Part shown: positions 1-64,000 of the stretch, in pieces | Layout: every line of letters starts with the position of its first letter | Position numbering within the stretch: position 1 is the stretch's first letter | NCBI RefSeq assembly: GCF_010671595.1 | Contig: NZ_JAABOP010000001.1 | Location: forward strand, 992,001-1,056,000 | Length of the DNA stretch: 64,000 nucleotides | Reading direction: 5' to 3' | Origin: Muriicola jejuensis | GTDB taxonomy: Bacteria; Bacteroidota; Bacteroidia; Flavobacteriales; Flavobacteriaceae | Translations under genes and position numbers: made by a program | Notes under the pieces: model-generated | Told to the model about the DNA's origin: nothing | Database searches by the model: none | What the model saw: only the letters and a program-made list of their open reading frames with translations

Positions 1-170
1 TCGGAAACAGCGCCTCTAGAGGTCCCTTTCACAACGACGTTCACCCCCGCCAGGGGGCCTCCGTAACTGGAATCCGTAATATTCCCGCTAACCGTTCCCT
101 GCGAAAAACCCAGAAGGGGCAAGGCAAAGAACAACCAGAGGAATGTCTTTCCAAGTAGTTTTTGTTTCAT
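1..170 (-). CDS. TonB-dependent receptor, N-terminal fragment (runs off left edge)
   Basis: Only the first 56 codons are inside the window. They read as a signal peptide (MKQKLLGKTF, then a hydrophobic stretch ending GFSQ) followed by the first strands of a carboxypeptidase-regulatory-like domain (GTVSGNITDS, then GVNVVVKGTSRGA). This is the standard beginning of a Bacteroidota SusC/RagA-type or other TonB-dependent outer-membrane receptor, which imports ligands too large for porins. The start is the ATG at 170. The rest of the gene, its substrate and any SusD partner lie outside the window. A stand-alone carboxypeptidase-regulatory-like protein is the alternative. Confidence 0.75.
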   Translation of the reverse strand, partial: MKQKLLGKTFLWLFFALPLLGFSQGTVSGNITDSSYGGPLAGVNVVVKGTSRGAVS

Positions 171-295
171 GTTGATTTAGTTTTGAGTTAGATTATCGAC
201 CTTACAAGGTAGTGAACATTTTTCAACCTTATAATTTATTTCCGATTTTCTTTCGGTAACAATCCGTCCTTAAATGCCTAAAATAGGGCATTAAA

Positions 296-327
296 TTGTG
301 GGTTGAGCGCATTACTTCTTACATTTG
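296..327 (+). promoter_or_regulatory. Bacteroidota-type promoter for aspS
   Basis: A perfect TAnnTTTG element (TACATTTG, 320-327) lies 24 nt before the aspS ATG at 352, with a TTG at 296-298, 21 bp upstream. This fits the flavobacterial -33/-7 consensus and supports the ATG at 352 rather than an in-frame TTG inside the -7 element. Confidence 0.6.
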
Positions 328-351
328 CCGCATCTAAAAATAGGATTTCCA

Positions 352-2103
352 ATGTATAGAAGTCACACTTGTGGTGAATTGCGTGCAAAGCACATCGGGA
401 CGGAGATAGTCCTTAGCGGATGGGTTCAAAAAGTACGGGACAAAGGCTTTGTGGTATGGGTGGATCTCAGGGACCGGTACGGGATCACCCAGCTGGTCTT
501 TGACGAAGAACGAACACCAGCCGTTTTACTGACAGAAGCCAGGAAACTGGGCAGGGAATACGTGATCCAGATTCGTGGTTCGGTAATTGAAAGAACTTCT
601 AAAAATCCCCAGCTGCAGACCGGGGAGATCGAAATACTGGTAAACGGCCTCAAGGTGCTGAACTCGGCCTTACTCCCGCCTTTTACCATTGAGGACGAGA
701 CGGATGGGGGTACAGATCTCAGGATGAAGTACCGCTACCTCGATATAAGGAGGAATCCAGTAAAGGAAAACCTTATTTTCAGGAGTAAGGTGGCCATGGA
801 AGTGAGGAACTACCTGTCTGCCCATGGATTTATCGAAGTGGAGACCCCTTATCTGATAAAATCCACCCCGGAAGGTGCGCGTGATTTCGTGGTGCCCAGC
901 AGAATGAACCCGGGACAGTTCTACGCCCTTCCCCAGTCTCCCCAAACCTTTAAACAGCTCCTGATGGTAGGGGGACTCGATAAGTATTTTCAGATCGTGA
1001 AATGTTTTAGGGATGAAGACCTCAGGGCCGACAGGCAGCCTGAATTTACTCAAATAGATTGTGAGATGGCCTTTGTGGAACAGGAGGATGTACTCAACGC
1101 TTTCGAAGGGCTCACACGCCACCTGCTTAAAGCCATCCGCAATGTGGAGGTAGACAAATTCCCCCGAATGACCTATGACGAAGCCATGCGGACCTACGGG
1201 AATGATAAACCCGATATCCGTTTTGATATGCGCTTCGCGGAGCTGAATGATATTGCCCAACACAAGGACTTCCAGGTATTTAACTCTGCGGAACTCGTCG
1301 CAGGGATCGCCGTTCCCGGAGGAGCTGCCTTTACCCGGAAGGAGATAGACGGGATCATCGATTGGCTGAAAAGACCGCAGATCGGGGCCAAAGGCATGGT
1401 TTATATGCGCTGCCTGGAAGACGGTAGTTATAAGTCGTCCGTAGACAAGTTCTACGATCAGGAAGACCTGAAGAAATGGGCAGAGGCTACAGGGGCCAAA
1501 GCGGGCGACCTGGTCTGTATCCTCTCGGGTGCAATCCAGGAGACGCGCACCCAGTTGAGCGCCCTGAGAATGGAAATGGCAGAGCGTTTGGGACTGAGGA
1601 ACCCAGAAGTATTTGCCCCCCTCTGGGTAGTTGATTTCCCCTTACTCGAAAAAGATGAGGAAACAGGCACCTATCACGCCATGCACCATCCCTTCACCTC
1701 CCCTAAACCCGGGCAACTCGAATTGTTGGATACCGATCCGGATGCGGTGAGGGCCAATGCGTATGACCTGGTGCTGAACGGGAACGAAATTGGAGGCGGT
1801 TCTATCCGTATTCACGATAAAAAGGTACAGGGCATCATGTTCAGGCACCTGGGGTTTACAGAGGAAGAGGCCAAAGCCCAGTTCGGTTTCCTCATGGATG
1901 CATTCCAGTACGGTGCTCCTCCACACGGTGGGATCGCCTTTGGCCTGGACAGGCTGGTGGCCATTCTCGGGGGGCAGGAGACCATCAGGGATTTTATCGC
2001 CTTTCCGAAGAACAACAGTGGTCGGGACGTGATGATAGATGCCCCAGCTCCTATAGATGAAGCCCAATTGGAAGAACTGAGCCTGCGTCTCAGGCAGGAA
2101 TAG
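352..2103 (+). CDS. aspS: Aspartate--tRNA ligase
   Basis: This class II aminoacyl-tRNA synthetase charges tRNA-Asp with aspartate in the cytoplasm. At 583 aa it matches the bacterial-type enzyme (about 590 aa). An N-terminal OB-fold anticodon-binding domain ([20 protein letters not shown]) is followed by the catalytic domain with motif 2 ([17 protein letters not shown]), the bacterial GAD-type insertion, and C-terminal motif 3 ([15 protein letters not shown]). I chose the ATG at 352. An in-frame TTG at 325 would fall within the -7 promoter element and adds nine residues that do not resemble the family's start ([10 protein letters not shown]). It is monocistronic or leads into the ClC gene 68 bp downstream. 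Confidence 0.97.
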
Positions 2104-2138
2104 ATGCGCGGGCCCCAGAGGTCCGTCGATCGAATGCG

Positions 2139-2153
2139 CGAACAATTTGTTCG
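2139..2153. repeat. 15-bp palindrome upstream of the ClC gene
   Basis: The arms CGAACAA and TTGTTCG are perfect inverted repeats around a single T, ending 18 bp before the ClC start. It could be an operator or a small RNA hairpin in the leader. No T-run follows, so it is not a terminator. Confidence 0.35.
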
Positions 2154-2171
2154 TTAACGTTAAGAATCGCT

Positions 2172-3959
2172 ATGCAGAGACAGATCAAAATTCTGTTTTC
2201 ACGATTTTTCAGATGGCGGTATAAGCATATCTCCAACAAGACGTTCATCCATCTCATGAGTGTAGTGGTAGGGTTTCTCGCGGGCCTGGCAGCGGTCACC
2301 CTTAAGAATACCACTTACTTTATTGAAGCCCTGGTAGACAGGGGAATCCATTTCTTCAGTACCCAACTCTATTTTATCAGTCCCATCTTAGGACTCACCC
2401 TGGTCTATCTCTATGTGAAATACGTCCACAAGGAGAAACTGGAGCACGCCATCTCTTCCATCCTCCTGGCCATGTCCAAGAAAAAAGGCATCATCAGTGT
2501 AAAAAAAATATACACCCCTCTGATCACTGCACCGCTCACGGTAGGATTCGGGGGTTCCGTGGGACTTCTGGGACCTGCAGTGGCGTCCGGAGCAGCTCTG
2601 AGCTCCAATCTATCCCGATTCCTGCACATCAACGCCAAGACCCGTTCCCTGCTTATCGCCTGCGCCTCTGCCGGGGCCATCGCTTCCGTCTTTCAATCTC
2701 CTATCGCAGCCATCATCTTTGCCGTGGAGGTGTTCAGCCTGGATCTGACCATGATCTCCCTCCTCCCCCTCCTCTTTGCATCCATCTCAGGAGTTCTCAC
2801 TTCTTACTTTTTTCTGGGAGATGAAACCCTGTTCAATTTTAATATCACGGATAAATTCCAGATCAGAGACACCGCCTTCTACATCCTTTTGGGCGTGGGA
2901 ACCGCGTTTGCGTCCATCTATTTCACCAAGATGTATTTTGGCATCCTTCATTTTTTCAAAAGGTTCAGGAGCCCTAAGTACAAACTCCTGGTAGGGGGCG
3001 TCGCCATTGGGATTATGCTGTACTTCATCCCTCCGCTTTACGGGGAAGGGTTTGGGTATATCAACCATCTGCTGGATGGCAATTCCCTTCAGGCCCTGGG
3101 CAAGACCCCTTTCGACGAATACACCTCCAATATCTGGGTGGTCATCGCCCTCCTTTTCGGGATCACCATCTTTAAGGCCGTGGCCATGACCACCACCTTT
3201 GCCGCAGGGGGTGCCGGGGGAATCTTTATCCCTACCATGGTAATGGGCAGTACCCTTGGGAATGTCGTAGCCAAAGTGATCAACAACCTGGGGATGGGCT
3301 TCGAGGTCAATGAGAGCAACTTCACCCTGATCGGGATGGCCGGACTCATTGCAGGGGTATTGCATGCCCCTCTGACGGCCATTTTCCTGATCGCCGAGAT
3401 CACAGGGGGTTACGAGCTCTTTGTCCCCCTGATGATCACATCGGCCATCTCCTTTTTGATCACCAAAAACGCCATGGATCACACGATCTACACGCGGGAA
3501 CTCGCCAAGACAGGTGCTTTGATCACACACGATAAGGATCAGACTGTCCTTACCCTTATGCAACTCGAAGATGTGGTCGAAAAAGATTTTAAGACCGTGA
3601 ATTTGGAGATGACCCTGGGAGAGATGCTGCATCAGTCCGTGGCAAAATCGACCCGGAATATTTTTCCGGTGGTCAACAAGGAAGACGTACTAATGGGGAT
3701 CGTGCTCCTGGATGATGTGCGGGATTTTATGTTCGATACCACCCTCTACGACAAGATCCTGGTAGAAACCCTGATGCACAACGCTCCGGAGCTCATCTTT
3801 TACGAGACGGACTCCATGCAAACGGTGATGCAGAAATTCCAGGACAGCAGTGCCTGGAACCTGCCGGTGATCCGGGATGGTAAATACTACGGATTTGTAT
3901 CCAAATCCAAACTGCTCACTGCCTACAGACGTAAACTGATCAATTTCACCAAGCAATAA
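2172..3959 (+). CDS. ClC-family chloride channel/transporter with C-terminal CBS pair
   Basis: This integral membrane protein (595 aa) has the ClC fold, followed from about residue 445 by two CBS domains that usually bind adenine nucleotides and gate the pore. The third ClC signature is present (AGGIFIP near residue 352). The first (GSGIP) is not recognisable, and the second, normally GxEGP with the gating/proton-coupling glutamate, reads GSVGLLGP at residues 129-135, so Leu133 occupies the glutamate position. In characterised ClC proteins, loss of this glutamate uncouples proton antiport, so this may be a passive anion channel; that is inference. The small membrane-protein gene starts 1 bp after its stop, so the two are probably co-transcribed. 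Confidence 0.88.
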   Translation: MQRQIKILFSRFFRWRYKHISNKTFIHLMSVVVGFLAGLAAVTLKNTTYFIEALVDRGIHFFSTQLYFISPILGLTLVYLYVKYVHKEKLEHAISSILLAMSKKKGIISVKKIYTPLITAPLTVGFGGSVGLLGPAVASGAALSSNLSRFLHINAKTRSLLIACASAGAIASVFQSPIAAIIFAVEVFSLDLTMISLLPLLFASISGVLTSYFFLGDETLFNFNITDKFQIRDTAFYILLGVGTAFASIYFTKMYFGILHFFKRFRSPKYKLLVGGVAIGIMLYFIPPLYGEGFGYINHLLDGNSLQALGKTPFDEYTSNIWVVIALLFGITIFKAVAMTTTFAAGGAGGIFIPTMVMGSTLGNVVAKVINNLGMGFEVNESNFTLIGMAGLIAGVLHAPLTAIFLIAEITGGYELFVPLMITSAISFLITKNAMDHTIYTRELAKTGALITHDKDQTVLTLMQLEDVVEKDFKTVNLEMTLGEMLHQSVAKSTRNIFPVVNKEDVLMGIVLLDDVRDFMFDTTLYDKILVETLMHNAPELIFYETDSMQTVMQKFQDSSAWNLPVIRDGKYYGFVSKSKLLTAYRRKLINFTKQ

Positions 3960-3960
3960 G

Positions 3961-4239
3961 ATGTTCTTTAAAAGCAAATACTTCATTACTGCCATCGTTC
4001 TTTCCTCCCTCGGGGCCATCGTCTACGGCTTTATCGTCCTGGAGGAGCAGCCCTCCCTTGGCAACAAGTGTATAGGTTTCGGAACCGTCGGTCTTTTCCT
4101 GCTGGCCATGCCCCTGTTCCTGCTAAGGGAGAGCAAGGGGAAGAACGTAAAAGACTATATGCTGACCGAGGACAACATTCGGAAAATGAGGGAAATCGAG
4201 GAAAAAAAGTCCAGAAAAGACTCTCCCTCAACCAAATAA
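3961..4239 (+). CDS. Small two-helix membrane protein, unknown function
   Basis: This 92-aa protein has two hydrophobic segments (about residues 8-27 and 38-57) and a highly charged C-terminal tail (RKMREIEEKKSRKDS). It starts 1 bp after the ClC stop codon, so translational coupling to the channel gene is likely and a role linked to the channel is possible. I do not recognise the family. The expected topology puts the lysine-rich tail in the cytoplasm. Confidence 0.7.
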   Translation: MFFKSKYFITAIVLSSLGAIVYGFIVLEEQPSLGNKCIGFGTVGLFLLAMPLFLLRESKGKNVKDYMLTEDNIRKMREIEEKKSRKDSPSTK

Positions 4240-4314
4240 TAAAAATTCCTTTCCTTCATCTGCTTAAAATTCCATATTTTAGTACTACACATATTATTTA
4301 TTAATTTTTATTGA

Positions 4315-4509
4315 ATGACTGGAACTGTAAAATTCTTTAATGAATCCAAAGGCTACGGATTCATTACTAACGACGAGACCGGAAAGGACATCTTTGTTCA
4401 TGCCACTGCCCTCAATGGGGTAGAATTGAACGAGGGAGACAAAGTAGAATACGAAGAAGCTGAAGGGAGAAAAGGAATGGTTGCCGCCAAAGTACAGGTG
4501 GTAAGCTGA
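4315..4509 (+). CDS. Cold-shock domain protein (CspA family)
   Basis: This 64-aa single OB-fold cold-shock protein binds single-stranded RNA/DNA and melts mRNA structure. RNP1 (KGYGFI) and RNP2 (DIFVHA) are both intact, and the length is typical of the family. It has its own 75-bp AT-rich leader after the preceding gene and a strong terminator 27 bp after its stop, so it is a monocistronic unit. Cold induction cannot be judged from sequence. Confidence 0.95.
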   Translation: MTGTVKFFNESKGYGFITNDETGKDIFVHATALNGVELNEGDKVEYEEAEGRKGMVAAKVQVVS

Positions 4510-4535
4510 TATATTTTATTTTGATTGAAGGCAAG

Positions 4536-4565
4536 ACACCCGTGATCCAACGGGTGTTTTTTTTT
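4536..4565 (+). terminator. Rho-independent terminator of the cold-shock gene
   Basis: Stem ACACCCG/CGGGTGT with an 8-nt loop, followed by a run of nine T (4557-4565). Confidence 0.9.
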
Positions 4566-4569
4566 GATC

Positions 4570-5019
4570 CTAGTTGAGGTTCCTCCTCTGAATGAAGAAC
4601 CGCTTCAGCAATTCCCCTGCTTCTTCCTCCATCACCCCGCTGATGATCTCGGTCTTGGGGTGGAGCACGCCCCCCGATACCTTAAATCCGCGCTGGGGAT
4701 CCGGGGCTGCGTAGACCACTTTAGGGATCTGGCTCCAGTACAGTGCCCCCGCACACATAGGACAGGGTTCAAGGGTTACGTAAAGGGTACAGTCGTACAG
4801 GTATTTCCCTCCGAGGAAATTGGAGGCAGCCGTGATGGCGAGCATCTCTGCATGGGCCGTTACATCCCTCAGCCTTTCGGTCTGGTTGTGGGCCCTGGCG
4901 ATGATCCTGCCCTGGACTGTAATGACGGCCCCGATGGGCACCTCCCCTTCTTCAAAGGCCAATTCGGCCTCCTGCAGGGCCTTTCTCATGAAATACGCAT
5001 CGTCCAGAATGAGATCCAT
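4570..5019 (-). CDS. tadA: tRNA-specific adenosine deaminase
   Basis: This zinc-dependent enzyme converts A34 to inosine in tRNA-Arg(ACG). It is 149 aa long. The cytidine-deaminase-fold zinc site is complete: HAE at residues 56-58 (Glu58 is the proton shuttle) and PCPMC with Cys86 and Cys89. It is transcribed divergently from dxs, and its promoter-to-ATG spacing is very short. The gene ends a few bases from the cspA terminator. A guanine deaminase is the less likely alternative. Confidence 0.93.
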   Translation of the reverse strand: MDLILDDAYFMRKALQEAELAFEEGEVPIGAVITVQGRIIARAHNQTERLRDVTAHAEMLAITAASNFLGGKYLYDCTLYVTLEPCPMCAGALYWSQIPKVVYAAPDPQRGFKVSGGVLHPKTEIISGVMEEEAGELLKRFFIQRRNLN

Positions 5020-5024
5020 GGTTT

Positions 5025-5053
5025 CAAAAATACAATTTTCATCTTTTGTTCAA
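5025..5053 (-). promoter_or_regulatory. Promoter of tadA, nearly leaderless
   Basis: On the minus strand TTG (5051-5053) is separated by 18 bp from TATTTTTG (5025-5032), a full match to the flavobacterial consensus. Only 5 nt lie between the -7 element and the ATG, so transcription should begin at or next to the start codon. Confidence 0.65.
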
Positions 5054-5076
5054 CCCGCTCCAAATCCGAATTAATG

Positions 5077-5084
5077 TACCTTTG
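5077..5084 (+). promoter_or_regulatory. -7 element of dxs, nearly leaderless
   Basis: TACCTTTG matches TAnnTTTG and ends 8 nt before the dxs ATG. No good TTG sits at the expected distance upstream, so the -33 part is weak or activator-dependent. Confidence 0.5.
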
Positions 5085-5092
5085 TCCCCTGT

Positions 5093-6868
5093 ATGAAACG
5101 CCTGGATTCCGTACAAAGTCCTGAAGATCTCCGCAAACTTCCCGAGGAGGAACTGGTCCCTCTTTCCGGGGAGCTCAGGGAGTTCATTATCGATATAGTG
5201 TCGGCCAAAGAAGGACACCTGGGAGCCAGCCTGGGTGTGGTGGAACTTACCATTGCCCTCCATTACGTCTTTAATACGCCTCATGACAAACTCATCTGGG
5301 ATGTGGGTCACCAGGCCTACGGCCATAAGATCCTTACGGGCAGGAGGACCCGTTTCAATACGAACCGTCAGTTTGGGGGTCTAAGCGGGTTCCCGAAAAG
5401 GGAGGAGAGCGAATTCGACGCTTTCGGGACCGGCCACAGTTCCACCTCTATTTCAGCCATAGTGGGAATGGCCCTTGCTGCCAGGCTTAAAGGGGATCTC
5501 GAAAGGGAGCACATTGCCGTGATAGGGGACGCTTCTATCGCCAGCGGAATGGCATTTGAGGGATTGAACCACTCAGGGGTCCTGGACGCGAACCTCCTGA
5601 TCATCCTGAACGACAACGCCATAGGGATCGATCCCAGCGTGGGAGCCTTGAAAAGATACCTCACCAATGTTAAAAAAGGAACGGCCAAGGAAGAGAATAT
5701 CTTTGAATGCCTGAATTTCAAGTATTCAGGACCTATCGATGGCCATGACCTCCCCGCTGTGGTGGATGCCCTTCGCAAAATGAAAGAGATCAAGGGACCC
5801 CGTTTGCTACACCTGATCACCACCAAAGGAAAAGGCCTGAAACAGGCGGAGGAGAATCAGATCGTCTACCACGCCCCGGGCCGGTTCGACCGAAAGACCG
5901 GGGAACTCACCCCCTCTGCCTCTTCCGGACTCCCCTTGAAGTATCAGGACGTTTTTGGAAAAACCCTGGTTGAACTGGCCGAAAAAAATGAACTCATTGT
6001 GGGCATTACCCCTGCCATGCCCACGGGAAGTTCTCTGAAATTCATGATGGAGGCCTATCCCGAACGCGCCTTTGACGTCGGAATCGCTGAACAACACGCG
6101 GTCACCATGGCTGCGGGAATGGCTGCGGAAGGATTGATCCCATTTTGCGCGATCTATTCCACCTTCCTCCAAAGGGCATACGACCAGGTCATCCACGATG
6201 TGGCCCTCCAGAAACTCCCCGTGATCTTCTGTATAGACAGGGCCGGTTTGGTGGGCCAGGACGGGGCCACCCATCACGGAATATACGACCTCGCCTATTT
6301 GCGCTGTATCCCGAATATGACCATTTTTGCCCCCATGGATGAAAGGGAATTGCGCAATATCATGTATACGGCCCAGCAGGGCCTTGAAAATCCCCTGGCG
6401 ATCAGGTACCCCAGAGGCAAGGGAGTTAATCAGGATTGGCGTACCTCTTTTGAGACCATCCCCCTGGGCAGTTCCAGGGAACTGGTTACCGGATCGTCCA
6501 TTGCCGTTCTTTCTATTGGGCATATTGGTAACGAGGTCACGGAGGTCCTGAATTCTCTCGGAAACCCAAAAGAGATCGGGCATTATGATATGCGATTTGT
6601 CAAACCCCTTGACGAGGCCCGTCTTCTGGATATCTTCTCCAGATACGAAAAGATCGTCACCCTGGAGGATGGCTGTCTCTCGGGTGGATTCGGCAGTGCC
6701 GTCCTTGAATTTGCCAACATCCAAAAATTTACCGGCAGGATCCATTGCCTCGGGATCCCCGACCGGTTTATCGAACAGGGCACCGTTGAAGAATTGCGGA
6801 AAGAGGCACAAATCGATCAAGAAGCGATCACCCGATGTCTAATCCAGTTACTCCATGAGGTTCGATAA
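5093..6868 (+). CDS. dxs: 1-deoxy-D-xylulose-5-phosphate synthase
   Basis: This thiamine-diphosphate enzyme condenses pyruvate and glyceraldehyde-3-phosphate, the first step of the MEP isoprenoid pathway. At 591 aa it is slightly shorter than the usual 610-640. The N-terminal ThDP site reads GDASIASGMAFEGLNHSG from residue 145 with NDN at 173-175; the canonical GDG has Ala as third residue. The central pyrimidine-binding domain (IAEQHAVTMAAGMA) and C-terminal transketolase domain (EDGCLSGGFGSAV) are present. Its last 14 bp overlap the DUF3078 gene. Transketolase is excluded by the order of the motifs. Confidence 0.95.
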   Translation: MKRLDSVQSPEDLRKLPEEELVPLSGELREFIIDIVSAKEGHLGASLGVVELTIALHYVFNTPHDKLIWDVGHQAYGHKILTGRRTRFNTNRQFGGLSGFPKREESEFDAFGTGHSSTSISAIVGMALAARLKGDLEREHIAVIGDASIASGMAFEGLNHSGVLDANLLIILNDNAIGIDPSVGALKRYLTNVKKGTAKEENIFECLNFKYSGPIDGHDLPAVVDALRKMKEIKGPRLLHLITTKGKGLKQAEENQIVYHAPGRFDRKTGELTPSASSGLPLKYQDVFGKTLVELAEKNELIVGITPAMPTGSSLKFMMEAYPERAFDVGIAEQHAVTMAAGMAAEGLIPFCAIYSTFLQRAYDQVIHDVALQKLPVIFCIDRAGLVGQDGATHHGIYDLAYLRCIPNMTIFAPMDERELRNIMYTAQQGLENPLAIRYPRGKGVNQDWRTSFETIPLGSSRELVTGSSIAVLSIGHIGNEVTEVLNSLGNPKEIGHYDMRFVKPLDEARLLDIFSRYEKIVTLEDGCLSGGFGSAVLEFANIQKFTGRIHCLGIPDRFIEQGTVEELRKEAQIDQEAITRCLIQLLHEVR

Positions 6869-7955
6869 GTTAATCGCATTCTTCGCGTTCCTTCTCTGGC
6901 TTCCTTTTACGGCCACTGGACAGGACACGATCCCGGCCACCCAGGAGCCAGACACTACGGTAGTAGACACCATTGTGATCCGGTCCATACAGGAAAAGAT
7001 CCAATACATTCCACGCGGGGTGAACCTCACCAATCCGGTCATTTCTTTTAAGACCAAACCCAGGACCAGGAGATTCAACCGCTTTAAGATCCCTTCTTTC
7101 TGGGAGGTGGAGAACAACCTCGGCCTCAACCTCAGCGAGGTGGCCTTCGTAAACTGGAACGCAGGGGGTGACAATGCTTTCTCGGCCCTTGCCAATGCCA
7201 AATTCGTCCGCAATTACAAATTCCGATATGTACAATGGAACAACGACCTGGTGCTGAGATACGGGGTCAACGTACAGGAAGGCCAAAAACTGAGGAAAAC
7301 AGAAGACGCTATCCGTTTCTCGTCGAGTTTCGGATACAGAAGGGACACCCTGACGAGCTGGTACTACTCGGCCAAGGTAAAGTTCAACACCCAATTCTCC
7401 AACGGGTATAAATACCCGGACAGGACCGCGCCTATTTCCCGCTTCATGGCACCGGGGTACCTATTTGTGGGTGCCGGTATCTCGTATATTCCGGAGGGAA
7501 AGAATTTTAACCTGTACATGTCTCCCCTTACCCAGAAAGCCACCTTTGTCCTCGACCAGAACCTGGCCAATGACGGGGCCTTCGGGGTAGAAAAGGCGGT
7601 AAGGGATTCTACAGGAACGATCATCAGGGAAGGGGAGAACAAGTTCATAGAGGTCGGTATATCGGTCACCAACGAATGGAAGACCCCGGTATGGGAAAAT
7701 GTGACCATGGACCACCGCCTGAGCTTGTATACGGATTACCTCCGTTCTTTTGGGAATGTGGACATCGACTGGGAACTCAATTTTGTCTTTACCGTGAATG
7801 AATTCCTCAAAGCCAATTTCGGCACCCAGATCATCTACGATGACGATATTCGCTTTAATCCGGTCGTAGCCGACGACGGCTCCATCCTTTCACCGGGTGT
7901 CCCGAGGATACAGTTCAGGCAATTGCTCGCCATTGGCCTCAGCTATAGCTTCTAA
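6855..7955 (+). CDS. DUF3078 outer-membrane-associated protein
   Basis: This 366-aa exported protein has a signal peptide ending near ATGQ (residue 23) and a body rich in alternating aromatic beta strands with the WNAGGDNAFSALANAKF segment typical of DUF3078. The family is common next to dxs in Bacteroidota, and its biochemical role is not established. The start overlaps the dxs stop by 14 bp, which implies translational coupling. A porin-like barrel or a scaffold is plausible from the strand pattern and the terminal aromatic residue (LSYSF). Confidence 0.85.
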   Translation: MRFDKLIAFFAFLLWLPFTATGQDTIPATQEPDTTVVDTIVIRSIQEKIQYIPRGVNLTNPVISFKTKPRTRRFNRFKIPSFWEVENNLGLNLSEVAFVNWNAGGDNAFSALANAKFVRNYKFRYVQWNNDLVLRYGVNVQEGQKLRKTEDAIRFSSSFGYRRDTLTSWYYSAKVKFNTQFSNGYKYPDRTAPISRFMAPGYLFVGAGISYIPEGKNFNLYMSPLTQKATFVLDQNLANDGAFGVEKAVRDSTGTIIREGENKFIEVGISVTNEWKTPVWENVTMDHRLSLYTDYLRSFGNVDIDWELNFVFTVNEFLKANFGTQIIYDDDIRFNPVVADDGSILSPGVPRIQFRQLLAIGLSYSF

Positions 7956-9289
7956 AGCTGTTTCCCCTTGATCTTGTTGTGGATGTGCACCGCACGACTG
8001 TCGGAAAGACTGGCTACAAAACAGCTGCATTGCAAAAGGATGGTATATAGGGATCCCGATACCTCCCTGTACATTTCAGGGAGTGTGGTGAGGACCAGTT
8101 TGTCGTAATTGGTCGCTTTACCCCATTTGGAACGTACCAACGCCCCTGAATATCCTTCGAGGATATCTGAAATGATGCGGTACCCGGCGATCTCCTTTTC
8201 AATCACTTCCTGGGATCTGTATACCCTTTCCGCACTGATGTCGAGGATATCACGGACCTGTGCCTGGTAACGGCTCTTGTCGAGCAGGGCCGTACTGAAG
8301 TCCCCATTGAGGATGTCCTTTTCGTGTTCCATAAACACCCGCGTAGCATCTTCGATCAGCGTGCTGATGGCCAGAGCCCTGAGGTAACTCAGCCGGTCTT
8401 CCTTATGGGCCAGGCTGTGGTATTTCCGCGTATCTATGCGGTCCTTCACCAGTTTGATCAGGTATTCTAGGGCGTAATCCTCTGGGATCAGCCCCAGATT
8501 GATCCCGTCCTCGAAATCGATAATGGTATAACAGATATCGTCTGCCGCCTCTACCAGGAAGGTCAGCGGGTGGCGGGCATAACTTCCGGAATGCTCCCTG
8601 CCGGTCAGCCCCAGTTCTTCTGCCACTTCCGTAAAAAAAGGAATATTTGCCTGGAAACAGGCAAATTTCTTGTCGGCGATATGGGCGGTTGGTTTTTTGG
8701 GCAAGGATTGCTTGGGGTATTTCAGAAAGGCACCCAGGGTGGCATAACTCAAACGTAAACCCCCCTCTACCCCTTCCCTGGATTCCGTGAGGATTTTAAA
8801 GCCATTGGCATTACCTTCAAAATCCACCAGATCCTGATACTCCTTTTCATTGAGGTGTTCTTTAAACTGTGTTCCGGGACCGGAATGGAAGAATTCACCG
8901 ATCGCTTTCTCCCCGCTGTGGCCGAAGGGAGGATTCCCAATGTCATGGGCCAGGGCAGCCGCGGCTACGATGGCTCCAAAGTCGTTGAACTGATACCCGT
9001 GGACCTCCTTCAGGTGGGGATACCTGGCCAGTATTTCCTTCCCGGCGATTCGCCCAAGGCTGCGCCCCACGACAGAGACCTCCAGGCTATGGGTGAGACG
9101 GGTATGCACAAAATCCGTTTTGGAAAGGGGGATCACCTGGGTCTTGTCCTGCAGGCTGCGGAATGCCGCAGAAAAGATGATCCGGTCATAGTCTACTTCA
9201 AACCCGAGTCGGGTTTCGTCCTGTTCTTTCCTCAGGCGTTTGTTCGTGTCGCCAAACCGGCGTAATGAGAGGAGTTGTTCCCAGTCCAT
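7952..9289 (-). CDS. dgt: Deoxyguanosinetriphosphate triphosphohydrolase (dGTPase)
   Basis: This HD-superfamily hydrolase (445 aa) cleaves dGTP to deoxyguanosine and triphosphate. The metal-binding residues are visible: His67 in TRLTHSLEVS, HD at 115-116 in LAHDIGNPPFGHSG, and a late Asp in EAADDICYTIIDFEDG. I chose the ATG at 9289 (MDWEQLLSLRRFG), which gives the family's normal N-terminus; an upstream in-frame start at 9352 would add 21 unrelated residues. The 3' end overlaps the convergent DUF3078 gene by 4 bp. Confidence 0.93.
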   Translation of the reverse strand: MDWEQLLSLRRFGDTNKRLRKEQDETRLGFEVDYDRIIFSAAFRSLQDKTQVIPLSKTDFVHTRLTHSLEVSVVGRSLGRIAGKEILARYPHLKEVHGYQFNDFGAIVAAAALAHDIGNPPFGHSGEKAIGEFFHSGPGTQFKEHLNEKEYQDLVDFEGNANGFKILTESREGVEGGLRLSYATLGAFLKYPKQSLPKKPTAHIADKKFACFQANIPFFTEVAEELGLTGREHSGSYARHPLTFLVEAADDICYTIIDFEDGINLGLIPEDYALEYLIKLVKDRIDTRKYHSLAHKEDRLSYLRALAISTLIEDATRVFMEHEKDILNGDFSTALLDKSRYQAQVRDILDISAERVYRSQEVIEKEIAGYRIISDILEGYSGALVRSKWGKATNYDKLVLTTLPEMYREVSGSLYTILLQCSCFVASLSDSRAVHIHNKIKGKQL

Positions 9290-9352
9290 ATTCAAAATTT
9301 CACGCAAGATACTACAATACTTTTTCCTGTTTTGAACGGGCAATCTTTCCAA

Positions 9353-9389
9353 TTAACCTTTAATTAATCTCATAACACAATGGTAACCT
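9353..9389 (+). repeat. Upstream TTAACCT-like repeats, two 11-bp-spaced pairs
   Basis: TTAACCT (9353) and TTAATCT (9364) form one pair 11 bp apart. ATAACAC (9372) and GTAACCT (9383) form a second. The second pair is in the same 11-bp register as the promoter-proximal repeats at 9405, 9416 and 9427. They are possibly auxiliary binding sites for the same regulator. Confidence 0.4.
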
Positions 9390-9404
9390 TTTAACAAGGA
9401 AGTA

Positions 9405-9450
9405 TTAACCTATGTCTAACATGACCTTTACGCTTACTCCCGTTCTTTGC
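9405..9450 (+). promoter_or_regulatory. Candidate Pho-type operator and promoter of the TonB receptor gene
   Basis: Repeats TTAACCT (9405-9411), CTAACAT (9416-9422) and TTTACGC (9427-9433) follow an exact 11-bp period. After 7 bp comes CGTTCTTTGC (9441-9450), a -7-like decamer, 24 nt before the ATG. The same decamer at the same distance occurs at 13644. Confidence 0.6.
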
Positions 9451-9473
9451 CCCGTGAATTTGAAAAATGCTTC

Positions 9474-12341
9474 ATGAGACCAATATATCTTCTTTTTCTT
9501 TTGTTTACTGGTTCCCTCTTTGCACAGAATACCGGAAGCATCGTAGGCAAACTTACCGATAAGGAGGTGAACAACGAGCCGCTTGCGTTTGCAAACGTCC
9601 TGATAAAAGGCACGACAAAAGGTACCACCTCCGACTTCGATGGCCTTTACGAGCTTACCAATGTGGCCCCTGGTAGTTATACTGTCGTCTTTACGTTCTT
9701 GGGGTACGAGACCCTGGAGATCACCAATGTGGTCGTTGAGGCCGGCAAGGTTACTGAGGTGAACGCAGCACTGGGTGCTGGAAGCGTATCCCTTGACGAA
9801 GTGGTCATAACCACGACCGTAGCCAAGGAATCCGAAGTAGCCCTGTTACTCGATCAGAAAAAAGCAGTGCAGATCAAAGAATCCATTGGAGCCGAAGCCC
9901 TTACCCGAAAAGGGATTGACGATGCAGCAGCAGCCGTTTCCCAGATCTCAGGGATCTCGAAGCAACAGGGGTCAAGCGATGTCTATGTACGCGGTCTGGG
10001 AGACAGGTACCAGAATACTACCATGAATGGCCTTTCCCTGCCCTCCAATGATGTCAATAAGAAGAACATCAATCTGGATATCTTCTCATCGAGTATCATT
10101 GAGAACATCGCCGTCAGCAAGGCCTATACTCCTTTGTTCTACGGGGATTTTTCCGCAGGAAATGTAAATATTGATTCCAAAGAATACACCGGGAATGGGT
10201 ACCTGGATATCTCCCTGGGAAGTGGCTTTAATTCCAATGCGGCAGGAACCGATTTTGTGACGAGCGAGGGAACCAGTTTCTTCGGATTTTACAACCGTTA
10301 TGACAATGACCCTTTTGCAGTCATACTGTCCCACGGAGTAGACCCTGATCAGGCTCCGGACCCCGTAAATATTTCGGGATCCATCGAAGGAGGGTATTCC
10401 GTAAACCTGAGCGATGAATCCAGGCTGAGCTTCTTTGGGATGGCCAGTTTCAGTAACGGTTATGAATTTCTGGAAGGTCCGGCCCTGGATTTTACAAACG
10501 ATATCAAGGTTCGTTTTCCCCTGGTAAATGAGTACGCTTATAGTACTACAACCACCGCCATGGGGAACATCACATACAGGATCAACAATGATCACAAACT
10601 GAAATACACCTCACTTTTTATCAACAGTGCACGGGATGCGGTAGGGTATTACGGTATAGGCGGGAACGGATTCAACAGGGACGGGTTCAGCAACAATGGG
10701 GATGGTGGGTTCTTCCAGCTCAACGTACAGTTCAACCAGGATATGATCTTCGTGAACCAGTTGAACGGACAGCACACCTTTGATGACAGCTGGGGTTTAG
10801 ACTGGGGAGTTGGCTTTAACAAGGTCTTTTCGGACGAACCGGACAGAAAGCGGATCTCCCTGGAAGACTACCAGTTCGCCCTGGACAACGACCCAAATAC
10901 CAACCCGATCTTCTATGACAACATCGCTTTCGACAACCAGCGCTTTTTCCAGAGCATTGAGGATGACGAGCTGAGCAGTTATCTCAACCTGTCTAAAAAG
11001 GTCAACGACAAGGTTACCCTCAATTTCGGGTACAACGGCAGAAGCAAGGAGAGAAGGTTCAACAACTGGCGATATGGTTATCTCATTGCCGATAAAGATG
11101 CCAACCCGGTAACAGATGTAAACAATCTTAATGACTTTTTCGACGTCTCCAATATCAATATCCCGGCAGGTAGCGGACTTTGGGACCTGTTCATCGTGCG
11201 CAATCCCAGAAACCAGGATATGGGCCTGGTTAACCGCCCTCAGGCTTATGAGAATACCTACACCGGAAACCTGGATATTCACGGGGTATATGCCACGGCC
11301 GAATTGAACCTGAGTGACAAATGGTTACTCATCCCGGGCTTCAGGGTAGAATCTTATAGCCAACGGATCGCTTACGACGTGATCAACCCGGTCCCCACAG
11401 ATCCCGGCTTCAGGAACGCTTACGAAAACATCTACCTGCCCAGTTTGAACGTGCGTTACGCCCTGAATGAGGACGCCAACCTGCGCTTTTCCTTCAGCAA
11501 AACAGCCTCCTTCCCCGAATTCAAGGAATCAGCCAACTTTGTGTATGAAGGAGTGGTACAGCGTGTGGGGGGTAACCCGGACCTGCTGGGAAAACCAGAC
11601 GGAACAGGACCTATCTTTTCCGAGATCTATAACTACGACCTTAAATACGAATGGTTCCCCAACAGAGGAGAACTCATCTCGGTTGCGGCATTCGCCAAAA
11701 CCATCAACGATCCTGTGAACCGGGTAGTGGCCACGGATGCCACCGGAAACCAGCGATATTTTCGTACGGGAGACCAGGCCAATGTCTACGGAGTAGAAGT
11801 AGAAGTGAGGAAGAACATCCTCACAGACGAAAATGACAACGGGATACTCTCCTTCGGCGCCAACGCAGCCTATACACATACGGAACAGGATCTGAAAACG
11901 GTATCGACCTCCGACGGGTTTACTTTTGGCACCTCTTTCGCCAACCGTACTTCTGAAGAACTCGAAGGAGCCTCTCCGGTTATCGTAAATGCGGACATTA
12001 ATTACAGTCCCGAATTTGAGAATTACAAACCCACGGCTTCCCTGGCATTTTCCTACTTCTCGGACCGTATCTATGCGATCGGCAGTGGAAACCTCGGGAA
12101 CATGGTGGAAAAGGCCGTACCCACGATGAACTTTGTGTGGCGCAATGCCTTCGGGGAGCACTTTGAAGCGAATCTCAGCGTACAAAACATCTTGAATCCC
12201 AATATCTCACTGGTGCGGGAAAACACCGGTGTGGAAGAAAACAACCCCCTGGTCCAGGGCTTCGTAAGGGACGGTGACGTCATCTTACGGGAGTTCAAAA
12301 GGGGAATTAATGCGGGCCTAACTTTGAAATATAAATTCTAA
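9474..12341 (+). CDS. TonB-dependent outer-membrane receptor of the phosphate locus
   Basis: This 955-aa receptor has a signal peptide (MRPIYLLFLLF, ending LFAQ), a carboxypeptidase-regulatory-like domain (about residues 20-105), a plug domain with the VYVRGLGDRYQNTTMNGLSL segment, and a long 22-strand barrel ending in LKYKF. It should import a ligand across the outer membrane using TonB-ExbBD energy. A beta-helix lipoprotein gene follows after 21 bp, forming a two-gene unit analogous to SusC/SusD but with an unrelated surface partner. The locus and the shared promoter repeats suggest phosphate or an organophosphate as ligand; this is inference. I chose the ATG at 9474 because the signal peptide begins there. 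Confidence 0.92.
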   Translation: MRPIYLLFLLFTGSLFAQNTGSIVGKLTDKEVNNEPLAFANVLIKGTTKGTTSDFDGLYELTNVAPGSYTVVFTFLGYETLEITNVVVEAGKVTEVNAALGAGSVSLDEVVITTTVAKESEVALLLDQKKAVQIKESIGAEALTRKGIDDAAAAVSQISGISKQQGSSDVYVRGLGDRYQNTTMNGLSLPSNDVNKKNINLDIFSSSIIENIAVSKAYTPLFYGDFSAGNVNIDSKEYTGNGYLDISLGSGFNSNAAGTDFVTSEGTSFFGFYNRYDNDPFAVILSHGVDPDQAPDPVNISGSIEGGYSVNLSDESRLSFFGMASFSNGYEFLEGPALDFTNDIKVRFPLVNEYAYSTTTTAMGNITYRINNDHKLKYTSLFINSARDAVGYYGIGGNGFNRDGFSNNGDGGFFQLNVQFNQDMIFVNQLNGQHTFDDSWGLDWGVGFNKVFSDEPDRKRISLEDYQFALDNDPNTNPIFYDNIAFDNQRFFQSIEDDELSSYLNLSKKVNDKVTLNFGYNGRSKERRFNNWRYGYLIADKDANPVTDVNNLNDFFDVSNINIPAGSGLWDLFIVRNPRNQDMGLVNRPQAYENTYTGNLDIHGVYATAELNLSDKWLLIPGFRVESYSQRIAYDVINPVPTDPGFRNAYENIYLPSLNVRYALNEDANLRFSFSKTASFPEFKESANFVYEGVVQRVGGNPDLLGKPDGTGPIFSEIYNYDLKYEWFPNRGELISVAAFAKTINDPVNRVVATDATGNQRYFRTGDQANVYGVEVEVRKNILTDENDNGILSFGANAAYTHTEQDLKTVSTSDGFTFGTSFANRTSEELEGASPVIVNADINYSPEFENYKPTASLAFSYFSDRIYAIGSGNLGNMVEKAVPTMNFVWRNAFGEHFEANLSVQNILNPNISLVRENTGVEENNPLVQGFVRDGDVILREFKRGINAGLTLKYKF

Positions 12342-12362
12342 TTCTGATTTAAAATACAATCT

Positions 12363-13538
12363 ATGAAAAACAGATTCTTACTCCTTGGAATTGTGGCTTC
12401 CCTTTTAATTGGATGCGAAAGCGATGATACAGCTACGATCATTATCAATGATTACAGCAATTCTAACAATAATGGGGGAGGTACTTCTGCCATAAACCTC
12501 AGTGGGGTGTATACAGAAGACCTTACCCTGGACCCTGCTAACGAGTACGTGGTTACCGGGCCTGTCCTTATGGCCTCAGGGACTACCCTGACCATTCCCG
12601 CCGGTATGACCGTAAAAGCCCAGCCCGTAGGGGTGAATGCGTATATCGCCATACAACAAGGTGCCCAGATTAACGCGGTAGGCACTTCATCTGATCCTAT
12701 TGTATTTACTTCCAATGCCGGAAGCCCTTCATCAGGCGACTGGGGCGGACTCGTAATCTGCGGAAGAGCTCCTATAAACTCCACCGCTGACGGATCTACG
12801 GCTACCTCTACCTCTGAGGTGGGCGGACTCTCCTATGGTGGAAATACTCCCGCCGATAACTCAGGTTCTCTTCAATACGTTCGCATTGAGTATGCCGGTG
12901 GGGCGATCGATGGAAACGCCGAGCTCAATGGCCTTTCACTCTATGCCGTCGGAAATTCTACAGTGATCGATTACGTACAGATCTTTGAAGGTTCGGATGA
13001 CGGGGTAGAATTTTTTGGAGGAACCGTTAACGTGAGCCATCTTGTCGTGGTCAATTCAGAAGACGACTCTGTAGACTGGACCGAAGGCTACACCGGGAAC
13101 CTGACAGATGTATATGTACAGCACGGAGCATCCCATGACAAGGCGTTCGAGTGTGACGGGTACAATACGGATTTCAGCAATGAAGGTGGGTATTTCTCTG
13201 CGCCTAACGTGACCAACGTAACCATTGCAGGGGCCAATGACGCCGGAGAAGCCGTAAGGCTAAGAGCTGGCACCCAGGGTATTTTTACGAACGTGGTTTT
13301 GATCGATTTTGATGAGGCCTTCGACCTTGATGGGGACACTGGATCCAACCCCACAGGCCAGGGTGTCCTCGACGGCCTTTTGCAGGTCATCGACGTAACC
13401 TTCAACAACGTGACCAACAAGCTGAACAACGGGACAGGATATACCTTTACTGAGGCCGACTTTATAAGTGGTGACGGCAACGGTACTGGAACCGATATCG
13501 CCACCTGGGGTGCAGGTTGGACCGTAGGAATCAACTAA
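12363..13538 (+). CDS. Beta-helix surface lipoprotein paired with the TonB receptor
   Basis: This 391-aa protein has a lipoprotein signal with lipobox LLIGC (Cys18), an acidic CESDD start to the mature protein, an Asn/Gly linker, and then repeated short strands (TLTIPAGMTVKAQ, IVFTSNAG, VQIFEGSDDGVEFFGGTVN, VNSEDDSVDWTEG) typical of a right-handed parallel beta helix. The region is rich in Asp and Gly, so calcium binding is possible. It lies 21 bp after the receptor and before a terminator, so it should be co-transcribed. Homologues are often given misleading names in databases. A surface-exposed ligand-capture or enzyme role is inferred from the pairing. Confidence 0.85.
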   Translation: MKNRFLLLGIVASLLIGCESDDTATIIINDYSNSNNNGGGTSAINLSGVYTEDLTLDPANEYVVTGPVLMASGTTLTIPAGMTVKAQPVGVNAYIAIQQGAQINAVGTSSDPIVFTSNAGSPSSGDWGGLVICGRAPINSTADGSTATSTSEVGGLSYGGNTPADNSGSLQYVRIEYAGGAIDGNAELNGLSLYAVGNSTVIDYVQIFEGSDDGVEFFGGTVNVSHLVVVNSEDDSVDWTEGYTGNLTDVYVQHGASHDKAFECDGYNTDFSNEGGYFSAPNVTNVTIAGANDAGEAVRLRAGTQGIFTNVVLIDFDEAFDLDGDTGSNPTGQGVLDGLLQVIDVTFNNVTNKLNNGTGYTFTEADFISGDGNGTGTDIATWGAGWTVGIN

Positions 13539-13560
13539 AAGGATTTAGTGGATAAATAAG

Positions 13561-13587
13561 ACCCTGCCCCATGGCAGGGTTTTTTTA
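13561..13587 (+). terminator. Terminator of the receptor-lipoprotein operon
   Basis: Stem ACCCTGCC/GGCAGGGT with a CCAT loop, followed by eight T. Confidence 0.92.
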
Positions 13588-13607
13588 TTTCAGTGCATTA
13601 CTCAATG

Positions 13608-13653
13608 ATAATCTGCACCTAACCTTTTTTTTACATAACAGGACGTTCTTTGC
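13608..13653 (+). promoter_or_regulatory. Candidate Pho-type operator and promoter of the 13669 gene
   Basis: ATAATCT (13608), CTAACCT (13619) and TTTACAT (13630) are spaced exactly 11 bp. The decamer CGTTCTTTGC (13644-13653) starts 25 bp after the start of the second repeat, identical in sequence and distance to the copy at 9441. Confidence 0.6.
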
Positions 13654-13668
13654 AGTGAATTCTGATGT

Positions 13669-14073
13669 ATGAAAAATATTATTTGGATTATTGCCCTGCT
13701 TCTTTCTTCCGGTCTCTACGCTCAGGAATCGGGTATTCTGGCTGGCACCATTAAGGATCAGGAGGTATTTGATGAAGGCGTGGTCTATGCACAGGTGCGT
13801 TTAAAGGATACCAATTTCAAGACGCAGACCAATTTCAGGGGTAATTTTGAATTGAAAAACATCACCCCGGGCACCTACATCCTGGAGGTGTCTTATGCGG
13901 GATATGATACCCTGGAAATACCGGTATTGATCCAAGCCGGGGAAAACACTCAGATAACACAGTACATGTCGGCCAAAATGCTAAGCATGGAAGATCTTTC
14001 GTCCCTGAAAGTAAAGCCTGCAGCAAGTACTACGAACCGAGAGTCGGATCTAGGGGCCGATCGAAAAAGATAG
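13669..14073 (+). CDS. Stand-alone carboxypeptidase-regulatory-like domain protein
   Basis: This 134-aa exported protein has a signal peptide ending LYAQ (residue 19) and one Ig-like beta-sandwich domain (GILAGTIKDQEVFDEG, then GNFELKNITPGTYILEVSYAGYDTLEI). The domain resembles the N-terminal extension of the receptor at 9474 but has no plug or barrel. The last 25 residues are polar and probably disordered. It shares the 9474 gene's promoter architecture, so the two are probably co-regulated. Whether it docks to the receptor, or is a truncated duplicate that has been retained, cannot be told from sequence. Confidence 0.75.
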   Translation: MKNIIWIIALLLSSGLYAQESGILAGTIKDQEVFDEGVVYAQVRLKDTNFKTQTNFRGNFELKNITPGTYILEVSYAGYDTLEIPVLIQAGENTQITQYMSAKMLSMEDLSSLKVKPAASTTNRESDLGADRKR

Positions 14074-14094
14074 ATCGGATTTCCGATCAAAAAT

Positions 14095-14123
14095 AAAAAT
14101 CCCGCCTGTACGGCGGGATTTTT
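14095..14123. terminator. Bidirectional terminator between convergent genes
   Basis: Stem AAAAATCCCGCC/GGCGGGATTTTT with a 5-nt loop. The A-tract on one side and the T-tract on the other let it serve both the 13669 gene and the convergent 14148 gene. Confidence 0.9.
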
Positions 14124-14147
14124 ATTATCTTAAAGTGCAATAGGCCC

Positions 14148-14504
14148 TCAGTTCTTGACGATACCCTCGGAGGTCTTTTTCCCGTCTACACTGGCGACAA
14201 TATTGTTATTGTAGACCACTTCTTTGACGGTATCTCCTTGCCAGAAGTACCATTTTCCGGATCTCATACCATTCTCGTACGTACCCTGACTTATCTTTGC
14301 TCCTTCTTCATTGAAACTGATCCATTCCCCGTGCAGTTTTCTTTCCAGGTTAAACGTTCCTGTTTGACTGACCATCCCATTGTCATGGAAATATACCGCT
14401 TCGATTAAACCGGTCTCCTCATTCAGTGTCAGTTCTTTCTCTTTCTGGCCATAAACCAACAAGGTCATCATTACAACCACTATAGACAGGATATATTTTT
14501 TCAT
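14148..14504 (-). CDS. MORN-repeat-like exported protein
   Basis: This 118-aa protein has a signal peptide (MKKYILSIVVVMMTLLVYG) and repeats of the MORN/YwqK type (YFHDNGMVSQTGTF, HGEWISFNEEGAKISQGTYENGMRSGKWYF). Databases often label this family as a toxin-antitoxin antitoxin, but no toxin gene is adjacent and that label should not be taken as function. The start at 14504 begins the signal peptide; an upstream in-frame ATG at 14528 adds eight polar residues. It probably has its own promoter, TTG (14551-14553), 17 bp, TATCATTG (14526-14533). Confidence 0.75.
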   Translation of the reverse strand: MKKYILSIVVVMMTLLVYGQKEKELTLNEETGLIEAVYFHDNGMVSQTGTFNLERKLHGEWISFNEEGAKISQGTYENGMRSGKWYFWQGDTVKEVVYNNNIVASVDGKKTSEGIVKN

Positions 14505-14655
14505 AAGTTCGAAATCAATGTATTGCAATGATAAAATTAAATAATTCTAACAATTATTCAATATTTTCTTTACAATTTATTTACATAGATAACGCCAGAT
14601 TACATGCAATCTTATAATTGTCAAAACATTGCCTCAATCAATATCTAAGTAACAC

Positions 14656-14701
14656 TTAATCATTTGGTTACATTCGTATCGAAAAAAATACTGAATTTTA
14701 C
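14656..14701 (+). promoter_or_regulatory. Possible fifth Pho-type promoter, facing an unexplained terminator
   Basis: TTAATCA (14656) and GTTACAT (14667) are 11 bp apart, preceded in register by CTAAGTA (14645). The decamer TGAATTTTAC (14692-14701) starts 25 bp after the second repeat and resembles the one at 16125. The match is weaker than the other four. Confidence 0.3.
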
Positions 14702-14703
14702 CG

Positions 14704-14798
14704 GTGTTTAAACACTTTTTGGTCATTCCGTTAAATTAGTTTTTGTCGACTTTTTATAGTGAATGCTGATAACTGCCTTTGGCCAAGGCAGTTTTTTT
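14704..14798 (+). ncRNA. Possible small RNA upstream of the porin gene
   Basis: A complete rho-independent terminator (14771-14798) stands in the intergenic space with no gene in front of it on the same strand. A weak Pho-type promoter ends at 14701, so a transcript of roughly 90 nt starting near a GTGTTTAAACAC palindrome (14704-14715) is conceivable. A short ORF (ATG at 14763) would run through the hairpin and is probably meaningless. The remainder of the 14505-14873 gap holds only AT-rich sequence and the two promoters. Confidence 0.25.
14771..14798 (+). terminator. Orphan rho-independent terminator
   Basis: Stem ACTGCCTT/AAGGCAGT with loop TGGCC, followed by seven T. It insulates the porin promoter from upstream transcription or ends a small RNA. 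Confidence 0.85.
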
Positions 14799-14803
14799 AT
14801 TTG

Positions 14804-14849
14804 TTAATATTCCCTTAACCCCGGTCTGGTCTAAATGTGGGTATTTTGC
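14804..14849 (+). promoter_or_regulatory. Candidate Pho-type operator and promoter of the porin gene
   Basis: TTAATAT (14804) and TTAACCC (14815) are 11 bp apart; the third position (CTGGTCT, 14826) is degenerate. GGTATTTTGC (14840-14849) starts 25 bp after the second repeat, as at 9441 and 13644, and lies 24 nt before the GTG start. Confidence 0.55.
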
Positions 14850-14873
14850 AAATAGACAAAAACTAATACTGAC

Positions 14874-16079
14874 GTGAAGACTCGCTCGATCCTTTTAGGA
14901 GCATTCCTCCTATTTACCTTTGTACTTACTGCCCAGGAACCCAATGCACCGGCCTTCGGAAAGGGTTTGTTCAATCTCGTGGGCAAAGACAGTTCCTTTA
15001 CCATGAAGATCGGGGCCCGGATGCAGCTTTTGGCGATTTCAGAGGGGCAGGACGATTCCGATGGTTTTTTCTCGAATAACGAGACGAATTTCCTGGTACG
15101 CAGGGCCCGTTTGAAATTTGACGGCTATGCGTATTCCCCAAAATTGAGATACAAGATAGAGCTCGGGCTTTCCAACCGCGATATGTCCGGGGGATCTGAA
15201 TATACACGTAATACTCCACGGTACATAATGGACGCCGTGATCATGTGGAATTTCTACGAGAATTTTGAGTTGTGGTTCGGCCAGACCAAGCTACCGGGAA
15301 ATATCGAACGTGTGATATCCTCAGGAAATCTGCAGCAGGTAGACCGCTCCCTGGTCAACAGTCGATTCAATATTGACCGGGATATGGGCGTTCAGCTCAG
15401 GCACCATTTCAACGTGTCAGATACCTTTGTCATACGGGAAAAACTTGCCTTCTCACAAGGGGAAGGAAGGAATGTTACGGATGGAAACGAAGGGGGCTTC
15501 CAGTATACCGGACGTGTAGAATTGCTTCCCCTGGGAGAATTTAAGAGTGATGGAGATTACAGCGGTGCCGATCTGGTAAGGGAGCCAACCCCGAAGTTGT
15601 TCCTGGCCTTTACCTATGACTCAAATGTGGATGCAGTCCGTACCCGAAGCAATCTCGGATCCTATATGATTACCGATACGGGCTTATACGCGACGACAAC
15701 CAATACCATTTTCGCCGACCTCATGTTCAAATACCGGGGGTTTTCTCTCATGGGAGAATATTCTAAGAGGGACGCCGCCGATCCGATCGCAAAGAATTCA
15801 GACGGTTCTGAAACTGGTAATGTGGTCTGGATCGGGGATGGGATAAACCTGCAGGGGGGATATCTTTTCCCCAATAATTGGGAACTATCGGGGAGGTTTA
15901 CCCAAATTGAGCTCGATGAGGCGATCACCGGAAGGAGTCCGGAAACACAGTATACCTTTGGTGTCTCCAAGTATATTGTCGGCCATAAACTCAAAGTTCA
16001 ATCAGATTTAAGTTATCTTTCTATTGAAAATGGCGACAATGAGGTGATGTTTCGTTTGCAGGTAGACATGCATTTCTGA
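14874..16079 (+). CDS. Phosphate-selective porin O/P family protein
   Basis: This 401-aa outer-membrane barrel has a signal peptide ending LTAQ (about residue 21) and the OprO/OprP-type N-terminal sheet (FTMKIGARMQLLAIS), then LVRRARLKFDGYAYSPKLRYKIELGLSNRD, and a terminal aromatic strand (RLQVDMHF). In Pseudomonas, OprO/P form trimeric anion channels for phosphate and polyphosphate; many Bacteroidota members are untested. The start is GTG at 14874, the only codon that gives a complete signal peptide. The PiT gene follows after 75 bp that contain another candidate operator. Confidence 0.88.
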   Translation: MKTRSILLGAFLLFTFVLTAQEPNAPAFGKGLFNLVGKDSSFTMKIGARMQLLAISEGQDDSDGFFSNNETNFLVRRARLKFDGYAYSPKLRYKIELGLSNRDMSGGSEYTRNTPRYIMDAVIMWNFYENFELWFGQTKLPGNIERVISSGNLQQVDRSLVNSRFNIDRDMGVQLRHHFNVSDTFVIREKLAFSQGEGRNVTDGNEGGFQYTGRVELLPLGEFKSDGDYSGADLVREPTPKLFLAFTYDSNVDAVRTRSNLGSYMITDTGLYATTTNTIFADLMFKYRGFSLMGEYSKRDAADPIAKNSDGSETGNVVWIGDGINLQGGYLFPNNWELSGRFTQIELDEAITGRSPETQYTFGVSKYIVGHKLKVQSDLSYLSIENGDNEVMFRLQVDMHF

Positions 16080-16088
16080 TCACCAGAA

Positions 16089-16134
16089 ATAACTATTAAA
16101 TAACACAGGAATTCAAAATACTTTAGATATTTAC
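16089..16134 (+). promoter_or_regulatory. Candidate Pho-type operator and promoter of the PiT gene
   Basis: ATAACTA (16089) and ATAACAC (16100) are 11 bp apart with a TTAA spacer. AGATATTTAC (16125-16134) begins 25 bp after the second repeat, the same distance as in the other copies, 20 nt before the ATG. Confidence 0.55.
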
Positions 16135-16154
16135 ACCCTTATTTTAAAGAACTT

Positions 16155-18449
16155 ATGGAAAATATTTACTTCCTGATGATCATCGCCCTGGCGGCCCTCG
16201 CAGTAGCAGATCTTGTGGTTGGAGTAAGCAACGACACCGTTAATTTTCTCAACTCTGCCATCGGTTCAAAGGCAATATCCTTTAGGACCATAATGATCGT
16301 GGCCAGCCTGGGAATCGCCTTTGGGGCTATCTTCTCCAGCGGGATGATGGAAGTGGCGCGGAAGGGGATCTTCAACCCCGGTGAGTTCTATTTTAACGAG
16401 ATCATGTTCATCTTCATGGCGGTCATGATCACGGACATTCTCTTGCTCGACTTTTTCAACACCCTTGGAATGCCCACTTCTACCACGGTTTCAATCGTAT
16501 TTGAATTGTTGGGAGCTGCCGTGGCTATGTCTATAATCAAGATTGGAATTGACGGGGGAACAGCAGGTGACATCATCAACTATATCAACACCTCCAAAGC
16601 CATGGAGATCATTACCGGAATATTGCTTTCCGTGGTCATCGCTTTCTCCATCGGAGCGTTTGTACAATGGATCTCCCGTCTGCTGTTGTCATATGACTTT
16701 GAGAGGAAAGCAATATGGGTGGGCTCCTTGTTCGGGGGGATCGCCTTATCCGCTATCACCTACTTTATCTTCATGAAAGGTATCAAAGGCACCCCATTCG
16801 CAGGAGAGTCTTACGAAATCCTCGGGGGGGTAACCATAGGTACCTACCTGGAAAGCAATGTATTCTCCATTATCCTGATAAGCCTGGTCTTCTGGTCTTT
16901 GTTGTCCTTTCTGCTGACCTCAGCTTTTAAAGTAAATATCTATAAAGTGATCATTGGGGTAGGAACCTTTGCCCTGGCCCTCGCCTTTGCCGGAAACGAC
17001 CTTGTAAACTTTATCGGAGTCCCAATTGCCGCCTACCAGTCTTACGAAGCCTGGGTTGCCTCCGGTGTCCCTGCTACAGAATTCAGCATGGAGGTACTGG
17101 CATCCAAAGTGCCTACACCGACCTTATTTCTTTTCATTTCGGGACTGGTGATGGTAGCTACCCTGTGGCTGTCTAAAAAGGCCCGCTACGTTACAGACAC
17201 TGAGATTAACCTGGCAAGGCAACACGATGCCAAAGAACGTTTTGAACCCAACTATCTATCACGGTCCATTGTTCGGGTAACCATGCTAGCTTCACAATAC
17301 ACCAATACGGTCATTCCCAACTCCGTACTCGAGAGGATAGACAAGAGGTTTAAAAAGCCCGTAATTCAACTGCCCAAAGGCAAGATCCATGAATTACCGG
17401 CATTTGACATGGTAAGGGCCGCAGTCAACCTGATGGTTGCCGGTATCCTGATCTCCATCGCGACCTCCTTTAAATTGCCTCTTTCAACAACCTATGTCAC
17501 TTTTATGGTGGCCATGGGTACTTCCCTGGCAGACCGTGCATGGGGAAGTGAAAGTGCTGTCTACAGGGTAGCTGGAGTACTCAATGTGATCGGAGGCTGG
17601 TTCCTGACAGCCATCGTGGCCTTTATCGCTTCCGGAATTATCCTGGCGATCATCAGTTTCGGCAAAGGCACTGCCATAGGCATCCTTCTCTTCGTCGCGA
17701 TCCTCCTCCTGGCCCGTAATTACATCTCCTACAACCGGAGATCCAAAGCGCTGCTCGCCGAAGACCGCCTGATCAAAGCTGAAAGCAGTTCCATACAAGG
17801 AGTGATCTCCGAGAGTTCCAAGAACATCTCCAACGCGATGAAACGAAGTGGTAAACTCTACCGCAATTGCATTGAAGGCCTGGCCAGACAGGATCTCGAC
17901 AGGTTAAAAAAGAACAAGACCAGTGTGGTAAAGCTCTCCAAGGAGATCGATGAGCTACGTGACCATTTATTCTACTTTATTAAGAACCTGGACGAATCAA
18001 ACGTGGAGGCCAGCAATTTCTATATCAACATCCTGAGCTATCTGACAGATATTTCTCAGTCTCTCGAGTACATCTCCAAGATCACACACAAACACGTGAA
18101 CAACCATCACAAAAAGTTGAAATTCAACCAGATTAAGGAACTCACAGAGATCAATCATGAGTTGGAAACCTTGTTCATGGATACGAAGGACGCTTTCGAT
18201 AATGGTTCGTTTGAAAAGATTGGTAAGATCCTTACCAAAAAACAAGAACTCTATTCCCTAGTAAAGGATAAAATTGAGAAGCAGATCGCACGTACCCGAT
18301 CAGAAGAATCGAGTCCGAAGAATACAACACTCTATTTTTCCTTATTGCTCGAGACAAAAGATCTCATGGAGGCAACCATGGAATTGCTGGAACTCTATTA
18401 TCAAAAATACGATAAAAACGTCCCGGCGGCTGGTGTTTCAACGGAATAG
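16155..18449 (+). CDS. PiT-family inorganic phosphate transporter fused to a PhoU-like domain
   Basis: This 764-aa inner-membrane phosphate permease carries both PiT signatures: VGVSNDTVNFLNSAIG (Asn26, Asp27) near the N-terminus and FAGNDLVNFIGVPIAAYQ (Asn281, Asp282) in the second half. About 12 membrane segments run to residue 535. The last ~200 residues are soluble and helical (SSKNISNAMKRSGKLYRNCI) and match the DUF47/PhoU-like fold, which in other bacteria regulates the transporter from the cytoplasm. The fusion makes this longer than simple PiT proteins (400-500 aa). It is convergent with the Na/Pi cotransporter gene, 30 bp apart. Confidence 0.93.
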   Translation: MENIYFLMIIALAALAVADLVVGVSNDTVNFLNSAIGSKAISFRTIMIVASLGIAFGAIFSSGMMEVARKGIFNPGEFYFNEIMFIFMAVMITDILLLDFFNTLGMPTSTTVSIVFELLGAAVAMSIIKIGIDGGTAGDIINYINTSKAMEIITGILLSVVIAFSIGAFVQWISRLLLSYDFERKAIWVGSLFGGIALSAITYFIFMKGIKGTPFAGESYEILGGVTIGTYLESNVFSIILISLVFWSLLSFLLTSAFKVNIYKVIIGVGTFALALAFAGNDLVNFIGVPIAAYQSYEAWVASGVPATEFSMEVLASKVPTPTLFLFISGLVMVATLWLSKKARYVTDTEINLARQHDAKERFEPNYLSRSIVRVTMLASQYTNTVIPNSVLERIDKRFKKPVIQLPKGKIHELPAFDMVRAAVNLMVAGILISIATSFKLPLSTTYVTFMVAMGTSLADRAWGSESAVYRVAGVLNVIGGWFLTAIVAFIASGIILAIISFGKGTAIGILLFVAILLLARNYISYNRRSKALLAEDRLIKAESSSIQGVISESSKNISNAMKRSGKLYRNCIEGLARQDLDRLKKNKTSVVKLSKEIDELRDHLFYFIKNLDESNVEASNFYINILSYLTDISQSLEYISKITHKHVNNHHKKLKFNQIKELTEINHELETLFMDTKDAFDNGSFEKIGKILTKKQELYSLVKDKIEKQIARTRSEESSPKNTTLYFSLLLETKDLMEATMELLELYYQKYDKNVPAAGVSTE

Positions 18450-18479
18450 ACAAGGTCTTTTCCCCTGGCTTGAAATCCC

Positions 18480-20249
18480 TCATCCCGCATTGATCTCCTC
18501 CATGGTCCCTTCCTGGACCAACAGGGTATCAGAGCGGCAATAGAGCAATTCTGTTACGGTTACCATGTTCTCAAGTAGGTCGTGCAACTGATCGAAATCA
18601 TTGACCAAAGAAGAGGCCATCAGCGGAGTGATCAGGCCCTCCCGGATCAGACTGTCGATGACACTATTTTGCTTGTTAAGTGATTTAAGGGACTTGATCC
18701 TGAGCCTCTTCAAATCCTTTTTATAGGCCGAAATATCCTCAGGCGGGATGCTGAGATAGATTCCTCTTAGATGTGTTACCATGAGTTTTCGGTAGAAGTC
18801 GTATTCCTTTTTCATATACGGGTTATCTTCCGAGGAATACTTTCGAATGTTCCTGTTAACTTCTCTTGTATACCGGATGATCTCTACCATCTTTCTGTTG
18901 GCCAGTTTGATCTCCATGATTCGATTGTTCTGTTTCGATGTCAGTTTGAGTGAACTCTGTGCCTGCGTGGCAAATTGCAAAATGGCCCCGTAGATGGTCT
19001 TTACCTTAGTGAGGTAAAGCTCCCGAACATTCACCCCCAGGTCTTCCTGTGTTTTCTTGATCACCTTCCTGGCTTTTACATCTGATCGCAAATCATCCCT
19101 GTGGATATTGAAGGCATGGGTGACGATTTCAAAGACGGCATTCTCGAACAGGTGCTTGGACTCGCTGACCAAAGTAGCGATGGCTGTTTCAGGAAAATTT
19201 AGCATACCCTTGTTTAGGAATTTGGGTTCGTCTATATCCTTTTCGGGTATACCCCTTACCGGTACGGCCCATTCCACAAATCGGGTAATAGGCTTGACAA
19301 ACCAGACCAGGACAAAGGTGTTGATCACATTGAATAAGGTGTGAAAAAGGGATATGGCCACAGGGATCGCTGCGGCAGAAACATAGGGGGATTCATTGCC
19401 CAATTTCCCGCTGATAAGATCAATACCGCGCAGGAAGGGATAAAACAACAGCAACATCCACCCCACTCCGATCAGATTGAATATCAGGTGTGCCCTTGCC
19501 GCCCTTTTAGCCTGGAAGTTCGATACAAAGGCCGCGAGGTTCGCGGTGATCGTGGTCCCTATGTTCTCCCCCAACACCATGGCCGCTGCCAGTTCGAAAG
19601 GGATCCAGCCTTCAGCAGTCATCAGTAGGGTGAGGGCCATGGTCGCACTCGACGACTGGATAACGATGGTCAGTACCGTTCCGATCAGGAGGAACAGGAG
19701 TACAGAACCAAAACCCGATTCAGTGTAATGCTGCAGAAATTCGAGAATACCCGGATTCTCATTGATATTGGGCATTGCCTCCTTTAGGAACTGAAGGCCG
19801 ATAAAGAGGAGGGCGAAGCCCACAATGAAACTTCCCCAGTTCTTCAAACGCTCCTTCTTCGAAAAGGTAAAAAAGAAGCCGAACCCTACCAGGGGAAGGG
19901 CGACCTCGCTCATGCTTACCTTAAAACCCAGGATCGTGATCAGCCAGGCCGTGATGGTCGTTCCTATATTCGCACCCATGATCACGCTGATCGCCTCCGG
20001 CAAGGTGAGAAGGGAGGCATTGGCAAAACTGACAACCATAAGCGTGGTAGCGGAGGAAGATTGGATGACCGAGGTGATCAGGAACCCGGTGGAGATCCCG
20101 AGAAATCGGTTGGAGGTCATGGTGGCCAAAATCCCGCGCATCTGGCTTCCCGCAAGCAAAAGCAAGGCATCACTCATCACCTTCATCCCGAAAAGAAAAA
20201 GGCCCAACGCTCCCAGGAGCTGTAATGTCTTAACTAATCCGAATTCCAT
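18480..20249 (-). CDS. Na/Pi cotransporter family protein with PhoU-like C-terminus
   Basis: This 589-aa PNaS-family permease shows the inverted-repeat signatures of the family: QSSSATTLMV (residue 63) with GANIGTTITAWL (92), and QSSSATMALTL (198) with GENIGTTITANLAA. About ten membrane segments occupy residues 1-320. The C-terminal 230 residues are helical and PhoU-like. It imports phosphate with sodium, or exports it in some relatives. It is transcribed towards the PiT gene, and I found no copy of the 11-bp repeat operator upstream, so it may be regulated differently. Confidence 0.92.
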   Translation of the reverse strand: MEFGLVKTLQLLGALGLFLFGMKVMSDALLLLAGSQMRGILATMTSNRFLGISTGFLITSVIQSSSATTLMVVSFANASLLTLPEAISVIMGANIGTTITAWLITILGFKVSMSEVALPLVGFGFFFTFSKKERLKNWGSFIVGFALLFIGLQFLKEAMPNINENPGILEFLQHYTESGFGSVLLFLLIGTVLTIVIQSSSATMALTLLMTAEGWIPFELAAAMVLGENIGTTITANLAAFVSNFQAKRAARAHLIFNLIGVGWMLLLFYPFLRGIDLISGKLGNESPYVSAAAIPVAISLFHTLFNVINTFVLVWFVKPITRFVEWAVPVRGIPEKDIDEPKFLNKGMLNFPETAIATLVSESKHLFENAVFEIVTHAFNIHRDDLRSDVKARKVIKKTQEDLGVNVRELYLTKVKTIYGAILQFATQAQSSLKLTSKQNNRIMEIKLANRKMVEIIRYTREVNRNIRKYSSEDNPYMKKEYDFYRKLMVTHLRGIYLSIPPEDISAYKKDLKRLRIKSLKSLNKQNSVIDSLIREGLITPLMASSLVNDFDQLHDLLENMVTVTELLYCRSDTLLVQEGTMEEINAG

Positions 20250-20327
20250 GCTTTTTTATCGGTCAACTCATTCTCGAGAACAATTTAAACTTATTTTTTG
20301 AACTTGAATTACCGATCGTTTGGAAGC

Positions 20328-20344
20328 CCTATATAATATATAGG
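20328..20344. repeat. 17-bp perfect palindrome in a divergent promoter region
   Basis: CCTATATA and TATATAGG flank a single A midway between the Na/Pi cotransporter start (20249) and the PepSY-like gene (20446). It is a possible operator for one or both genes. Confidence 0.45.
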
Positions 20345-20445
20345 AAAGATGATAAATATCATTGCAGATTGGAGTCCTTGTTCGTACCTTATCTGTCCTT
20401 GAGTGTTAAACTAAATAAGGCATACGTAACACTAAATTCAATGCC

Positions 20446-20952
20446 ATGAAAAAAGTTATTCTTGGTTTACTTGCTCTCGGACTTGCCATCCCAGCCTTTA
20501 CCCAGGATGTAAAGGTTGAAGAGCTTTCTGAAGTGGTCATCAGGCCGATGAACTTCAAATACCTGAATGCAATTGATTCCAGGGAGGCTGCCGTTCCCGT
20601 AAGAATGCTGGAACGTATGGTCGCCTCTTACGACGTCACTGAAGCTGAATTCTATCGGGAAGATTTTGATTTTTACACTGTATCTTTCTTTATCCCCGAT
20701 GGTAAAATTGTAGCCGAATACGACGCTGACGGAAAGGTCATCAGAACTATTGAGAAATTCAAGGACGTTGCACTGCCTGACGAAGTCAAGACCGCATTAT
20801 TGGACAGGTTCCCCAATTGGACCGTATCCAAAGACGTTTACCGCGTAACCTACACCGAAGACAATGGCGCTAAAAAAATCTATAAGCTTCTGCTTGTGAA
20901 TGGCGACAAAAAAATGAGGGTCAAAGTAGACAATATAGGAACCTTCCTGTAG
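20446..20952 (+). CDS. PepSY-like exported protein
   Basis: This 168-aa protein has a signal peptide ending AFTQ (residue 20) and two similar alpha/beta units, of the type found in periplasmic BLF/PepSY-like proteins of Bacteroidota; the C-terminal unit is DEVKTALLDRFPNWTVSKDVYRVTY followed by KIYKLLLVNGDKKMRVKVD. Function is unknown. It has its own terminator and is divergent from the Na/Pi cotransporter. Family assignment is from pattern only. Confidence 0.7.
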   Translation: MKKVILGLLALGLAIPAFTQDVKVEELSEVVIRPMNFKYLNAIDSREAAVPVRMLERMVASYDVTEAEFYREDFDFYTVSFFIPDGKIVAEYDADGKVIRTIEKFKDVALPDEVKTALLDRFPNWTVSKDVYRVTYTEDNGAKKIYKLLLVNGDKKMRVKVDNIGTFL

Positions 20953-21005
20953 TACCGCCGCTTTTGCCCCGGCTTTATTTAGTGATCATTAAAACAAGGA
21001 AAATG

Positions 21006-21037
21006 AAGTGCTGTCTGCAAAGGCAGCACTTTCTTTT
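21006..21037 (+). terminator. Terminator of the PepSY-like gene
   Basis: AAGTGCTGTCT pairs with AGGCAGCACTT (one G-T wobble) around a GCAA tetraloop; a T-rich tract follows. Confidence 0.85.
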
Positions 21038-21053
21038 TGTACCCCAGCCATTC

Positions 21054-21638
21054 TTAACGGTAGAAATTCATCTCATCCATGTACTTCCACACGGACTCGG
21101 GTAGAAGTGGTCTGATATTCTTCCCTTTTTTGTGGTTATTCCTGATAAACGTGGAGGATATTTCCATCACGGGGGCATCGATACGGTGGATGTGGTCATG
21201 CCCAACAAACCTTTCGGGGACGTCTCCCCCGGAGATACGAGGGTAGACATACAGGTGATGGTTCTCCAGGATCACCTCATAATTCTTCCACTTGTGGAAC
21301 GTCTTGAGGTTATCTTCCCCCATCAGAAGGGAAAAGATATACTGGTCTCCGTGCTTCTCTTTCAGGTTCACCAGGGTATTGACCGTGTAGTTAGGTTGAG
21401 GGAGGTCGAATTCAATGGTGCTCGCCTTTAATTTGGGATACTCCCCCACCGCCTCCTGCACCATCTGATACCTGTGGTGGTCCGGGAGCATACTCTGCTT
21501 GACCTTAAAAGGACTTTGGGGGGTGATCACAAACCAGACCTCCTCCAGGTCCGAGAATTCAACCATATGGTTGGCGATCACCAGATGCCCTATATGGATG
21601 GGGTTGAAGGTGCCGAAAAAAAGTCCGACCTTTTTCAT
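21054..21638 (-). CDS. nadD: Nicotinate-nucleotide adenylyltransferase
   Basis: This 194-aa enzyme adenylates nicotinate mononucleotide in NAD synthesis. The nucleotidyltransferase signature GTFNPIHIGHL begins at residue 9, and the ISSTFIR-type motif near the C-terminus (MEISSTFIRNNHKKG) contacts ATP phosphates. It is the last gene of an operon in which each ATG overlaps the previous stop by 4 bp, so it is translationally coupled to gmk. Confidence 0.95.
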   Translation of the reverse strand: MKKVGLFFGTFNPIHIGHLVIANHMVEFSDLEEVWFVITPQSPFKVKQSMLPDHHRYQMVQEAVGEYPKLKASTIEFDLPQPNYTVNTLVNLKEKHGDQYIFSLLMGEDNLKTFHKWKNYEVILENHHLYVYPRISGGDVPERFVGHDHIHRIDAPVMEISSTFIRNNHKKGKNIRPLLPESVWKYMDEMNFYR

Positions 21639-22252
21639 GGGTTTCCCTCCCCGGGATTCTCTTTCTCGAAGGAAGGTACCACTCCCAGGAAATCCGCGAC
21701 CATTTTATGGGCTTCCTTCAACGCCTTTTCCAGGTCGTAGTTCTTGATGATCCTGTCGAATTGAGGTGCGGTGGCAAGTTCTACAGAGGCCTTGGCGATC
21801 CGCATATTGATCTTTTCATCGCTCTCCGTACTGCGTTTTTTAAGCCGGATCTTGAGTTCATCAACACTGGGTGGTTTTACGAACACGGCCAGGGTCTGTT
21901 CAGGAAACTTTTTCTTTATGCGCAAACCCCCTGCCACATCGATGTCGAAGATGACGTTCTTTCCTTCAGCCCACAACCGTTCCACCTCGCTTTTCAGAGT
22001 ACCGTAGAAATTATCCCTGTACACCTCTTCCCATTCCAGGAAGTCCTCGTTCTTGATGTGACGCTTGAACTCCGATAAGGTCATGAAATAATAGTGTTCC
22101 CCGTGCTTTTCCTTTCCTCTCCTGGGCCTCGAGGTGGCCGAGACGGAAAAGGCCAGGTTGAGTTCCGGCTGGTCCAGCAGATAGCGGACGATAGTGGTCT
22201 TGCCGCTACCCGAAGGTGCCGAGAATATGATGAGTTTCCCTCCCTCACTCAT
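21635..22252 (-). CDS. gmk: Guanylate kinase
   Basis: This 205-aa enzyme phosphorylates GMP to GDP. The P-loop SAPSGSGKTT starts at residue 11, followed by the GMP-binding segment (TSRPRRGKEKHGEHYYF) and the lid region. It overlaps yicC upstream and nadD downstream by 4 bp each. The yicC-gmk pairing is widespread in bacteria. Confidence 0.97.
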   Translation of the reverse strand: MSEGGKLIIFSAPSGSGKTTIVRYLLDQPELNLAFSVSATSRPRRGKEKHGEHYYFMTLSEFKRHIKNEDFLEWEEVYRDNFYGTLKSEVERLWAEGKNVIFDIDVAGGLRIKKKFPEQTLAVFVKPPSVDELKIRLKKRSTESDEKINMRIAKASVELATAPQFDRIIKNYDLEKALKEAHKMVADFLGVVPSFEKENPGEGNP

Positions 22253-23106
22253 AAGACATTGAGCATTTGTTCCTTGATCTTTTCCAATTCATCCTTCATC
22301 TGTACTACCACTTGCTGCATGGGTGCGTAGTTGGCCTTTGAACCGATGGTATTGATCTCCCTGCCTATTTCCTGGCTGATGAATCCCAACTTTTTACCGT
22401 TGGATTCGGAAGAAGCCATGGTCTCCTTGAAGTAATTCAGATGGTTTTCGAGCCGTACCTTCTCCTCGGTGATATCCAGCTTTTCTAGGTAATAGATCAG
22501 TTCCTGTTCAAAACGATTGGCGTCTACTTCCATTTTGATATCGGCGACGGCCTTTTCAAGCCGGTCGCGAATCGCCTGCAATCGTTCCTGGTCGAGCTCA
22601 CTGACCTGCTGCAACAGCAGGTGCAGGTTCTCCAACCGGGTGGCAAAGTCGTTTTCCAGGATCCTCCCTTCTTCCGACCTGAAGGCCTGTATGGCATCCA
22701 GTGCATGTTTCAGGGCTTCCAGGATGGCGTTGTATTCCTCCGGATCTACCTCTTCCTTGTCGGTCTTCAGGGTGTCCGGAAGTTTGAGGGCCATTTCCAT
22801 CAGGCGAAGATCGTCCCCATCTGCAATGGACCTCAGTTGTTTCATATAGTGCCTGACCACCGCATCATTGATCTGTGAGGTGGTCTCGTCACCGGTGATC
22901 TCCACATAAAGGCTGAAGTCGATCTTGCCCCTCTGCAGGGCCGAGGCAATGATCTTGCGCAACTCCAATTCCTTTTCGCGATACCCCTGTGGCATCCTGG
23001 CGTTCAGATCCAGGGATTTGCTGTTGAGGGATTTCAACTCTACTGTGACCTTTTTCGCGGGCAACTGTACTACGTACTTCCCGAATCCCGTCATGGACTG
23101 GATCAT
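22249..23106 (-). CDS. yicC: YicC family protein (putative endoribonuclease)
   Basis: This 285-aa protein begins MIQSMTGFGK, the family hallmark, with the YicC N-terminal domain and the C-terminal DUF1732 domain (ENHLNYFKETM, then GKKLGFISQEIGREINTIGSKAN). E. coli YicC (RnaYC) has ribonuclease activity; the acidic C-terminal residues expected for metal binding are present. It is the first gene of the yicC-gmk-nadD operon. Confidence 0.95.
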   Translation of the reverse strand: MIQSMTGFGKYVVQLPAKKVTVELKSLNSKSLDLNARMPQGYREKELELRKIIASALQRGKIDFSLYVEITGDETTSQINDAVVRHYMKQLRSIADGDDLRLMEMALKLPDTLKTDKEEVDPEEYNAILEALKHALDAIQAFRSEEGRILENDFATRLENLHLLLQQVSELDQERLQAIRDRLEKAVADIKMEVDANRFEQELIYYLEKLDITEEKVRLENHLNYFKETMASSESNGKKLGFISQEIGREINTIGSKANYAPMQQVVVQMKDELEKIKEQMLNVL

Positions 23107-23173
23107 ATCTTCCGTTTGATTTGGCTAAGATACTTATTTTCACTTGCCCGCATAAGGCCTTTCTTGATCGTCA

Positions 23174-23986
23174 CTACAGTTCCCTTACCCATATGTTGCG
23201 GAAACTTACCCTGCTGTTGTCGCCGTGATCCTGTAAACGGATCGGGCCCTTGCCATGCGGGGGGTTCTTGGGCCAGCCGATGTAAGGGGTGGTCCCTTTG
23301 ATCTCTGCATGATCCTGAACAAGGATCCCGTTGTGGAGGACCGTCATGGTCCCGGATCTGATCTTGACCCCTGCCTCATTGAACTCAGGGGCGTGATAAA
23401 TGATGTCATAGGAATTCCATTCCCCACTGGGTACAGAGGCCATGGCCAGGGGGATGTGTTGTTTGTAGATCGAGGCGACCTGCCCGTTCACGTAAGTGTC
23501 GTTATCGTTGTTGTCCAAAACCTGTATCTCGTACAACCCCTGGAGGAAGACACCGCTGTTCGCCCGACTCTGACCGGCTCCCTGTATCTCGGCAGGGGAA
23601 CGCCATTCGAGGTGCAATTGAACATCCCCGAATTGTGCTTTGGTCATGATATCCCCGGTCTTGTCCTTTACCGTCATACTCCCATCCTCGTTCAGGTGCC
23701 AGACGACTTCAGAGCTGTCCCTCGCCATCATCCACTGGTCGAGGGAGGTGCCGTCAAAAAGGACGATGGCATCACTGGGTACGCCGTTGTTGCCTGTAGG
23801 GTTCACTTTGGGCGGGACGGGTTTATAGAGCTCGGTCTCCTCAGGGGTCGTAGGTTCTTCTCCCGAGTATTCCTCGTATACGATCCCTTTTTCTGCACTT
23901 TCTGTTTGTGCGGGTTCTACTACACCCCCATCTTTACAGGAGAAAAGGAAGGCAAGGGTTATACATGCCGCTATTTTTGTTCTCAT
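23174..23986 (-). CDS. DUF1080 lipoprotein (3-keto-glycoside hydrolase/lyase family), copy 1
   Basis: This 270-aa protein has a lipobox (LAFLFSC, Cys17), a low-complexity acidic linker, and then the DUF1080 jelly-roll lectin-like fold: LFDGTSLDQW, NSGVFLQGLYEIQVLDN, GEWNSYDIIYHAPEF, and a terminal SFRNIWVREL. DUF1080 proteins act on 3-keto glycosides made by a dehydrogenase, releasing the aglycone or sugar. A second DUF1080 gene lies immediately upstream. The lipid anchor places it in the periplasm or at the cell surface. Confidence 0.88.
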   Translation of the reverse strand: MRTKIAACITLAFLFSCKDGGVVEPAQTESAEKGIVYEEYSGEEPTTPEETELYKPVPPKVNPTGNNGVPSDAIVLFDGTSLDQWMMARDSSEVVWHLNEDGSMTVKDKTGDIMTKAQFGDVQLHLEWRSPAEIQGAGQSRANSGVFLQGLYEIQVLDNNDNDTYVNGQVASIYKQHIPLAMASVPSGEWNSYDIIYHAPEFNEAGVKIRSGTMTVLHNGILVQDHAEIKGTTPYIGWPKNPPHGKGPIRLQDHGDNSRVSFRNIWVREL

Positions 23987-23987
23987 C

Positions 23988-24743
23988 TCAAAGTCTTTTG
24001 ATTCTGATATTCCTGAAAGCTACCACATCGCCGTGGTCCTGCAACCCGATCTTTCCCATGTGGTGCTTGCCAAACCCGGGCCAGTCTGCAAATTTGGAAT
24101 TGGATACCATGGCATCCCACTCGGGATTGTCGAGGGGAAATGTGACGACGTCCACCCCGTTGAGATTCACCTTGCCGGTATGCTCGGCGTAATTCACCGT
24201 GATCACACAGGTATTCCACTCCCCGGCAGGCCTGGTGACGTCTTCCGAGGGAGCCACCATGTCATAGAGGGCCCCGGCCTGATGGGTGATCCCATTTTTA
24301 GCATCAGGGTGCCTGGTATTGTCGAGCACCTGTATCTCCGGCCCTGTCTCATAGGGCTGGCCATAGGCAGGGTCTTCCTTTACCCCCCAGAAAATACCGC
24401 TGTTAGCTCCTTCGGCCACTTTCCATTCCAGTGACAGTATAAAATTGCCGTAATCCTGCCTGCTTACTATGTTAAAGCTTTCCCCTCCCTTTCGCTCCGC
24501 CGGAGGAGAGAATACCATGGCCCCTTCTTCTATTTTCCAGTGCTCCGCCATTCCTTCCTGTCGATATCCCTTCCATTGATCGAAAGAGGTCCCGTCGAAC
24601 AGGATTTCCCATCCTTCCTTGTCATTAACTGAATGCTCACTCACCGCCATCTCCTGTGTTGCCTTGATTTCTGTTTCCGATTTTTCCCTGCATTGCGCAA
24701 GGATGAGGCTGGCGCTTACCAGCAAGATCTGAAATGTTTTCAT
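23988..24743 (-). CDS. DUF1080 lipoprotein (3-keto-glycoside hydrolase/lyase family), copy 2
   Basis: This 251-aa lipoprotein (SLILAQC, Cys18) carries one DUF1080 domain: ILFDGTSFDQWKGY, NSGIFWGVKEDP, GPEIQVLDN, GEWNTCVITV and terminal AFRNIRIKRL. Only 1 bp separates its stop from the next DUF1080 start. The two copies differ clearly, and this one has the GIFWGV form rather than GVFLQG, so different aglycone or anomer preference is likely. It lies 10 bp after the TIM-barrel isomerase gene in the same operon. Confidence 0.88.
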   Translation of the reverse strand: MKTFQILLVSASLILAQCREKSETEIKATQEMAVSEHSVNDKEGWEILFDGTSFDQWKGYRQEGMAEHWKIEEGAMVFSPPAERKGGESFNIVSRQDYGNFILSLEWKVAEGANSGIFWGVKEDPAYGQPYETGPEIQVLDNTRHPDAKNGITHQAGALYDMVAPSEDVTRPAGEWNTCVITVNYAEHTGKVNLNGVDVVTFPLDNPEWDAMVSNSKFADWPGFGKHHMGKIGLQDHGDVVAFRNIRIKRL

Positions 24744-24753
24744 TTCACTCTTT

Positions 24754-25806
24754 TTATAATCCCAGTATTTTGCGCAGCATGGCCTTATCTATGTCCCCCC
24801 CGGCAAAATCGTCAAAGGTCTTCTCGGTAGCTTCAATGATATGGTCCTGAATAAATTTTGCGCCCTCTCTAGCACCTTGTTCGGGGCTTTTGATACAACA
24901 TTCCCATTCCATGACCGCCCAAACGTCACAGCCGTATTGGGTGAGTTTGGAAAAAATAGTCTTGAAATCGATCTGCCCATCACCCAGGGACCGGTAGCGG
25001 CCCGCACGGTCACCCCAGTCGTTGTACCCCCCAAAAGCGCCTTTCTTGCCCGTAGGGTTGAATTCCGAATCCTTGACGTGGAAGGCCTTGATAAATTCGT
25101 GATAGTGGTCTATATAGGTAATATAGTCTAGCTGTTGCAGCACAAAATGGCTGGGATCATAAAGGATGTTTACCCTTTTGTGGTTGCCGGTGGCCTTCAG
25201 GAATCTTTCGAAGGTATCCCCGTCGTGCAGGTCTTCCCCCGGATGGATCTCATAGCAGACATCTACCCCTTCCTTATCAAAATGATCCAGGATAGGGAGC
25301 CATCTTTTTGCCAGCTCTTCGAACCCCATTTCAACCAGTCCCTTGGGTCTCTGGGGCCAGGGGTGCCAGGTATGCCAGAGGAGGGCCCCGGAAAAGGTCG
25401 CATGGGCTTTGAGCCCTAAGCGCCGGCTGGCGGTCGCTGCTTTTTTAACCACATCCACTGCCCATTCGGTCCGGGCTTTTGGGTTATTCTTCACGGCCTC
25501 CGGAGCAAAGTTGTCGAACATCAGGTCGTAGGCCGGGTGAACTGCTACCAGTTGTCCCTGCAGGTGGGTAGAGAGTTCTGTGATCTCCAGGCCGTAGGAA
25601 TTGATCTTTCCTTTGAGTTCGTCGCAATAATCCTGACTGCCGGCAGCCTTGTCCAGATCGATCAGAAAGTGTTCCCAGGTAGGGATCTGAATCCCCTTGT
25701 ACCCAAGGCCCGCAGCCCATTGACACATCCCGTCAAGGGTATTGAACGGGGGCTTGTTGTCTACGAACTGGGCCAGGAATACCGCTGGCCCTTTAATTGT
25801 TTTCAT
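24754..25806 (-). CDS. Sugar phosphate isomerase/epimerase family TIM-barrel protein
   Basis: This 350-aa xylose-isomerase-like (AP-endonuclease-2 fold) protein has candidate metal ligands in YEIHPGED, ILYDPSHF, FHVKDSEF and the terminal VMEWEC segment. It has no signal peptide, so it is cytoplasmic. Relatives in 3-keto-sugar clusters are candidates for isomerising or epimerising the released keto sugar. It heads an operon with the two DUF1080 genes and is divergent from the GMC gene at 25952. Confidence 0.85.
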   Translation of the reverse strand: MKTIKGPAVFLAQFVDNKPPFNTLDGMCQWAAGLGYKGIQIPTWEHFLIDLDKAAGSQDYCDELKGKINSYGLEITELSTHLQGQLVAVHPAYDLMFDNFAPEAVKNNPKARTEWAVDVVKKAATASRRLGLKAHATFSGALLWHTWHPWPQRPKGLVEMGFEELAKRWLPILDHFDKEGVDVCYEIHPGEDLHDGDTFERFLKATGNHKRVNILYDPSHFVLQQLDYITYIDHYHEFIKAFHVKDSEFNPTGKKGAFGGYNDWGDRAGRYRSLGDGQIDFKTIFSKLTQYGCDVWAVMEWECCIKSPEQGAREGAKFIQDHIIEATEKTFDDFAGGDIDKAMLRKILGL

Positions 25807-25863
25807 GGAATGAATATTAGGTGTTTTCTGAATTAGTCCATTATGTCCCTTTCGGATTTTAGC

Positions 25864-25925
25864 CCTATATTTATTTGGTAATACCCATCTGGACTCCTCC
25901 CAAAGGGATTAAACCTAAATATAGG
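25864..25925. repeat. 10-bp inverted repeat in the isomerase/GMC divergent region
   Basis: CCTATATTTA (25864-25873) is the exact reverse complement of TAAATATAGG (25916-25925), with 42 bp between. The right arm sits 26 bp before the GMC start. This is a possible looping operator. Confidence 0.4.
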
Positions 25926-25951
25926 AATTACCTCAGACTTAAAGAGAAAAA

Positions 25952-27661
25952 ATGCCGGACATTGTGCAAGACAGATTTGATGCTATCGTCGTGGGTACTG
26001 GGATCACAGGGGGGTGGGCAGCCAAGGAGCTCTGTGAAGGAGGCCTGAAAACCCTGGTGTTGGATCGCGGGAGAATGGTGGAGCATATCCGCGATTATCC
26101 CACCGTGAATATGGATCCCTGGGATCTTCCTAACAACAACGAATTGTCCAGGGAGGATAAAAAGAACCACCACAAACAACTACGCTTAGGCTGGGCACCG
26201 AAAGAAGATAACAAACATTTTTATGTCAATGACCTCCAACACCCATACCAGGAGACCAAGAGGTTTGACTGGATCAGGGGCTATCATGTAGGAGGTCGTT
26301 CCATTACCTGGGGACGTCAAAGCTATCGCTGGAGTGATCTGGATTTTGAGGCCAATCTCAAAGAAGGGATAGCAGTAGACTGGCCTGTTCGTTATGCAGA
26401 TTTGGCACCCTGGTATGACAAGGTGGAGCAATATATTGGGGTCAGTGGAGAGAAGCTGGGCCTGGCGCATCTTCCGGACGGTCAGTTTCAGCCTCCGATG
26501 GGACTTACATGCCCGGAGATCGCACTTAAAACCGCCATGTCGGAAAAGTTTGATGACCAGAGAATACTGACTATAGGTCGGGTTGCCCACATCACGGATA
26601 ATACATCAGTTCCAGAGGGTAGAAATCCCTGTCAGTATCGCAACCGGTGCTGGAGAGGATGCCCCTTCGGAGGCTATTTCAGCAGTATCACCTCTACCCT
26701 CCCGGCAGCTGAAAGGACCGGGAATATGACCCTCAGGCCTAACTCCATAGTGTATGAGGTGATCTACGACGACCAGACTAAAAAAGCCACCGGTGTTAGA
26801 GTCATAGATTCAGAAACCCACCAAAAATTGGAATTTTATGCCAAGGTGGTCTTTCTATGCGCATCGGCTATGGCCAGTGTGGGCATATTGTTGCAATCCA
26901 GGACTCCCAGATTCCCGGAAGGACTTGGGAATGAGTTCGACCAAGTTGGGAGAAATATCATGGATCATCATTACCAGCTCGGGGCTACGGCATCTGTAGA
27001 GGGTTACCTCGATAAATTCTACAAAGGTCGAAGGCCTAATGGTTTCTACATCCCCAGGTTTGTAAATCTGGACGACAAAACCAGGAAAAGAGATTACCTC
27101 CGAGGATTTGGTTACCAGGGAGGGGCGAGCAGGGTCAACTGGAAAGTATCTGTAGCCGAAATGCAGTACGGGGAGGCGCTTAAGGAAAAGATATTGACTC
27201 CCGGACCATGGGAAATTGGCGTTTCAGGCTTTGGGGAAATGCTCCCCTATCACGACAACAGGGTGACCCTGAGCCTTAGTGAAAAGGATCAATGGGGTCT
27301 CCCTCAACTCGATTTTGACGTTGAATTCAAGGAAAATGAATACAAAATGCGTGAAGATATCATCAGGCAAATTGTTCTTATGTACGAAGCAGCCGGTTTT
27401 AAAAACATACAGCCTTATGAAAATGACACAGGCCCCGGACTTGGCATTCATGAAATGGGAGGCGCAAGGATGGGATGGGATCCGCGTACTTCAGTAGTGA
27501 ATCAGAACAACCAGATGCATGCGGTGCCCAATGTCTATATCACGGACGGGGCGTTTATGACTTCTGCGAGCTGCGTCAATCCCTCACTTACCTATATGGC
27601 TTTTACGGCACGGGCTGCCAGCCATGCAGTAGAACAATTCAATAAAGGAATATTCTCTTAA
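25952..27661 (+). CDS. GMC oxidoreductase, glucoside 3-dehydrogenase-like, copy 1
   Basis: This 569-aa flavoprotein has the Rossmann FAD motif (VVGTGITGGWAAKELCEGG), a cysteine cluster C-X5-C-X3-C (Cys227, 233, 237) like the [3Fe-4S] ligands described in bacterial FAD-dependent glucose and fructose dehydrogenases, and the C-terminal GMC block with the catalytic His (GIHEMGGARMG) and NPSLTYMAFTARA. It probably oxidises sugar C3-OH to a 3-keto sugar. It lacks a signal peptide and, unlike copy 2, has no small-subunit gene next to it. The next gene encodes an ASCH protein 12 bp on. Confidence 0.88.
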   Translation: MPDIVQDRFDAIVVGTGITGGWAAKELCEGGLKTLVLDRGRMVEHIRDYPTVNMDPWDLPNNNELSREDKKNHHKQLRLGWAPKEDNKHFYVNDLQHPYQETKRFDWIRGYHVGGRSITWGRQSYRWSDLDFEANLKEGIAVDWPVRYADLAPWYDKVEQYIGVSGEKLGLAHLPDGQFQPPMGLTCPEIALKTAMSEKFDDQRILTIGRVAHITDNTSVPEGRNPCQYRNRCWRGCPFGGYFSSITSTLPAAERTGNMTLRPNSIVYEVIYDDQTKKATGVRVIDSETHQKLEFYAKVVFLCASAMASVGILLQSRTPRFPEGLGNEFDQVGRNIMDHHYQLGATASVEGYLDKFYKGRRPNGFYIPRFVNLDDKTRKRDYLRGFGYQGGASRVNWKVSVAEMQYGEALKEKILTPGPWEIGVSGFGEMLPYHDNRVTLSLSEKDQWGLPQLDFDVEFKENEYKMREDIIRQIVLMYEAAGFKNIQPYENDTGPGLGIHEMGGARMGWDPRTSVVNQNNQMHAVPNVYITDGAFMTSASCVNPSLTYMAFTARAASHAVEQFNKGIFS

Positions 27662-27673
27662 CCTACGATCCCT

Positions 27674-28141
27674 ATGAAAAACGCATCAGCAAGAAACCTT
27701 TGGGGCGACTTTTTGGACCAGCACCTGGAATACGCCTTTGCAAAAGAACCCAGGGTCACCCATTTTTGTGACAATGAAAAGGACGCAAATACCTGTTTGA
27801 AACTCGTCCTCAAAGGGGTTAAACGGGCCACTTCCCACTCCCTTCTCGGCCTTCAATACAGAAAGGAACCTCTTCCCAGGATCGGGGATTTTACCATCAT
27901 CACAGACTGGAATGGAAATGCAAAATGCATAGTACGGACCGTAGGTGTAGAATTAAAACCGTTTTTCAGTATCAGGGAGTCCTATGCCAAACTGGAAGGC
28001 GAAGGCGACAAGTCTCTGGAGTACTGGAAAAAAACTCACTGGGATTATTACACCCGGGAACTGGAACCCTTTGGTCGGGTTCCCCGTGAAAGTATGATCG
28101 TGGTCTGTGAGGTCTTTGAAAAGGTCTTTGAACGAAAGTGA
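27674..28141 (+). CDS. ASCH domain protein
   Basis: This 155-aa cytoplasmic protein has the ASCH beta-barrel hallmarks: a GVKRATSHSLL segment, LPRIGDFTIITDWNG, and the EGEGDKSLEYWKKTHWDYY helix. The fold is related to PUA domains, and characterised relatives include RNA-binding proteins, ribonucleases and N4-acetylcytidine amidohydrolases. It starts 12 bp after the GMC gene, but a functional link is not evident. Confidence 0.85.
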   Translation: MKNASARNLWGDFLDQHLEYAFAKEPRVTHFCDNEKDANTCLKLVLKGVKRATSHSLLGLQYRKEPLPRIGDFTIITDWNGNAKCIVRTVGVELKPFFSIRESYAKLEGEGDKSLEYWKKTHWDYYTRELEPFGRVPRESMIVVCEVFEKVFERK

Positions 28142-28147
28142 CCTTAC

Positions 28148-29284
28148 CTAATCGAGCTCTACCCAGACATTCCCCCCTTTGTGGGAGGCCACGGTGGCCT
28201 CAATAAAATTCAGGCCACGTACCCCGTCGTTCATGGTGGGGAATTCCCCGTCATTGTATTTTTCTCCCCTTATGGCCCTGGCCACACCCAGGTAAATGTT
28301 GGCCATGGAATCAAAGATCCCTTCCGGGTGGCCCGGAGGTAACTTGGTGCCGTCAAGGGAAAGGGCGCTGTTATAGGTATGTCCTGGCTTATAGACCTCC
28401 ATGGGCTCTGTATCGCTGATCTTGTAAAGGTAGTTGGGGTTTTCCTGTTCCCAAAGAAGGCCGAACTTCTCTCCGTAAATCCGGATGGCCAAGCCGTTCT
28501 CCTCTCCGGTAGCCACCTGGCTCGCCCTGATCACTCCTTTGACGTGATCTCCCATCCGGATAAGGGCGGTCCCGTCTACATCCATCTGGTTATCCGCATA
28601 CAGGTAATTGAAATCGCACAAGAGGGATTTGACTTTCAGTCCCGTTGTGTATTCCACCATATTGAAGGCGTGTACGCCTATATCTCCCATACAGGAACTG
28701 ATCCCCGCCTTTTTTGGATCGAGCCGCCATACCGTAGACCGCTTGGCCTTATCGTGTATAATGGTGTTGATCCATCCCTGGTAATAGCGCGCATCCACCT
28801 TGTGTATCTTTCCCAGTTCCCCGGCTTTAATCATTTCCCGCATCTGCCTTACCATGGGATAACCCGTATACGTATGGGTCACCGCAAAGACGGTCCCTGC
28901 CTTCTTGTGGGCATCCCGTAGGATCTTGGCTTCCTCATAGGTGGTGGTCATGGGTTTTTCACAGATCACATGGAAACCGTTATCCAGCAGTTTCTTAGCC
29001 ATCGGGAAATGGAGGAAATTGGGCGTCAGCACGGCACAGACCTGGATTCTCTTTTCCTCAGGTAGCTTCATCTCTTCCTCCACCAAAGTATCAAAGTCCT
29101 TGTAGATCCGATCCGTAGGGACATCGATCTCCCTGGCAAACGCCAGGTTCTCTTCGTAATTGGCATTGAACACGGCTCCCGTTATGGTATAATTATCATT
29201 GATAAAAGAGGCTACCCTGTGCAAAACCCCTATGAGGGAATCTCCCCCTCCTCCGAGTATTCCAAGTCTGATTTTCTTCGGCAT
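28148..29284 (-). CDS. Gfo/Idh/MocA family oxidoreductase
   Basis: This 378-aa NAD(P)-dependent oxidoreductase has an N-terminal Rossmann motif (LGILGGGGDSLIG), the family's lysine in CEKPMTT (near residue 109), and the C-terminal alpha/beta dimer domain. It is cytoplasmic with no signal. It is co-directional with the symporter, DinB and isomerase genes upstream (spacing 8-18 bp). In 3-keto-glycoside clusters such enzymes interconvert keto and hydroxy sugars after uptake. Substrate is not deducible. Confidence 0.9.
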   Translation of the reverse strand: MPKKIRLGILGGGGDSLIGVLHRVASFINDNYTITGAVFNANYEENLAFAREIDVPTDRIYKDFDTLVEEEMKLPEEKRIQVCAVLTPNFLHFPMAKKLLDNGFHVICEKPMTTTYEEAKILRDAHKKAGTVFAVTHTYTGYPMVRQMREMIKAGELGKIHKVDARYYQGWINTIIHDKAKRSTVWRLDPKKAGISSCMGDIGVHAFNMVEYTTGLKVKSLLCDFNYLYADNQMDVDGTALIRMGDHVKGVIRASQVATGEENGLAIRIYGEKFGLLWEQENPNYLYKISDTEPMEVYKPGHTYNSALSLDGTKLPPGHPEGIFDSMANIYLGVARAIRGEKYNDGEFPTMNDGVRGLNFIEATVASHKGGNVWVELD

Positions 29285-29292
29285 GTTGTGTT

Positions 29293-30522
29293 TTATTTTT
29301 TGTATTCGATGATTTCGTTTTTAAAGAAAATAGCGAACAAGGCCATGACCACAAAGGCAAAGATGGCCGGGAAGGTCCAGATATTCGTCCAGTCGTGTAC
29401 GTTTTCGGATACCAGGTACAGGTCGGAGATCTTACCGGCCACCCAGAATCCTATGAGCATCCCAAGGCCGTAAGTGGCAAGGGTGATCAGCCCCTGGGCA
29501 GCACTCTTGAATTTCTCTCCCGCCTTGGAATCCGTATAGATCTGTCCGGATACAAAGAAGAAGTCGTAGCAGATCCCGTGAAGGGCGATCCCTATGATCA
29601 GCATAAAGGCCAGGTCCCCGGCATTGCCATAGGCGAACAGGAAATAGCGTATGGTCCAGGCCAGCATGCCCGCGATGATGGTCAGTTTAAACCCGAAGCG
29701 TTTAAAAAAGAAGGGAAGCAGCAGCATAAACAGCACCTCGGAGGCCTGCCCAATGGTCATCTTCCCGGTCGGGTTCTCCATGCCTATCTCAGCCAGGAAT
29801 GGGTTCGCATTCTGGTAGTAGAAGGCCAGGGGGATACAGATGAGAACAGAGGAGATAAAGAAGATCAGGAAGTTCCTGTCCTTCAACAGTTTCAAGGCAT
29901 CCAGACCCAGTATCGTAGAAAGATTTACATTTCCTTCCTTGATAGCGGTGGGCGGGGTCTTTGGCAGCGTAAAGCTGAAGAGCCCGAGCACAGCCGAGGC
30001 GATGGCCACCATGAGGAAGGTATTCTTCAGCATCCCTTCAGCCCTGGCTTCTGCGGAGTCCCAGAGGAAGACATAACTGATGATCAGGCCGGCTGCGATC
30101 CACCCGATCGTCCCGAAGACGCGAACAAAGGAAAATTCCTTAGCAGGATCTTTCATTTGGTTGAAAGAAATGGAATTCACCAGGGCCAGGGTGGGCATAT
30201 AGATGATCATGTACCCGAGTACATATGGATAGAAAACAGAAAATTCCGGCGCGCTGTACATCTGGAACATGAGGAAAGCACCCAGTAGGTGCAGGATCCC
30301 GAGGATACGTTCCGCATTAAAATACCGGTCGGCGATAAGTCCGATGATAAAAGGGGCGATAATGGCGCCCCACGACTGGGTGGAGAAAGCCATGGCAATC
30401 TCTCCTCCGGTCGCTTTCAGATTATCCCCGAGGAACGTTCCCAGGGTAACAAACCATCCCCCCCAGATAAAGAATTCGAGGAACATCATAAAGGACAGTT
30501 GCACTTTGATTTTGGTGTTCAT
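29293..30522 (-). CDS. MFS nucleoside:H+ symporter-like permease
   Basis: This 409-aa permease has 12 predicted membrane segments and the Nuc_H_symport subfamily N-terminus (KVQLSFMMFLEFFIWGGWFVTLGTFL). In Bacteroidota such permeases often sit in sugar or keto-sugar clusters, so the substrate here may be a 3-keto sugar rather than a nucleoside; that is inference. It lies 8 bp before the Gfo/Idh/MocA gene in the same operon. Confidence 0.88.
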   Translation of the reverse strand: MNTKIKVQLSFMMFLEFFIWGGWFVTLGTFLGDNLKATGGEIAMAFSTQSWGAIIAPFIIGLIADRYFNAERILGILHLLGAFLMFQMYSAPEFSVFYPYVLGYMIIYMPTLALVNSISFNQMKDPAKEFSFVRVFGTIGWIAAGLIISYVFLWDSAEARAEGMLKNTFLMVAIASAVLGLFSFTLPKTPPTAIKEGNVNLSTILGLDALKLLKDRNFLIFFISSVLICIPLAFYYQNANPFLAEIGMENPTGKMTIGQASEVLFMLLLPFFFKRFGFKLTIIAGMLAWTIRYFLFAYGNAGDLAFMLIIGIALHGICYDFFFVSGQIYTDSKAGEKFKSAAQGLITLATYGLGMLIGFWVAGKISDLYLVSENVHDWTNIWTFPAIFAFVVMALFAIFFKNEIIEYKK

Positions 30523-30540
30523 ATCGCTCTGTTTAGGTTG

Positions 30541-30984
30541 TTATCGTTTGTAAAATACATAATCGAGAGAAACCGGCTCTATCCCCTGGTCCCTGAAATC
30601 CACCAGGATCTGTGCCCGGTGATGCGTAGAGTGGTTGACGATGTGGAACAGCATGTCCTGTACCGTATTGGTGAACAATCTCCCTTCTGAATTGTGGTAA
30701 TCGATACGGGCTTCGAAATCATCCGTGTTGGTGATGATCTCAAAGGTGTTGCGCTGGTTCTCGTAGTGGATGTCCTTCCAAGTGGCCACAGGGTGTTCCT
30801 GCCAGACCTGAAAGGAAGGTTCTGTACCAGTTATCCTGGCGTTCCAGATATGATGTGCATTGAGCAAATGATTGAAAAGGGATGCGCTTTTTTCAGGAAT
30901 TCCCTCCAGTTTGTCAAAAGCTTCTATCAATTGCTTGTTACAGAAAAAGTTGTAATCAAAGAGTTCGTTGAAGAATCCTTCCAT
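30541..30984 (-). CDS. DinB/DUF1572-like protein
   Basis: This 147-aa four-helix protein is of the DinB-like superfamily: LLNAHHIWNARI near residue 45 and VNHSTHHRAQILVDFRDQG near the C-terminus, supplying the histidines of a probable metal site. Members include metal-dependent thiol-S-transferases and uncharacterised enzymes. It sits between the isomerase and symporter genes with gaps of 15-18 bp, so it is part of the operon, but its role in sugar catabolism is unknown. Confidence 0.8.
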   Translation of the reverse strand: MEGFFNELFDYNFFCNKQLIEAFDKLEGIPEKSASLFNHLLNAHHIWNARITGTEPSFQVWQEHPVATWKDIHYENQRNTFEIITNTDDFEARIDYHNSEGRLFTNTVQDMLFHIVNHSTHHRAQILVDFRDQGIEPVSLDYVFYKR

Positions 30985-30999
30985 AGGTCTTTGTCTATG

Positions 31000-31995
31000 T
31001 TAAGTCAGTTCTGAGGCTGATTTAAGCATCAAGGCCTTAGTGGCCATGATCCCTTCCTTTTCGCCCAATTCGTTCCCCTCGTATTCTACGCCAATAAAGC
31101 CTTTGTACCCGGCATCTTTGACGATCTGCAGCATTTTGGTGTAGTCGATCTCGGTTTCATTCCCCGATGCGTCAAAATTATGGGATTTCGCACTGACGGC
31201 CTTGGCATAGGGCATGAGTTCCTTCACTCCTTGATAGATGTCGTACATCTCCGCACAACCGCTGGAATAGTCGGCAGGATCATTTCGCCTTATACAGAAG
31301 TTCCCGAAATCGGGCAGAGTCCCGCAATTATCCATATTCACCTCAGACATCACCCTGGCCAGCATGGCTGCATTGGAGGATAAACCCCCATGGTTTTCCA
31401 CCAGGATGTTGATCCCCTTACCCTTTGCATAGGTAGCCAACTGGGTGAGTCCGTCTACCGAATTAGGGACCCAGGTGTCAGGTTCCGTACTCCCTGCGAG
31501 ATTGACCCGTATGGCGTGGCATCCCATGGCCTTTGCAGCGTCGACCCATTTGTAGTGGTTCTCCACGGCCTTTTTTCGTTCCCCAGCGTCGGAGGTCGCC
31601 AGATCGCCCTGCCCGTCTATCATGATAAGCACGTTTTCCAGGCCGTATCTCTCAGCTTCCTGATTAGACCTGTCCACGAAAGCCGCCATGGCCTCGGCGC
31701 TATAATCAGCTGCCTTCAATTCCTTGTCGTAAAGCTGACTTACATATTCGAGCCCGGAAAAGCCCCATTCAAAAGCCTTGGAAGCGAAATCATATGGGTC
31801 AAGATATCCGTTCCATATCATCCTGTGAACAGACCACTGTGCCAGGGAGAGTTTAAAAAAGGGTTCCGCCATTTCTGTGGTAGTTTCTCCTTCCTCAGTT
31901 TCTTCCTTTTTTCCCTGTTTACATCCGTAAATACCAAGGAGGGAAACACCCATCCCTGCTACCGCTGAGTTCCTTACAAATTTTCTTCTTTTCAT
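31000..31995 (-). CDS. Tat-exported xylose-isomerase-like lipoprotein
   Basis: This 331-aa protein has a twin-arginine signal (MKRRKFVRNSAV) and a lipobox (LLGIYGC, Cys25), followed by a xylose-isomerase-like TIM barrel (ALRVNLAGS-type strand read as AIRVNLAGS, ILVENHGG, GTLPDFGNFC, and FIGVEYEGNELGE with candidate metal ligands). Being folded before export suits a metal-loaded periplasmic enzyme. The ATG at 31995 begins the Tat signal; a further upstream start would bury it. It is the first gene of the operon running to 28148 and is divergent from GMC copy 2. Confidence 0.85.
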   Translation of the reverse strand: MKRRKFVRNSAVAGMGVSLLGIYGCKQGKKEETEEGETTTEMAEPFFKLSLAQWSVHRMIWNGYLDPYDFASKAFEWGFSGLEYVSQLYDKELKAADYSAEAMAAFVDRSNQEAERYGLENVLIMIDGQGDLATSDAGERKKAVENHYKWVDAAKAMGCHAIRVNLAGSTEPDTWVPNSVDGLTQLATYAKGKGINILVENHGGLSSNAAMLARVMSEVNMDNCGTLPDFGNFCIRRNDPADYSSGCAEMYDIYQGVKELMPYAKAVSAKSHNFDASGNETEIDYTKMLQIVKDAGYKGFIGVEYEGNELGEKEGIMATKALMLKSASELT

Positions 31996-32127
31996 GATGT
32001 ACGTATTGCGATTTTGTAAAAAGCGTTCATAAAACCAACCGCCAGCCTTCAGAATCACAGTGCCAATGGGTTGATGATATTCCGGTTTTAATAAATATCT
32101 GAAATGTTGTCAAATCCGTTTTAAATC

Positions 32128-32195
32128 CTGTTAATTAACAGAATATCCTCAGGAATAAGGCCGTTTAAATGTAGACAATTAATTTTATAATTAAT
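32128..32195. promoter_or_regulatory. Two palindromes in the isomerase/GMC-2 divergent region
   Basis: CTGTTAATTAACAG (32128-32141) is a perfect 14-bp palindrome. ATTAAT repeats flank TTTATA at 32178-32195. Together with TACATTTA (32195-32202), a near-consensus -7 element for the GMC gene, they look like operator sites for the divergent catabolic operons. Confidence 0.4.
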
Positions 32196-32224
32196 ACATT
32201 TAGCTCTCAAACTCGAGATAACGA

Positions 32225-33943
32225 ATGAGCAAATTTTATTACAACGAAGAGCAGGACTCCTATGACGCCATAGTGGTCGGATCTGGAATGAGTGGTGGCT
32301 GGGCTGCAAAGGAATTGTGCGAGAAAGGATTGAAAACCCTTGTCCTGGAGCGCGGAAGGATGGTGAGACACAGGGAGGATTATCCCACTGCCAATATGGA
32401 TACCTGGGATTTTCCGAACAATGGAGAGTTACCCCCCGAGGAAGCGGCCAAGCAATTCAAGCAGGCCCGTACCGGGTATACTGTTAAGGCCCCCCATAAT
32501 TTTTGGTTTGTCAATGACCTTGAACATCCTTACAATGAGACCAAGAGGTTCGACTGGATGAGGGGATACCACGTAGGAGGGAGATCCTTACTTTGGGGAA
32601 GGCACAGCTATCGTTGGAGCGATCTCGATTTTGAAGCCAACAAAAATGAAAAGATAGGAGTAGACTGGCCCGTGCGCTACAAGGACATTGAACCCTGGTA
32701 CAGCTACGTGGAGACCTACGTCGGGATCTCCGGGGAAGCCCTGGGTCTGTCCCAACTGCCGGACAGTGTTTTTGAACCCATGATGGAACTGAACTGTGTG
32801 GAACAACACGTCCGGGAGAAAGTCGCAGAACATTTTGACGGAAGGGTGATCACCTCAGGAAGGGTAGCCCACATCAACAGTGATAAGCAATTCGGAGGGG
32901 ATGGCCGTATTAGGTGTCAGTTCAGAAACCGATGTATAAGAGGGTGCCCGTTCGGCGCCTATTTCAGCAGTAATTCCTCCACCCTGCCGGCAGCTGAAGC
33001 TACAGGCAATCTCACCCTGAGACCCGATTCCATCGTTCACGAGATCATGTATGATCCGGATACCAAAAGGGCCACGGGGGTAAAGGTCATCGACAGGCTG
33101 ACCAAGGAAACCTTTGAATACAAGGCAAAAGTCGTCTTCCTTTGTGCTTCTGCGATCGCATCAGCCTCTATTCTGATGCAATCCCGTTCTGACCGGTTCC
33201 CCAACGGAATGGGCAATGATTCGGACCAGCTGGGCAGGAATATCATGGACCACCATCTGGGGGTAGGAGCAGCAGGGAAATACGACGGTTTTGACGATAT
33301 GATTTACAAGGGAAGGAAGCCCAATGGGGTTTATATCCCCCGTTTCCGGAATCTGGGGGGAAGTTCGAACATGACTTCCTTCAAAAGGGGTTACGGATAT
33401 CAGGGCAGCGGAAGCAGGGGTAACTGGGATGAAGTAGTCTCCGAATTATCCCATGGAAAAAGCCTGAAGGAAGCCATATTGAAACCGGGGGGATGGACCT
33501 TTGGAATAGGCGGTTTCGGAGAGGTACTTCCCTATGAGGAGAACCGCATGACGCTCGACTATGACAAACTGGACCAATGGGGCCTGCCCACGGTCACCTT
33601 CGATGCAGAATTCGGTGAAAACGAGTGGAATATGAGGGAAGACATGAAGGAGCAGGCATATGAAATGCTAACCAAAGCAGGTCTCAGGGACGTTCAAACC
33701 TTTGACAGGCCTGGAGCACTGGGCCTCGGAATTCACGAGATGGGAACAGCGAGGATGGGAAGAGATCCCAAAACCTCTGTGCTGAATGCTTATAACCAGG
33801 TTCACGCCGTGCCCAATGTCTATGTCACTGACGGCGCCTTTATGACCTCAGCGGCCTGTGTTAACCCTTCACTGACCTATATGGCCTTCACGGCAAGAGC
33901 TGCCAATCACGCAGCCGAACAACTTAAAAAAGGATTACTGTAA
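32225..33943 (+). CDS. GMC oxidoreductase, glucoside 3-dehydrogenase catalytic subunit, copy 2
   Basis: This 572-aa FAD enzyme is closely related to the 25952 gene. It shows the Rossmann motif VVGSGMSGGWAAKELCEKG, the cysteine cluster C-X5-C-X3-C (Cys231, 237, 241), catalytic GIHEMGTARMG and NPSLTYMAFTARAANHA. Its stop overlaps the start of the small subunit gene (TAATG), so the two form one complex. It has no signal of its own and is probably carried out by the Tat signal of the small subunit, as in gluconate dehydrogenase-type enzymes. No cytochrome c subunit gene is nearby. Confidence 0.92.
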   Translation: MSKFYYNEEQDSYDAIVVGSGMSGGWAAKELCEKGLKTLVLERGRMVRHREDYPTANMDTWDFPNNGELPPEEAAKQFKQARTGYTVKAPHNFWFVNDLEHPYNETKRFDWMRGYHVGGRSLLWGRHSYRWSDLDFEANKNEKIGVDWPVRYKDIEPWYSYVETYVGISGEALGLSQLPDSVFEPMMELNCVEQHVREKVAEHFDGRVITSGRVAHINSDKQFGGDGRIRCQFRNRCIRGCPFGAYFSSNSSTLPAAEATGNLTLRPDSIVHEIMYDPDTKRATGVKVIDRLTKETFEYKAKVVFLCASAIASASILMQSRSDRFPNGMGNDSDQLGRNIMDHHLGVGAAGKYDGFDDMIYKGRKPNGVYIPRFRNLGGSSNMTSFKRGYGYQGSGSRGNWDEVVSELSHGKSLKEAILKPGGWTFGIGGFGEVLPYEENRMTLDYDKLDQWGLPTVTFDAEFGENEWNMREDMKEQAYEMLTKAGLRDVQTFDRPGALGLGIHEMGTARMGRDPKTSVLNAYNQVHAVPNVYVTDGAFMTSAACVNPSLTYMAFTARAANHAAEQLKKGLL

Positions 33944-34590
33944 TGGACAGAAGAATCGCATTGAAGAATATGGGGTTGGCCCTTGGGTACACCATCGCCA
34001 CCCCTACCCTTTTATCCCTCGTTCAGGGATGCAAGGAAGCAGACACGGTAGACTGGACTCCGGATTTCTTTACCAAGGAAGAAGGTAAGGTCCTGATCCA
34101 ACTGGTGGATATCATTCTGCCCAAAACGGATACCCCATCCGCCTCGGAGGTAAACGTCCACGTCTTTATCGACCGCTTTACCAATGAGATCATGGAGGAT
34201 GTACAGAGGGATATGACACAATTGTCCCTGAATAAATTTATAGAGAAGGCGCTTAAGGACTCCGGAAAGGAAAAGGCCGATGACCTTACTGCGGAAGATC
34301 TTGAACCCGTTCTCGCGGCGGCGCTGAATGTGACGGAAGAAGAAGAGATCGAGAATATGGAACTGATGATCAAGAATACCTCAGCCGCTTCCAAAGGCGA
34401 AAATGACGCTGTCCCCGATGAGGTGATGCGTTTTTCCTTCGCGAAGAACCTGAGGGATATGACCATCTGGGGATACAAGACCTCCGAATACGTTGGAGAG
34501 AACGTCTTAGCCTACCTGCCTATTCCCGGTGAATACATCCCTTGTGGGGATGTGAATGAACTCACAGGAGGAAAAGACTGGTCCCTTTAA
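33943..34590 (+). CDS. Gluconate 2-dehydrogenase subunit 3-like small subunit
   Basis: This 215-aa protein has a twin-arginine signal (MDRRIALKNMG) leading to a lipobox-like LLSLVQGC (Cys30), then the subunit-3 domain (FFTKEEGKVLIQLVDIILPKTDTPSA, the family's conserved opening). The subunit stabilises and exports the flavoprotein subunit. Its start overlaps the GMC stop by 1 bp, giving translational coupling and equal stoichiometry. The mature protein is acidic and helical. Confidence 0.9.
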   Translation: MDRRIALKNMGLALGYTIATPTLLSLVQGCKEADTVDWTPDFFTKEEGKVLIQLVDIILPKTDTPSASEVNVHVFIDRFTNEIMEDVQRDMTQLSLNKFIEKALKDSGKEKADDLTAEDLEPVLAAALNVTEEEEIENMELMIKNTSAASKGENDAVPDEVMRFSFAKNLRDMTIWGYKTSEYVGENVLAYLPIPGEYIPCGDVNELTGGKDWSL

Positions 34591-34601
34591 CAGGATCCGC
34601 T

Positions 34602-35516
34602 TTGAAACGAAGACACTTTATACAAAGAACGGCTATGGCCACCGGTACCCTGTCCCTGACAGGGTTCTCTGTCTTTGGGCGCAGTCGTGATCTCTCTGAC
34701 ACCTTCCAACTCAACTATGCCCCCCATATCGGGATGTTTCGTGAAAGCGCTGGGGAAGACCCCCTTGATCAGCTCCATTTTATGGCCGATGAAGGATTCC
34801 GGGCTTTTGAGGACAACGGAATGGCAGACCGTCCTTTGGCCGAACAAAACGCCATGGCTCGGGTGATGATAGAACGGGGCTTGCAAATGGGTGTTTTCGT
34901 CGCTCACAAGATCTATTGGAACAGCCCAAATCTGGCATCCGGGGATCCGGATAAAAGGGAAGAATTCCTGTCCCAGATCCGTAACTCGGTAGAAGTAGCG
35001 AAGAGAGTCGGCGCGAGATGGATGACCGTTGTCCCCGGACATAAGGATCTCACACTAAATATGGGATATCAGACGGCACATGTGGTGGAGACCCTTAAAC
35101 GGGCATCCGAAATCCTGGAACCCCACGAACTTACCATGGTACTCGAGCCCCTGAATTTCAGGAACCATCCGGGACTCTTCCTGACAGAGAGTCCCCAGGC
35201 CTACGAGATATGCAAGGCAGTTGATTCTCCCTCCTGCAAGATACTCTTTGATATTTACCACCAGCAGATACAAGAGGGGAATCTCATCCCGAATATCGAT
35301 GCGTGCTGGGATGAGATCGCCTATTTCCAGATCGGCGACAACCCCGGAAGGAAGGAACCCACTACAGGAGAGATCAATTACCCCAATGTACTGGAATTCA
35401 TCCACCGTAAGGGATTCAAAGGGATCCTGGGGATGGAACACGGCAACTCGAAACCGGGGGTTGCAGGTGAAAGGGCCGTGATAGAAGCCTATAAAACGGT
35501 TGATCCCAAAACCTGA
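34602..35516 (+). CDS. Hydroxypyruvate isomerase-like TIM-barrel protein with Tat signal
   Basis: This 304-aa protein starts at a TTG (34602), chosen because it opens a twin-arginine signal (KRRHFIQRTAMATG) 11 bp after the preceding stop. The body is an AP-endonuclease-2/hydroxypyruvate isomerase barrel with probable metal ligands in LEPLNF, LFDIYHQQ, QIGDNPGR and GMEHGNS. It is the last gene of the GMC-2 operon. In this context it more likely acts on a keto sugar in the periplasm than on hydroxypyruvate; this is inference. Confidence 0.85.
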   Translation: MKRRHFIQRTAMATGTLSLTGFSVFGRSRDLSDTFQLNYAPHIGMFRESAGEDPLDQLHFMADEGFRAFEDNGMADRPLAEQNAMARVMIERGLQMGVFVAHKIYWNSPNLASGDPDKREEFLSQIRNSVEVAKRVGARWMTVVPGHKDLTLNMGYQTAHVVETLKRASEILEPHELTMVLEPLNFRNHPGLFLTESPQAYEICKAVDSPSCKILFDIYHQQIQEGNLIPNIDACWDEIAYFQIGDNPGRKEPTTGEINYPNVLEFIHRKGFKGILGMEHGNSKPGVAGERAVIEAYKTVDPKT

Positions 35517-35630
35517 AACTCAATAACATTCAAATTTAATTCAGCTGAACGCAACTTTTAAGTTCGACTGCAGTCGCCCTGCGATCCGAAACCTATCTTT
35601 CGTTCGTAGATTATATAAAGGCAGACTGTC

Positions 35631-35717
35631 ATGGAATACTACTTCTTACTTCTTTACGTGTATCTCCTACTTTTATTTATAGGCCATACTGCCATCAGGC
35701 CCAGGTTCGACAAATAA
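35631..35717 (+). CDS. Candidate 28-aa single-helix membrane peptide
   Basis: Starting at ATG 35631, the reading frame encodes one very hydrophobic segment (YYFLLLYVYLLLLFIG) and a short basic tail (RPRFDK). A near-consensus TATCTTTC element lies about 35 bp upstream. No homologue is recognised. The surrounding 35517-35856 gap otherwise holds only the nrdA terminator. Confidence 0.3.
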   Translation: MEYYFLLLYVYLLLLFIGHTAIRPRFDK

Positions 35718-35728
35718 GCTCTACTCGG

Positions 35729-35780
35729 GAAAAAATATACCCCGGGAAGCAACTTTTTCTGAGGAAAAGTACTGCCGGGG
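35729..35780 (-). terminator. Terminator of the nrdBA operon
   Basis: On the minus strand an outer stem CCCCGG/CCGGGG (35775-35780 with 35740-35745) encloses an inner stem ACTTTT/AAAAGT and is followed by TATATTTTTT. The two-storey hairpin lies about 75 bp after the nrdA stop. Confidence 0.65.
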
Positions 35781-35856
35781 CATAAATTAATAAACACTAT
35801 CTACTACCTAAGCCTCAATAGGTACGGGTCCGGGGCGGATTCGGAGACTCTTCAGA

Positions 35857-38343
35857 TCATGAACCGCACATAAGGCAATCGTCGTCTGCCTGACCGGCTT
35901 TTGCCTGTGCGATCAACGCTTTCATTTCTTCAGGGGTCATGGGCTCCACATCTACCTCAGAGTCATTCGCAGATGAGGCTTTAACCTGAATGGCCTCAGC
36001 GGCCTTAGGATCTGGGGGTGTAGCAGCTATCACCTCCGCTTCGGCTGCAACACTTACCGGCACCTCCTTTTTCTTGGTGTTGTCCAGGGTGAACTTGATC
36101 GCGTCTACAGCTGCCTTGGTCCTGAGATAATACATTCCGGTTTTCAGGCCGCTCTTCCAGGCGTAAAAATGCATGGAAGTAAGTTTGGAATAATTCGCAT
36201 TTTCCATGAACAGGTTCAGGGACTGGCTCTGGTCTATGAAATAGCCGCGTTGTCTCGACATGTCTATGATGTCCTTCATGCTCAGTTCCCATACGGTCTT
36301 GTAGAGTTCCTTGATATCCTGCGGGATCCCATCGATATGCTGAACGGAACCATTGGCCCTCATCAGTTCCTGCTTGAGATTCTCATTCCACAACCCGAGA
36401 TTGACGAGGTCTTCCAGCAGATGCTTGTTCACCACGATAAATTCACCTGAGAGTACCCTCCTGGTGTAAATATTGGAGGTGTACGGCTCAAAACATTCAT
36501 TGTTCCCGAGGATCTGAGAGGTGGAGGCCGTTGGCATAGGAGCGACCAACAGGGAATTCCTCACCCCGTGTTTTTTCACACTTTTGCGAAGTTTTGCCCA
36601 GTCCCAGCGACCAGACAACTCCTCATCCTTGATGCCCCAGAGGTTGTGCTGGAACTTGCCTTCTGAGATCGGTGAACCTTTGTAGCTGGAATAGGCTCCT
36701 TCCTCCTTGGCCTCTTCCATGGAAGCGGTCACGGCTGCGAAATACAGGGTCTCGAAGATCTCCTGATTGAGCGTCTTGGCCTCATCGCTCGTAAAGGGCA
36801 TGCGGAGCAGGATAAAGGTATCTGCCAGACCCTGGACCCCCAAACCAATGGGGCGGTGGCGCATGTTGGAATTCCTGGCTTCCTCTATGGGATAGAAATT
36901 CCGGTCTATAACCCTGTTCAGGTTCTTGGTGACCCGCTTGGTTACGCGGAAGAGTTCCTTGTGATCAAAGGTCCCGTTCTTGACGAACATGGGCAGCGCA
37001 ATAGATGCCAGGTTGCACACGGCCACCTCATCGGGAGCGGTGTATTCCAGGATCTCGGTACAGAGGTTGGAAGACCTTATGGTCCCGAGGTTCTTCTGGT
37101 TGCTCTTGCGGTTTGCGGCGTCCTTGTAAAGCATGTAGGGAGTACCAGTCTCTATCTGTGACTCGAGGATCTTCTCCCAGAGTTCCCTCGCCCTGATGGT
37201 CTTTCGGCCTTTTCCTTCCTTTTCGTACTTCACATAGAGTTTTTCAAACTCCTCGCTATGGCTGGTAAAAAGTCCCGGACATTCATTGGGGCACATCAGG
37301 GTCCACTCCCCATCCGTCTCCACTCGCTTCATGAACAGGTCCGGAATCCACATGGCATAGAAAAGGTCGCGTGCGCGCATCTCCTCTTTTCCATGGTTCT
37401 TTTTCAACTCTAGGAATTCAAAGATGTCGGCATGCCAGGGTTCCACATAGATCGCAAAACTTCCTTTTCGTTTTCCTCCCCCCTGATCCACATATCTGGC
37501 TGTATCATTGAAAACCCGAAGCATAGGAACGATCCCGTTGGAGGTCCCGTTTGTCCCTGCAATATAGGATCCGGTTGCCCTGATATTGTGGATGGACAGG
37601 CCAATACCCCCGGCAGATTGCGAGATCTTCGCTGTATTCTTCAGGGTGTCATAAATGCCATCGATACTGTCATCCTTCATGGCCAGGAGGAAACAGGAAG
37701 ACATCTGGGGCTTGGGAGTCCCGGAATTGAATAAGGTGGGGGTGGCGTGCGTAAAATATTTCTTCGACATGAGTTCGTAGGTCTCAATGACCGAATCGAG
37801 GTCGTTGAGGTGGATCCCCACCGCCACCCGCATCAACATGTGCTGGGGTCGCTCGACGATCTTACCGTTCAATTTCAGGAGGTAGGATCGCTCCAGGGTC
37901 TTAAAACCGAAATAATCGTAGCCAAAATCGCGGTTGTAGATGATGGTGGAGTCGAGCATTTCCGCATTCTCAGCGACCACCTGATGTACTTCATCTGAAA
38001 GGAGGGGGGCTTTTTTCCCGGTCCTCGGATTCACGTACTCATAGAGGTCCTTCATGGTTTCGGAAAAGGACTTCTTTGTGTTCTTATGCAGGTTGGAGAC
38101 GGAGATGCGTGCAGCGAGTTTGGCGTAATCGGGATGGGCAGTGGTCATGGTCGCCGCGATCTCTGCAGCAAGGTTGTCCAGTTCCGAAGTGGTAACACCG
38201 TCATACAGCCCCTCTATGACCCTCATGGCCACCTTTACGGGGTCTACCAGGTCATTGAGTCCATAACACAATTTTCGAACCCTGGCGGTGATCTTGTCGA
38301 ACATCATGGGTTCTTTCCTGCCATCTCTTTTTACTACGTACAT
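35857..38343 (-). CDS. nrdA: Ribonucleoside-diphosphate reductase, alpha subunit (class Ia)
   Basis: This 828-aa catalytic subunit reduces ribonucleotides to deoxyribonucleotides. It opens with an ATP-cone domain ([22 protein letters not shown]), the allosteric activity site, continues with the 10-stranded barrel ([64 protein letters not shown]) and ends in the redox-active DDCLMCGS tail that exchanges electrons with thioredoxin. It is downstream of nrdB on the same strand with 119 bp between. No NrdR box was recognised upstream. Confidence 0.97.
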
Positions 38344-38462
38344 TTTGCTGCGATTATTTGGTTAGAATACTACGGTTTGTTCAAGTTTACAAAAACTTAA
38401 CATTTAAAAATTTGGCCATAAAAAGTCCTGAAAAAACAGGTCTTTTCTAGCTATGGGATTCC

Positions 38463-39449
38463 TTAGAAGTCAGCGTCGAAACTGATCTTCTGAGCATCCG
38501 TGTCTTTTTCTTTATTCAGGACACCGGCCTTCTGATATTCGGATACGCGTTTCTCGAAGAAGTTGGTCTTGCCCTGAAGGGAGATCATATCCATGAAATC
38601 AAAAGGATTGGTGGAATTGTATACCTTCTCGCAGCCGAGTTCCACCAAGAGGCGGTCTGTGACGAACTCCAGATACTGGGTCATCAGTTTTGCGTTCATC
38701 CCGATCAGGCTCACGGGAAGGGATTCGGTGATGAATTCCCTTTCTATATTAAGCGCATCTACGATAATTTCGGTAATACGTTCTTTGGGCACCTTGTTTA
38801 CCAGGTGCTTGTTGTGAAGGTGGACGGCATAATCACAGTGCATGCCTTCATCCCTGGAGATCAGTTCATTGGAGAAGGTAAGTCCAGGCATCAGACCCCT
38901 TTTCTTCAGCCAGAAAATAGAGCAGAAGGCTCCCGAAAAGAAGATCCCTTCCACCGCTGCGAAAGCGATCAGACGTTCAGCGAAACTGGGCGAATCAATC
39001 CATTTCAGGGCCCAGTCTGCCTTCTTCTTGATGGCAGGAAAGTTTTCGATGGCCTTAAAGAGGATGTTCTTCTCCTTTTCGTCTTTAACATAGGTGTCTA
39101 TAAGAAGGGAATAGGTCTCGGAATGGATGTTTTCCATCATGATCTGGAAACCGTAGAAGAACTTGGCTTCTGTGTATTGCACCTCGTTTACGAAGTTTTC
39201 AGCCAGGTTCTCGTTCACGATGCCGTCTGAGGCAGCAAAGAAGGCCAGGATGTGCTTGATAAAGTATTTTTCATCCGCATTGAGCTTGTTGTTCCAGTCA
39301 GACAGGTCCTGATGGAGGTCGATCTCCTCTGCCGTCCAAAAACACGCCTCGCACTTTTTGTACCATTCCCACAGATCGTGGTGTTTGATAGGGAATATTA
39401 CAAATCTGTCTTCATTTTCTTGCAAGATAGGTTCTCGGACTTCTGACAT
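38463..39449 (-). CDS. nrdB: Ribonucleoside-diphosphate reductase, beta subunit (class Ia)
   Basis: This 328-aa subunit houses the diiron-tyrosyl cofactor. Iron ligands and radical region are visible: [35 protein letters not shown] (with the radical Tyr in FFYGFQ) and [15 protein letters not shown]. The sequence is close to the eukaryotic-like R2 group common in Bacteroidota. The promoter (39484-39511) matches the flavobacterial consensus with a short ACTAA-rich leader. Confidence 0.97.
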
Positions 39450-39483
39450 TTTTCTTTAGTGTTTAGTGTTAGTATTTTGGGTG

Positions 39484-39511
39484 AAAAAGTACTTCGAGTT
39501 GGGACTAACAA
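39484..39511 (-). promoter_or_regulatory. Promoter of nrdBA
   Basis: On the minus strand TTG (39509-39511), 17-bp spacer, TACTTTTT (39484-39491), then a 34-nt leader containing three ACTAA units before the ATG. Confidence 0.5.
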
Positions 39512-39756
39512 AGATTGAAAAATGTTATTAAACTGTAAAGTCTGTTTTAGGCGAACGGCCTCAAAGTTTTTAACACAGCATGTTGAAATCTGGGTTCGTT
39601 GGTTATAGAGAAGGCCCTTAGCCTGCGTAGAGGAAAATGATATCTTTTTTCACTTCCTTGAACAGGAATTTTCCATACTCAGAAGTATTTATGGAGATAC
39701 TGTTCGGTATGGTCAAAAAAGTATAAAAAAATACCACTTCAAATCTTTGGAGTGTC

Positions 39757-39885
39757 ATGAAAAGGCAGTACCATGAAGAAGAGGATTACTTTCTACAGCC
39801 GATCAAAAGAAAAATTCAATCCCAAAATTTTTATCGCGATAAGAAAATCGGAATCGGGCATGACAAGATCACACCTCTGATTTGA
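39757..39885 (+). CDS. Candidate 42-aa basic small protein
   Basis: ATG 39757 opens a 42-codon frame encoding MKRQYHEEEDYFLQPIKRK and ending KITPLI, charged and without a membrane segment. AATCTTTG, one mismatch from TAnnTTTG, ends 7 nt before the ATG, like the nearly leaderless starts seen at tadA and dxs. No family is recognised. The stretch 39512-39756 upstream shows no gene or structure that I can support. Confidence 0.3.
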   Translation: MKRQYHEEEDYFLQPIKRKIQSQNFYRDKKIGIGHDKITPLI

Positions 39886-39915
39886 TGTAGAATAAAAAAG
39901 GGTGAAGAAAAACTT

Positions 39916-40071
39916 TTAAGGGGTGGTATTCGATTCGGATGTCTTTTGTTGGAGAGCGAACTCAGGTTGACTTTTATCCGAATTAACAGCCTCTCTTTCC
40001 CTGTTCTCGATTATTGACGCGATCGCGAGAACGAACACGAACAATAGGAATAAAAGGATGCATTTTTTCAT
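39916..40071 (-). CDS. Candidate 51-aa small secreted or membrane protein
   Basis: ATG at 40071 opens a 51-codon frame: a strong N-terminal hydrophobic segment after two lysines (MKKCILLFLLFVFVLAIAS) and a polar tail ending ESNTTP. It reads as a signal anchor or signal peptide, with Cys4 too early for a lipobox. It lies in the 0.8-kb gap between nrdB and the DUF3109 gene and was too short for routine gene calling. No homologue is recognised. Confidence 0.45.
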   Translation of the reverse strand: MKKCILLFLLFVFVLAIASIIENREREAVNSDKSQPEFALQQKTSESNTTP

Positions 40072-40224
40072 GGTTAAACTGGTTAGGTTATCTCTTTGCG
40101 GGTATCCGAAAATTGAATTTATATGACGGATTCCATTCTAAGGGACGTGAAGCTACCTAAAGTTAGAGCCAGTTAGAAAAATATCCCATCAACGGTATAA
40201 ATAATCTATGAAATACCTGTTTAA

Positions 40225-40794
40225 TCAGGTTATGTGCTGGCGTGCCACCTCCTCCAGTTCGGCGTACCATTCCTCTCCGAATTTACGGACCAGGGCATCC
40301 CGAACGAAGCGATAGACGGGGACCTGCAACTCGGCACCCAGGTCACAGGCCGGATCACAGAGTTGCCATTTGTGGTAATTCACGGCAGTGAGAGAAGTAT
40401 ATTCAGTTACACGGACCGGATACAGGTGGCAGGAAACCGGTTTTCTCCAGGAAATCGCCCCCTTGTTATAAGCCTCTTCAATCCCGCATTTTGCGACCCC
40501 CTTCGCGTTAAATACGGTGTAGGCGCATTCCTTCTGGTCTATCAGGGGAGTTTCCCACTCCCCGTCTTCCCCGATCACGGAGGTCCCCTGAGAGTCTATG
40601 GCCCTGATTCCCTCCGGCCGCAAAAAGGGTTTTACATCCTCGTAGATCTCTTTGAGTATCCTGGTTTCACTCTCTTCAAGAGGTGCGCCGGCATCGCCGT
40701 CAACACAACAGGCTCCCTTGCAGGCCGAGAGGTTGCACACGAAGTCCTTTTCGATAATCTCTTCTGATACAAGTGTTTTTCCCAACTGGAACAT
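40225..40794 (-). CDS. DUF3109 family cysteine-rich protein
   Basis: This 189-aa protein has a cysteine cluster near the N-terminus (Cys20, 25, 29, 30 in FVCNLSACKGACCVDGD) and more cysteines later (AKCGIEEA, VSCHLYPVR, QLCDPACDLG), a pattern suggesting an iron-sulfur or zinc site. The family is common in Bacteroidota and of unknown function. I placed the start at 40794 (MFQLGKTLVS) because it fits the family's opening; a start at 40848 would add 18 residues. Confidence 0.85.
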   Translation of the reverse strand: MFQLGKTLVSEEIIEKDFVCNLSACKGACCVDGDAGAPLEESETRILKEIYEDVKPFLRPEGIRAIDSQGTSVIGEDGEWETPLIDQKECAYTVFNAKGVAKCGIEEAYNKGAISWRKPVSCHLYPVRVTEYTSLTAVNYHKWQLCDPACDLGAELQVPVYRFVRDALVRKFGEEWYAELEEVARQHIT

Positions 40795-40888
40795 ACCGTG
40801 ACAAATTGGCCACAAAGATATCTTAAACCTCTGAAAATCCGTGAACATTATTTCATAACGACCCCCCTTCGAATGCCGAAATAAATCC

Positions 40889-40896
40889 TATTTTTG
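40889..40896 (+). promoter_or_regulatory. -7 element of marC
   Basis: TATTTTTG, a full match to TAnnTTTG, 22 nt before the marC ATG. Confidence 0.5.
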
Positions 40897-40918
40897 CACC
40901 ACTTTTAACACTGTTGGT

Positions 40919-41494
40919 ATGCACCTGAATTTTCGTGAGATAGCGACTGCCACTATTATTCTCTTCGCGGTCATCGATATTGTTGGGAGTATCCCCATTA
41001 TCATAGACCTCAGGAAGAAGGTGGGTCATATCCATTCTGAAAAGGCTTCCATCATCGCGGCATGCATCATGGTGGCATTCCTTTTCGTGGGAGAGGAGAT
41101 CCTGAATCTCATCCGTATAGACGTCTATTCCTTTGCGGTGGCTGGTGCCTTTATCATCTTTTTCCTGGCGATCGAGATGATCCTCGGCATTACCCTTTAC
41201 AGGGACGAGGAGCCGAGTTCTGCCTCCGTGGTGCCCATTGCCTTCCCGCTTATCGCAGGAGCCGGCACCATGACGGCTTTGTTATCCCTGAGGGCCGAAT
41301 TTTATGTGGAAAATATCATTGTGGCCATCATTGCCAATATCATCTTTGTCTACCTGGTACTGAAGTCGTCTGCCAAAATAGAACGGGTTCTCGGCAAGGG
41401 GGGACTGGGTGTCATCCGAAAGGTTTTCGGGGTGATCCTGCTGGCCATCGCGGTAAAGCTCTTTGCCACAAACATCAATCAGCTATTCCCTTAA
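40919..41494 (+). CDS. MarC family integral membrane protein
   Basis: This 191-aa protein has six predicted membrane segments and the MarC signatures (LFAVIDIVGSIPIIIDL, AFPLIAGAGTMTALLSL). Transport function is not established for the family, despite its name; it is not required for multiple antibiotic resistance in E. coli. A two-helix membrane protein gene follows after 30 bp. Confidence 0.9.
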   Translation: MHLNFREIATATIILFAVIDIVGSIPIIIDLRKKVGHIHSEKASIIAACIMVAFLFVGEEILNLIRIDVYSFAVAGAFIIFFLAIEMILGITLYRDEEPSSASVVPIAFPLIAGAGTMTALLSLRAEFYVENIIVAIIANIIFVYLVLKSSAKIERVLGKGGLGVIRKVFGVILLAIAVKLFATNINQLFP

Positions 41495-41524
41495 CCCCTA
41501 TCCGTTATTCGAAAACGCTATCCA

Positions 41525-41728
41525 ATGAATAAGAAAATATCCATCGTCCTGATCCTGCTGGCCCTGGCCCTGATCGCCTACAACGTAACGATCATCGACT
41601 TCAATGAGCCTCTGGGAGAACAAAGTATAATAGCAGTCATAGGGGTTGTAGCGGGACTTTGTGCCATCGTGCTCCTGCTTATTCTCCTGACTTCCCGAAA
41701 GATCCAAAAGAAGATAGACGACAAATAG
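41525..41728 (+). CDS. Small two-helix membrane protein
   Basis: This 67-aa protein has hydrophobic segments at about residues 5-24 and 35-57, separated by a short acidic loop (DFNEPLGEQ), with a lysine-rich tail. It lies 30 bp after marC, probably in the same transcript. Unrecognised; similar small hydrophobic proteins are common in flavobacteria. Confidence 0.65.
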   Translation: MNKKISIVLILLALALIAYNVTIIDFNEPLGEQSIIAVIGVVAGLCAIVLLLILLTSRKIQKKIDDK

Positions 41729-41778
41729 GTCTATTGTTCCGGGCAGCAGAAGTGGACATATTTTCTTATTTTAAAGAA

Positions 41779-43161
41779 ATGAAACCCTTTCTGCTATCGA
41801 GCTGCCTGTTGTTGTTTTGTCCCTTGGTGGGTCAACCCCTCCCGGAATTCGTCGGTACCTTCAAGGATTCCATAGGTGTAGATGGCACAACCCATGACAC
41901 TTTTTCCGCCTACATTCCTTCCGGTTTAGAGCCCAATAAAGAATCTCCCGTACTTTTTATTTTTGATCCCGGAGGGAGAGGAAAATCCGGAATTACAGCC
42001 TTTGTAGAGGTGGCAGAAGCCCATAATTTTCTTCTTATTTGCTCCAACAACGCAAAAAACGGCCCCTATGGCACCAATCTGGAAATTGCCGATCGATTGT
42101 TCAAAACGGTATTTGCCACCTATTCCATCGACAAGGACAGGATCTATACCGCAGGGTTTTCCGGGGGATCACGACTCGCTGCGACAATTGCGGTGCTCAG
42201 CGGGGCTATTCAGGGCGTAATCGCCTGTGGGGCAGGCTTTGCCAAACACCCCCTTTACTTTCCCAAAAAGGGTGAGCGCTTTTCATATGCCGGGATCGTC
42301 GGAAATAAGGACATGAATTACCGGGAGATGCAGAGAACCGTCTCCTGGCTGGAATCCATGGATATCTCCAATGAACTCTTCGTCTTTGAAGGGGAACACC
42401 GGTGGCCCCCAAGTGAAATAATCTTCAGGGCATTTGATTGGTTGCAGGAGGAGTTATACAGGAAAGGCGTCGAAGCTGAGGATGAACTGTTTAGACAGAA
42501 GCAATTTGAAAACCTGTACAGCAGGGCCCGGGATTTCGAGTCGCAGGAACAACTGGTAAAAGCAGTCAAAGAGATCGATCGCCTGATTCGGTATTATCCG
42601 GATATGATCTCCACTGACAGCCTGCAAAAGAGCCTTAGAAAGCTGCAAAGGGATCGCAGGTTCAAAAAAGAAAAGACCTTTTTACAAAAGATCGCCTCTC
42701 TGGAAGATACACTAGAAAGGAGAATCAGGGATAGATTCAATCTTGAAGTATCCATGGCCAAAAGCCCTGACGATTTCCGCTGGTGGGATAAAACCCTGAC
42801 CGACCTCAAAGAAACCTACGGGGAACACGAGAGGGAAGAATACCAGCAGATGGCCTATCGCTTACAAAGACAAATTTTTGCATCCGCAGTAGAAACTATG
42901 GATAGCTATCTTCGGCAAAAGAAATCAGGTGAACTGGACTATCTGGAACAGCTTCTGCTGCATGTGGCCCCTCAAAACCCTTATACACACTATCAGCTAG
43001 CCCGGAAATATGCTATATTGAACAGTAGGGACAAAGCTCTTCAGCACTTGGAGAAAGTCCTGGAACTTGGATGGAACGACAAGACGTTATTTAAAAGAAC
43101 TTCAGAGTTTGAAGCGTTAAAGGAAACAGAAGCCTTCAGGGTTCTTCTCGGGAAATACTGA
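41779..43161 (+). CDS. Exported esterase-like alpha/beta hydrolase with helical C-terminal half
   Basis: This 460-aa protein has a signal peptide (MKPFLLSSCLLLFCPLVGQ), then an alpha/beta-hydrolase domain of the PHB-depolymerase/LpqC type with FIFDPGGRGKSG near the oxyanion hole and the nucleophile elbow GFSGG (Ser128). From about residue 230 it is helical and charged, ending in a TPR-like pair (YTHYQLARKYAILNSRDKALQHLEKVLELGW). The combination suggests a periplasmic esterase with a protein-interaction module. The ATG at 41779 opens the signal peptide. Substrate is unknown. Confidence 0.8.
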   Translation: MKPFLLSSCLLLFCPLVGQPLPEFVGTFKDSIGVDGTTHDTFSAYIPSGLEPNKESPVLFIFDPGGRGKSGITAFVEVAEAHNFLLICSNNAKNGPYGTNLEIADRLFKTVFATYSIDKDRIYTAGFSGGSRLAATIAVLSGAIQGVIACGAGFAKHPLYFPKKGERFSYAGIVGNKDMNYREMQRTVSWLESMDISNELFVFEGEHRWPPSEIIFRAFDWLQEELYRKGVEAEDELFRQKQFENLYSRARDFESQEQLVKAVKEIDRLIRYYPDMISTDSLQKSLRKLQRDRRFKKEKTFLQKIASLEDTLERRIRDRFNLEVSMAKSPDDFRWWDKTLTDLKETYGEHEREEYQQMAYRLQRQIFASAVETMDSYLRQKKSGELDYLEQLLLHVAPQNPYTHYQLARKYAILNSRDKALQHLEKVLELGWNDKTLFKRTSEFEALKETEAFRVLLGKY

Positions 43162-43169
43162 GATCTCAA

Positions 43170-44783
43170 TTACTCTTTTACCGCAGGTTTCTCGGGCTGC
43201 CAAGTGGGAGCATCCAGTTCCATCACTTTTTGCAACATGAGGTCGACCTCGCCTTTGATCTTGGCACTGAGGTTTTCCGAAAAAAGCTGTTCTGCCAGGG
43301 CCGCCTTCAGATACAATTTGATCCGCTCATCGTACTGGTAGAAGTCCATGGTGATATTGCTGGCCAGGGCAAAGTCCACAAACTTTTCGAACAGGATGTC
43401 ATCCACCCTGAATTTCCTGACAAAATCATCCTCTGAGTAGGACGTATAGCGACCTCTGTCCTCTTCCAGATGCTCGAAGATAAATCGGGAGATAAAGCCC
43501 AGGCTTTCCATACTTTTAATGGTCTCCTCCTCCATATTCCCAATGGGTACGAATACGTCCGGAATGATTCCCCCTCCACCGTAGACCACCTTCCCCTTCG
43601 GAGTAGTAAACTTGAGGGAATCAGCCACCTTGATGCTGTCTGCAGAAACGAGTTCCCCGTTCTCATAGCGGTCCTCGAATCGCTCGTAATAATCCTCACT
43701 CCCGTTGTGATAATCCCTCTGTATGGACCTGCCCGTTGGGGTGTAATACCTGGAGACCGTAAGCCGCACGGCAGATCCGTCTCCCAGGGCCATCTCCCTC
43801 TGCACCAGGCCTTTGCCAAAGGATCGCCTGCCTACAATGGTACCCACATCGTTATCCTGCAGTGCTCCGGCAATGATCTCACTGGCAGAGGCCGATCTCT
43901 CATTGATAAGAACATAGACCGGCTTGTCCTCAAAGCTGCCGGCATCCGTAGCGTACATCTTTTCTACCTTTCCTTTCTTGTTCTTGGTAAAGAGTATAAG
44001 CTTCCCCTGTTCCAGGAATTCATCCGCCATTTGTTCTGCTATCCCGAGGTATCCTCCTGGATTGTCCCGGAGATCGAGCGTTAACTTTTTCGCTCCGGAA
44101 CGCTGAAGGGATCTCAGGGCATTCCTGAATTCCTTAAAGGTGGTCTCTGCAAATCTGTTGATCTTTATATAGCCCATGTCAGGTGAGAGCATATAGTACG
44201 CATCCACACTTTTTATGGGCACCCGGTCCCTCTTTAGGGTGACGTTGAAAAAACGGTTCTCCTTCTTGCGATACACTTTCAGATCCACGGTTGATCCGCT
44301 CTCCCCTTTGAGCGCACTGACGATCTTCCTGCTCGGCAGGTTCTTCCCGAAAAGGGTATCCCCGTTTGCCTCCATGATCCGGTCCCCGGGCTCAATGCCT
44401 TTCAGGAAACTGGGGCCGTTTTCTACGGTCCTTATCACGGTGATCGTATCCCTGTACATGTAGAAATTGATCCCAATTCCCACGAAATCCCCTTTCATAT
44501 TCTCTGATACCTGCGTCAGTTCTTCTCTGGGGATATAGACCGAATGAGGGTCGAGTTTATCCAGGATGTTGTTGACGGTCACATCTACGATGCTGTCCGT
44601 GTTTATTTCGTCCACGTATTCGTAGTCGATATAATCGATCAGCCGGTTGAGTTTATCTTTTTTGGAATTAGTCGAAAAGAGCCTTTCGGGCGAATCGTTG
44701 AAATTCAACTTCCCTCCGATCAGTATACCAATGGCAAGAGCCAGGGCTATTACTGCAGGCCATATATAATGATACTTCTTCAT
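43170..44783 (-). CDS. S41 family C-terminal processing peptidase
   Basis: This 537-aa periplasmic serine protease has an N-terminal membrane anchor or signal (residues 7-23), a PDZ domain (about 95-175) and the CtpA/Prc catalytic core, with the serine in NERSASASEI (Ser299 by alignment with the family) and the general-base lysine in SFGKGLVQ (Lys324). It trims C-termini of exported proteins. It is 6 bp after the dCMP deaminase gene in one operon. Confidence 0.93.
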   Translation of the reverse strand: MKKYHYIWPAVIALALAIGILIGGKLNFNDSPERLFSTNSKKDKLNRLIDYIDYEYVDEINTDSIVDVTVNNILDKLDPHSVYIPREELTQVSENMKGDFVGIGINFYMYRDTITVIRTVENGPSFLKGIEPGDRIMEANGDTLFGKNLPSRKIVSALKGESGSTVDLKVYRKKENRFFNVTLKRDRVPIKSVDAYYMLSPDMGYIKINRFAETTFKEFRNALRSLQRSGAKKLTLDLRDNPGGYLGIAEQMADEFLEQGKLILFTKNKKGKVEKMYATDAGSFEDKPVYVLINERSASASEIIAGALQDNDVGTIVGRRSFGKGLVQREMALGDGSAVRLTVSRYYTPTGRSIQRDYHNGSEDYYERFEDRYENGELVSADSIKVADSLKFTTPKGKVVYGGGGIIPDVFVPIGNMEEETIKSMESLGFISRFIFEHLEEDRGRYTSYSEDDFVRKFRVDDILFEKFVDFALASNITMDFYQYDERIKLYLKAALAEQLFSENLSAKIKGEVDLMLQKVMELDAPTWQPEKPAVKE

Positions 44784-44789
44784 GAATCC

Positions 44790-45230
44790 TTATGCATTGT
44801 CTTCCGTAATATGGGGCAGGTGTTCCAGTTCTACCCCCGCTCTCTCCAGAAATTCAAGTCCGGAGTTATCTTTGTACGCCAACTGATAGACCACACGTTT
44901 TATGCCAGACTGGTGGATAAGCTTGCTGCATTCCCTGCAGGGAGAAAGGGTGATGTACAGGGTGGCCCCTTTGCAGGACTGAGTGGAGGAGGCAACTTTG
45001 GAAATAGCATTAGCCTCTGCGTGCAGCACATACCATTTGGTATACCCTTCCTCGTCTTCACAAAAATTCTCAAACCCTGTGGGCGTTCCGTTGTATCCGT
45101 CAGAGATGATCATGCGGTCCTTGACGATGATCGCACCCACCCTTTTCCTCACGCAATAGGAAAGCTTTCCCCATTCGTGTGCCATCCTCAAATAGGCCTT
45201 GTCGTATTTTAGCTGCTTCTTTTTGCTCAC
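44790..45230 (-). CDS. dCMP deaminase (ComEB-like)
   Basis: This 146-aa zinc enzyme deaminates dCMP to dUMP for thymidylate synthesis. The zinc site is complete: HAE at 70-72 and PCRECS with Cys98 and Cys101. The start is a GTG at 45230, giving (M)SKKKQLKYDKAYL, the usual opening of the family. It is co-transcribed with the S41 protease. Confidence 0.92.
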   Translation of the reverse strand: MSKKKQLKYDKAYLRMAHEWGKLSYCVRKRVGAIIVKDRMIISDGYNGTPTGFENFCEDEEGYTKWYVLHAEANAISKVASSTQSCKGATLYITLSPCRECSKLIHQSGIKRVVYQLAYKDNSGLEFLERAGVELEHLPHITEDNA

Positions 45231-45348
45231 GTATATACTGGGATGCTTTTATTCTCAGATGGCAAACTATCACTAAGATACCGGCTTTGCCAGAGTCCGG
45301 CAACCAAATAGGGTTAATATTTATTTAAAACCGTTGAGGCGCTAATTC

Positions 45349-45933
45349 TCAGGCCGGCCAGGTGCCTATGATCATGGGCAGGGTGATGAGGATCACTACA
45401 GCCGTGGTCCCGATGATGAAATACTTGCGGGGCAGCCTCAGCACTCCTTCAAGGAGGGCCGCCAGGAGGAGTACTCCCACTATGACGACGACCTGGGAGA
45501 GTTCAATCCCTGTTGCGAATCCCAGAAGTGGGTTCAGCTTCTCGACCTCCCCGGCCATTAACATCTTGAAATAATTCGAAAAGCCAAAGCCGTGGATCAG
45601 CCCGAAAAAACCAGTGGCAGCTGCCTGCAGTTTAAAACTGAGATCGCTGTGTTGCTTCAGTCCTTCCCTGAGGTTGAAAAGAGCGGTCAATAAGATCGTT
45701 ACAGGGATCAGGAATTCGATCAGGGCCACGTCTACCTCCACGACCTCATAGACAGAGAGGGCAAGGGAAAGGCAGTGGGCTACTGTAAAGATGGTCACCA
45801 GGGTGAGGACCTGTTTCCACAGCCTGAAGGTGTAGGGGATGGTCAGGGCCATCAGGAATAAGATATGGTCATACGCACTGAGGTCGAGCACATGGCCCAG
45901 GCCCAATTCAATATAGAATCCAAAACTCCACAT
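45349..45933 (-). CDS. HupE/UreJ family membrane protein
   Basis: This 194-aa protein has about six membrane segments and the HupE/UreJ_2 signatures (GLGHVLDLSAYDHILFLMAL, FTVAHCLSLALS, GFFGLIHGFGFSNYF). HupE/UreJ proteins are linked to nickel or metal handling; whether this member transports a metal is unknown, and no hydrogenase or urease genes are nearby. Gene starts 11 bp after the J-domain gene. Confidence 0.88.
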   Translation of the reverse strand: MWSFGFYIELGLGHVLDLSAYDHILFLMALTIPYTFRLWKQVLTLVTIFTVAHCLSLALSVYEVVEVDVALIEFLIPVTILLTALFNLREGLKQHSDLSFKLQAAATGFFGLIHGFGFSNYFKMLMAGEVEKLNPLLGFATGIELSQVVVIVGVLLLAALLEGVLRLPRKYFIIGTTAVVILITLPMIIGTWPA

Positions 45934-45944
45934 AAATTCCAGGT

Positions 45945-46676
45945 TTATATTCCCCTTTCCCTCTGTATTTGTTCATAGGCCTTCTGCACCTCCTTGAATT
46001 TCTCCTCCGCCCCTTTCTTGATGGCCTCATTCTCCGTATTCACCCTGTCCGGATGATATTTTTTCGCCATGGTCCTGTAAGCTTTTTTCACCTCCTCATC
46101 GGAAGCGCCCTTGTCGATCTCTAGGATCTTGTAGGCATTGTCTGCCGCTTTCACGAACATAGCCTGAATACTCTCGTAGTCTATCTTCCCTATGCGCAAA
46201 TACGTCGCTATCTCCCTGATCTTCTCTATCTCCTTGGAACTGATTGACCCGTCGGACTGGGCGATGGCGAACAGGAAGTGCAGGAGTTGCAGTCTCACCT
46301 CGTATCGGGTGCGTTGGTTGAGATATTCGCAGATCCGCTGGGCAGAGATTTCCCGCTTCTTGATAACCTCGTTAAAGGTCCTGAAGATCGCATTCGCCTT
46401 TTCCTTCCCATAGGTCTGGAGGAAATACTGCCTCACGTAGTCGAGTTCGCGCTGACTCACCTGTCCATCGGCCTTGATCACAATGGAACACAGAGAAAGA
46501 AGGTTGAGTTCGAAATCGGCAGGGGTCACCTTCTGACGGGAAAGGTCCTGAAAAACACTCCGCGCACCGAAACCTGAACCCATGCTGTCCATCAGGCTTC
46601 CCAAAAAGAAGCCCAGGATGGCTCCCGGCAAGCGGAACAAGAAGTACCCGAGGATGGCTGCAATCCAGCGAATCAT
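45945..46676 (-). CDS. TerB/DjlA-like co-chaperone with J domain
   Basis: This 243-aa protein has an N-terminal hydrophobic segment with small residues ([23 protein letters not shown]), a TerB-like helical domain ([21 protein letters not shown], then [20 protein letters not shown]) and a C-terminal J domain with the HPD tripeptide (KKYHPDRVN). DjlA-type proteins recruit DnaK at the inner membrane. The start at 46676 gives the membrane segment; a TATCTTTG element lies at 46690-46697, 13 nt upstream. Confidence 0.9.
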
Positions 46677-46689
46677 AAAAAAATTTTGG

Positions 46690-46697
46690 CAAAGATA
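46690..46697 (-). promoter_or_regulatory. -7 element of the J-domain gene
   Basis: TATCTTTG on the minus strand, 13 nt before the ATG at 46676; no well-spaced TTG was found upstream. Confidence 0.45.
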
Positions 46698-46743
46698 GGA
46701 TTTAGAAGACAAAAGCCGGGGCAGTCTTAAGAAAGCTTTGGCT

Positions 46744-46771
46744 TTGAAATCATACAGTTTCATTATCTTTG
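46744..46771 (+). promoter_or_regulatory. Promoter of the bacilliredoxin gene
   Basis: TTG (46744-46746), 17-bp spacer, TATCTTTG (46764-46771), then a 20-nt leader. It supports the ATG at 46792. Confidence 0.65.
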
Positions 46772-46791
46772 TCCCCACAAAAAACAAGACT

Positions 46792-47202
46792 ATGTATCCC
46801 GCAGAATTGATAAAACCCATGAGAGATGACCTGGCATCCGCAGGTTTCCAGGAATTATTCACCGCAGAGGCCGTTGAACAGGCCATCAATCAGGAGGGCA
46901 CCACCCTGGTGGTGGTCAACTCCGTTTGCGGATGTGCCGCCGCCAATGCCAGGCCGGCTGCTAAAATGAGTCTCAGGAATCAGAAAAGGCCCGACCACCT
47001 CATCACCGTATTTGCCGGAGTGGATACGGAAGCGGTGGATGCAGCGAGGAACCTGATGGTTCCCTTCCCTCCTTCCTCCCCCAGCATGGCGCTGTTCAGG
47101 AATGGGGAACTGGTCCACATGATCGAAAGACACCATATAGAAGGCAGACCGGCAGAAATGATCGCAGAAAACCTCACCGAGGCCTATGACGAATTTTGCT
47201 AA
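46792..47202 (+). CDS. BrxA/BrxB family bacilliredoxin
   Basis: This 136-aa thioredoxin-like protein has the family's CGC motif ([15 protein letters not shown], Cys46-Gly-Cys48). In Firmicutes it removes bacillithiol from oxidised proteins; Bacteroidota homologues are widespread and some members of the phylum also make bacillithiol. I chose the ATG at 46792 ([10 protein letters not shown], the conserved opening); an earlier in-frame start would sit within the promoter. It has its own terminator. Confidence 0.92.
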
Positions 47203-47225
47203 TTAGAAGGCAGTAAAATAATCTG

Positions 47226-47253
47226 AACCGCACTTTTAAAGGTGCGGTTTTTT
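47226..47253 (+). terminator. Terminator of the bacilliredoxin gene
   Basis: Stem AACCGCAC/GTGCGGTT with an 8-nt loop and a T-tract whose last base is the first base of the plsC -7 element. Confidence 0.9.
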
Positions 47254-47260
47254 ATTTTTG
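47253..47260 (+). promoter_or_regulatory. -7 element of plsC, abutting a terminator
   Basis: TATTTTTG starts in the T-tract of the preceding terminator and ends 4 nt before the plsC ATG, so the transcript is expected to be leaderless. No clear TTG at the usual distance, because the terminator stem occupies that position. Confidence 0.5.
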
Positions 47261-47264
47261 CAGT

Positions 47265-48002
47265 ATGCGGAAGATCCTGGCCTACCCCCTGACCATACTC
47301 TATTTCCTGATTTTCGGGATCATCCTGCTCGTCTTCCATCCCATCCAATGGATCTGCCTGAAAGGGTTTGGATACAACGCACACAAAAAAAGTGTGAGCA
47401 TCCTCAATTTGGTCCTCATATGGTGCACCTATATTTTGGGAACGCGGTATACCTTTATCAACAAAAACAAGATCCCCGAAAACAAGCCCCTGATCATCGT
47501 CTCCAACCACCAGAGTATGAATGACATCCCCCCTATCATCTGGCACATGAGACAGCATCACCCTAAATTTGTCAGCAAGATCGAATTGGGAAAAGGTATC
47601 CCCAGCGTGTCTTTTAACCTGAGGCATGGGGGTTCCGTACTCATAGACAGGAAGGACAGCAAACAGGCCCTTGCAGCCATCGCAAAACTGGGGGAATACA
47701 TAGAGGAATTCAACAGGAGTGCGGTTATCTTCCCCGAAGGAACCCGAAGCAGGACGGGGCAACCCAAGAAATTCCAGACCACCGGTCTCAAGGTCCTGAT
47801 AAAAAAGGCCCCATCCGCCCTGATCGTTCCCATCAGTATAAACAATTCATGGAAAATGCTGCGTTATGGCAAATTCCCTTACGGAATCGGTTCTCATTTA
47901 ATTTTCAAGGTCCACCCCCCCATACCAAATACGGGCGATCCGGAAGCGATCATCGCCAGGGCGGAAGAACTGATCAAACAAGACATCCTCACTCACCTAT
48001 GA
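47265..48002 (+). CDS. plsC: 1-acyl-sn-glycerol-3-phosphate acyltransferase
   Basis: This 245-aa enzyme acylates lysophosphatidate to phosphatidate in phospholipid synthesis. The catalytic HX4D motif is NHQSMND (His82, Asp87) and the substrate-binding PEGTRSR is at 157-163. An N-terminal hydrophobic segment (residues 8-30) anchors it at the inner membrane. Its last 4 bp overlap the HD hydrolase gene (ATGA), so the two are coupled. Confidence 0.93.
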   Translation: MRKILAYPLTILYFLIFGIILLVFHPIQWICLKGFGYNAHKKSVSILNLVLIWCTYILGTRYTFINKNKIPENKPLIIVSNHQSMNDIPPIIWHMRQHHPKFVSKIELGKGIPSVSFNLRHGGSVLIDRKDSKQALAAIAKLGEYIEEFNRSAVIFPEGTRSRTGQPKKFQTTGLKVLIKKAPSALIVPISINNSWKMLRYGKFPYGIGSHLIFKVHPPIPNTGDPEAIIARAEELIKQDILTHL

Positions 48003-48658
48003 ACACGACCGAAATCGTAGAGTCTACCATTGAATTTGTCAAGGAAACGCTTGGCGACGCAGAAGCGGGGCATGACTGGTTCCATACCCAACGCGTATTT
48101 AACAATGCGCTCCTCCTGGCCAGGGACGAGGAAGTGGATGTCCTGGTGGTAAGCCTGGGGGCCCTTCTCCACGACATAGCCGATGCCAAATTCCACGGAG
48201 GAGATGAAAACATTGGACCGAGGATGGCCAGGGAATTTCTGACCTCCATAGGGGTGGATAAAAAGACCGTCTCGGAGGTGTGTTTTATCATTGAGGAGAT
48301 CTCTTTTAAGAATTCCATAGGAAGAAAAAGAAAGGGGGAGCTCCCGCTCGAACTGCAGGTGGTGCAGGACGCAGATCGCCTGGATGCTATAGGCGCTATT
48401 GGGATAGCACGTGCCTTTCATTACGGCGGTCATAAGAACCGGAAGCTATACGATCCGGATATCTCCCCGAACCTGAAAATGGACAAGGAGACCTATAAGA
48501 AGTCAGACGGACCCACCATCAACCACTTCTACGAGAAACTCCTTCTGCTGAAAGACAGGATGAACACCCCTGCAGGAAAAAAGATAGCCGAAGAGCGACA
48601 CGAATTCCTGCTACATTACCTGGAGCAGTTCTATTCGGAATGGAACGGGGAAAGATAA
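47999..48658 (+). CDS. HD domain phosphohydrolase (YedJ-like)
   Basis: This 219-aa HD-superfamily protein has His25/Asp26 and His29 (AGHDWFHTQRV), the HD doublet at 58-59 (LLHDIADAKFHG) and a later DADRLDAIGAIGIAR. Such proteins are metal-dependent phosphohydrolases of unknown physiological substrate. The start at 47999 overlaps the plsC stop by 4 bp; a longer in-frame extension upstream lies wholly inside plsC and is rejected. Confidence 0.9.
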   Translation: MNTTEIVESTIEFVKETLGDAEAGHDWFHTQRVFNNALLLARDEEVDVLVVSLGALLHDIADAKFHGGDENIGPRMAREFLTSIGVDKKTVSEVCFIIEEISFKNSIGRKRKGELPLELQVVQDADRLDAIGAIGIARAFHYGGHKNRKLYDPDISPNLKMDKETYKKSDGPTINHFYEKLLLLKDRMNTPAGKKIAEERHEFLLHYLEQFYSEWNGER

Positions 48659-48758
48659 ATCCCACCTGAATTTCTATTTCAACCCCCGTAAATCGCTTTA
48701 AGGGAATTTCCATTATTGGTGTTGTTTTTCTATCTTCAAAAACTCAAAAAACACATCC

Positions 48759-50183
48759 ATGCAAAGGCGAAAATTCATCAAAAATGTAACGGCCTCCACG
48801 GCCGTATTCTCAATCGTTCCGAGTTACGTACTGGGAAAAGGGCACGTGCCTCCCAGTGACACCCTCTACATAGGCGCCTTCGGGGTGGGGGGAAGAGGAT
48901 TGGGGGTGATCCAATCCCTGCAGGAGACCGGAAAGGTAAAGTTCGTATCCTTTTGTGATGTGGACGAGAGGCGAGCCGCTCAGACCTATGAGCTCTTCCC
49001 GGACGTTAAACGATATAAGGATTATCGCAAGGTATATGACAAGCAGTTAAAGGACATGGATGCCGTAATGGTCGCCACGCCTGATCATACCCACGCCACT
49101 ATCGCCCTGCCATTTATGCGTGCCAAAAAACACGCCTATGTGGAAAAACCCCTTACGCACAATATTGCGGAGGCCCGACTCATGACCCAGGTGGCCAAGG
49201 AGAACGGGATCGTTACCCAGATGGGGAACCAGGGGGCGTCCAGTGATGGCAGCCGACTGGCCAAGGAATGGATTAATTCAGGCGTGATCGGTACCGTAGA
49301 ACGGGTCGATTGCTGGACCAATCGCCCGGTGTGGCCACAGGGTGTTCCCCTTCCCAAGGGAAAGGATGAGATCCCCGAGGGGCTCGACTGGGACCTATGG
49401 CTGGGACCGGCGGCAATGAGGGACTACAACAACGCCTACCTGCCCTTTAAATGGAGGGGATGGTGGGATTTTGGGACCGGAGCCCTGGGAGACATGGGTT
49501 GCCATATCATGGAAACGCCTTTCGGGGTGCTGGACCTGGGATATCCTACGGAAGCAGAAGCCAGCTGCACCACGAACTGGGTCGGTGACTTTGTGGAAGC
49601 AGATTACAGCGCATCCTGCCCCGCATCCTCCATCGTCCGCCTCAAATTCAATACTGAGAAACACGGGGATATAGCATTGAACTGGTACGATGGCGGCATC
49701 ATGCCGGATCTCCCAGATGAACTGAAGGACGGGGAGACCATAGGCGACACCGGTGGAGGTACGGTCTTCTACGGTTCTAAAGGCATCCTGGTGTGTGATG
49801 TCTATTCCAGGAATGCCCGATTGCTCCCCTCTGAAATGATGGGTCTTTTTTCACCCCCTACTCCTACATTGCCAAGGATAGAAGGCAGTACCGGAGGCCA
49901 TCAGAGGAACTGGGTGGAAGGTTGCCTGGAAGGGAAAGCCACCTCTTCCGATTTTGCGCGCTCCGGCCCGCTTACCGAAGCGGTGCTCATGGGGAACCTG
50001 GCCATTAAGGCAAATCAGTACAAGGAATTGAAAGAAGGTAAACAACTGGGCGACTGGGATCCGTATTTCTACCCCGGCAGGAGAAAGATCATGTGGGATG
50101 GAGAAGCGATGAAGGTCACCAATTTCGAAAAGGCTAACGAATGGGTAAAAGGTTCCTACCGAAAAGGCTGGGAATTAAAATAG
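48759..50183 (+). CDS. Tat-exported Gfo/Idh/MocA family oxidoreductase
   Basis: This 474-aa protein has a twin-arginine signal (MQRRKFIKNVTAST), a Rossmann domain (IGAFGVGGRGLGVIQSL), the lysine motif YVEKPLTH (near residue 130) and a long C-terminal domain with WLGPA and GALGDMGCHIMETPF. Exported members of this family keep tightly bound NAD and some act as glycoside-cleaving or redox-neutral sugar enzymes. It stands alone here, 13 kb from the 3-keto-sugar cluster. Its 3' end overlaps the convergent radical SAM gene by 9 bp. Confidence 0.88.
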   Translation: MQRRKFIKNVTASTAVFSIVPSYVLGKGHVPPSDTLYIGAFGVGGRGLGVIQSLQETGKVKFVSFCDVDERRAAQTYELFPDVKRYKDYRKVYDKQLKDMDAVMVATPDHTHATIALPFMRAKKHAYVEKPLTHNIAEARLMTQVAKENGIVTQMGNQGASSDGSRLAKEWINSGVIGTVERVDCWTNRPVWPQGVPLPKGKDEIPEGLDWDLWLGPAAMRDYNNAYLPFKWRGWWDFGTGALGDMGCHIMETPFGVLDLGYPTEAEASCTTNWVGDFVEADYSASCPASSIVRLKFNTEKHGDIALNWYDGGIMPDLPDELKDGETIGDTGGGTVFYGSKGILVCDVYSRNARLLPSEMMGLFSPPTPTLPRIEGSTGGHQRNWVEGCLEGKATSSDFARSGPLTEAVLMGNLAIKANQYKELKEGKQLGDWDPYFYPGRRKIMWDGEAMKVTNFEKANEWVKGSYRKGWELK

Positions 50184-51245
50184 TCTGAGCTGCCCGTCCT
50201 TATAACTTCTGTGAAGTTCTTTGTTGAGCTCGGGGAATTTCCTTCCCTTAAAATACTTCTGTTTGGCTATTCGGGCCACCATATGGAGGTTTTTGGCCAA
50301 GGGGCCTTCTCCCTTATTCCTGATTCCGAATCTGCTGTCTGAAAGCTGCCCACCGTGACAACTCTCAATCTGGCTTAATACCTTATCGGCCCTGTCTGGC
50401 ATGGCCCTTCTGATCCAATCCGTAAACAATAGCCCGATGGCCCCGTTCAGGCGAACCACGGTAAAGGCAAAGGAAAGGGCCCCGTGATCGGAAACGGCTT
50501 TGGCCAATGACATGAGCTCATGGCTGTTGATCCCCGGAATAAGAGGAGCCAGCATGGCATTTACCGGGATACGGTTCTCGGATAGCACTTTGATAGTCTG
50601 AAGCCTCCTTGCAATAGTTGCCGTCCTCGGCTCAAGTAGACGCCTGGTCTCCTCCCTCAAAGAAGTGACCGAAATATGAACTCCGACCAACCCAAAGGAA
50701 TTCAACTCTTTTAGCAGGTCAAGATCTCTCAATACCATCGCATTTTTGGTGATGATCCCCACCGGATGCCTGTATTTCAGAAAGACCTCCAGACAAGCCC
50801 TGGTAATCCTGTAGTGTTTTTCCGCAGGCTGATAACAGTCTGTATTCCCGGATAGCACGATGGTCTCGGCTTTCCACGTTCTGCTTCTGATCTTTTCCTC
50901 CAGGAGTTCCGGGGCGTTTTCCTTGATCAGTACTTTCCTTTCAAAATCGAGGCCCGCACTGTATCCCCAGAATTCATGAGTATTCCGGGCGTAGCAGTAA
51001 ATACACCCGTGTTCGCACCCCTGGTAGGGATTCATGGAAAAGGACATGCCCACATCGGGGCTCGTCACCTTATTTACTATGGTCTTCGGATGAACCGGGA
51101 TGTAGGAAGTTTTGTTGGAATCTGCCAATTCACCATGTTCCAGGCAGTATTCCAGGAAATCATCCCTCCATTCAGAGTGGAATTTTTCGAACTTGTTGAA
51201 TGAATTGTGCTGAGCACCTCGTCCCCTGATAAATTCTTTTTTCAT
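50175..51245 (-). CDS. PA0069-type radical SAM protein
   Basis: This 356-aa protein has the [4Fe-4S] motif GCEHGCIYCYAR (Cys77, Cys81, Cys84; CX3CX2C) and following segments typical of the PA0069/SplB-like group (TIVLSGNTDCYQPAEKHYRITR, HPVGIITKNA). It uses S-adenosylmethionine to generate a radical; the substrate is unknown, and relation to spore photoproduct lyase suggests nucleic-acid repair as one option. It is separated by 58 bp from the upstream secreted-protein gene. Confidence 0.88.
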   Translation of the reverse strand: MKKEFIRGRGAQHNSFNKFEKFHSEWRDDFLEYCLEHGELADSNKTSYIPVHPKTIVNKVTSPDVGMSFSMNPYQGCEHGCIYCYARNTHEFWGYSAGLDFERKVLIKENAPELLEEKIRSRTWKAETIVLSGNTDCYQPAEKHYRITRACLEVFLKYRHPVGIITKNAMVLRDLDLLKELNSFGLVGVHISVTSLREETRRLLEPRTATIARRLQTIKVLSENRIPVNAMLAPLIPGINSHELMSLAKAVSDHGALSFAFTVVRLNGAIGLLFTDWIRRAMPDRADKVLSQIESCHGGQLSDSRFGIRNKGEGPLAKNLHMVARIAKQKYFKGRKFPELNKELHRSYKDGQLRLF

Positions 51246-51303
51246 GAAATTGGATTATATCCAAATATATGGATATTTTCCAATTTATGATTTTCTTTAT
51301 GAC

Positions 51304-52854
51304 CTAGTTAATAGCGACATTCACCAGCTGTTTTTTGGTGCCGCGTTTAGCGTAGAAGAGGATCTTTCCCTCGGAGCTATCTATCAAGGGGTTGGAGACC
51401 ATCAGAGGAAGTCTGGCATCCTTTGAGTCGATGATCTTCTCGTAACTCATCTGGCCCTGCCCGTCCAACTGGATGACAAAAACATTGCGGTTCCGGCTCA
51501 GGCCCTGTTTAAAAATGATGCGCTCATTGTTCAGCACCTGCGGATTCTCTGCGGCCGTACTGATGAAGAAATAGGTCTTTCCATCTCGGGTGAGGGCGCT
51601 GTAGGAGGCGTAATCCCCGTCTCCCTGCGTTACCTCTGATTTATTGATGTTCCGTGCCCAGACCGTATTTCCGTTTGGGTCGAGTTTAGCACTGACGATA
51701 TCGTTATGGTGGAACCTTTCCACCCTGATCCTGCCCCCACTCGAATTCGCCTGAATACTTTGGGTGACAAAGTATTCTTCAGCGTTGAACAGGATATGGT
51801 TGTCCGGGGTGACCGTCGCATTTTTAAATACGAGGTTCTGAACCTCCTTATCGTATTCCTGTCCGAACTTGTCGAACATGAATTGTTCAGTAAACGGATT
51901 GTATTTCTTGACCTTTATCTCCATCGTCGATGGGTCTACCCTGAAATACGACAGACCGTTGTACCGGTTGTCCTTGCGATCTGCGTAGAACCCCACACAG
52001 ATCAGATCCCCTCGATTATACAGCGGTGTCAGCGATTCGGAGTACTTCCCTTCCGAATCGAAGGTTAGGGTCTTGATCCCGGAAGGAGTTAGGCGAATGA
52101 GTTCATACTGGAATTTGCGTTCCAGGGCGGTGAATCGCCGTTTTTTGAAATAGGCTTTTCCAACGATAAAGACCTGACTAAGGTCATTGGAGACCTCCAC
52201 GCGTTCAAAAGCGTAGTTCTTTTCCTCCACCTCCGCCGAGAAATCCTGGTACATCACCTGCTTCAGGCTGGAGGAATAGAGATAGATCTCATGCCTGTTG
52301 TCCTTTCCTTTCTTGAAATGAGTACTGATCAGGAATGAATTCCTGTCCTCAGGAAAGAGCACGGTAGTGCTGAACCCTGAATTGAAATTTCTGTTGTAAT
52401 AGTTTTTGTCGAGAGGGTTGTTAACGGGGGCCGAGGAAAAAGAGAGAAGCTTTTCAGCTGTAAAGGAAAAGGGTTCTATCGGGCTCCTGTGGACCCAGTA
52501 CTCATAGGCCTCTGCCTCCATATTGTAATCCAGGAAAAGGAGGTAAAGTTGTCCATTCCTAAAATACCCGTGCACGAATTCCCCATCCTTGAGCTTGTAG
52601 TTATACTCCGAGATCAGCTGCAGGTTTTCGTCGTAATGTTCGATGAGATAGCCCTTTGGCGTCAGGATCAGTCCGGTGTAATAGGCCCTTACCATAAGGC
52701 TCCCTCCTTTGCCGTCATCCTCGATGGTCAGGAGGTTGGAGTATTTGTACCGGTCATTATATTTCTCACCAAAAGTGTAGTCGATAGGATATTCCTGTGC
52801 CCCAGCAAGAAATCCCACACAAATCAGCCCGAATAGCAGGATCTTTTTTCGCAT
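51304..52854 (-). CDS. Secreted protein of unknown function, possible beta propeller
   Basis: This 516-aa protein has a signal peptide ending LAGAQ (residue 19) and then a long run of short beta strands with recurring patterns (LIEHYDENLQLISEYNYKL, HEIYLYSSSLKQVMYQ, YFRVDPSTMEIKVKKY, NVFVIQLDGQGQMSYEKI), suggesting a beta propeller of seven or eight blades. I do not recognise a named family. It lies 24 bp after the enoyl-CoA hydratase gene and may be co-transcribed with it. Confidence 0.7.
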   Translation of the reverse strand: MRKKILLFGLICVGFLAGAQEYPIDYTFGEKYNDRYKYSNLLTIEDDGKGGSLMVRAYYTGLILTPKGYLIEHYDENLQLISEYNYKLKDGEFVHGYFRNGQLYLLFLDYNMEAEAYEYWVHRSPIEPFSFTAEKLLSFSSAPVNNPLDKNYYNRNFNSGFSTTVLFPEDRNSFLISTHFKKGKDNRHEIYLYSSSLKQVMYQDFSAEVEEKNYAFERVEVSNDLSQVFIVGKAYFKKRRFTALERKFQYELIRLTPSGIKTLTFDSEGKYSESLTPLYNRGDLICVGFYADRKDNRYNGLSYFRVDPSTMEIKVKKYNPFTEQFMFDKFGQEYDKEVQNLVFKNATVTPDNHILFNAEEYFVTQSIQANSSGGRIRVERFHHNDIVSAKLDPNGNTVWARNINKSEVTQGDGDYASYSALTRDGKTYFFISTAAENPQVLNNERIIFKQGLSRNRNVFVIQLDGQGQMSYEKIIDSKDARLPLMVSNPLIDSSEGKILFYAKRGTKKQLVNVAIN

Positions 52855-52878
52855 ATAAGAGAATTACATCCGATGTTG

Positions 52879-53661
52879 TCAGGACCCTTGAAACGAAGCT
52901 TTTCTCTTCTCCAGGAATGCCGTGGTACCTTCTTTGAAATCGTCTGTGCCAAAGCATTGCCCAAAGGCATTGATCTCTACTTCAAATCCGTGAACATCAT
53001 GTTTAAAACCCGCATTTATCGCTTTTATTGCCTGACTGATCGCCATTGGAGAGTTTTTTGCGATCTTTTTAGCAATGTCCGTACAGAAATCGAGCAGTTC
53101 TTCCGATGAGGCGATATGATTGACCAGGCCGTATTCAATCGCCCTTTCCACATCGATCATCCCACCGGTCATGATCATTTCCATAGCTCGCCCTTTCCCT
53201 ATCAACTGGGGGAGTCTTTGCGTACCTCCATAGCCTGGGATCACCCCCAGGGATACTTCGGGAAGACCCATCCTTGCATTGTGACTGGCGATCCTGAAAT
53301 GGCAGGACATAGCAAGTTCGAGTCCACCTCCCAACGCAAACCCGTTGATGGCGGCGATAACCGGTTTTTCCAGATTTTCAATGTAATCGAAAAGCAATTC
53401 CTGTCCCTGGGCCGCCAATTGCCCTCCCTGTTTGGTGTTAAAATGAGCAAACTCGGAAATATCCGCTCCTGCAACGAATGCCTTGTCTCCCGCACCCGTA
53501 AGAATGATCACCCTGACCTTGTTGTTCTTCTGCAATGCTTTGAAGGCCAGGTGCAATTCCTTGATAGTGGCCGTGTTGAGCGCATTCAGTTTTTTGGGCC
53601 TGTTGATCGTCACAATGGCCAGGTGCTCTTCAAGTTCAACGAGGATATTGTTGTAATCCAT
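52879..53661 (-). CDS. Enoyl-CoA hydratase/isomerase family protein
   Basis: This 260-aa crotonase has the oxyanion-hole region (FVAGADISEF, INGFALGGGLELAMSCHFRIA) and both glutamates expected for a true hydratase, in GGGLELAM and GLPEVSLGVIPGYGGTQRL. It should hydrate trans-2-enoyl-CoA in fatty-acid or amino-acid breakdown. It starts 2 bp after the stop of the sensor kinase gene, an arrangement that recurs in flavobacteria, although the functional link is unclear. Confidence 0.92.
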   Translation of the reverse strand: MDYNNILVELEEHLAIVTINRPKKLNALNTATIKELHLAFKALQKNNKVRVIILTGAGDKAFVAGADISEFAHFNTKQGGQLAAQGQELLFDYIENLEKPVIAAINGFALGGGLELAMSCHFRIASHNARMGLPEVSLGVIPGYGGTQRLPQLIGKGRAMEMIMTGGMIDVERAIEYGLVNHIASSEELLDFCTDIAKKIAKNSPMAISQAIKAINAGFKHDVHGFEVEINAFGQCFGTDDFKEGTTAFLEKRKASFQGS

Positions 53662-53663
53662 AT

Positions 53664-55124
53664 TTATGAGTTTTGATTTGCTTTTGGGAAACGTACGGTA
53701 AATACCGTCCCCTTACCGGGCTGGGAGGTGAGGGTGATGGTCCCTTTATAGGTCTCCACAATATTTTTGACCATCCCGAGCCCCAGGCCCATCCCACTGG
53801 TCTTGGTGGTAAACTTGGGCTCGAAGACCTTTTCCTTCACATCATCCGATATCCCTACGCCGTTGTCTGCAACGGAGAGCTTCACATAATCCCCGTCAGA
53901 GACCACCGATACGAGGATCCGTGGGGATGGCACATCGGGTACAGCCTGGATCGCATTCTTCACCAAATTGGTGACGACCCGGATCAACTGGGTACGGTCT
54001 AATTTCGCAATTATTTCTTCTTCTTCGGAGATAAAATGAATGTAATTCTCATTGAAGATATCCAGGGCCAGTTTGACGGTCTTTACCACATTCAGGGTTT
54101 CGTTCTGCTGGGCGGGCATTTCGGCGAAATTCGAAAAGGCCGCGGCAATACTGCTCATCGTGTCTATTTGCTGGATAAGGGTATTGGAGAACTCCTCGAT
54201 CTTCGTCCTGGCATCCGGAGCTTTAGGATCGAATTTTCTTTGAAAGCTCTGAACCGTAAGTCGCATTGGGGTAAGGGGGTTCTTGATCTCGTGTGCTACC
54301 TGTTTCGCCATCTCCCTCCAAGCCTGCTCCCGTTCGCTCCGGGCAAGCTTTACCGCACTTTGTTCGAGTTGATCGATCATGCTGTTGTAAGAGTCGATCA
54401 ACTTGACGATCTCCTCACTTGGGTTCTTGACGAAGATCTTCTCATTGCGCTTTGCGATGTTGGTGTGGTGCAACTTTTCGGATATGGTCTCCAGGGACCG
54501 GGTGATGTATTTGGAAATGAAATAAGCGAGGAAAATAGCCACGATAAACATAATGAAGTACACCCCACCCAGGCGGAACAGGAACTCCCTCAACTCCATA
54601 CTGTTGAATGAATTATCTTCATAGTAGGGGAGGTTCAGAATCCCAATGGGTTTGAACTTTGGGTCCGTGATGTAGGTGTACGAGGCCTGGAATTTGTTTC
54701 CCGCTGCGAGGTTGTCTTCCACCAGTCGTTTGTTCGGGCTTTCCTTAAGGGCGTTCAGGACCTCGGCGCTCAGGCATTCCGAAATAGAGTCATTGTAGAA
54801 TTTGGGCCTTGAACTTTTGACGAGCTGCCCTTCCAGGTCGTAGATGTTGAAATTCACGTTCTGAACATCTGCGATCCGGTAGATCTCATCCTTGAAGATG
54901 AGCCCGAGATTCTCCGCGACCACCGGGTAGGTCGTTTCCTGCAAGGCGTATGCAATACTTTGCTTGACCTGTTCCTCCTTTCGTTCCAGCCTGTCCTGAT
55001 GGTAGTCCCTGGACTGTTCCCTATACTGATAAATGGTCACTCCTGCGATGAGTACCGAGGCGATCAGCACCAGCAATATCATGGTAACAAAAATCCTGGA
55101 CCTGAGGGAGAACTTCTTGAACAA
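53664..55124 (-). CDS. NtrY-like sensor histidine kinase
   Basis: This 486-aa inner-membrane kinase has two membrane segments (about residues 10-32 and 186-204) flanking a periplasmic sensor domain, a HAMP linker, the HisKA dimerisation domain with His278 (QVAHEIKNPLTPMRLT) and a HATPase_c domain (VTNLVKNAIQAV, VADNGVGI, TTKTSGMGLGLGMV). No response-regulator gene is adjacent, so the partner is encoded elsewhere. Confidence 0.93.
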   Translation of the reverse strand: MFKKFSLRSRIFVTMILLVLIASVLIAGVTIYQYREQSRDYHQDRLERKEEQVKQSIAYALQETTYPVVAENLGLIFKDEIYRIADVQNVNFNIYDLEGQLVKSSRPKFYNDSISECLSAEVLNALKESPNKRLVEDNLAAGNKFQASYTYITDPKFKPIGILNLPYYEDNSFNSMELREFLFRLGGVYFIMFIVAIFLAYFISKYITRSLETISEKLHHTNIAKRNEKIFVKNPSEEIVKLIDSYNSMIDQLEQSAVKLARSEREQAWREMAKQVAHEIKNPLTPMRLTVQSFQRKFDPKAPDARTKIEEFSNTLIQQIDTMSSIAAAFSNFAEMPAQQNETLNVVKTVKLALDIFNENYIHFISEEEEIIAKLDRTQLIRVVTNLVKNAIQAVPDVPSPRILVSVVSDGDYVKLSVADNGVGISDDVKEKVFEPKFTTKTSGMGLGLGMVKNIVETYKGTITLTSQPGKGTVFTVRFPKANQNS

Positions 55125-55221
55125 GATGCCTTAATTTGAGCTTAAAGATAGCAATAATCGGTCCAAAGTACGCTGTTCCCGCGGGTTCCCCCGCCCAATT
55201 GATAAGCTGGGCAGTAATCCT

Positions 55222-55770
55222 TCAGGCTTCCGGGTTTTTATCCCTGATCCTCTTGTAGAGCCGGATGCCCAGCATCAAAAGAACCGCGAGCAAGAGGATC
55301 CCGACCACGCCAAAGATCCAGTCGAACGCGCTCTTGAGGACCACGAGGAAGGTCACAGCGAACAGGACGATGGTGGCTCCTTCATTCCAGATCCGCATAA
55401 AATGGGAGGAATACCTGATCTCATCCCTTTGTAATTGCAGGTACATCTGGTGGGTCTTGAGATGATAGGCGATCAGCAAGACGACAAAGAGCAATTTGAC
55501 GTGCATCCAGGGCTGACTGAGCCAGGACGGCATAAGGAGCAGCAACCAGAGGGCAAAAAGGGTACACAGAACGGCCGAAGGCCAGGTGATAATGTACCAA
55601 AGCCTTTTGGTCATCAGCTTCAGCTGATACGTGAGAATGGTCCTGTCTGGTTCCGGTTTTTCTGAGGCCTCTATGTGATAGACGAACAACCTGGGGATAT
55701 AGAACAAACCGGCAAACCAGGTGACCACAAAGATCAGGTGCAGGGATTTGATATAGTTGTAATACTCCAT
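55222..55770 (-). CDS. hemJ: Protoporphyrinogen IX oxidase HemJ (CopD family)
   Basis: This 182-aa protein has four membrane segments, an early conserved histidine (His11 in YIKSLHLIFVVTWFAGLFYIPRLFVYH), and the RIWNEG segment. HemJ converts protoporphyrinogen IX to protoporphyrin IX in haem synthesis. The start at 55770 gives the family's normal opening (MEYYNYIKSLH); an upstream ATG at 55812 adds 14 unrelated residues. It is 5 bp after a sortilin-like gene. Confidence 0.88.
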   Translation of the reverse strand: MEYYNYIKSLHLIFVVTWFAGLFYIPRLFVYHIEASEKPEPDRTILTYQLKLMTKRLWYIITWPSAVLCTLFALWLLLLMPSWLSQPWMHVKLLFVVLLIAYHLKTHQMYLQLQRDEIRYSSHFMRIWNEGATIVLFAVTFLVVLKSAFDWIFGVVGILLLAVLLMLGIRLYKRIRDKNPEA

Positions 55771-55775
55771 CTTCC

Positions 55776-58700
55776 TCAATACACTTGGATGGCGCCAATA
55801 CCAGATTGCCACAATTCCTTGTTATAGGCCGGAATGGAAGTCTCGATAATGCGTTGTGCACGCGATCTCAACCCCGCCCATTGGGCATCCAGTTCTCTTT
55901 TCCGGTCCCGGGATCCCTGGTTGATCCTGGGGATCTCACTGTTAGTTAAATTGATAAGGTAGATGTACTCTGCCGTGAATTTATTGGGAAAGTTCTCCAC
56001 ATCGTCATAGGCCTGAGATTTTCTCTGGATCATGTCCTCATCCCATGCCACCAGTTCCGCCAGCAATTTTCTACCCGAAGCTTTCAGAGGTCCTTCCTCA
56101 AGACCTTCCAGGAGTGACCTTAATTGAGCTTGCACCTTGAAAAGCCGGTTTACCGTCTTGTGCATGGCATTGAGTTCCGTCTCCATGGCCGTCATAAAAT
56201 CGTCGTACTCGCCGTACTCCGCTTCAGTCACCCCGAAACCGGGGGTTGGGAGGATATTCCCTTTGGTGATCGCGGTTTGATCTCCCGTGCTCAGGCGGAT
56301 CTCATAAGTGCCCGGAGAGGCCTTGTGACCGGTAAACCCTGCTTCCATGTACGCCCCGGGGATACCTTCCATGATTGGATGATTCAGGTCCCATACAAAT
56401 CTGTTCAGCCCCTTGTCTGTTGACAGGACTGGTTTCGGGGGTGGCCCGCCTCCATTGTGCTCCTGGTAGGTAGAGTCTTTTACGGAAGTGAAAGTCCGGA
56501 TAAGTTTGCCCGCTTCGTTCCTGATCTCCATGGTCAGCGGGGTGTTCTCATTCATTTCTGGCAATTCGTAATACAGCACCATTCCGTTCGCCGGATTCAC
56601 TCCCTGGGTGGGATGGGTTCCTTTGAAATCCTTTGCATCTCCACTGAGGGGACTACCCCAGGAAGCGTTCAAGGTGTCCTCGGGGCGATAGATCTTCAGT
56701 CCCTGTTTGCCCGGCTCGTACTGGGCCAGGGCAGCCAGGTCGTCCAGTATCCAGAAAGACCGGCCTGAAGTGGCTACCAGCAGATCCCCCTGATGGACCA
56801 GAAGGTCTGTTATGGGCGCATTCGGCAGATTGAGTTGGAAAGGCTGCCAGGCCTGACCGTCATTCCAGGAAATATAGATGCCCTTCTCGGTTCCTGCGTA
56901 CAGCAGTCCCTTTCTGGAGGTGTCCTCCCTGACGACCCTGGTAAAGGATCCATAGGGTATCCCGGAACTGATATTGGTCCATGTCTTTCCGTAATCCTCG
57001 GTTTTGTACAAAGCTGGGGTATGGTCATTGAACTTGTAGCGGGTTGTGGCGATATAGGCGGTTCCCGCATCATGGGGGGAAACTTCGATCGCATTGATAA
57101 GGCATTCCTTCAGACCTTTAGGGGTAACGTTTTGCCAGTTCTCACCACCATCCCGGGTGAGATAGACGAGTCCGTCGTCACTCCCGGTCCAGTACACTCC
57201 CGACTCATGGGGTGATTCGGTCATGTAAGCAATGGTCCCGTAATTCTCCGCTCCAACGGCCTCAACGGTGTAAGGGCCACCCCCTTTTCCTTGTTTTTCG
57301 TCCATGTTCCGGGTAAGGTCAGGGGAAATTTCCTCCCAGGTAACCCCCATATCCCTGGTGCGGAGTACGAGCTGTGCACAGTGAAAGAAGGTATTTGGTT
57401 CGTGCTGGGAACGTATGATGGGTGCATTCCAGTTAAACAGGTATTTCATGTCGCGGGCAGCCCTGCCCAGGTACTGAATGGGCGCGGCTACGATCTTTGT
57501 CGTAGCCTTGGTCTTGACATCCAGCAGGTCTATATATCCCAGGTAGCTTCCCCCCATCACATAGCGCGGATCATCCGGGTCGAAGGCGAGAAAAGCGCTT
57601 TCACCTCCGGCCGAATAGGACCAGTCGCGTTCCCCTATTCCCCCTCCGGAAAGGGATAGATGCGCGATCCTGACAGAGGTGTTGTCCTGCTGCCCTCCAT
57701 AGAGGTTGTATGGGAACAAACGATCCGCGTTCACCCGGTAGAATTGTGCCGTAGGCATGATGTCAAGGGATGACCAGTTTTTCCCGTAATCAAAGCTTAT
57801 GGCTGCTCCCCCGTCATCTGCGATGATCATATTCCTGGAGTCCGAGGGATTGATCCAAAGATCGTGGTAATCCCCGTGTTTGCCTTCGATCTCTTCCCAG
57901 GTCTTACCCCCGTCAATGGATCGCAAGGCCTGAGCGCTCATGACATAGACCACATGCTCGTTATTGGGGTCCGGGAACACCTCGATATAATACCAGGCCC
58001 GCTGTACCAGCCTGTTGTCCCCGCTTACCATCTTCCAGGATGCCCCGGCATCTTCCGAGACAAAAAGTCCGCCCAGGTCCTTATTCGAATCACTTTCAAC
58101 CAGGGCATACACTTTCTGTGGGTTGGCCTGGCTCACCGCGATCGCCATTTTTCCTTTTTCCTCGGGAAGTCCGTTATGGATCTTCTTCCAGGTTTCACCC
58201 CCGTCCGTAGATTTGTACAGGCCGCTGCCCTCACCCCCACTGATCACCTTATCCGGCGTCCTTTGGTGGTGCCACATACTGGCGTAGATCACCTCCGGGG
58301 TAGACCAGACCATGGAGAGTTCATTGCACCCCGTAAGGTCATTGACATAGAGGACCTGTTTCCAGGTAATCCCCCCATCGGTACTCTTGTAGATCCCTCT
58401 GTCTTTTGTGGGCCCGTATAAGGCCCCCTGTGCCGCCACATATACAATATCCGGGTTTGTTGGATGGATAAGAATACGTGCGATATGCTGTGTCTTCTCC
58501 AGCCCGATCTTCTTCCAGGTGCGGCCTGCATCAGTCGACTTATATACCCCATCTCCATAGGAGGTCATTACCCCCCTTACGGCGTGTTCCCCCATGCCAC
58601 AATACACGACATTCGGGTTGGAAGGGGACACGGCCACGGCACCAACCGATCCCATTTCAAAATAGCCGTCAGAGATGTTCTCCCAGCTTACACCAGCGTC

Positions 58701-58904
58701 CGTGGTCTTCCAAAGGCCCCCTCCCGTGGTGCCCATGTAATAGGTAAGCGGGTCTCCGACAACTCCGGTTGCAGTCACGGAACGCCCACCTCGATAGGGG
58801 CCGATATTTCTGTATTTCAAGGGCTGAAAATAGGATTCTGCTGTTTGACCTACCAGGGCTGTGCTGACCGCAAACAGGAAGAGAAATAGATGTATAGATC
58901 TCAT
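55776..58904 (-). CDS. Sortilin/VPS10-like beta-propeller protein, copy 2
   Basis: This 1042-aa secreted protein has a signal peptide ([20 protein letters not shown]) and many BNR/Asp-box-like repeats ([38 protein letters not shown]), predicting two large beta propellers like the VPS10 domain. C-terminal to these is an Ig-like region and a helical tail. It is often annotated as a glycosyl hydrolase, but no catalytic residues are evident to me. It is a tandem paralogue of the gene upstream (58988-62119). The start at 58904 opens the signal peptide. Confidence 0.85.
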
Positions 58905-58945
58905 AAGGGTATGGGGTGTTTTCGAGTGAGTGGTTAAAATATCCC

Positions 58946-58976
58946 GACAGGCCCATGCTTTTCCCACAGGCCTGTC
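58946..58976 (-). terminator. Hairpin between the two sortilin-like genes
   Basis: GACAGGCC/GGCCTGTC inverted repeat just after the stop of the upstream copy, followed on the minus strand by GGGATATTTT. A partial terminator or mRNA-stabilising hairpin in the 83-bp intercistronic gap. Confidence 0.45.
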
Positions 58977-58987
58977 AGGATACCATT

Positions 58988-61900
58988 CTATTCTTCTACA
59001 AAAAGGTAATTCAGTTTAAGGGTATTGAAAGATTCGTTAAATGCCTTGATCTCCTCACTGACCAGTGTATCGAACTGGGTCAGTTGTTTCTCAATCTCAG
59101 CGGTAAGTTCGTTCTTGACCATCACATCCTGGGTGGTAGGATGGAAGTCGTCTATGGATACCAGGCTGTTCAGATGAGCGAGCTTATTGGTCAACTTGAT
59201 GGGAAAATTCAAAGGATCCTGCCCGCTCCTGTTCTGTGTCTGGTACAAAGCTTTCTCCACAGACTCCAGATCTGCCTTCAATTTTTTCGCCTTTTCTACT
59301 AGTTCTTTCGTAGATGTATCCCCTTTGTACTGGGTCATAAACGCATCGAGTTGATCCTTGATGTTCCGGATCTTCTTGATAGATCCATGAGCCTTGTCTA
59401 CCGTTTTATTGATGTCCGAAATGAAGTCGTATTGCTGCTGCATTTGGGCAACCGTGGCTTCTGCCCGCGGATCCGGTAAGATGGTGAATGGCTGTGATTG
59501 TGTTTTCCCGTTGACGGTCATATGCACGCGATAGTCTCCTGGTACTGCCTTGGGGCCATCGAGGCTCGCCCACCAGAGGATCATCCCTTTGAATTCCTGT
59601 GCTCCCTTCCCACGGGTATCCCAGACGTGTGTGTTCCCGCCCGACTTTACCTTGAGTTTCTGGTCGTTTTCTTTGGCGTAGGTACTATAAGTGGCCAGGG
59701 TATCTCCGGCTGGAGTAGTGTACGTCAGGGCGATGCTATCTTTTTCATTCACTTCCTTTAGATAGAAATGCGTGATCACCCCATTGGGATGGTTCTGCCC
59801 TTCTGTTTTGGAAGGCGTTCGGGAAGTTCCCCCTTTGGTGCGATAGGCGTCCTTGGGTTTAAAGAGGATGGCCTCCTTACCCGGAGCTCCCTCACTTAAT
59901 TGATGCAAAACGGTAAGATCATCCAGGATCCATAAACTCCTGCCCTGGGTGGCTACGATCAGGTTGTTATCCTTTACGGCCAGGTCGGTAATTGGGACAA
60001 TGGGCAGGTTCTGCTGGAAAGGTTTCCAGCTGCTGCCATCATTAAAGGATATGTACATCCCTGTTTCCGTCCCGGCATAAAGAAGCCCTTTTCTTTTTGG
60101 ATCCTCCCTGACCACCCTGGTGAAATGCTCAGGTGCTATTCCGGAGGTGATCTTCTGCCAGGTTTTTCCGTAATCCGTGGTCTTGTACAAATATGGCTGA
60201 AAATCTCCCAGTTTGTAACGCGTTGCCGCCACATAGCAGGTTCCCTCGTCAAAGGCAGAAGGTTCTATGCTGTTCACCATAGACCATTCCGGCATATTAG
60301 AGGGAGTCACATTTTCCCAGGTAGCACCTCCATTTCTGGAAATATGGATCAGCCCGTCATCGCTGCCCACCCATAAGAGGCCTTCTTTAAGCGGACTTTC
60401 ATTCGCCGCGAAGATGGTACAATAGTATTCCACTCCGGTGTTGTCCTGGGTGATAGGCCCCCCGCTGGAGACCAGTTTGTCCGGATCGTTCCGCGTGAGG
60501 TCCCCGCTTAGCAGTTTCCAGCTTTGACCCTCATCCGTACTCAGGTGCACATGATTGGAAAACGTATACAATTTTTTGGGATCGTGCTTGCTAAAGATGA
60601 TGGGGAAATTCCATTGAAATCTATATTTCATGCCTTCCGCCCCATATCCCATTGGGTTGTCCGGCCAAACATTGATCCCTCTGACCGTATTTGTCTTGTG
60701 ATTAACCCGGGTCAGGAATCCTCCGTAACTGCCTCCGTAAACGATGTCATTGTCCGTAGGATCCACCGCCAGATGGGCAGACTCCCCCCCTGCGGTAGAT
60801 TCCCAATCCCCCTCTCCTATGGTCCTTTCATCGCTTCGGTGCCTGATGCGAATGGTGGAATTGTCCTGCTGTGCGACGTAGATCCTGTAAGGGAAAGCAT
60901 TATCCGTAGTCACCCTGTAGAATTGTGCCGTGGGTTGATTGTAATAGGTACTCCATGTTAATCCCCCATCATAGGAGATCTGCGCACCCCCATCATCCCC
61001 AATGATCATCCTTTTAGGATTTTCCGGGGCGATCCACAGATCGTGGTGATCCCCGTGAGGGGCATTAAACGTTTCAAACGTCTTACCCCCGTCCGTTGAG
61101 CGGTGGTAACGAACATTCAACACATAAACCATATCCTCATCTTCCGTATCGGCATATACCCTGGTGTAGTACCAGGCTCTCTGCCTCAGACTGCGTTCGG
61201 AATTCACCTGGCTCCATTTCTTTCCCCCGTCTTCCGAGCGATACAGACCCCCTTTATCCTTGTTCTCTACGATAGCCCATACCCTGTCAGGATTTGCAGG
61301 GGAGACCGCTACGCCTATGATCCCCAGGGTATCCGTGGGGAAACCATCATTCTTTGAGATCTCTGTCCAATTCTCCCCGCTGTCTGTGCTCTTCCACAGG
61401 GCAGAACCGGCTCCCCCGCTGCTCAAACTGTAGGGTGTGCGTTGAGCTCGCCAGGTGGAAGCATAAAGGATACGCGGGTTGGTGGGATCGAGAATAAGGT
61501 CTACGGCTCCCGCCTGATCGTTGGCGAAGAGAACCTTTCTCCAAGTAGTACCTCCATCCGTACTTTTGTAGACCCCGCGGTCCTGAGAGGGCTTATAGAT
61601 ATCCCCCAGAACGGCAGCGTAAACGATATCCGGATTATCGGGATGGATACGGATCCTTGGGACATGCCGACTCTTCTCGAGTCCCGCGGTTGTCCAAGTC
61701 TTCCCGGCATCCACGGATTTCCAGAGACCATAGCCTGAGGAGACATTCCCCCTCAGGGTCTTTTCACCTCCTCCTACATAGATAACATTGGGGTCGCTCT
61801 GGGCTACTTCTACTGCGCCTATACTCCCTCCGAAGTACCCGTCCGAGATGTTCTCCCAGGTTCTGCCTCCGTCCATGGTCTTCCAGACACCCCCTCCGGT

Positions 61901-62119
61901 TGCGCCGAAGTAAAAAAGGTTGGGTTGGTCCGGTACACCGGTCACAGCGGCAGATCTTCCGCCACGGAACGGGCCTACGAGCCTGTATTCCATGCTGGAA
62001 TACAACGCCTCTGGATAAGGGTCAGAGGTCTGTGCCTTTGAACGCCTTTGGGCTTCAATCGTGGTTGAGATCAGGAATAGGGGAAGGAAAAGAAAAAGCA
62101 GACGGAAATTCAACTTCAT
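58988..62119 (-). CDS. Sortilin/VPS10-like beta-propeller protein, copy 1
   Basis: This 1043-aa protein has a signal peptide ending TIEAQ and the same architecture as copy 2: Asp-box repeats ([50 protein letters not shown]), an Ig-like segment and a long helical C-terminus. Equivalent repeats align throughout the two copies, showing an old duplication. The role is unknown; large exported propellers of this family in Bacteroidota may bind peptides or glycans. Confidence 0.85.
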
Positions 62120-62250
62120 TTTGATTAGTGTTCAGGTTCGTAAGCGCTAAATGTACCAAAAAAGAAGGAAACCCAAAACGCTTTCTTCTCGTAGGAAAGT
62201 AACAGGAACCTGTCAGTTTTTAAGCTCTTCTATTTCCCCCTGTCCGGAAA

Positions 62251-62277
62251 TAAAAAACGGGAGCCTAAACCCCCGTT
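62251..62277 (-). terminator. Terminator of the outer-membrane barrel gene
   Basis: On the minus strand AACGGGGG pairs with CTCCCGTT (one G-T wobble) around TTTAGG, followed by six T; it lies just after the stop at 62301. Confidence 0.85.
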
Positions 62278-62300
62278 TGATTCTTATTTTTAGCCTGAGA

Positions 62301-62852
62301 TCAGAAGCGGTAACCCACACCGAGTTGGAAGCCTTTGGTCCTCAGTTTGGAATCAGTAAATTCCGGGTCATAGTCGGCTATATTTGCGATTCCCAGGTTG
62401 TATCTGGCATCTGCAAAAAATCCTCCGACGATCTCGAATGCCGCTCCGAAATTCAGGCCGAAGTTGATGCCTTTAAGCCTATCTGTCGCAACTGTACCTC
62501 CTTCTGCATCTACCAGGATACCCAGCTGCGGACCTGCCTGGATGTTAAATCCTTCAATCAGGTAATATTTGAACATCAAGGGGACGTTTACAAAGCTGAT
62601 TTCCGAGTTCTTAGCCCCTTCGATAGAGTAGAGCAATTCGGGTTGGATGTGTACGTTTTCCGAAATACCGATATCGACCAGACCCCCGATATACAGGCTG
62701 GTAGCCCCGTCAGGGGATAGCCCTTGACCAAAGAAGGTTGTTTTCAGGTTGGAGAAGTTGGCCCCGGCCTTTATTCCAAAGGTGATATCCTGGGCGTTCA
62801 CGTTCATTGCGTACACGCTAAGGGAAAGTAAAAGAATCAAAACTTTTTTCAT
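62301..62852 (-). CDS. Small outer-membrane beta-barrel protein (porin family)
   Basis: This 183-aa protein has a signal peptide ending MNVNAQ (residue 20) and an eight-stranded barrel of the OMP_b-brl/PorT-like type: ITFGIKAGANFSNL opening, SLYIGGLVDIGISENVHIQPELLY, and a terminal LGVGYRF. The family is abundant in Bacteroidota and usually structural or of unknown role. It stands alone with its own terminator. Confidence 0.88.
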   Translation of the reverse strand: MKKVLILLLSLSVYAMNVNAQDITFGIKAGANFSNLKTTFFGQGLSPDGATSLYIGGLVDIGISENVHIQPELLYSIEGAKNSEISFVNVPLMFKYYLIEGFNIQAGPQLGILVDAEGGTVATDRLKGINFGLNFGAAFEIVGGFFADARYNLGIANIADYDPEFTDSKLRTKGFQLGVGYRF

Positions 62853-62934
62853 GGTTTGTTGAGTTTTAGTAGTATAAAAGTAGGACTTTATTTGATCCCT
62901 ATACAGAATTTTTGCCTATACCAGGAAAGGCCAG

Positions 62935-64000
62935 TCAGTCCACACTCCTTTGCAGGGAGGTCTGTACTTCCCTCCTGAGAAAGTAGCCCGTCACCAGGGT
63001 AGAAAGGACATCTGCGATGGGAAAGGAAAGCCATACCCCCAATTCGCCAAAATATTTGGGAAGGATCAAGATAAGGGGAATAAAAAAGAATCCCTGCCTC
63101 GTGAGGGTGAGCAATAAGGCCGGTATGGCCTTTCCGACGGCCTGGAAATATGCAGCTCCTATGAGCTGTATTGCAATGATAGGCGTTGCCGCAAATACCC
63201 ATCGCATGGCCGGGGGTGTATTTTCCAAAACAAACAGATTACCGGCAATCTCTTCAGCGCCCATATCCGCTCGGTGGCTGAGGAACATCCCTGTGATCTC
63301 AGCCGGGAAGACCATCAGGCCGATAAAAACCAATGTGGCCACAACTGAAGCGTAGGTAATGGCAGTATTGATGGATTCCCTGACCCGCGGATACTTCCTC
63401 GCCCCGTAGTTATACCCCGCAATGGGCAGGAATCCCTGTGTCACCCCGAAGACCGGGAAGAGGGCAAACATGAGCATTCGGCCGATAATGGCGTAGACAG
63501 CCACCATGGATTCACCCCCGAGGTCAAAAAGGATATTGTTCATCAGCAGGTAGGTGACACTGGTTACGGCCTGTCTTGACAGGGTAACGAAGCCGAGTGA
63601 ACCGATCTCGCTGAGGATTGGGAGGTCGAGTCCGAAATGAGTCACGTCGATCTTCAGCTCGGAATTTTTGGAGAGAAAGAAATACAGGATATATCCAAAA
63701 CAAAGAAGATAGCCCCCCGTAGTAGCCCAGGCTGCCCCTTCCATCCCCCAATCGAATATATAGATGAACACGTAGTCCATCACGAGGTTTCCCACGGAAG
63801 GGATGATCATGGCGATCATCGCGAATTTCGGCTTGCCTTCGGCTCGAATAACCGTATTCCCCATCATACACAAGGCCAGAAAGGGAACCCCGTAGAGGAC
63901 GATGGTGTAGTAGATCTTGGCTGGTTCGAAAATAGCGCCTTTTCCCCCGAATGCCGGGATCAGATCATTGGCAAAATACAGGCCAAAGCCCACCATGGTG
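62935..64000 (-). CDS. MATE family efflux transporter, C-terminal part (runs off right edge)
   Basis: About 355 codons are present, covering roughly the last three quarters of a multidrug and toxic-compound extrusion protein (usually 440-460 aa). Membrane segments and family landmarks are visible (NTVIRAEGKPKFAMIAMIIPSVGNLVMDYVFIY split over two helices, the domain linker, GFLPIAGYNYGARKY). It exports cationic compounds using a Na+ or H+ gradient. The true start lies beyond base 64000; the ATG at 63996 is internal. Confidence 0.92.
   Translation of the reverse strand, partial: TMVGFGLYFANDLIPAFGGKGAIFEPAKIYYTIVLYGVPFLALCMMGNTVIRAEGKPKFAMIAMIIPSVGNLVMDYVFIYIFDWGMEGAAWATTGGYLLCFGYILYFFLSKNSELKIDVTHFGLDLPILSEIGSLGFVTLSRQAVTSVTYLLMNNILFDLGGESMVAVYAIIGRMLMFALFPVFGVTQGFLPIAGYNYGARKYPRVRESINTAITYASVVATLVFIGLMVFPAEITGMFLSHRADMGAEEIAGNLFVLENTPPAMRWVFAATPIIAIQLIGAAYFQAVGKAIPALLLTLTRQGFFFIPLILILPKYFGELGVWLSFPIADVLSTLVTGYFLRREVQTSLQRSVD

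Follow-up and report, generated by a model that had tools for sequence, protein, structure and literature searches.

The repeats upstream of the phosphate genes

The window, by which we mean the whole 64-kb stretch of Muriicola jejuensis DNA that was analysed, contains a phosphate locus encoded on the forward strand. A TonB-dependent receptor with a carboxypeptidase-regulatory domain (positions 9474-12341; Pfam PF13715, PF07715 and PF00593) is followed by a gene for a putative lipoprotein (12363-13538), which has a signal sequence with a cysteine, no Pfam or NCBIfam match, and homologues that adjoin the TonB receptor in relatives. Downstream lie the genes for a small secreted protein with a carboxypeptidase-regulatory-like domain (13669-14073; PF13715), a member of the phosphate-selective porin O/P family (14874-16079; PF07396) and a PiT inorganic phosphate transporter (16155-18449; PF01384). 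No PstS scoring over the Pfam cut-off was found in the M. jejuensis genome.

A sequence-only reading had reported four sites here, each made of two direct repeats and a -7-like decamer at spacings of 11 and 25 bp, and direct reading of the letters confirmed all twelve elements. The first repeats start at 9405, 13608, 14804 and 16089, each second repeat starts exactly 11 bp later, and the decamer begins 25 bp after the start of the second repeat at all four sites, which are read on the forward strand. Site 1, upstream of the TonB-dependent receptor gene and present also in homologous promoters of relatives, is composed of TTAACCT and CTAACAT (9405-9422), with the -7-like element GTTCTTTG at 9442-9449. 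The same element (13645-13652) accompanies the repeats ATAATCT and CTAACCT of site 2 (13608-13625). Site 3, the weakest of the four, precedes the porin gene with TTAATAT and TTAACCC (14804-14821) and the -7-like GTATTTTG (14841-14848). At site 4, upstream of PiT, ATAACTA and ATAACAC (16089-16106) stand before GATATTTA (16126-16133), where the majority of relatives have GATATTTGC.

The description of the box as a two-repeat element holds for sites 3 and 4, whereas sites 1 and 2 have a third repeat, 11 bp past the second: TTTACGC at 9427-9433 in site 1, where relatives have TTTACA, and TTTACAT at 13630-13636 in site 2. Site 1 has in addition two upstream repeats in register, ATAACAC at 9372 and GTAACCT at 9383 (9372-9389), so that its 11-bp ladder is occupied at 9372, 9383, 9405, 9416 and 9427, with no repeat at 9394.

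On both strands of the window, the pattern NTAAY-N7-TAAY-N25-TTTRC matches exactly these four sites. At the level of the whole window, this agrees with the earlier statement that the arrangement is absent at aspS, marC, brx and nrdB. A looser form (gap 24-26, TTTR) gave one added match, at 12307. Of the 294 pairings of a period from 6 to 19 with a gap from 15 to 35, 11/25 gave four matches and every other at most one. When the window was shuffled 200 times with its dinucleotides preserved, matches averaged 0.005 and never exceeded 1, against the real four. Since the pattern was derived from the four sites, these window statistics are post hoc, and the weight is carried by the relatives. The whole 3.3-Mb genome holds 9 matches to the pattern and none to its reverse.

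Conservation and range of the box

The repeats had been expected to recur in orthologous promoters, and so they do. Of 61 PiT upstream sequences drawn from 57 other genomes of the family, 41 have a box in the 120 bp before the gene, compared with a mean of 0.35 and a maximum of 3 after shuffling; all 61 are counted (62 entries minus M. jejuensis itself), and the 20 with no box in this interval include L027, for which the DNA ahead of the gene is missing. In the TonB-receptor/lipoprotein operon, 13 of 17 loci have the box at the leading gene, irrespective of which of the two this is, a count that leaves out L047, where the stretch starts within the receptor gene; at locus L064 the box is at the second gene only. 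Homologues of the small carboxypeptidase-regulatory-like protein have it upstream in 10 of 11 cases. As a control, the neighbouring dGTPase promoters gave no box (0/22), while 20 promoters of an unrelated neighbour yielded a loose box in 3 cases. Conservation is thus seen for the promoters of sites 1, 2 and 4. For the porin, however, only 1 of 15 orthologous promoters has a box; we therefore rejected site 3 as an equal, conserved member of the set and retain it as a lineage-specific or chance site.

The box is not confined to phosphate genes, as moxR carries it too. Thirty genomes of the family, chosen from those collected, were searched, and all 30 have a box of the form TTAACC-N5-TTAACA within 120 bp upstream of moxR. 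Outside the family, the full layout was found at 0 of 26 moxR promoters, and a TAAY pair at 11 bp at 3 of 26. In another family of the same order, which we guess to be that of Riemerella, TTTAACAAACTTTAAC at a 10-bp period stands upstream of moxR in five of six genomes and the sixth has a form at 11 bp; the full layout is lacking from the moxR promoters of this family.

As judged by position, the repeats keep a nearly constant distance to the putative core promoter. With repeats 11 bp apart, TTTG almost always follows at a gap of 25 (37 PiT and 30 moxR sequences); two PiT sequences have a gap of 24, and each remaining gap within 15-35 was seen in at most one sequence. Periods 6-16 other than 11 gave at most two sequences upstream of PiT and moxR.

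The claim of a Pho-box-type operator at phosphate genes stands for PiT and the TonB operon, but not for pst. In the 500 bp ahead of six PstS-type genes, three of them strong matches, no full box was seen; one of these genes (G032) is preceded by two TAAY pairs with the 11-bp period but not with the -7 spacing. A strong PstS match is itself missing in most of 18 genomes searched. According to a review, clear members of the Pho regulon may have no box (PMC4415409), and the absence at pst therefore limits the regulon, not the box.

Two repeats are the form at PiT and moxR, while a third, TTTACA, follows 11 bp on at many outer-membrane promoters, with sites 1 and 2 in this group. A three-repeat pattern, searched for in 36 of the 61 genomes, gave 28 matches, 27 of them just upstream of the gene types discussed here, and none when reversed; 13 of the 28 were known before the pattern was drawn up, and 14 of the remaining 15 are at such genes. 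The exact pattern occurs in 16 of 30 genomes of the family and in 4 of 266 outside it (reversed control, 1/296). We therefore rejected, for the exact pattern, a three-repeat box common to the phylum: the three-repeat form of what had been called a Bacteroidota box is mainly a family-level feature. Among 42 three-repeat sites, TTTC ahead of TTTG(C) is the majority form; as these sites were chosen by pattern, the letters of the pattern are invariant by construction and the other positions alone are informative.

PhoB as the probable regulator

The repeats of the window are very probably Pho boxes, that is, tandem sites for PhoB, the response regulator of the PhoBR two-component system. Three regulators with an OmpR-type DNA-binding domain are encoded by M. 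jejuensis, and L001, in the PhoBR locus on contig C11, is the PhoB-like one. It matches PhoB models below their cut-offs, the best NCBIfam match being RespRegPhoBBctds at 213.9 bits (cut-off 270), and it is 72% identical to PhoB of Flavobacterium johnsoniae. L001 retains T194 and V197, which contact bases in E. coli PhoB, and has lysines in place of R201 and R219.

A search for an autoregulatory box upstream of M. jejuensis phoB gave a reverse-strand pair, TAACAATTTTATAAC, alone. In F. johnsoniae CI04, a box lies in the gap between the divergent phoB-phoR and a TonB-receptor gene. Fjoh_0543-0545 has the corresponding arrangement, and upon phosphate depletion its receptor and lipoprotein genes rise by log2 values of 8.0 and 9.9; such loci were repressed under nitrogen and iron limitation (PMC8115612). 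In the same data, OprP was not induced by phosphate depletion, and moxR is not among the phosphate-depletion loci of Table 1 (PMC8115612). The count of the pattern in the whole CI04 genome (11, against 8 for the reversed control) is unconvincing alone, and gene context was therefore used instead. For candidate short RNAs in CI04, all Rfam matches were sub-threshold.

Two sequence models were used to search for further members of the regulon, R1 built from 36 of the 42 three-repeat sites and R2 from a mix of 37. Each scored 150 candidates per genome, where M. jejuensis offered 838 and 869, respectively, and F. johnsoniae CI04 offered 4749 and 8292. Neither found another site below E 0.04 among the 150 scored of the 838-869 M. 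jejuensis candidates. Since the moxR box of M. jejuensis is not among the R2 matches listed (150 candidates scored), the misses of R2 mean little.

Bacteroidota promoters follow an unusual -7/-33 consensus, TAnnTTTG with a -33 TTTG, from which the -7-like elements found here deviate, as judged on the 42 three-repeat sites. In phosphate-starved cells, phosphorylated PhoB molecules would line up head to tail, with each 11-bp repeat taking one monomer, and would bring RNA polymerase to a promoter that has a deviating -7 element and lacks its own -33 element. This would induce the TonB receptor/lipoprotein operon, the small carboxypeptidase-regulatory-domain protein and PiT, and possibly the porin. 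PhoB binding, the activation step and the transcription starts at the window sites are presumed in this scheme; that the repeats replace the -33 element, as proposed in the sequence-only reading, is suggested by their position.

Alternatively, the repeats could be operators of one of the two other OmpR-type regulators, L002 or L003, with the phosphate genes co-regulated by envelope or other stress and not by PhoB. Binding to direct repeats is general in the OmpR/PhoB family (PMC4832192), two such regulators exist in M. jejuensis besides PhoB, and moxR, with its box in every family genome searched, is no phosphate gene. However, PhoP of the flavobacterium Riemerella anatipestifer was shown by DAP-seq and EMSA to recognise a motif with the core TTTAACA, and it binds the DNA ahead of moxR, a gene that it activates, as well as that ahead of its own operon (PMC9603813). 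The response of the corresponding operon to phosphate depletion, and the repression of such loci under nitrogen and iron limitation (PMC8115612), point in the same direction. Moreover, phoB itself has a box beside it in F. johnsoniae CI04, while L002 and L003 are 39% and 31% identical to the L001 PhoB and have a serine at the T194 position. We thus regard control by L002 or L003 as improbable.

It is less likely still that the repeats are mainly a repressor site at which PhoB or another protein blocks the promoter, as they stand upstream of the -7 element, in the place of the -33, and the -7 elements deviate from TAnnTTTG. In the R. anatipestifer phoP mutant, 34 of 50 direct PhoP targets rise, but moxR and the bat genes fall (PMC9603813). 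Least credible is a coincidence of AT-rich promoter sequence picked by eye: the pattern was chosen after the four sites had been seen, loose matches do occur at an unrelated gene and site 3 is not conserved, but its recurrence in relatives when compared with reversed and shuffled sequences, the single favoured gap and period and the empty dGTPase promoters exclude it, in our view, for sites 1, 2 and 4 taken together, while chance may still account for site 3 alone.

With the repeats read as Pho boxes, we somewhat favour a broader proposal, in which Flavobacteriaceae have one PhoB operator code in two grades, three repeats serving starvation-induced outer-membrane uptake and two serving PiT and moxR-bat. 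On this view, a chaperone system for envelope stress and aerotolerance would be wired to the phosphate-starvation regulator in the whole family. The Pho box and the 'ArcA-like' PhoP motif of Riemerella would be one and the same.

Comparison with known Pho boxes

The element is most likely a PhoB site and thus a known kind of switch, whose form and target genes are not set out for these bacteria in the literature searched. Within that literature, which was covered in part, no paper laying out an 11-bp Pho box with its -7 spacing for Flavobacteriaceae was found. Given the unusual -7/-33 promoter and the scarcity of strong PstS matches, E. coli Pho-box matrices could not predict the phosphate regulon. 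A defined box, at a fixed place within the promoter, would make the regulon readable from sequence and would provide a promoter-design rule for flavobacteria. It would also join two published data sets, F. johnsoniae starvation expression and Riemerella PhoP binding, and the box at moxR in 30/30 genomes would make a link from phosphate to envelope stress directly testable.

In E. coli, the Pho box replaces the -35 element. The half-site is NTAACAT here and CTGTCAT in E. coli, the core promoter element is different, and the lysines of the flavobacterial PhoB replace arginines R201 and R219. The half-site does differ, as had been pointed out, but comparison with enterobacteria only made it look stranger than it is. 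The E. coli box likewise has two 11-bp direct-repeat units (PMC4415409), and a distance of 10 bp separates it from the -10 element downstream (PMC1906773).

Among Bacteroidota, PhoB of Bacteroides fragilis is required for low-phosphate expression and binds the promoter of its target pstC (PMC3547664). The target there is the pst operon, unlike in M. jejuensis with no PstS over the Pfam cut-off, and the accessible text of that report does not define the binding sequence. Pho boxes were also predicted in plcP clusters of marine bacteria, with flavobacteria among the isolates and no sequence given in the available text (PMC4796936).

The word 'undescribed' in the sequence-only reading is too strong, since the Riemerella PhoP motif is published and the cyanobacterial box is close, but the layout and targets had not been set out for the family in the accounts available. 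The tandem TTAAC-type motif at moxR in all 30 family genomes resembles the PhoP regulon of R. anatipestifer, a comparison made by way of the published motif. Its authors liken the motif to that of ArcA, and the available part of their account contains no 11-bp Pho box, no spacing between such a box and a -7 element and no phosphate-uptake locus (PMC9603813).

A close counterpart in form is the SphR/PhoB box of cyanobacteria (Synechocystis PCC 6803 and relatives), with three tandem repeats of 8 bp, 3-bp linkers, the consensus CTTAACCT and CTTTAC forms among the listed sites (PMC1906773). Its 11-bp period is shared, and it closely resembles the box described here in half-site and in tandem arrangement. 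By EMSA, cyanobacterial PhoB requires a TTAA core in each of the three repeats (PMC11126600); in flavobacteria repeats 1 and 2 have TAAY, whereas the third, at part of the sites, is TTTAC. The flavobacterial box differs from the cyanobacterial one in this TTTACA third repeat and in the two-repeat form of PiT and moxR promoters, in its location 25 bp from a Bacteroidota-type TTTG element, and in its targets, which are the TonB receptor/lipoprotein operon, PiT and moxR.

The phosphate-uptake locus and its PiT promoters

The sequence-only reading had described four phosphate-gene promoters with two repeats 11 bp apart and a T-rich -7-like decamer beginning 25 bp after the start of the second repeat. 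This layout was borne out, as NTAAY-N7-TAAY-N25-TTTRC matches only sites 1-4 (9405, 13608, 14804 and 16089) on both strands of the window, with a mean of 0.005 matches expected by chance (200 dinucleotide shuffles). Among 294 period/gap combinations, only period 11 with gap 25 gave more than one match. Read directly from the window, the sites lie 61-70 bp from the start codons of the downstream genes, which encode a TonB-dependent receptor (9474-12341, site 1), a small carboxypeptidase-regulatory-domain protein (13669-14073, site 2), porin O/P (14874-16079, site 3) and the PiT phosphate transporter (16155-18449, site 4). Since a Na/Pi cotransporter gene (18480-20249, opposite strand) follows these four box-bearing genes, the region is a phosphate-uptake locus. 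A third repeat is present at sites 1 and 2. Around site 1, at 9372-9433, five repeats (9372, 9383, 9405, 9416 and 9427) occur over six 11-bp steps.

The PiT gene was found in 58 of 60 family genomes, M. jejuensis counted. In 61 upstream sequences from 57 other genomes (including locus L027, whose upstream DNA was not captured), the exact layout was kept in 29 within 120 bp of the start (shuffle mean 0.02), and a looser one (gap 24-26, TTTR) in 41 within the same distance (shuffle mean 0.35). Only period 11 was prominent (41 sequences, versus at most 2 for any other period from 6 to 16), and at this period the gap to TTTG was 25 in 37 sequences, 24 in two, and found at most once at each other value between 15 and 35. 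The majority box reads ATAACA(A/T)TTnnRTAACAT, then GATATTTGC. Twenty of the 61 sequences have no box within 120 bp; at least two of these PiT genes (in genomes G052 and G020) begin about 20 bp or less from the porin stop codon.

Six PstS-type genes examined have no full box within 500 bp upstream. No PstS over the Pfam cut-off was found in the M. jejuensis genome, and only 6 of 18 genomes (M. jejuensis and 17 others) have such matches; because of this rarity, PiT, the porin and the TonB receptor may form the main phosphate uptake route.

Outer-membrane promoters and the third repeat

Neighbouring genes were sampled in 40 stretches around PiT, 17 of which contain the start of the TonB-receptor/lipoprotein operon. 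The box was retained on the first gene of this operon in 13 of the 17, whichever gene leads (at L064 it stands on the second gene), and in 10 of 11 small-protein promoters. The porin box at site 3 is not conserved, with one occurrence in 15 promoters; the gene corresponding to 14148-14528 had a box in 3 of 20, and the control gene, dGTPase, in none of 22.

Many outer-membrane boxes carry a third repeat, TTTAC, 11 bp past the second. The pattern TAAY-N7-TAAC-N6-TTTAC-N14-TTTG, written after 13 of its matches were known, gave 28 matches in 24 of 36 genomes, and its reversed control none. All but one (L199) directly precede a homologue of the TonB receptor, lipoprotein or small protein, as established for 24 by BLAST to the window proteins and for three by the reading frame adjoining dGTPase; among the 15 matches new to the pattern, 14 were at such genes. 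Across 296 genomes of the phylum, it occurred in 16 of 30 from the family versus 4 of 266 others (reversed control, 1). Boxes in genus g61 of the family are nearly identical to that of Flavobacterium johnsoniae CI04.

moxR and a probable link to PhoB

Genome-wide (3.3 Mb), the two-repeat pattern has nine matches in M. jejuensis (genome G000) versus none for the reversed control. Besides the four window sites, one precedes moxR outside the window (L008, G000:C11:1454733-1454777); an exact match lies roughly 78 bp upstream of the gene for a large TonB receptor with PF25183 (L009, G000:C11:1520209-1520253), another before a gene without a family match (L011), and two (L010 and L012) lack a correctly oriented gene of at least 90 aa. 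Because of the match at moxR, its promoter was examined in F. johnsoniae CI04, M. jejuensis and 28 other members of the family. In every one of these 30 genomes, TTAACC-type repeats at period 11, with TTTGC at a gap of 25, stand 90-102 bp upstream of the matched start; none of 26 moxR promoters outside the family has the full layout. In another family of the order, five moxR promoters (L327, L330-L333) carry TTTAACAAACTTTAAC at a 10-bp period; in a sixth (L337) the period is 11 bp. The PhoP protein of Riemerella anatipestifer was reported to bind moxR in EMSA and to activate moxR and bat genes, with a DAP-seq motif of core TTTAACA that its authors likened to ArcA (PMC9603813). Among the phosphate-depletion loci of F. 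johnsoniae listed in Table 1 of PMC8115612, moxR is absent.

Three regulators with an OmpR-type DNA-binding domain are encoded in M. jejuensis. The one at L001, followed by a histidine kinase gene, matches PhoB models best, at scores below their cut-offs. A reverse-strand TAAC pair (TAACAATTTTATAAC; L001:944-958, strand -) lies upstream of this phoB. The protein is 72% identical to PhoB of F. johnsoniae CI04, where a box occupies the gap between divergent phoB-phoR and a TonB receptor gene (L166). These genes were matched by order and domains to Fjoh_0543 to 0546, described as PhoR, PhoB, receptor and lipoprotein; on phosphate depletion, log2 changes of 8.0 for the receptor, 9.9 for the lipoprotein and 3.1 for PhoB were reported, with OprP unchanged (PMC8115612). 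Box counts by themselves in CI04 are near the reversed control. Of the base-contacting residues listed for E. coli PhoB (PMC3264566), T194 and V197 are kept in the alignment and R201 and R219 are lysines, a substitution that could account for TAAC instead of TGTC.

Elsewhere in CI04, a box precedes a DUF47 (PhoU_div) gene (L172), of a family that frequently accompanies phosphate transporters. Two intergenic units of CI04, arranged in tandem at a distance of 344 bp and almost identical (L170 and L171, G060:C11:228474-228862), each have 11-bp-spaced TAAC repeats, TTTG and, about 50 nt on, a strong hairpin with a run of T; they may be small RNAs controlled by a Pho-type box, and an Rfam search gave no match above threshold.

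Proposed promoter geometry and related systems

The Bacteroidota -7 element is TAnnTTTG, to which the TTTG core would correspond; most three-repeat sites have another base in place of its A (TTTCTTTG), and most PiT sites one in place of its T (GATATTTG). Since the second repeat would cover the -33 region and the third would occupy part of the stretch to -7, the geometry appears to fit an activator substituting for the upstream promoter element. In E. coli, 10 bp separate the Pho boxes from the -10 element downstream of them (PMC1906773). Cyanobacterial SphR/PhoB boxes, CTTAACCT, have 3-bp linkers between three tandem repeats of 8 bp (PMC1906773), and every TTAA core is needed for binding (PMC11126600). 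The boxes described here appear to be of the same kind. As far as our searches show, what is new relative to the literature is a box at a fixed distance from -7 across many genera of one family, its division into classes with two and with three repeats, and its presence at moxR in every family genome tested.
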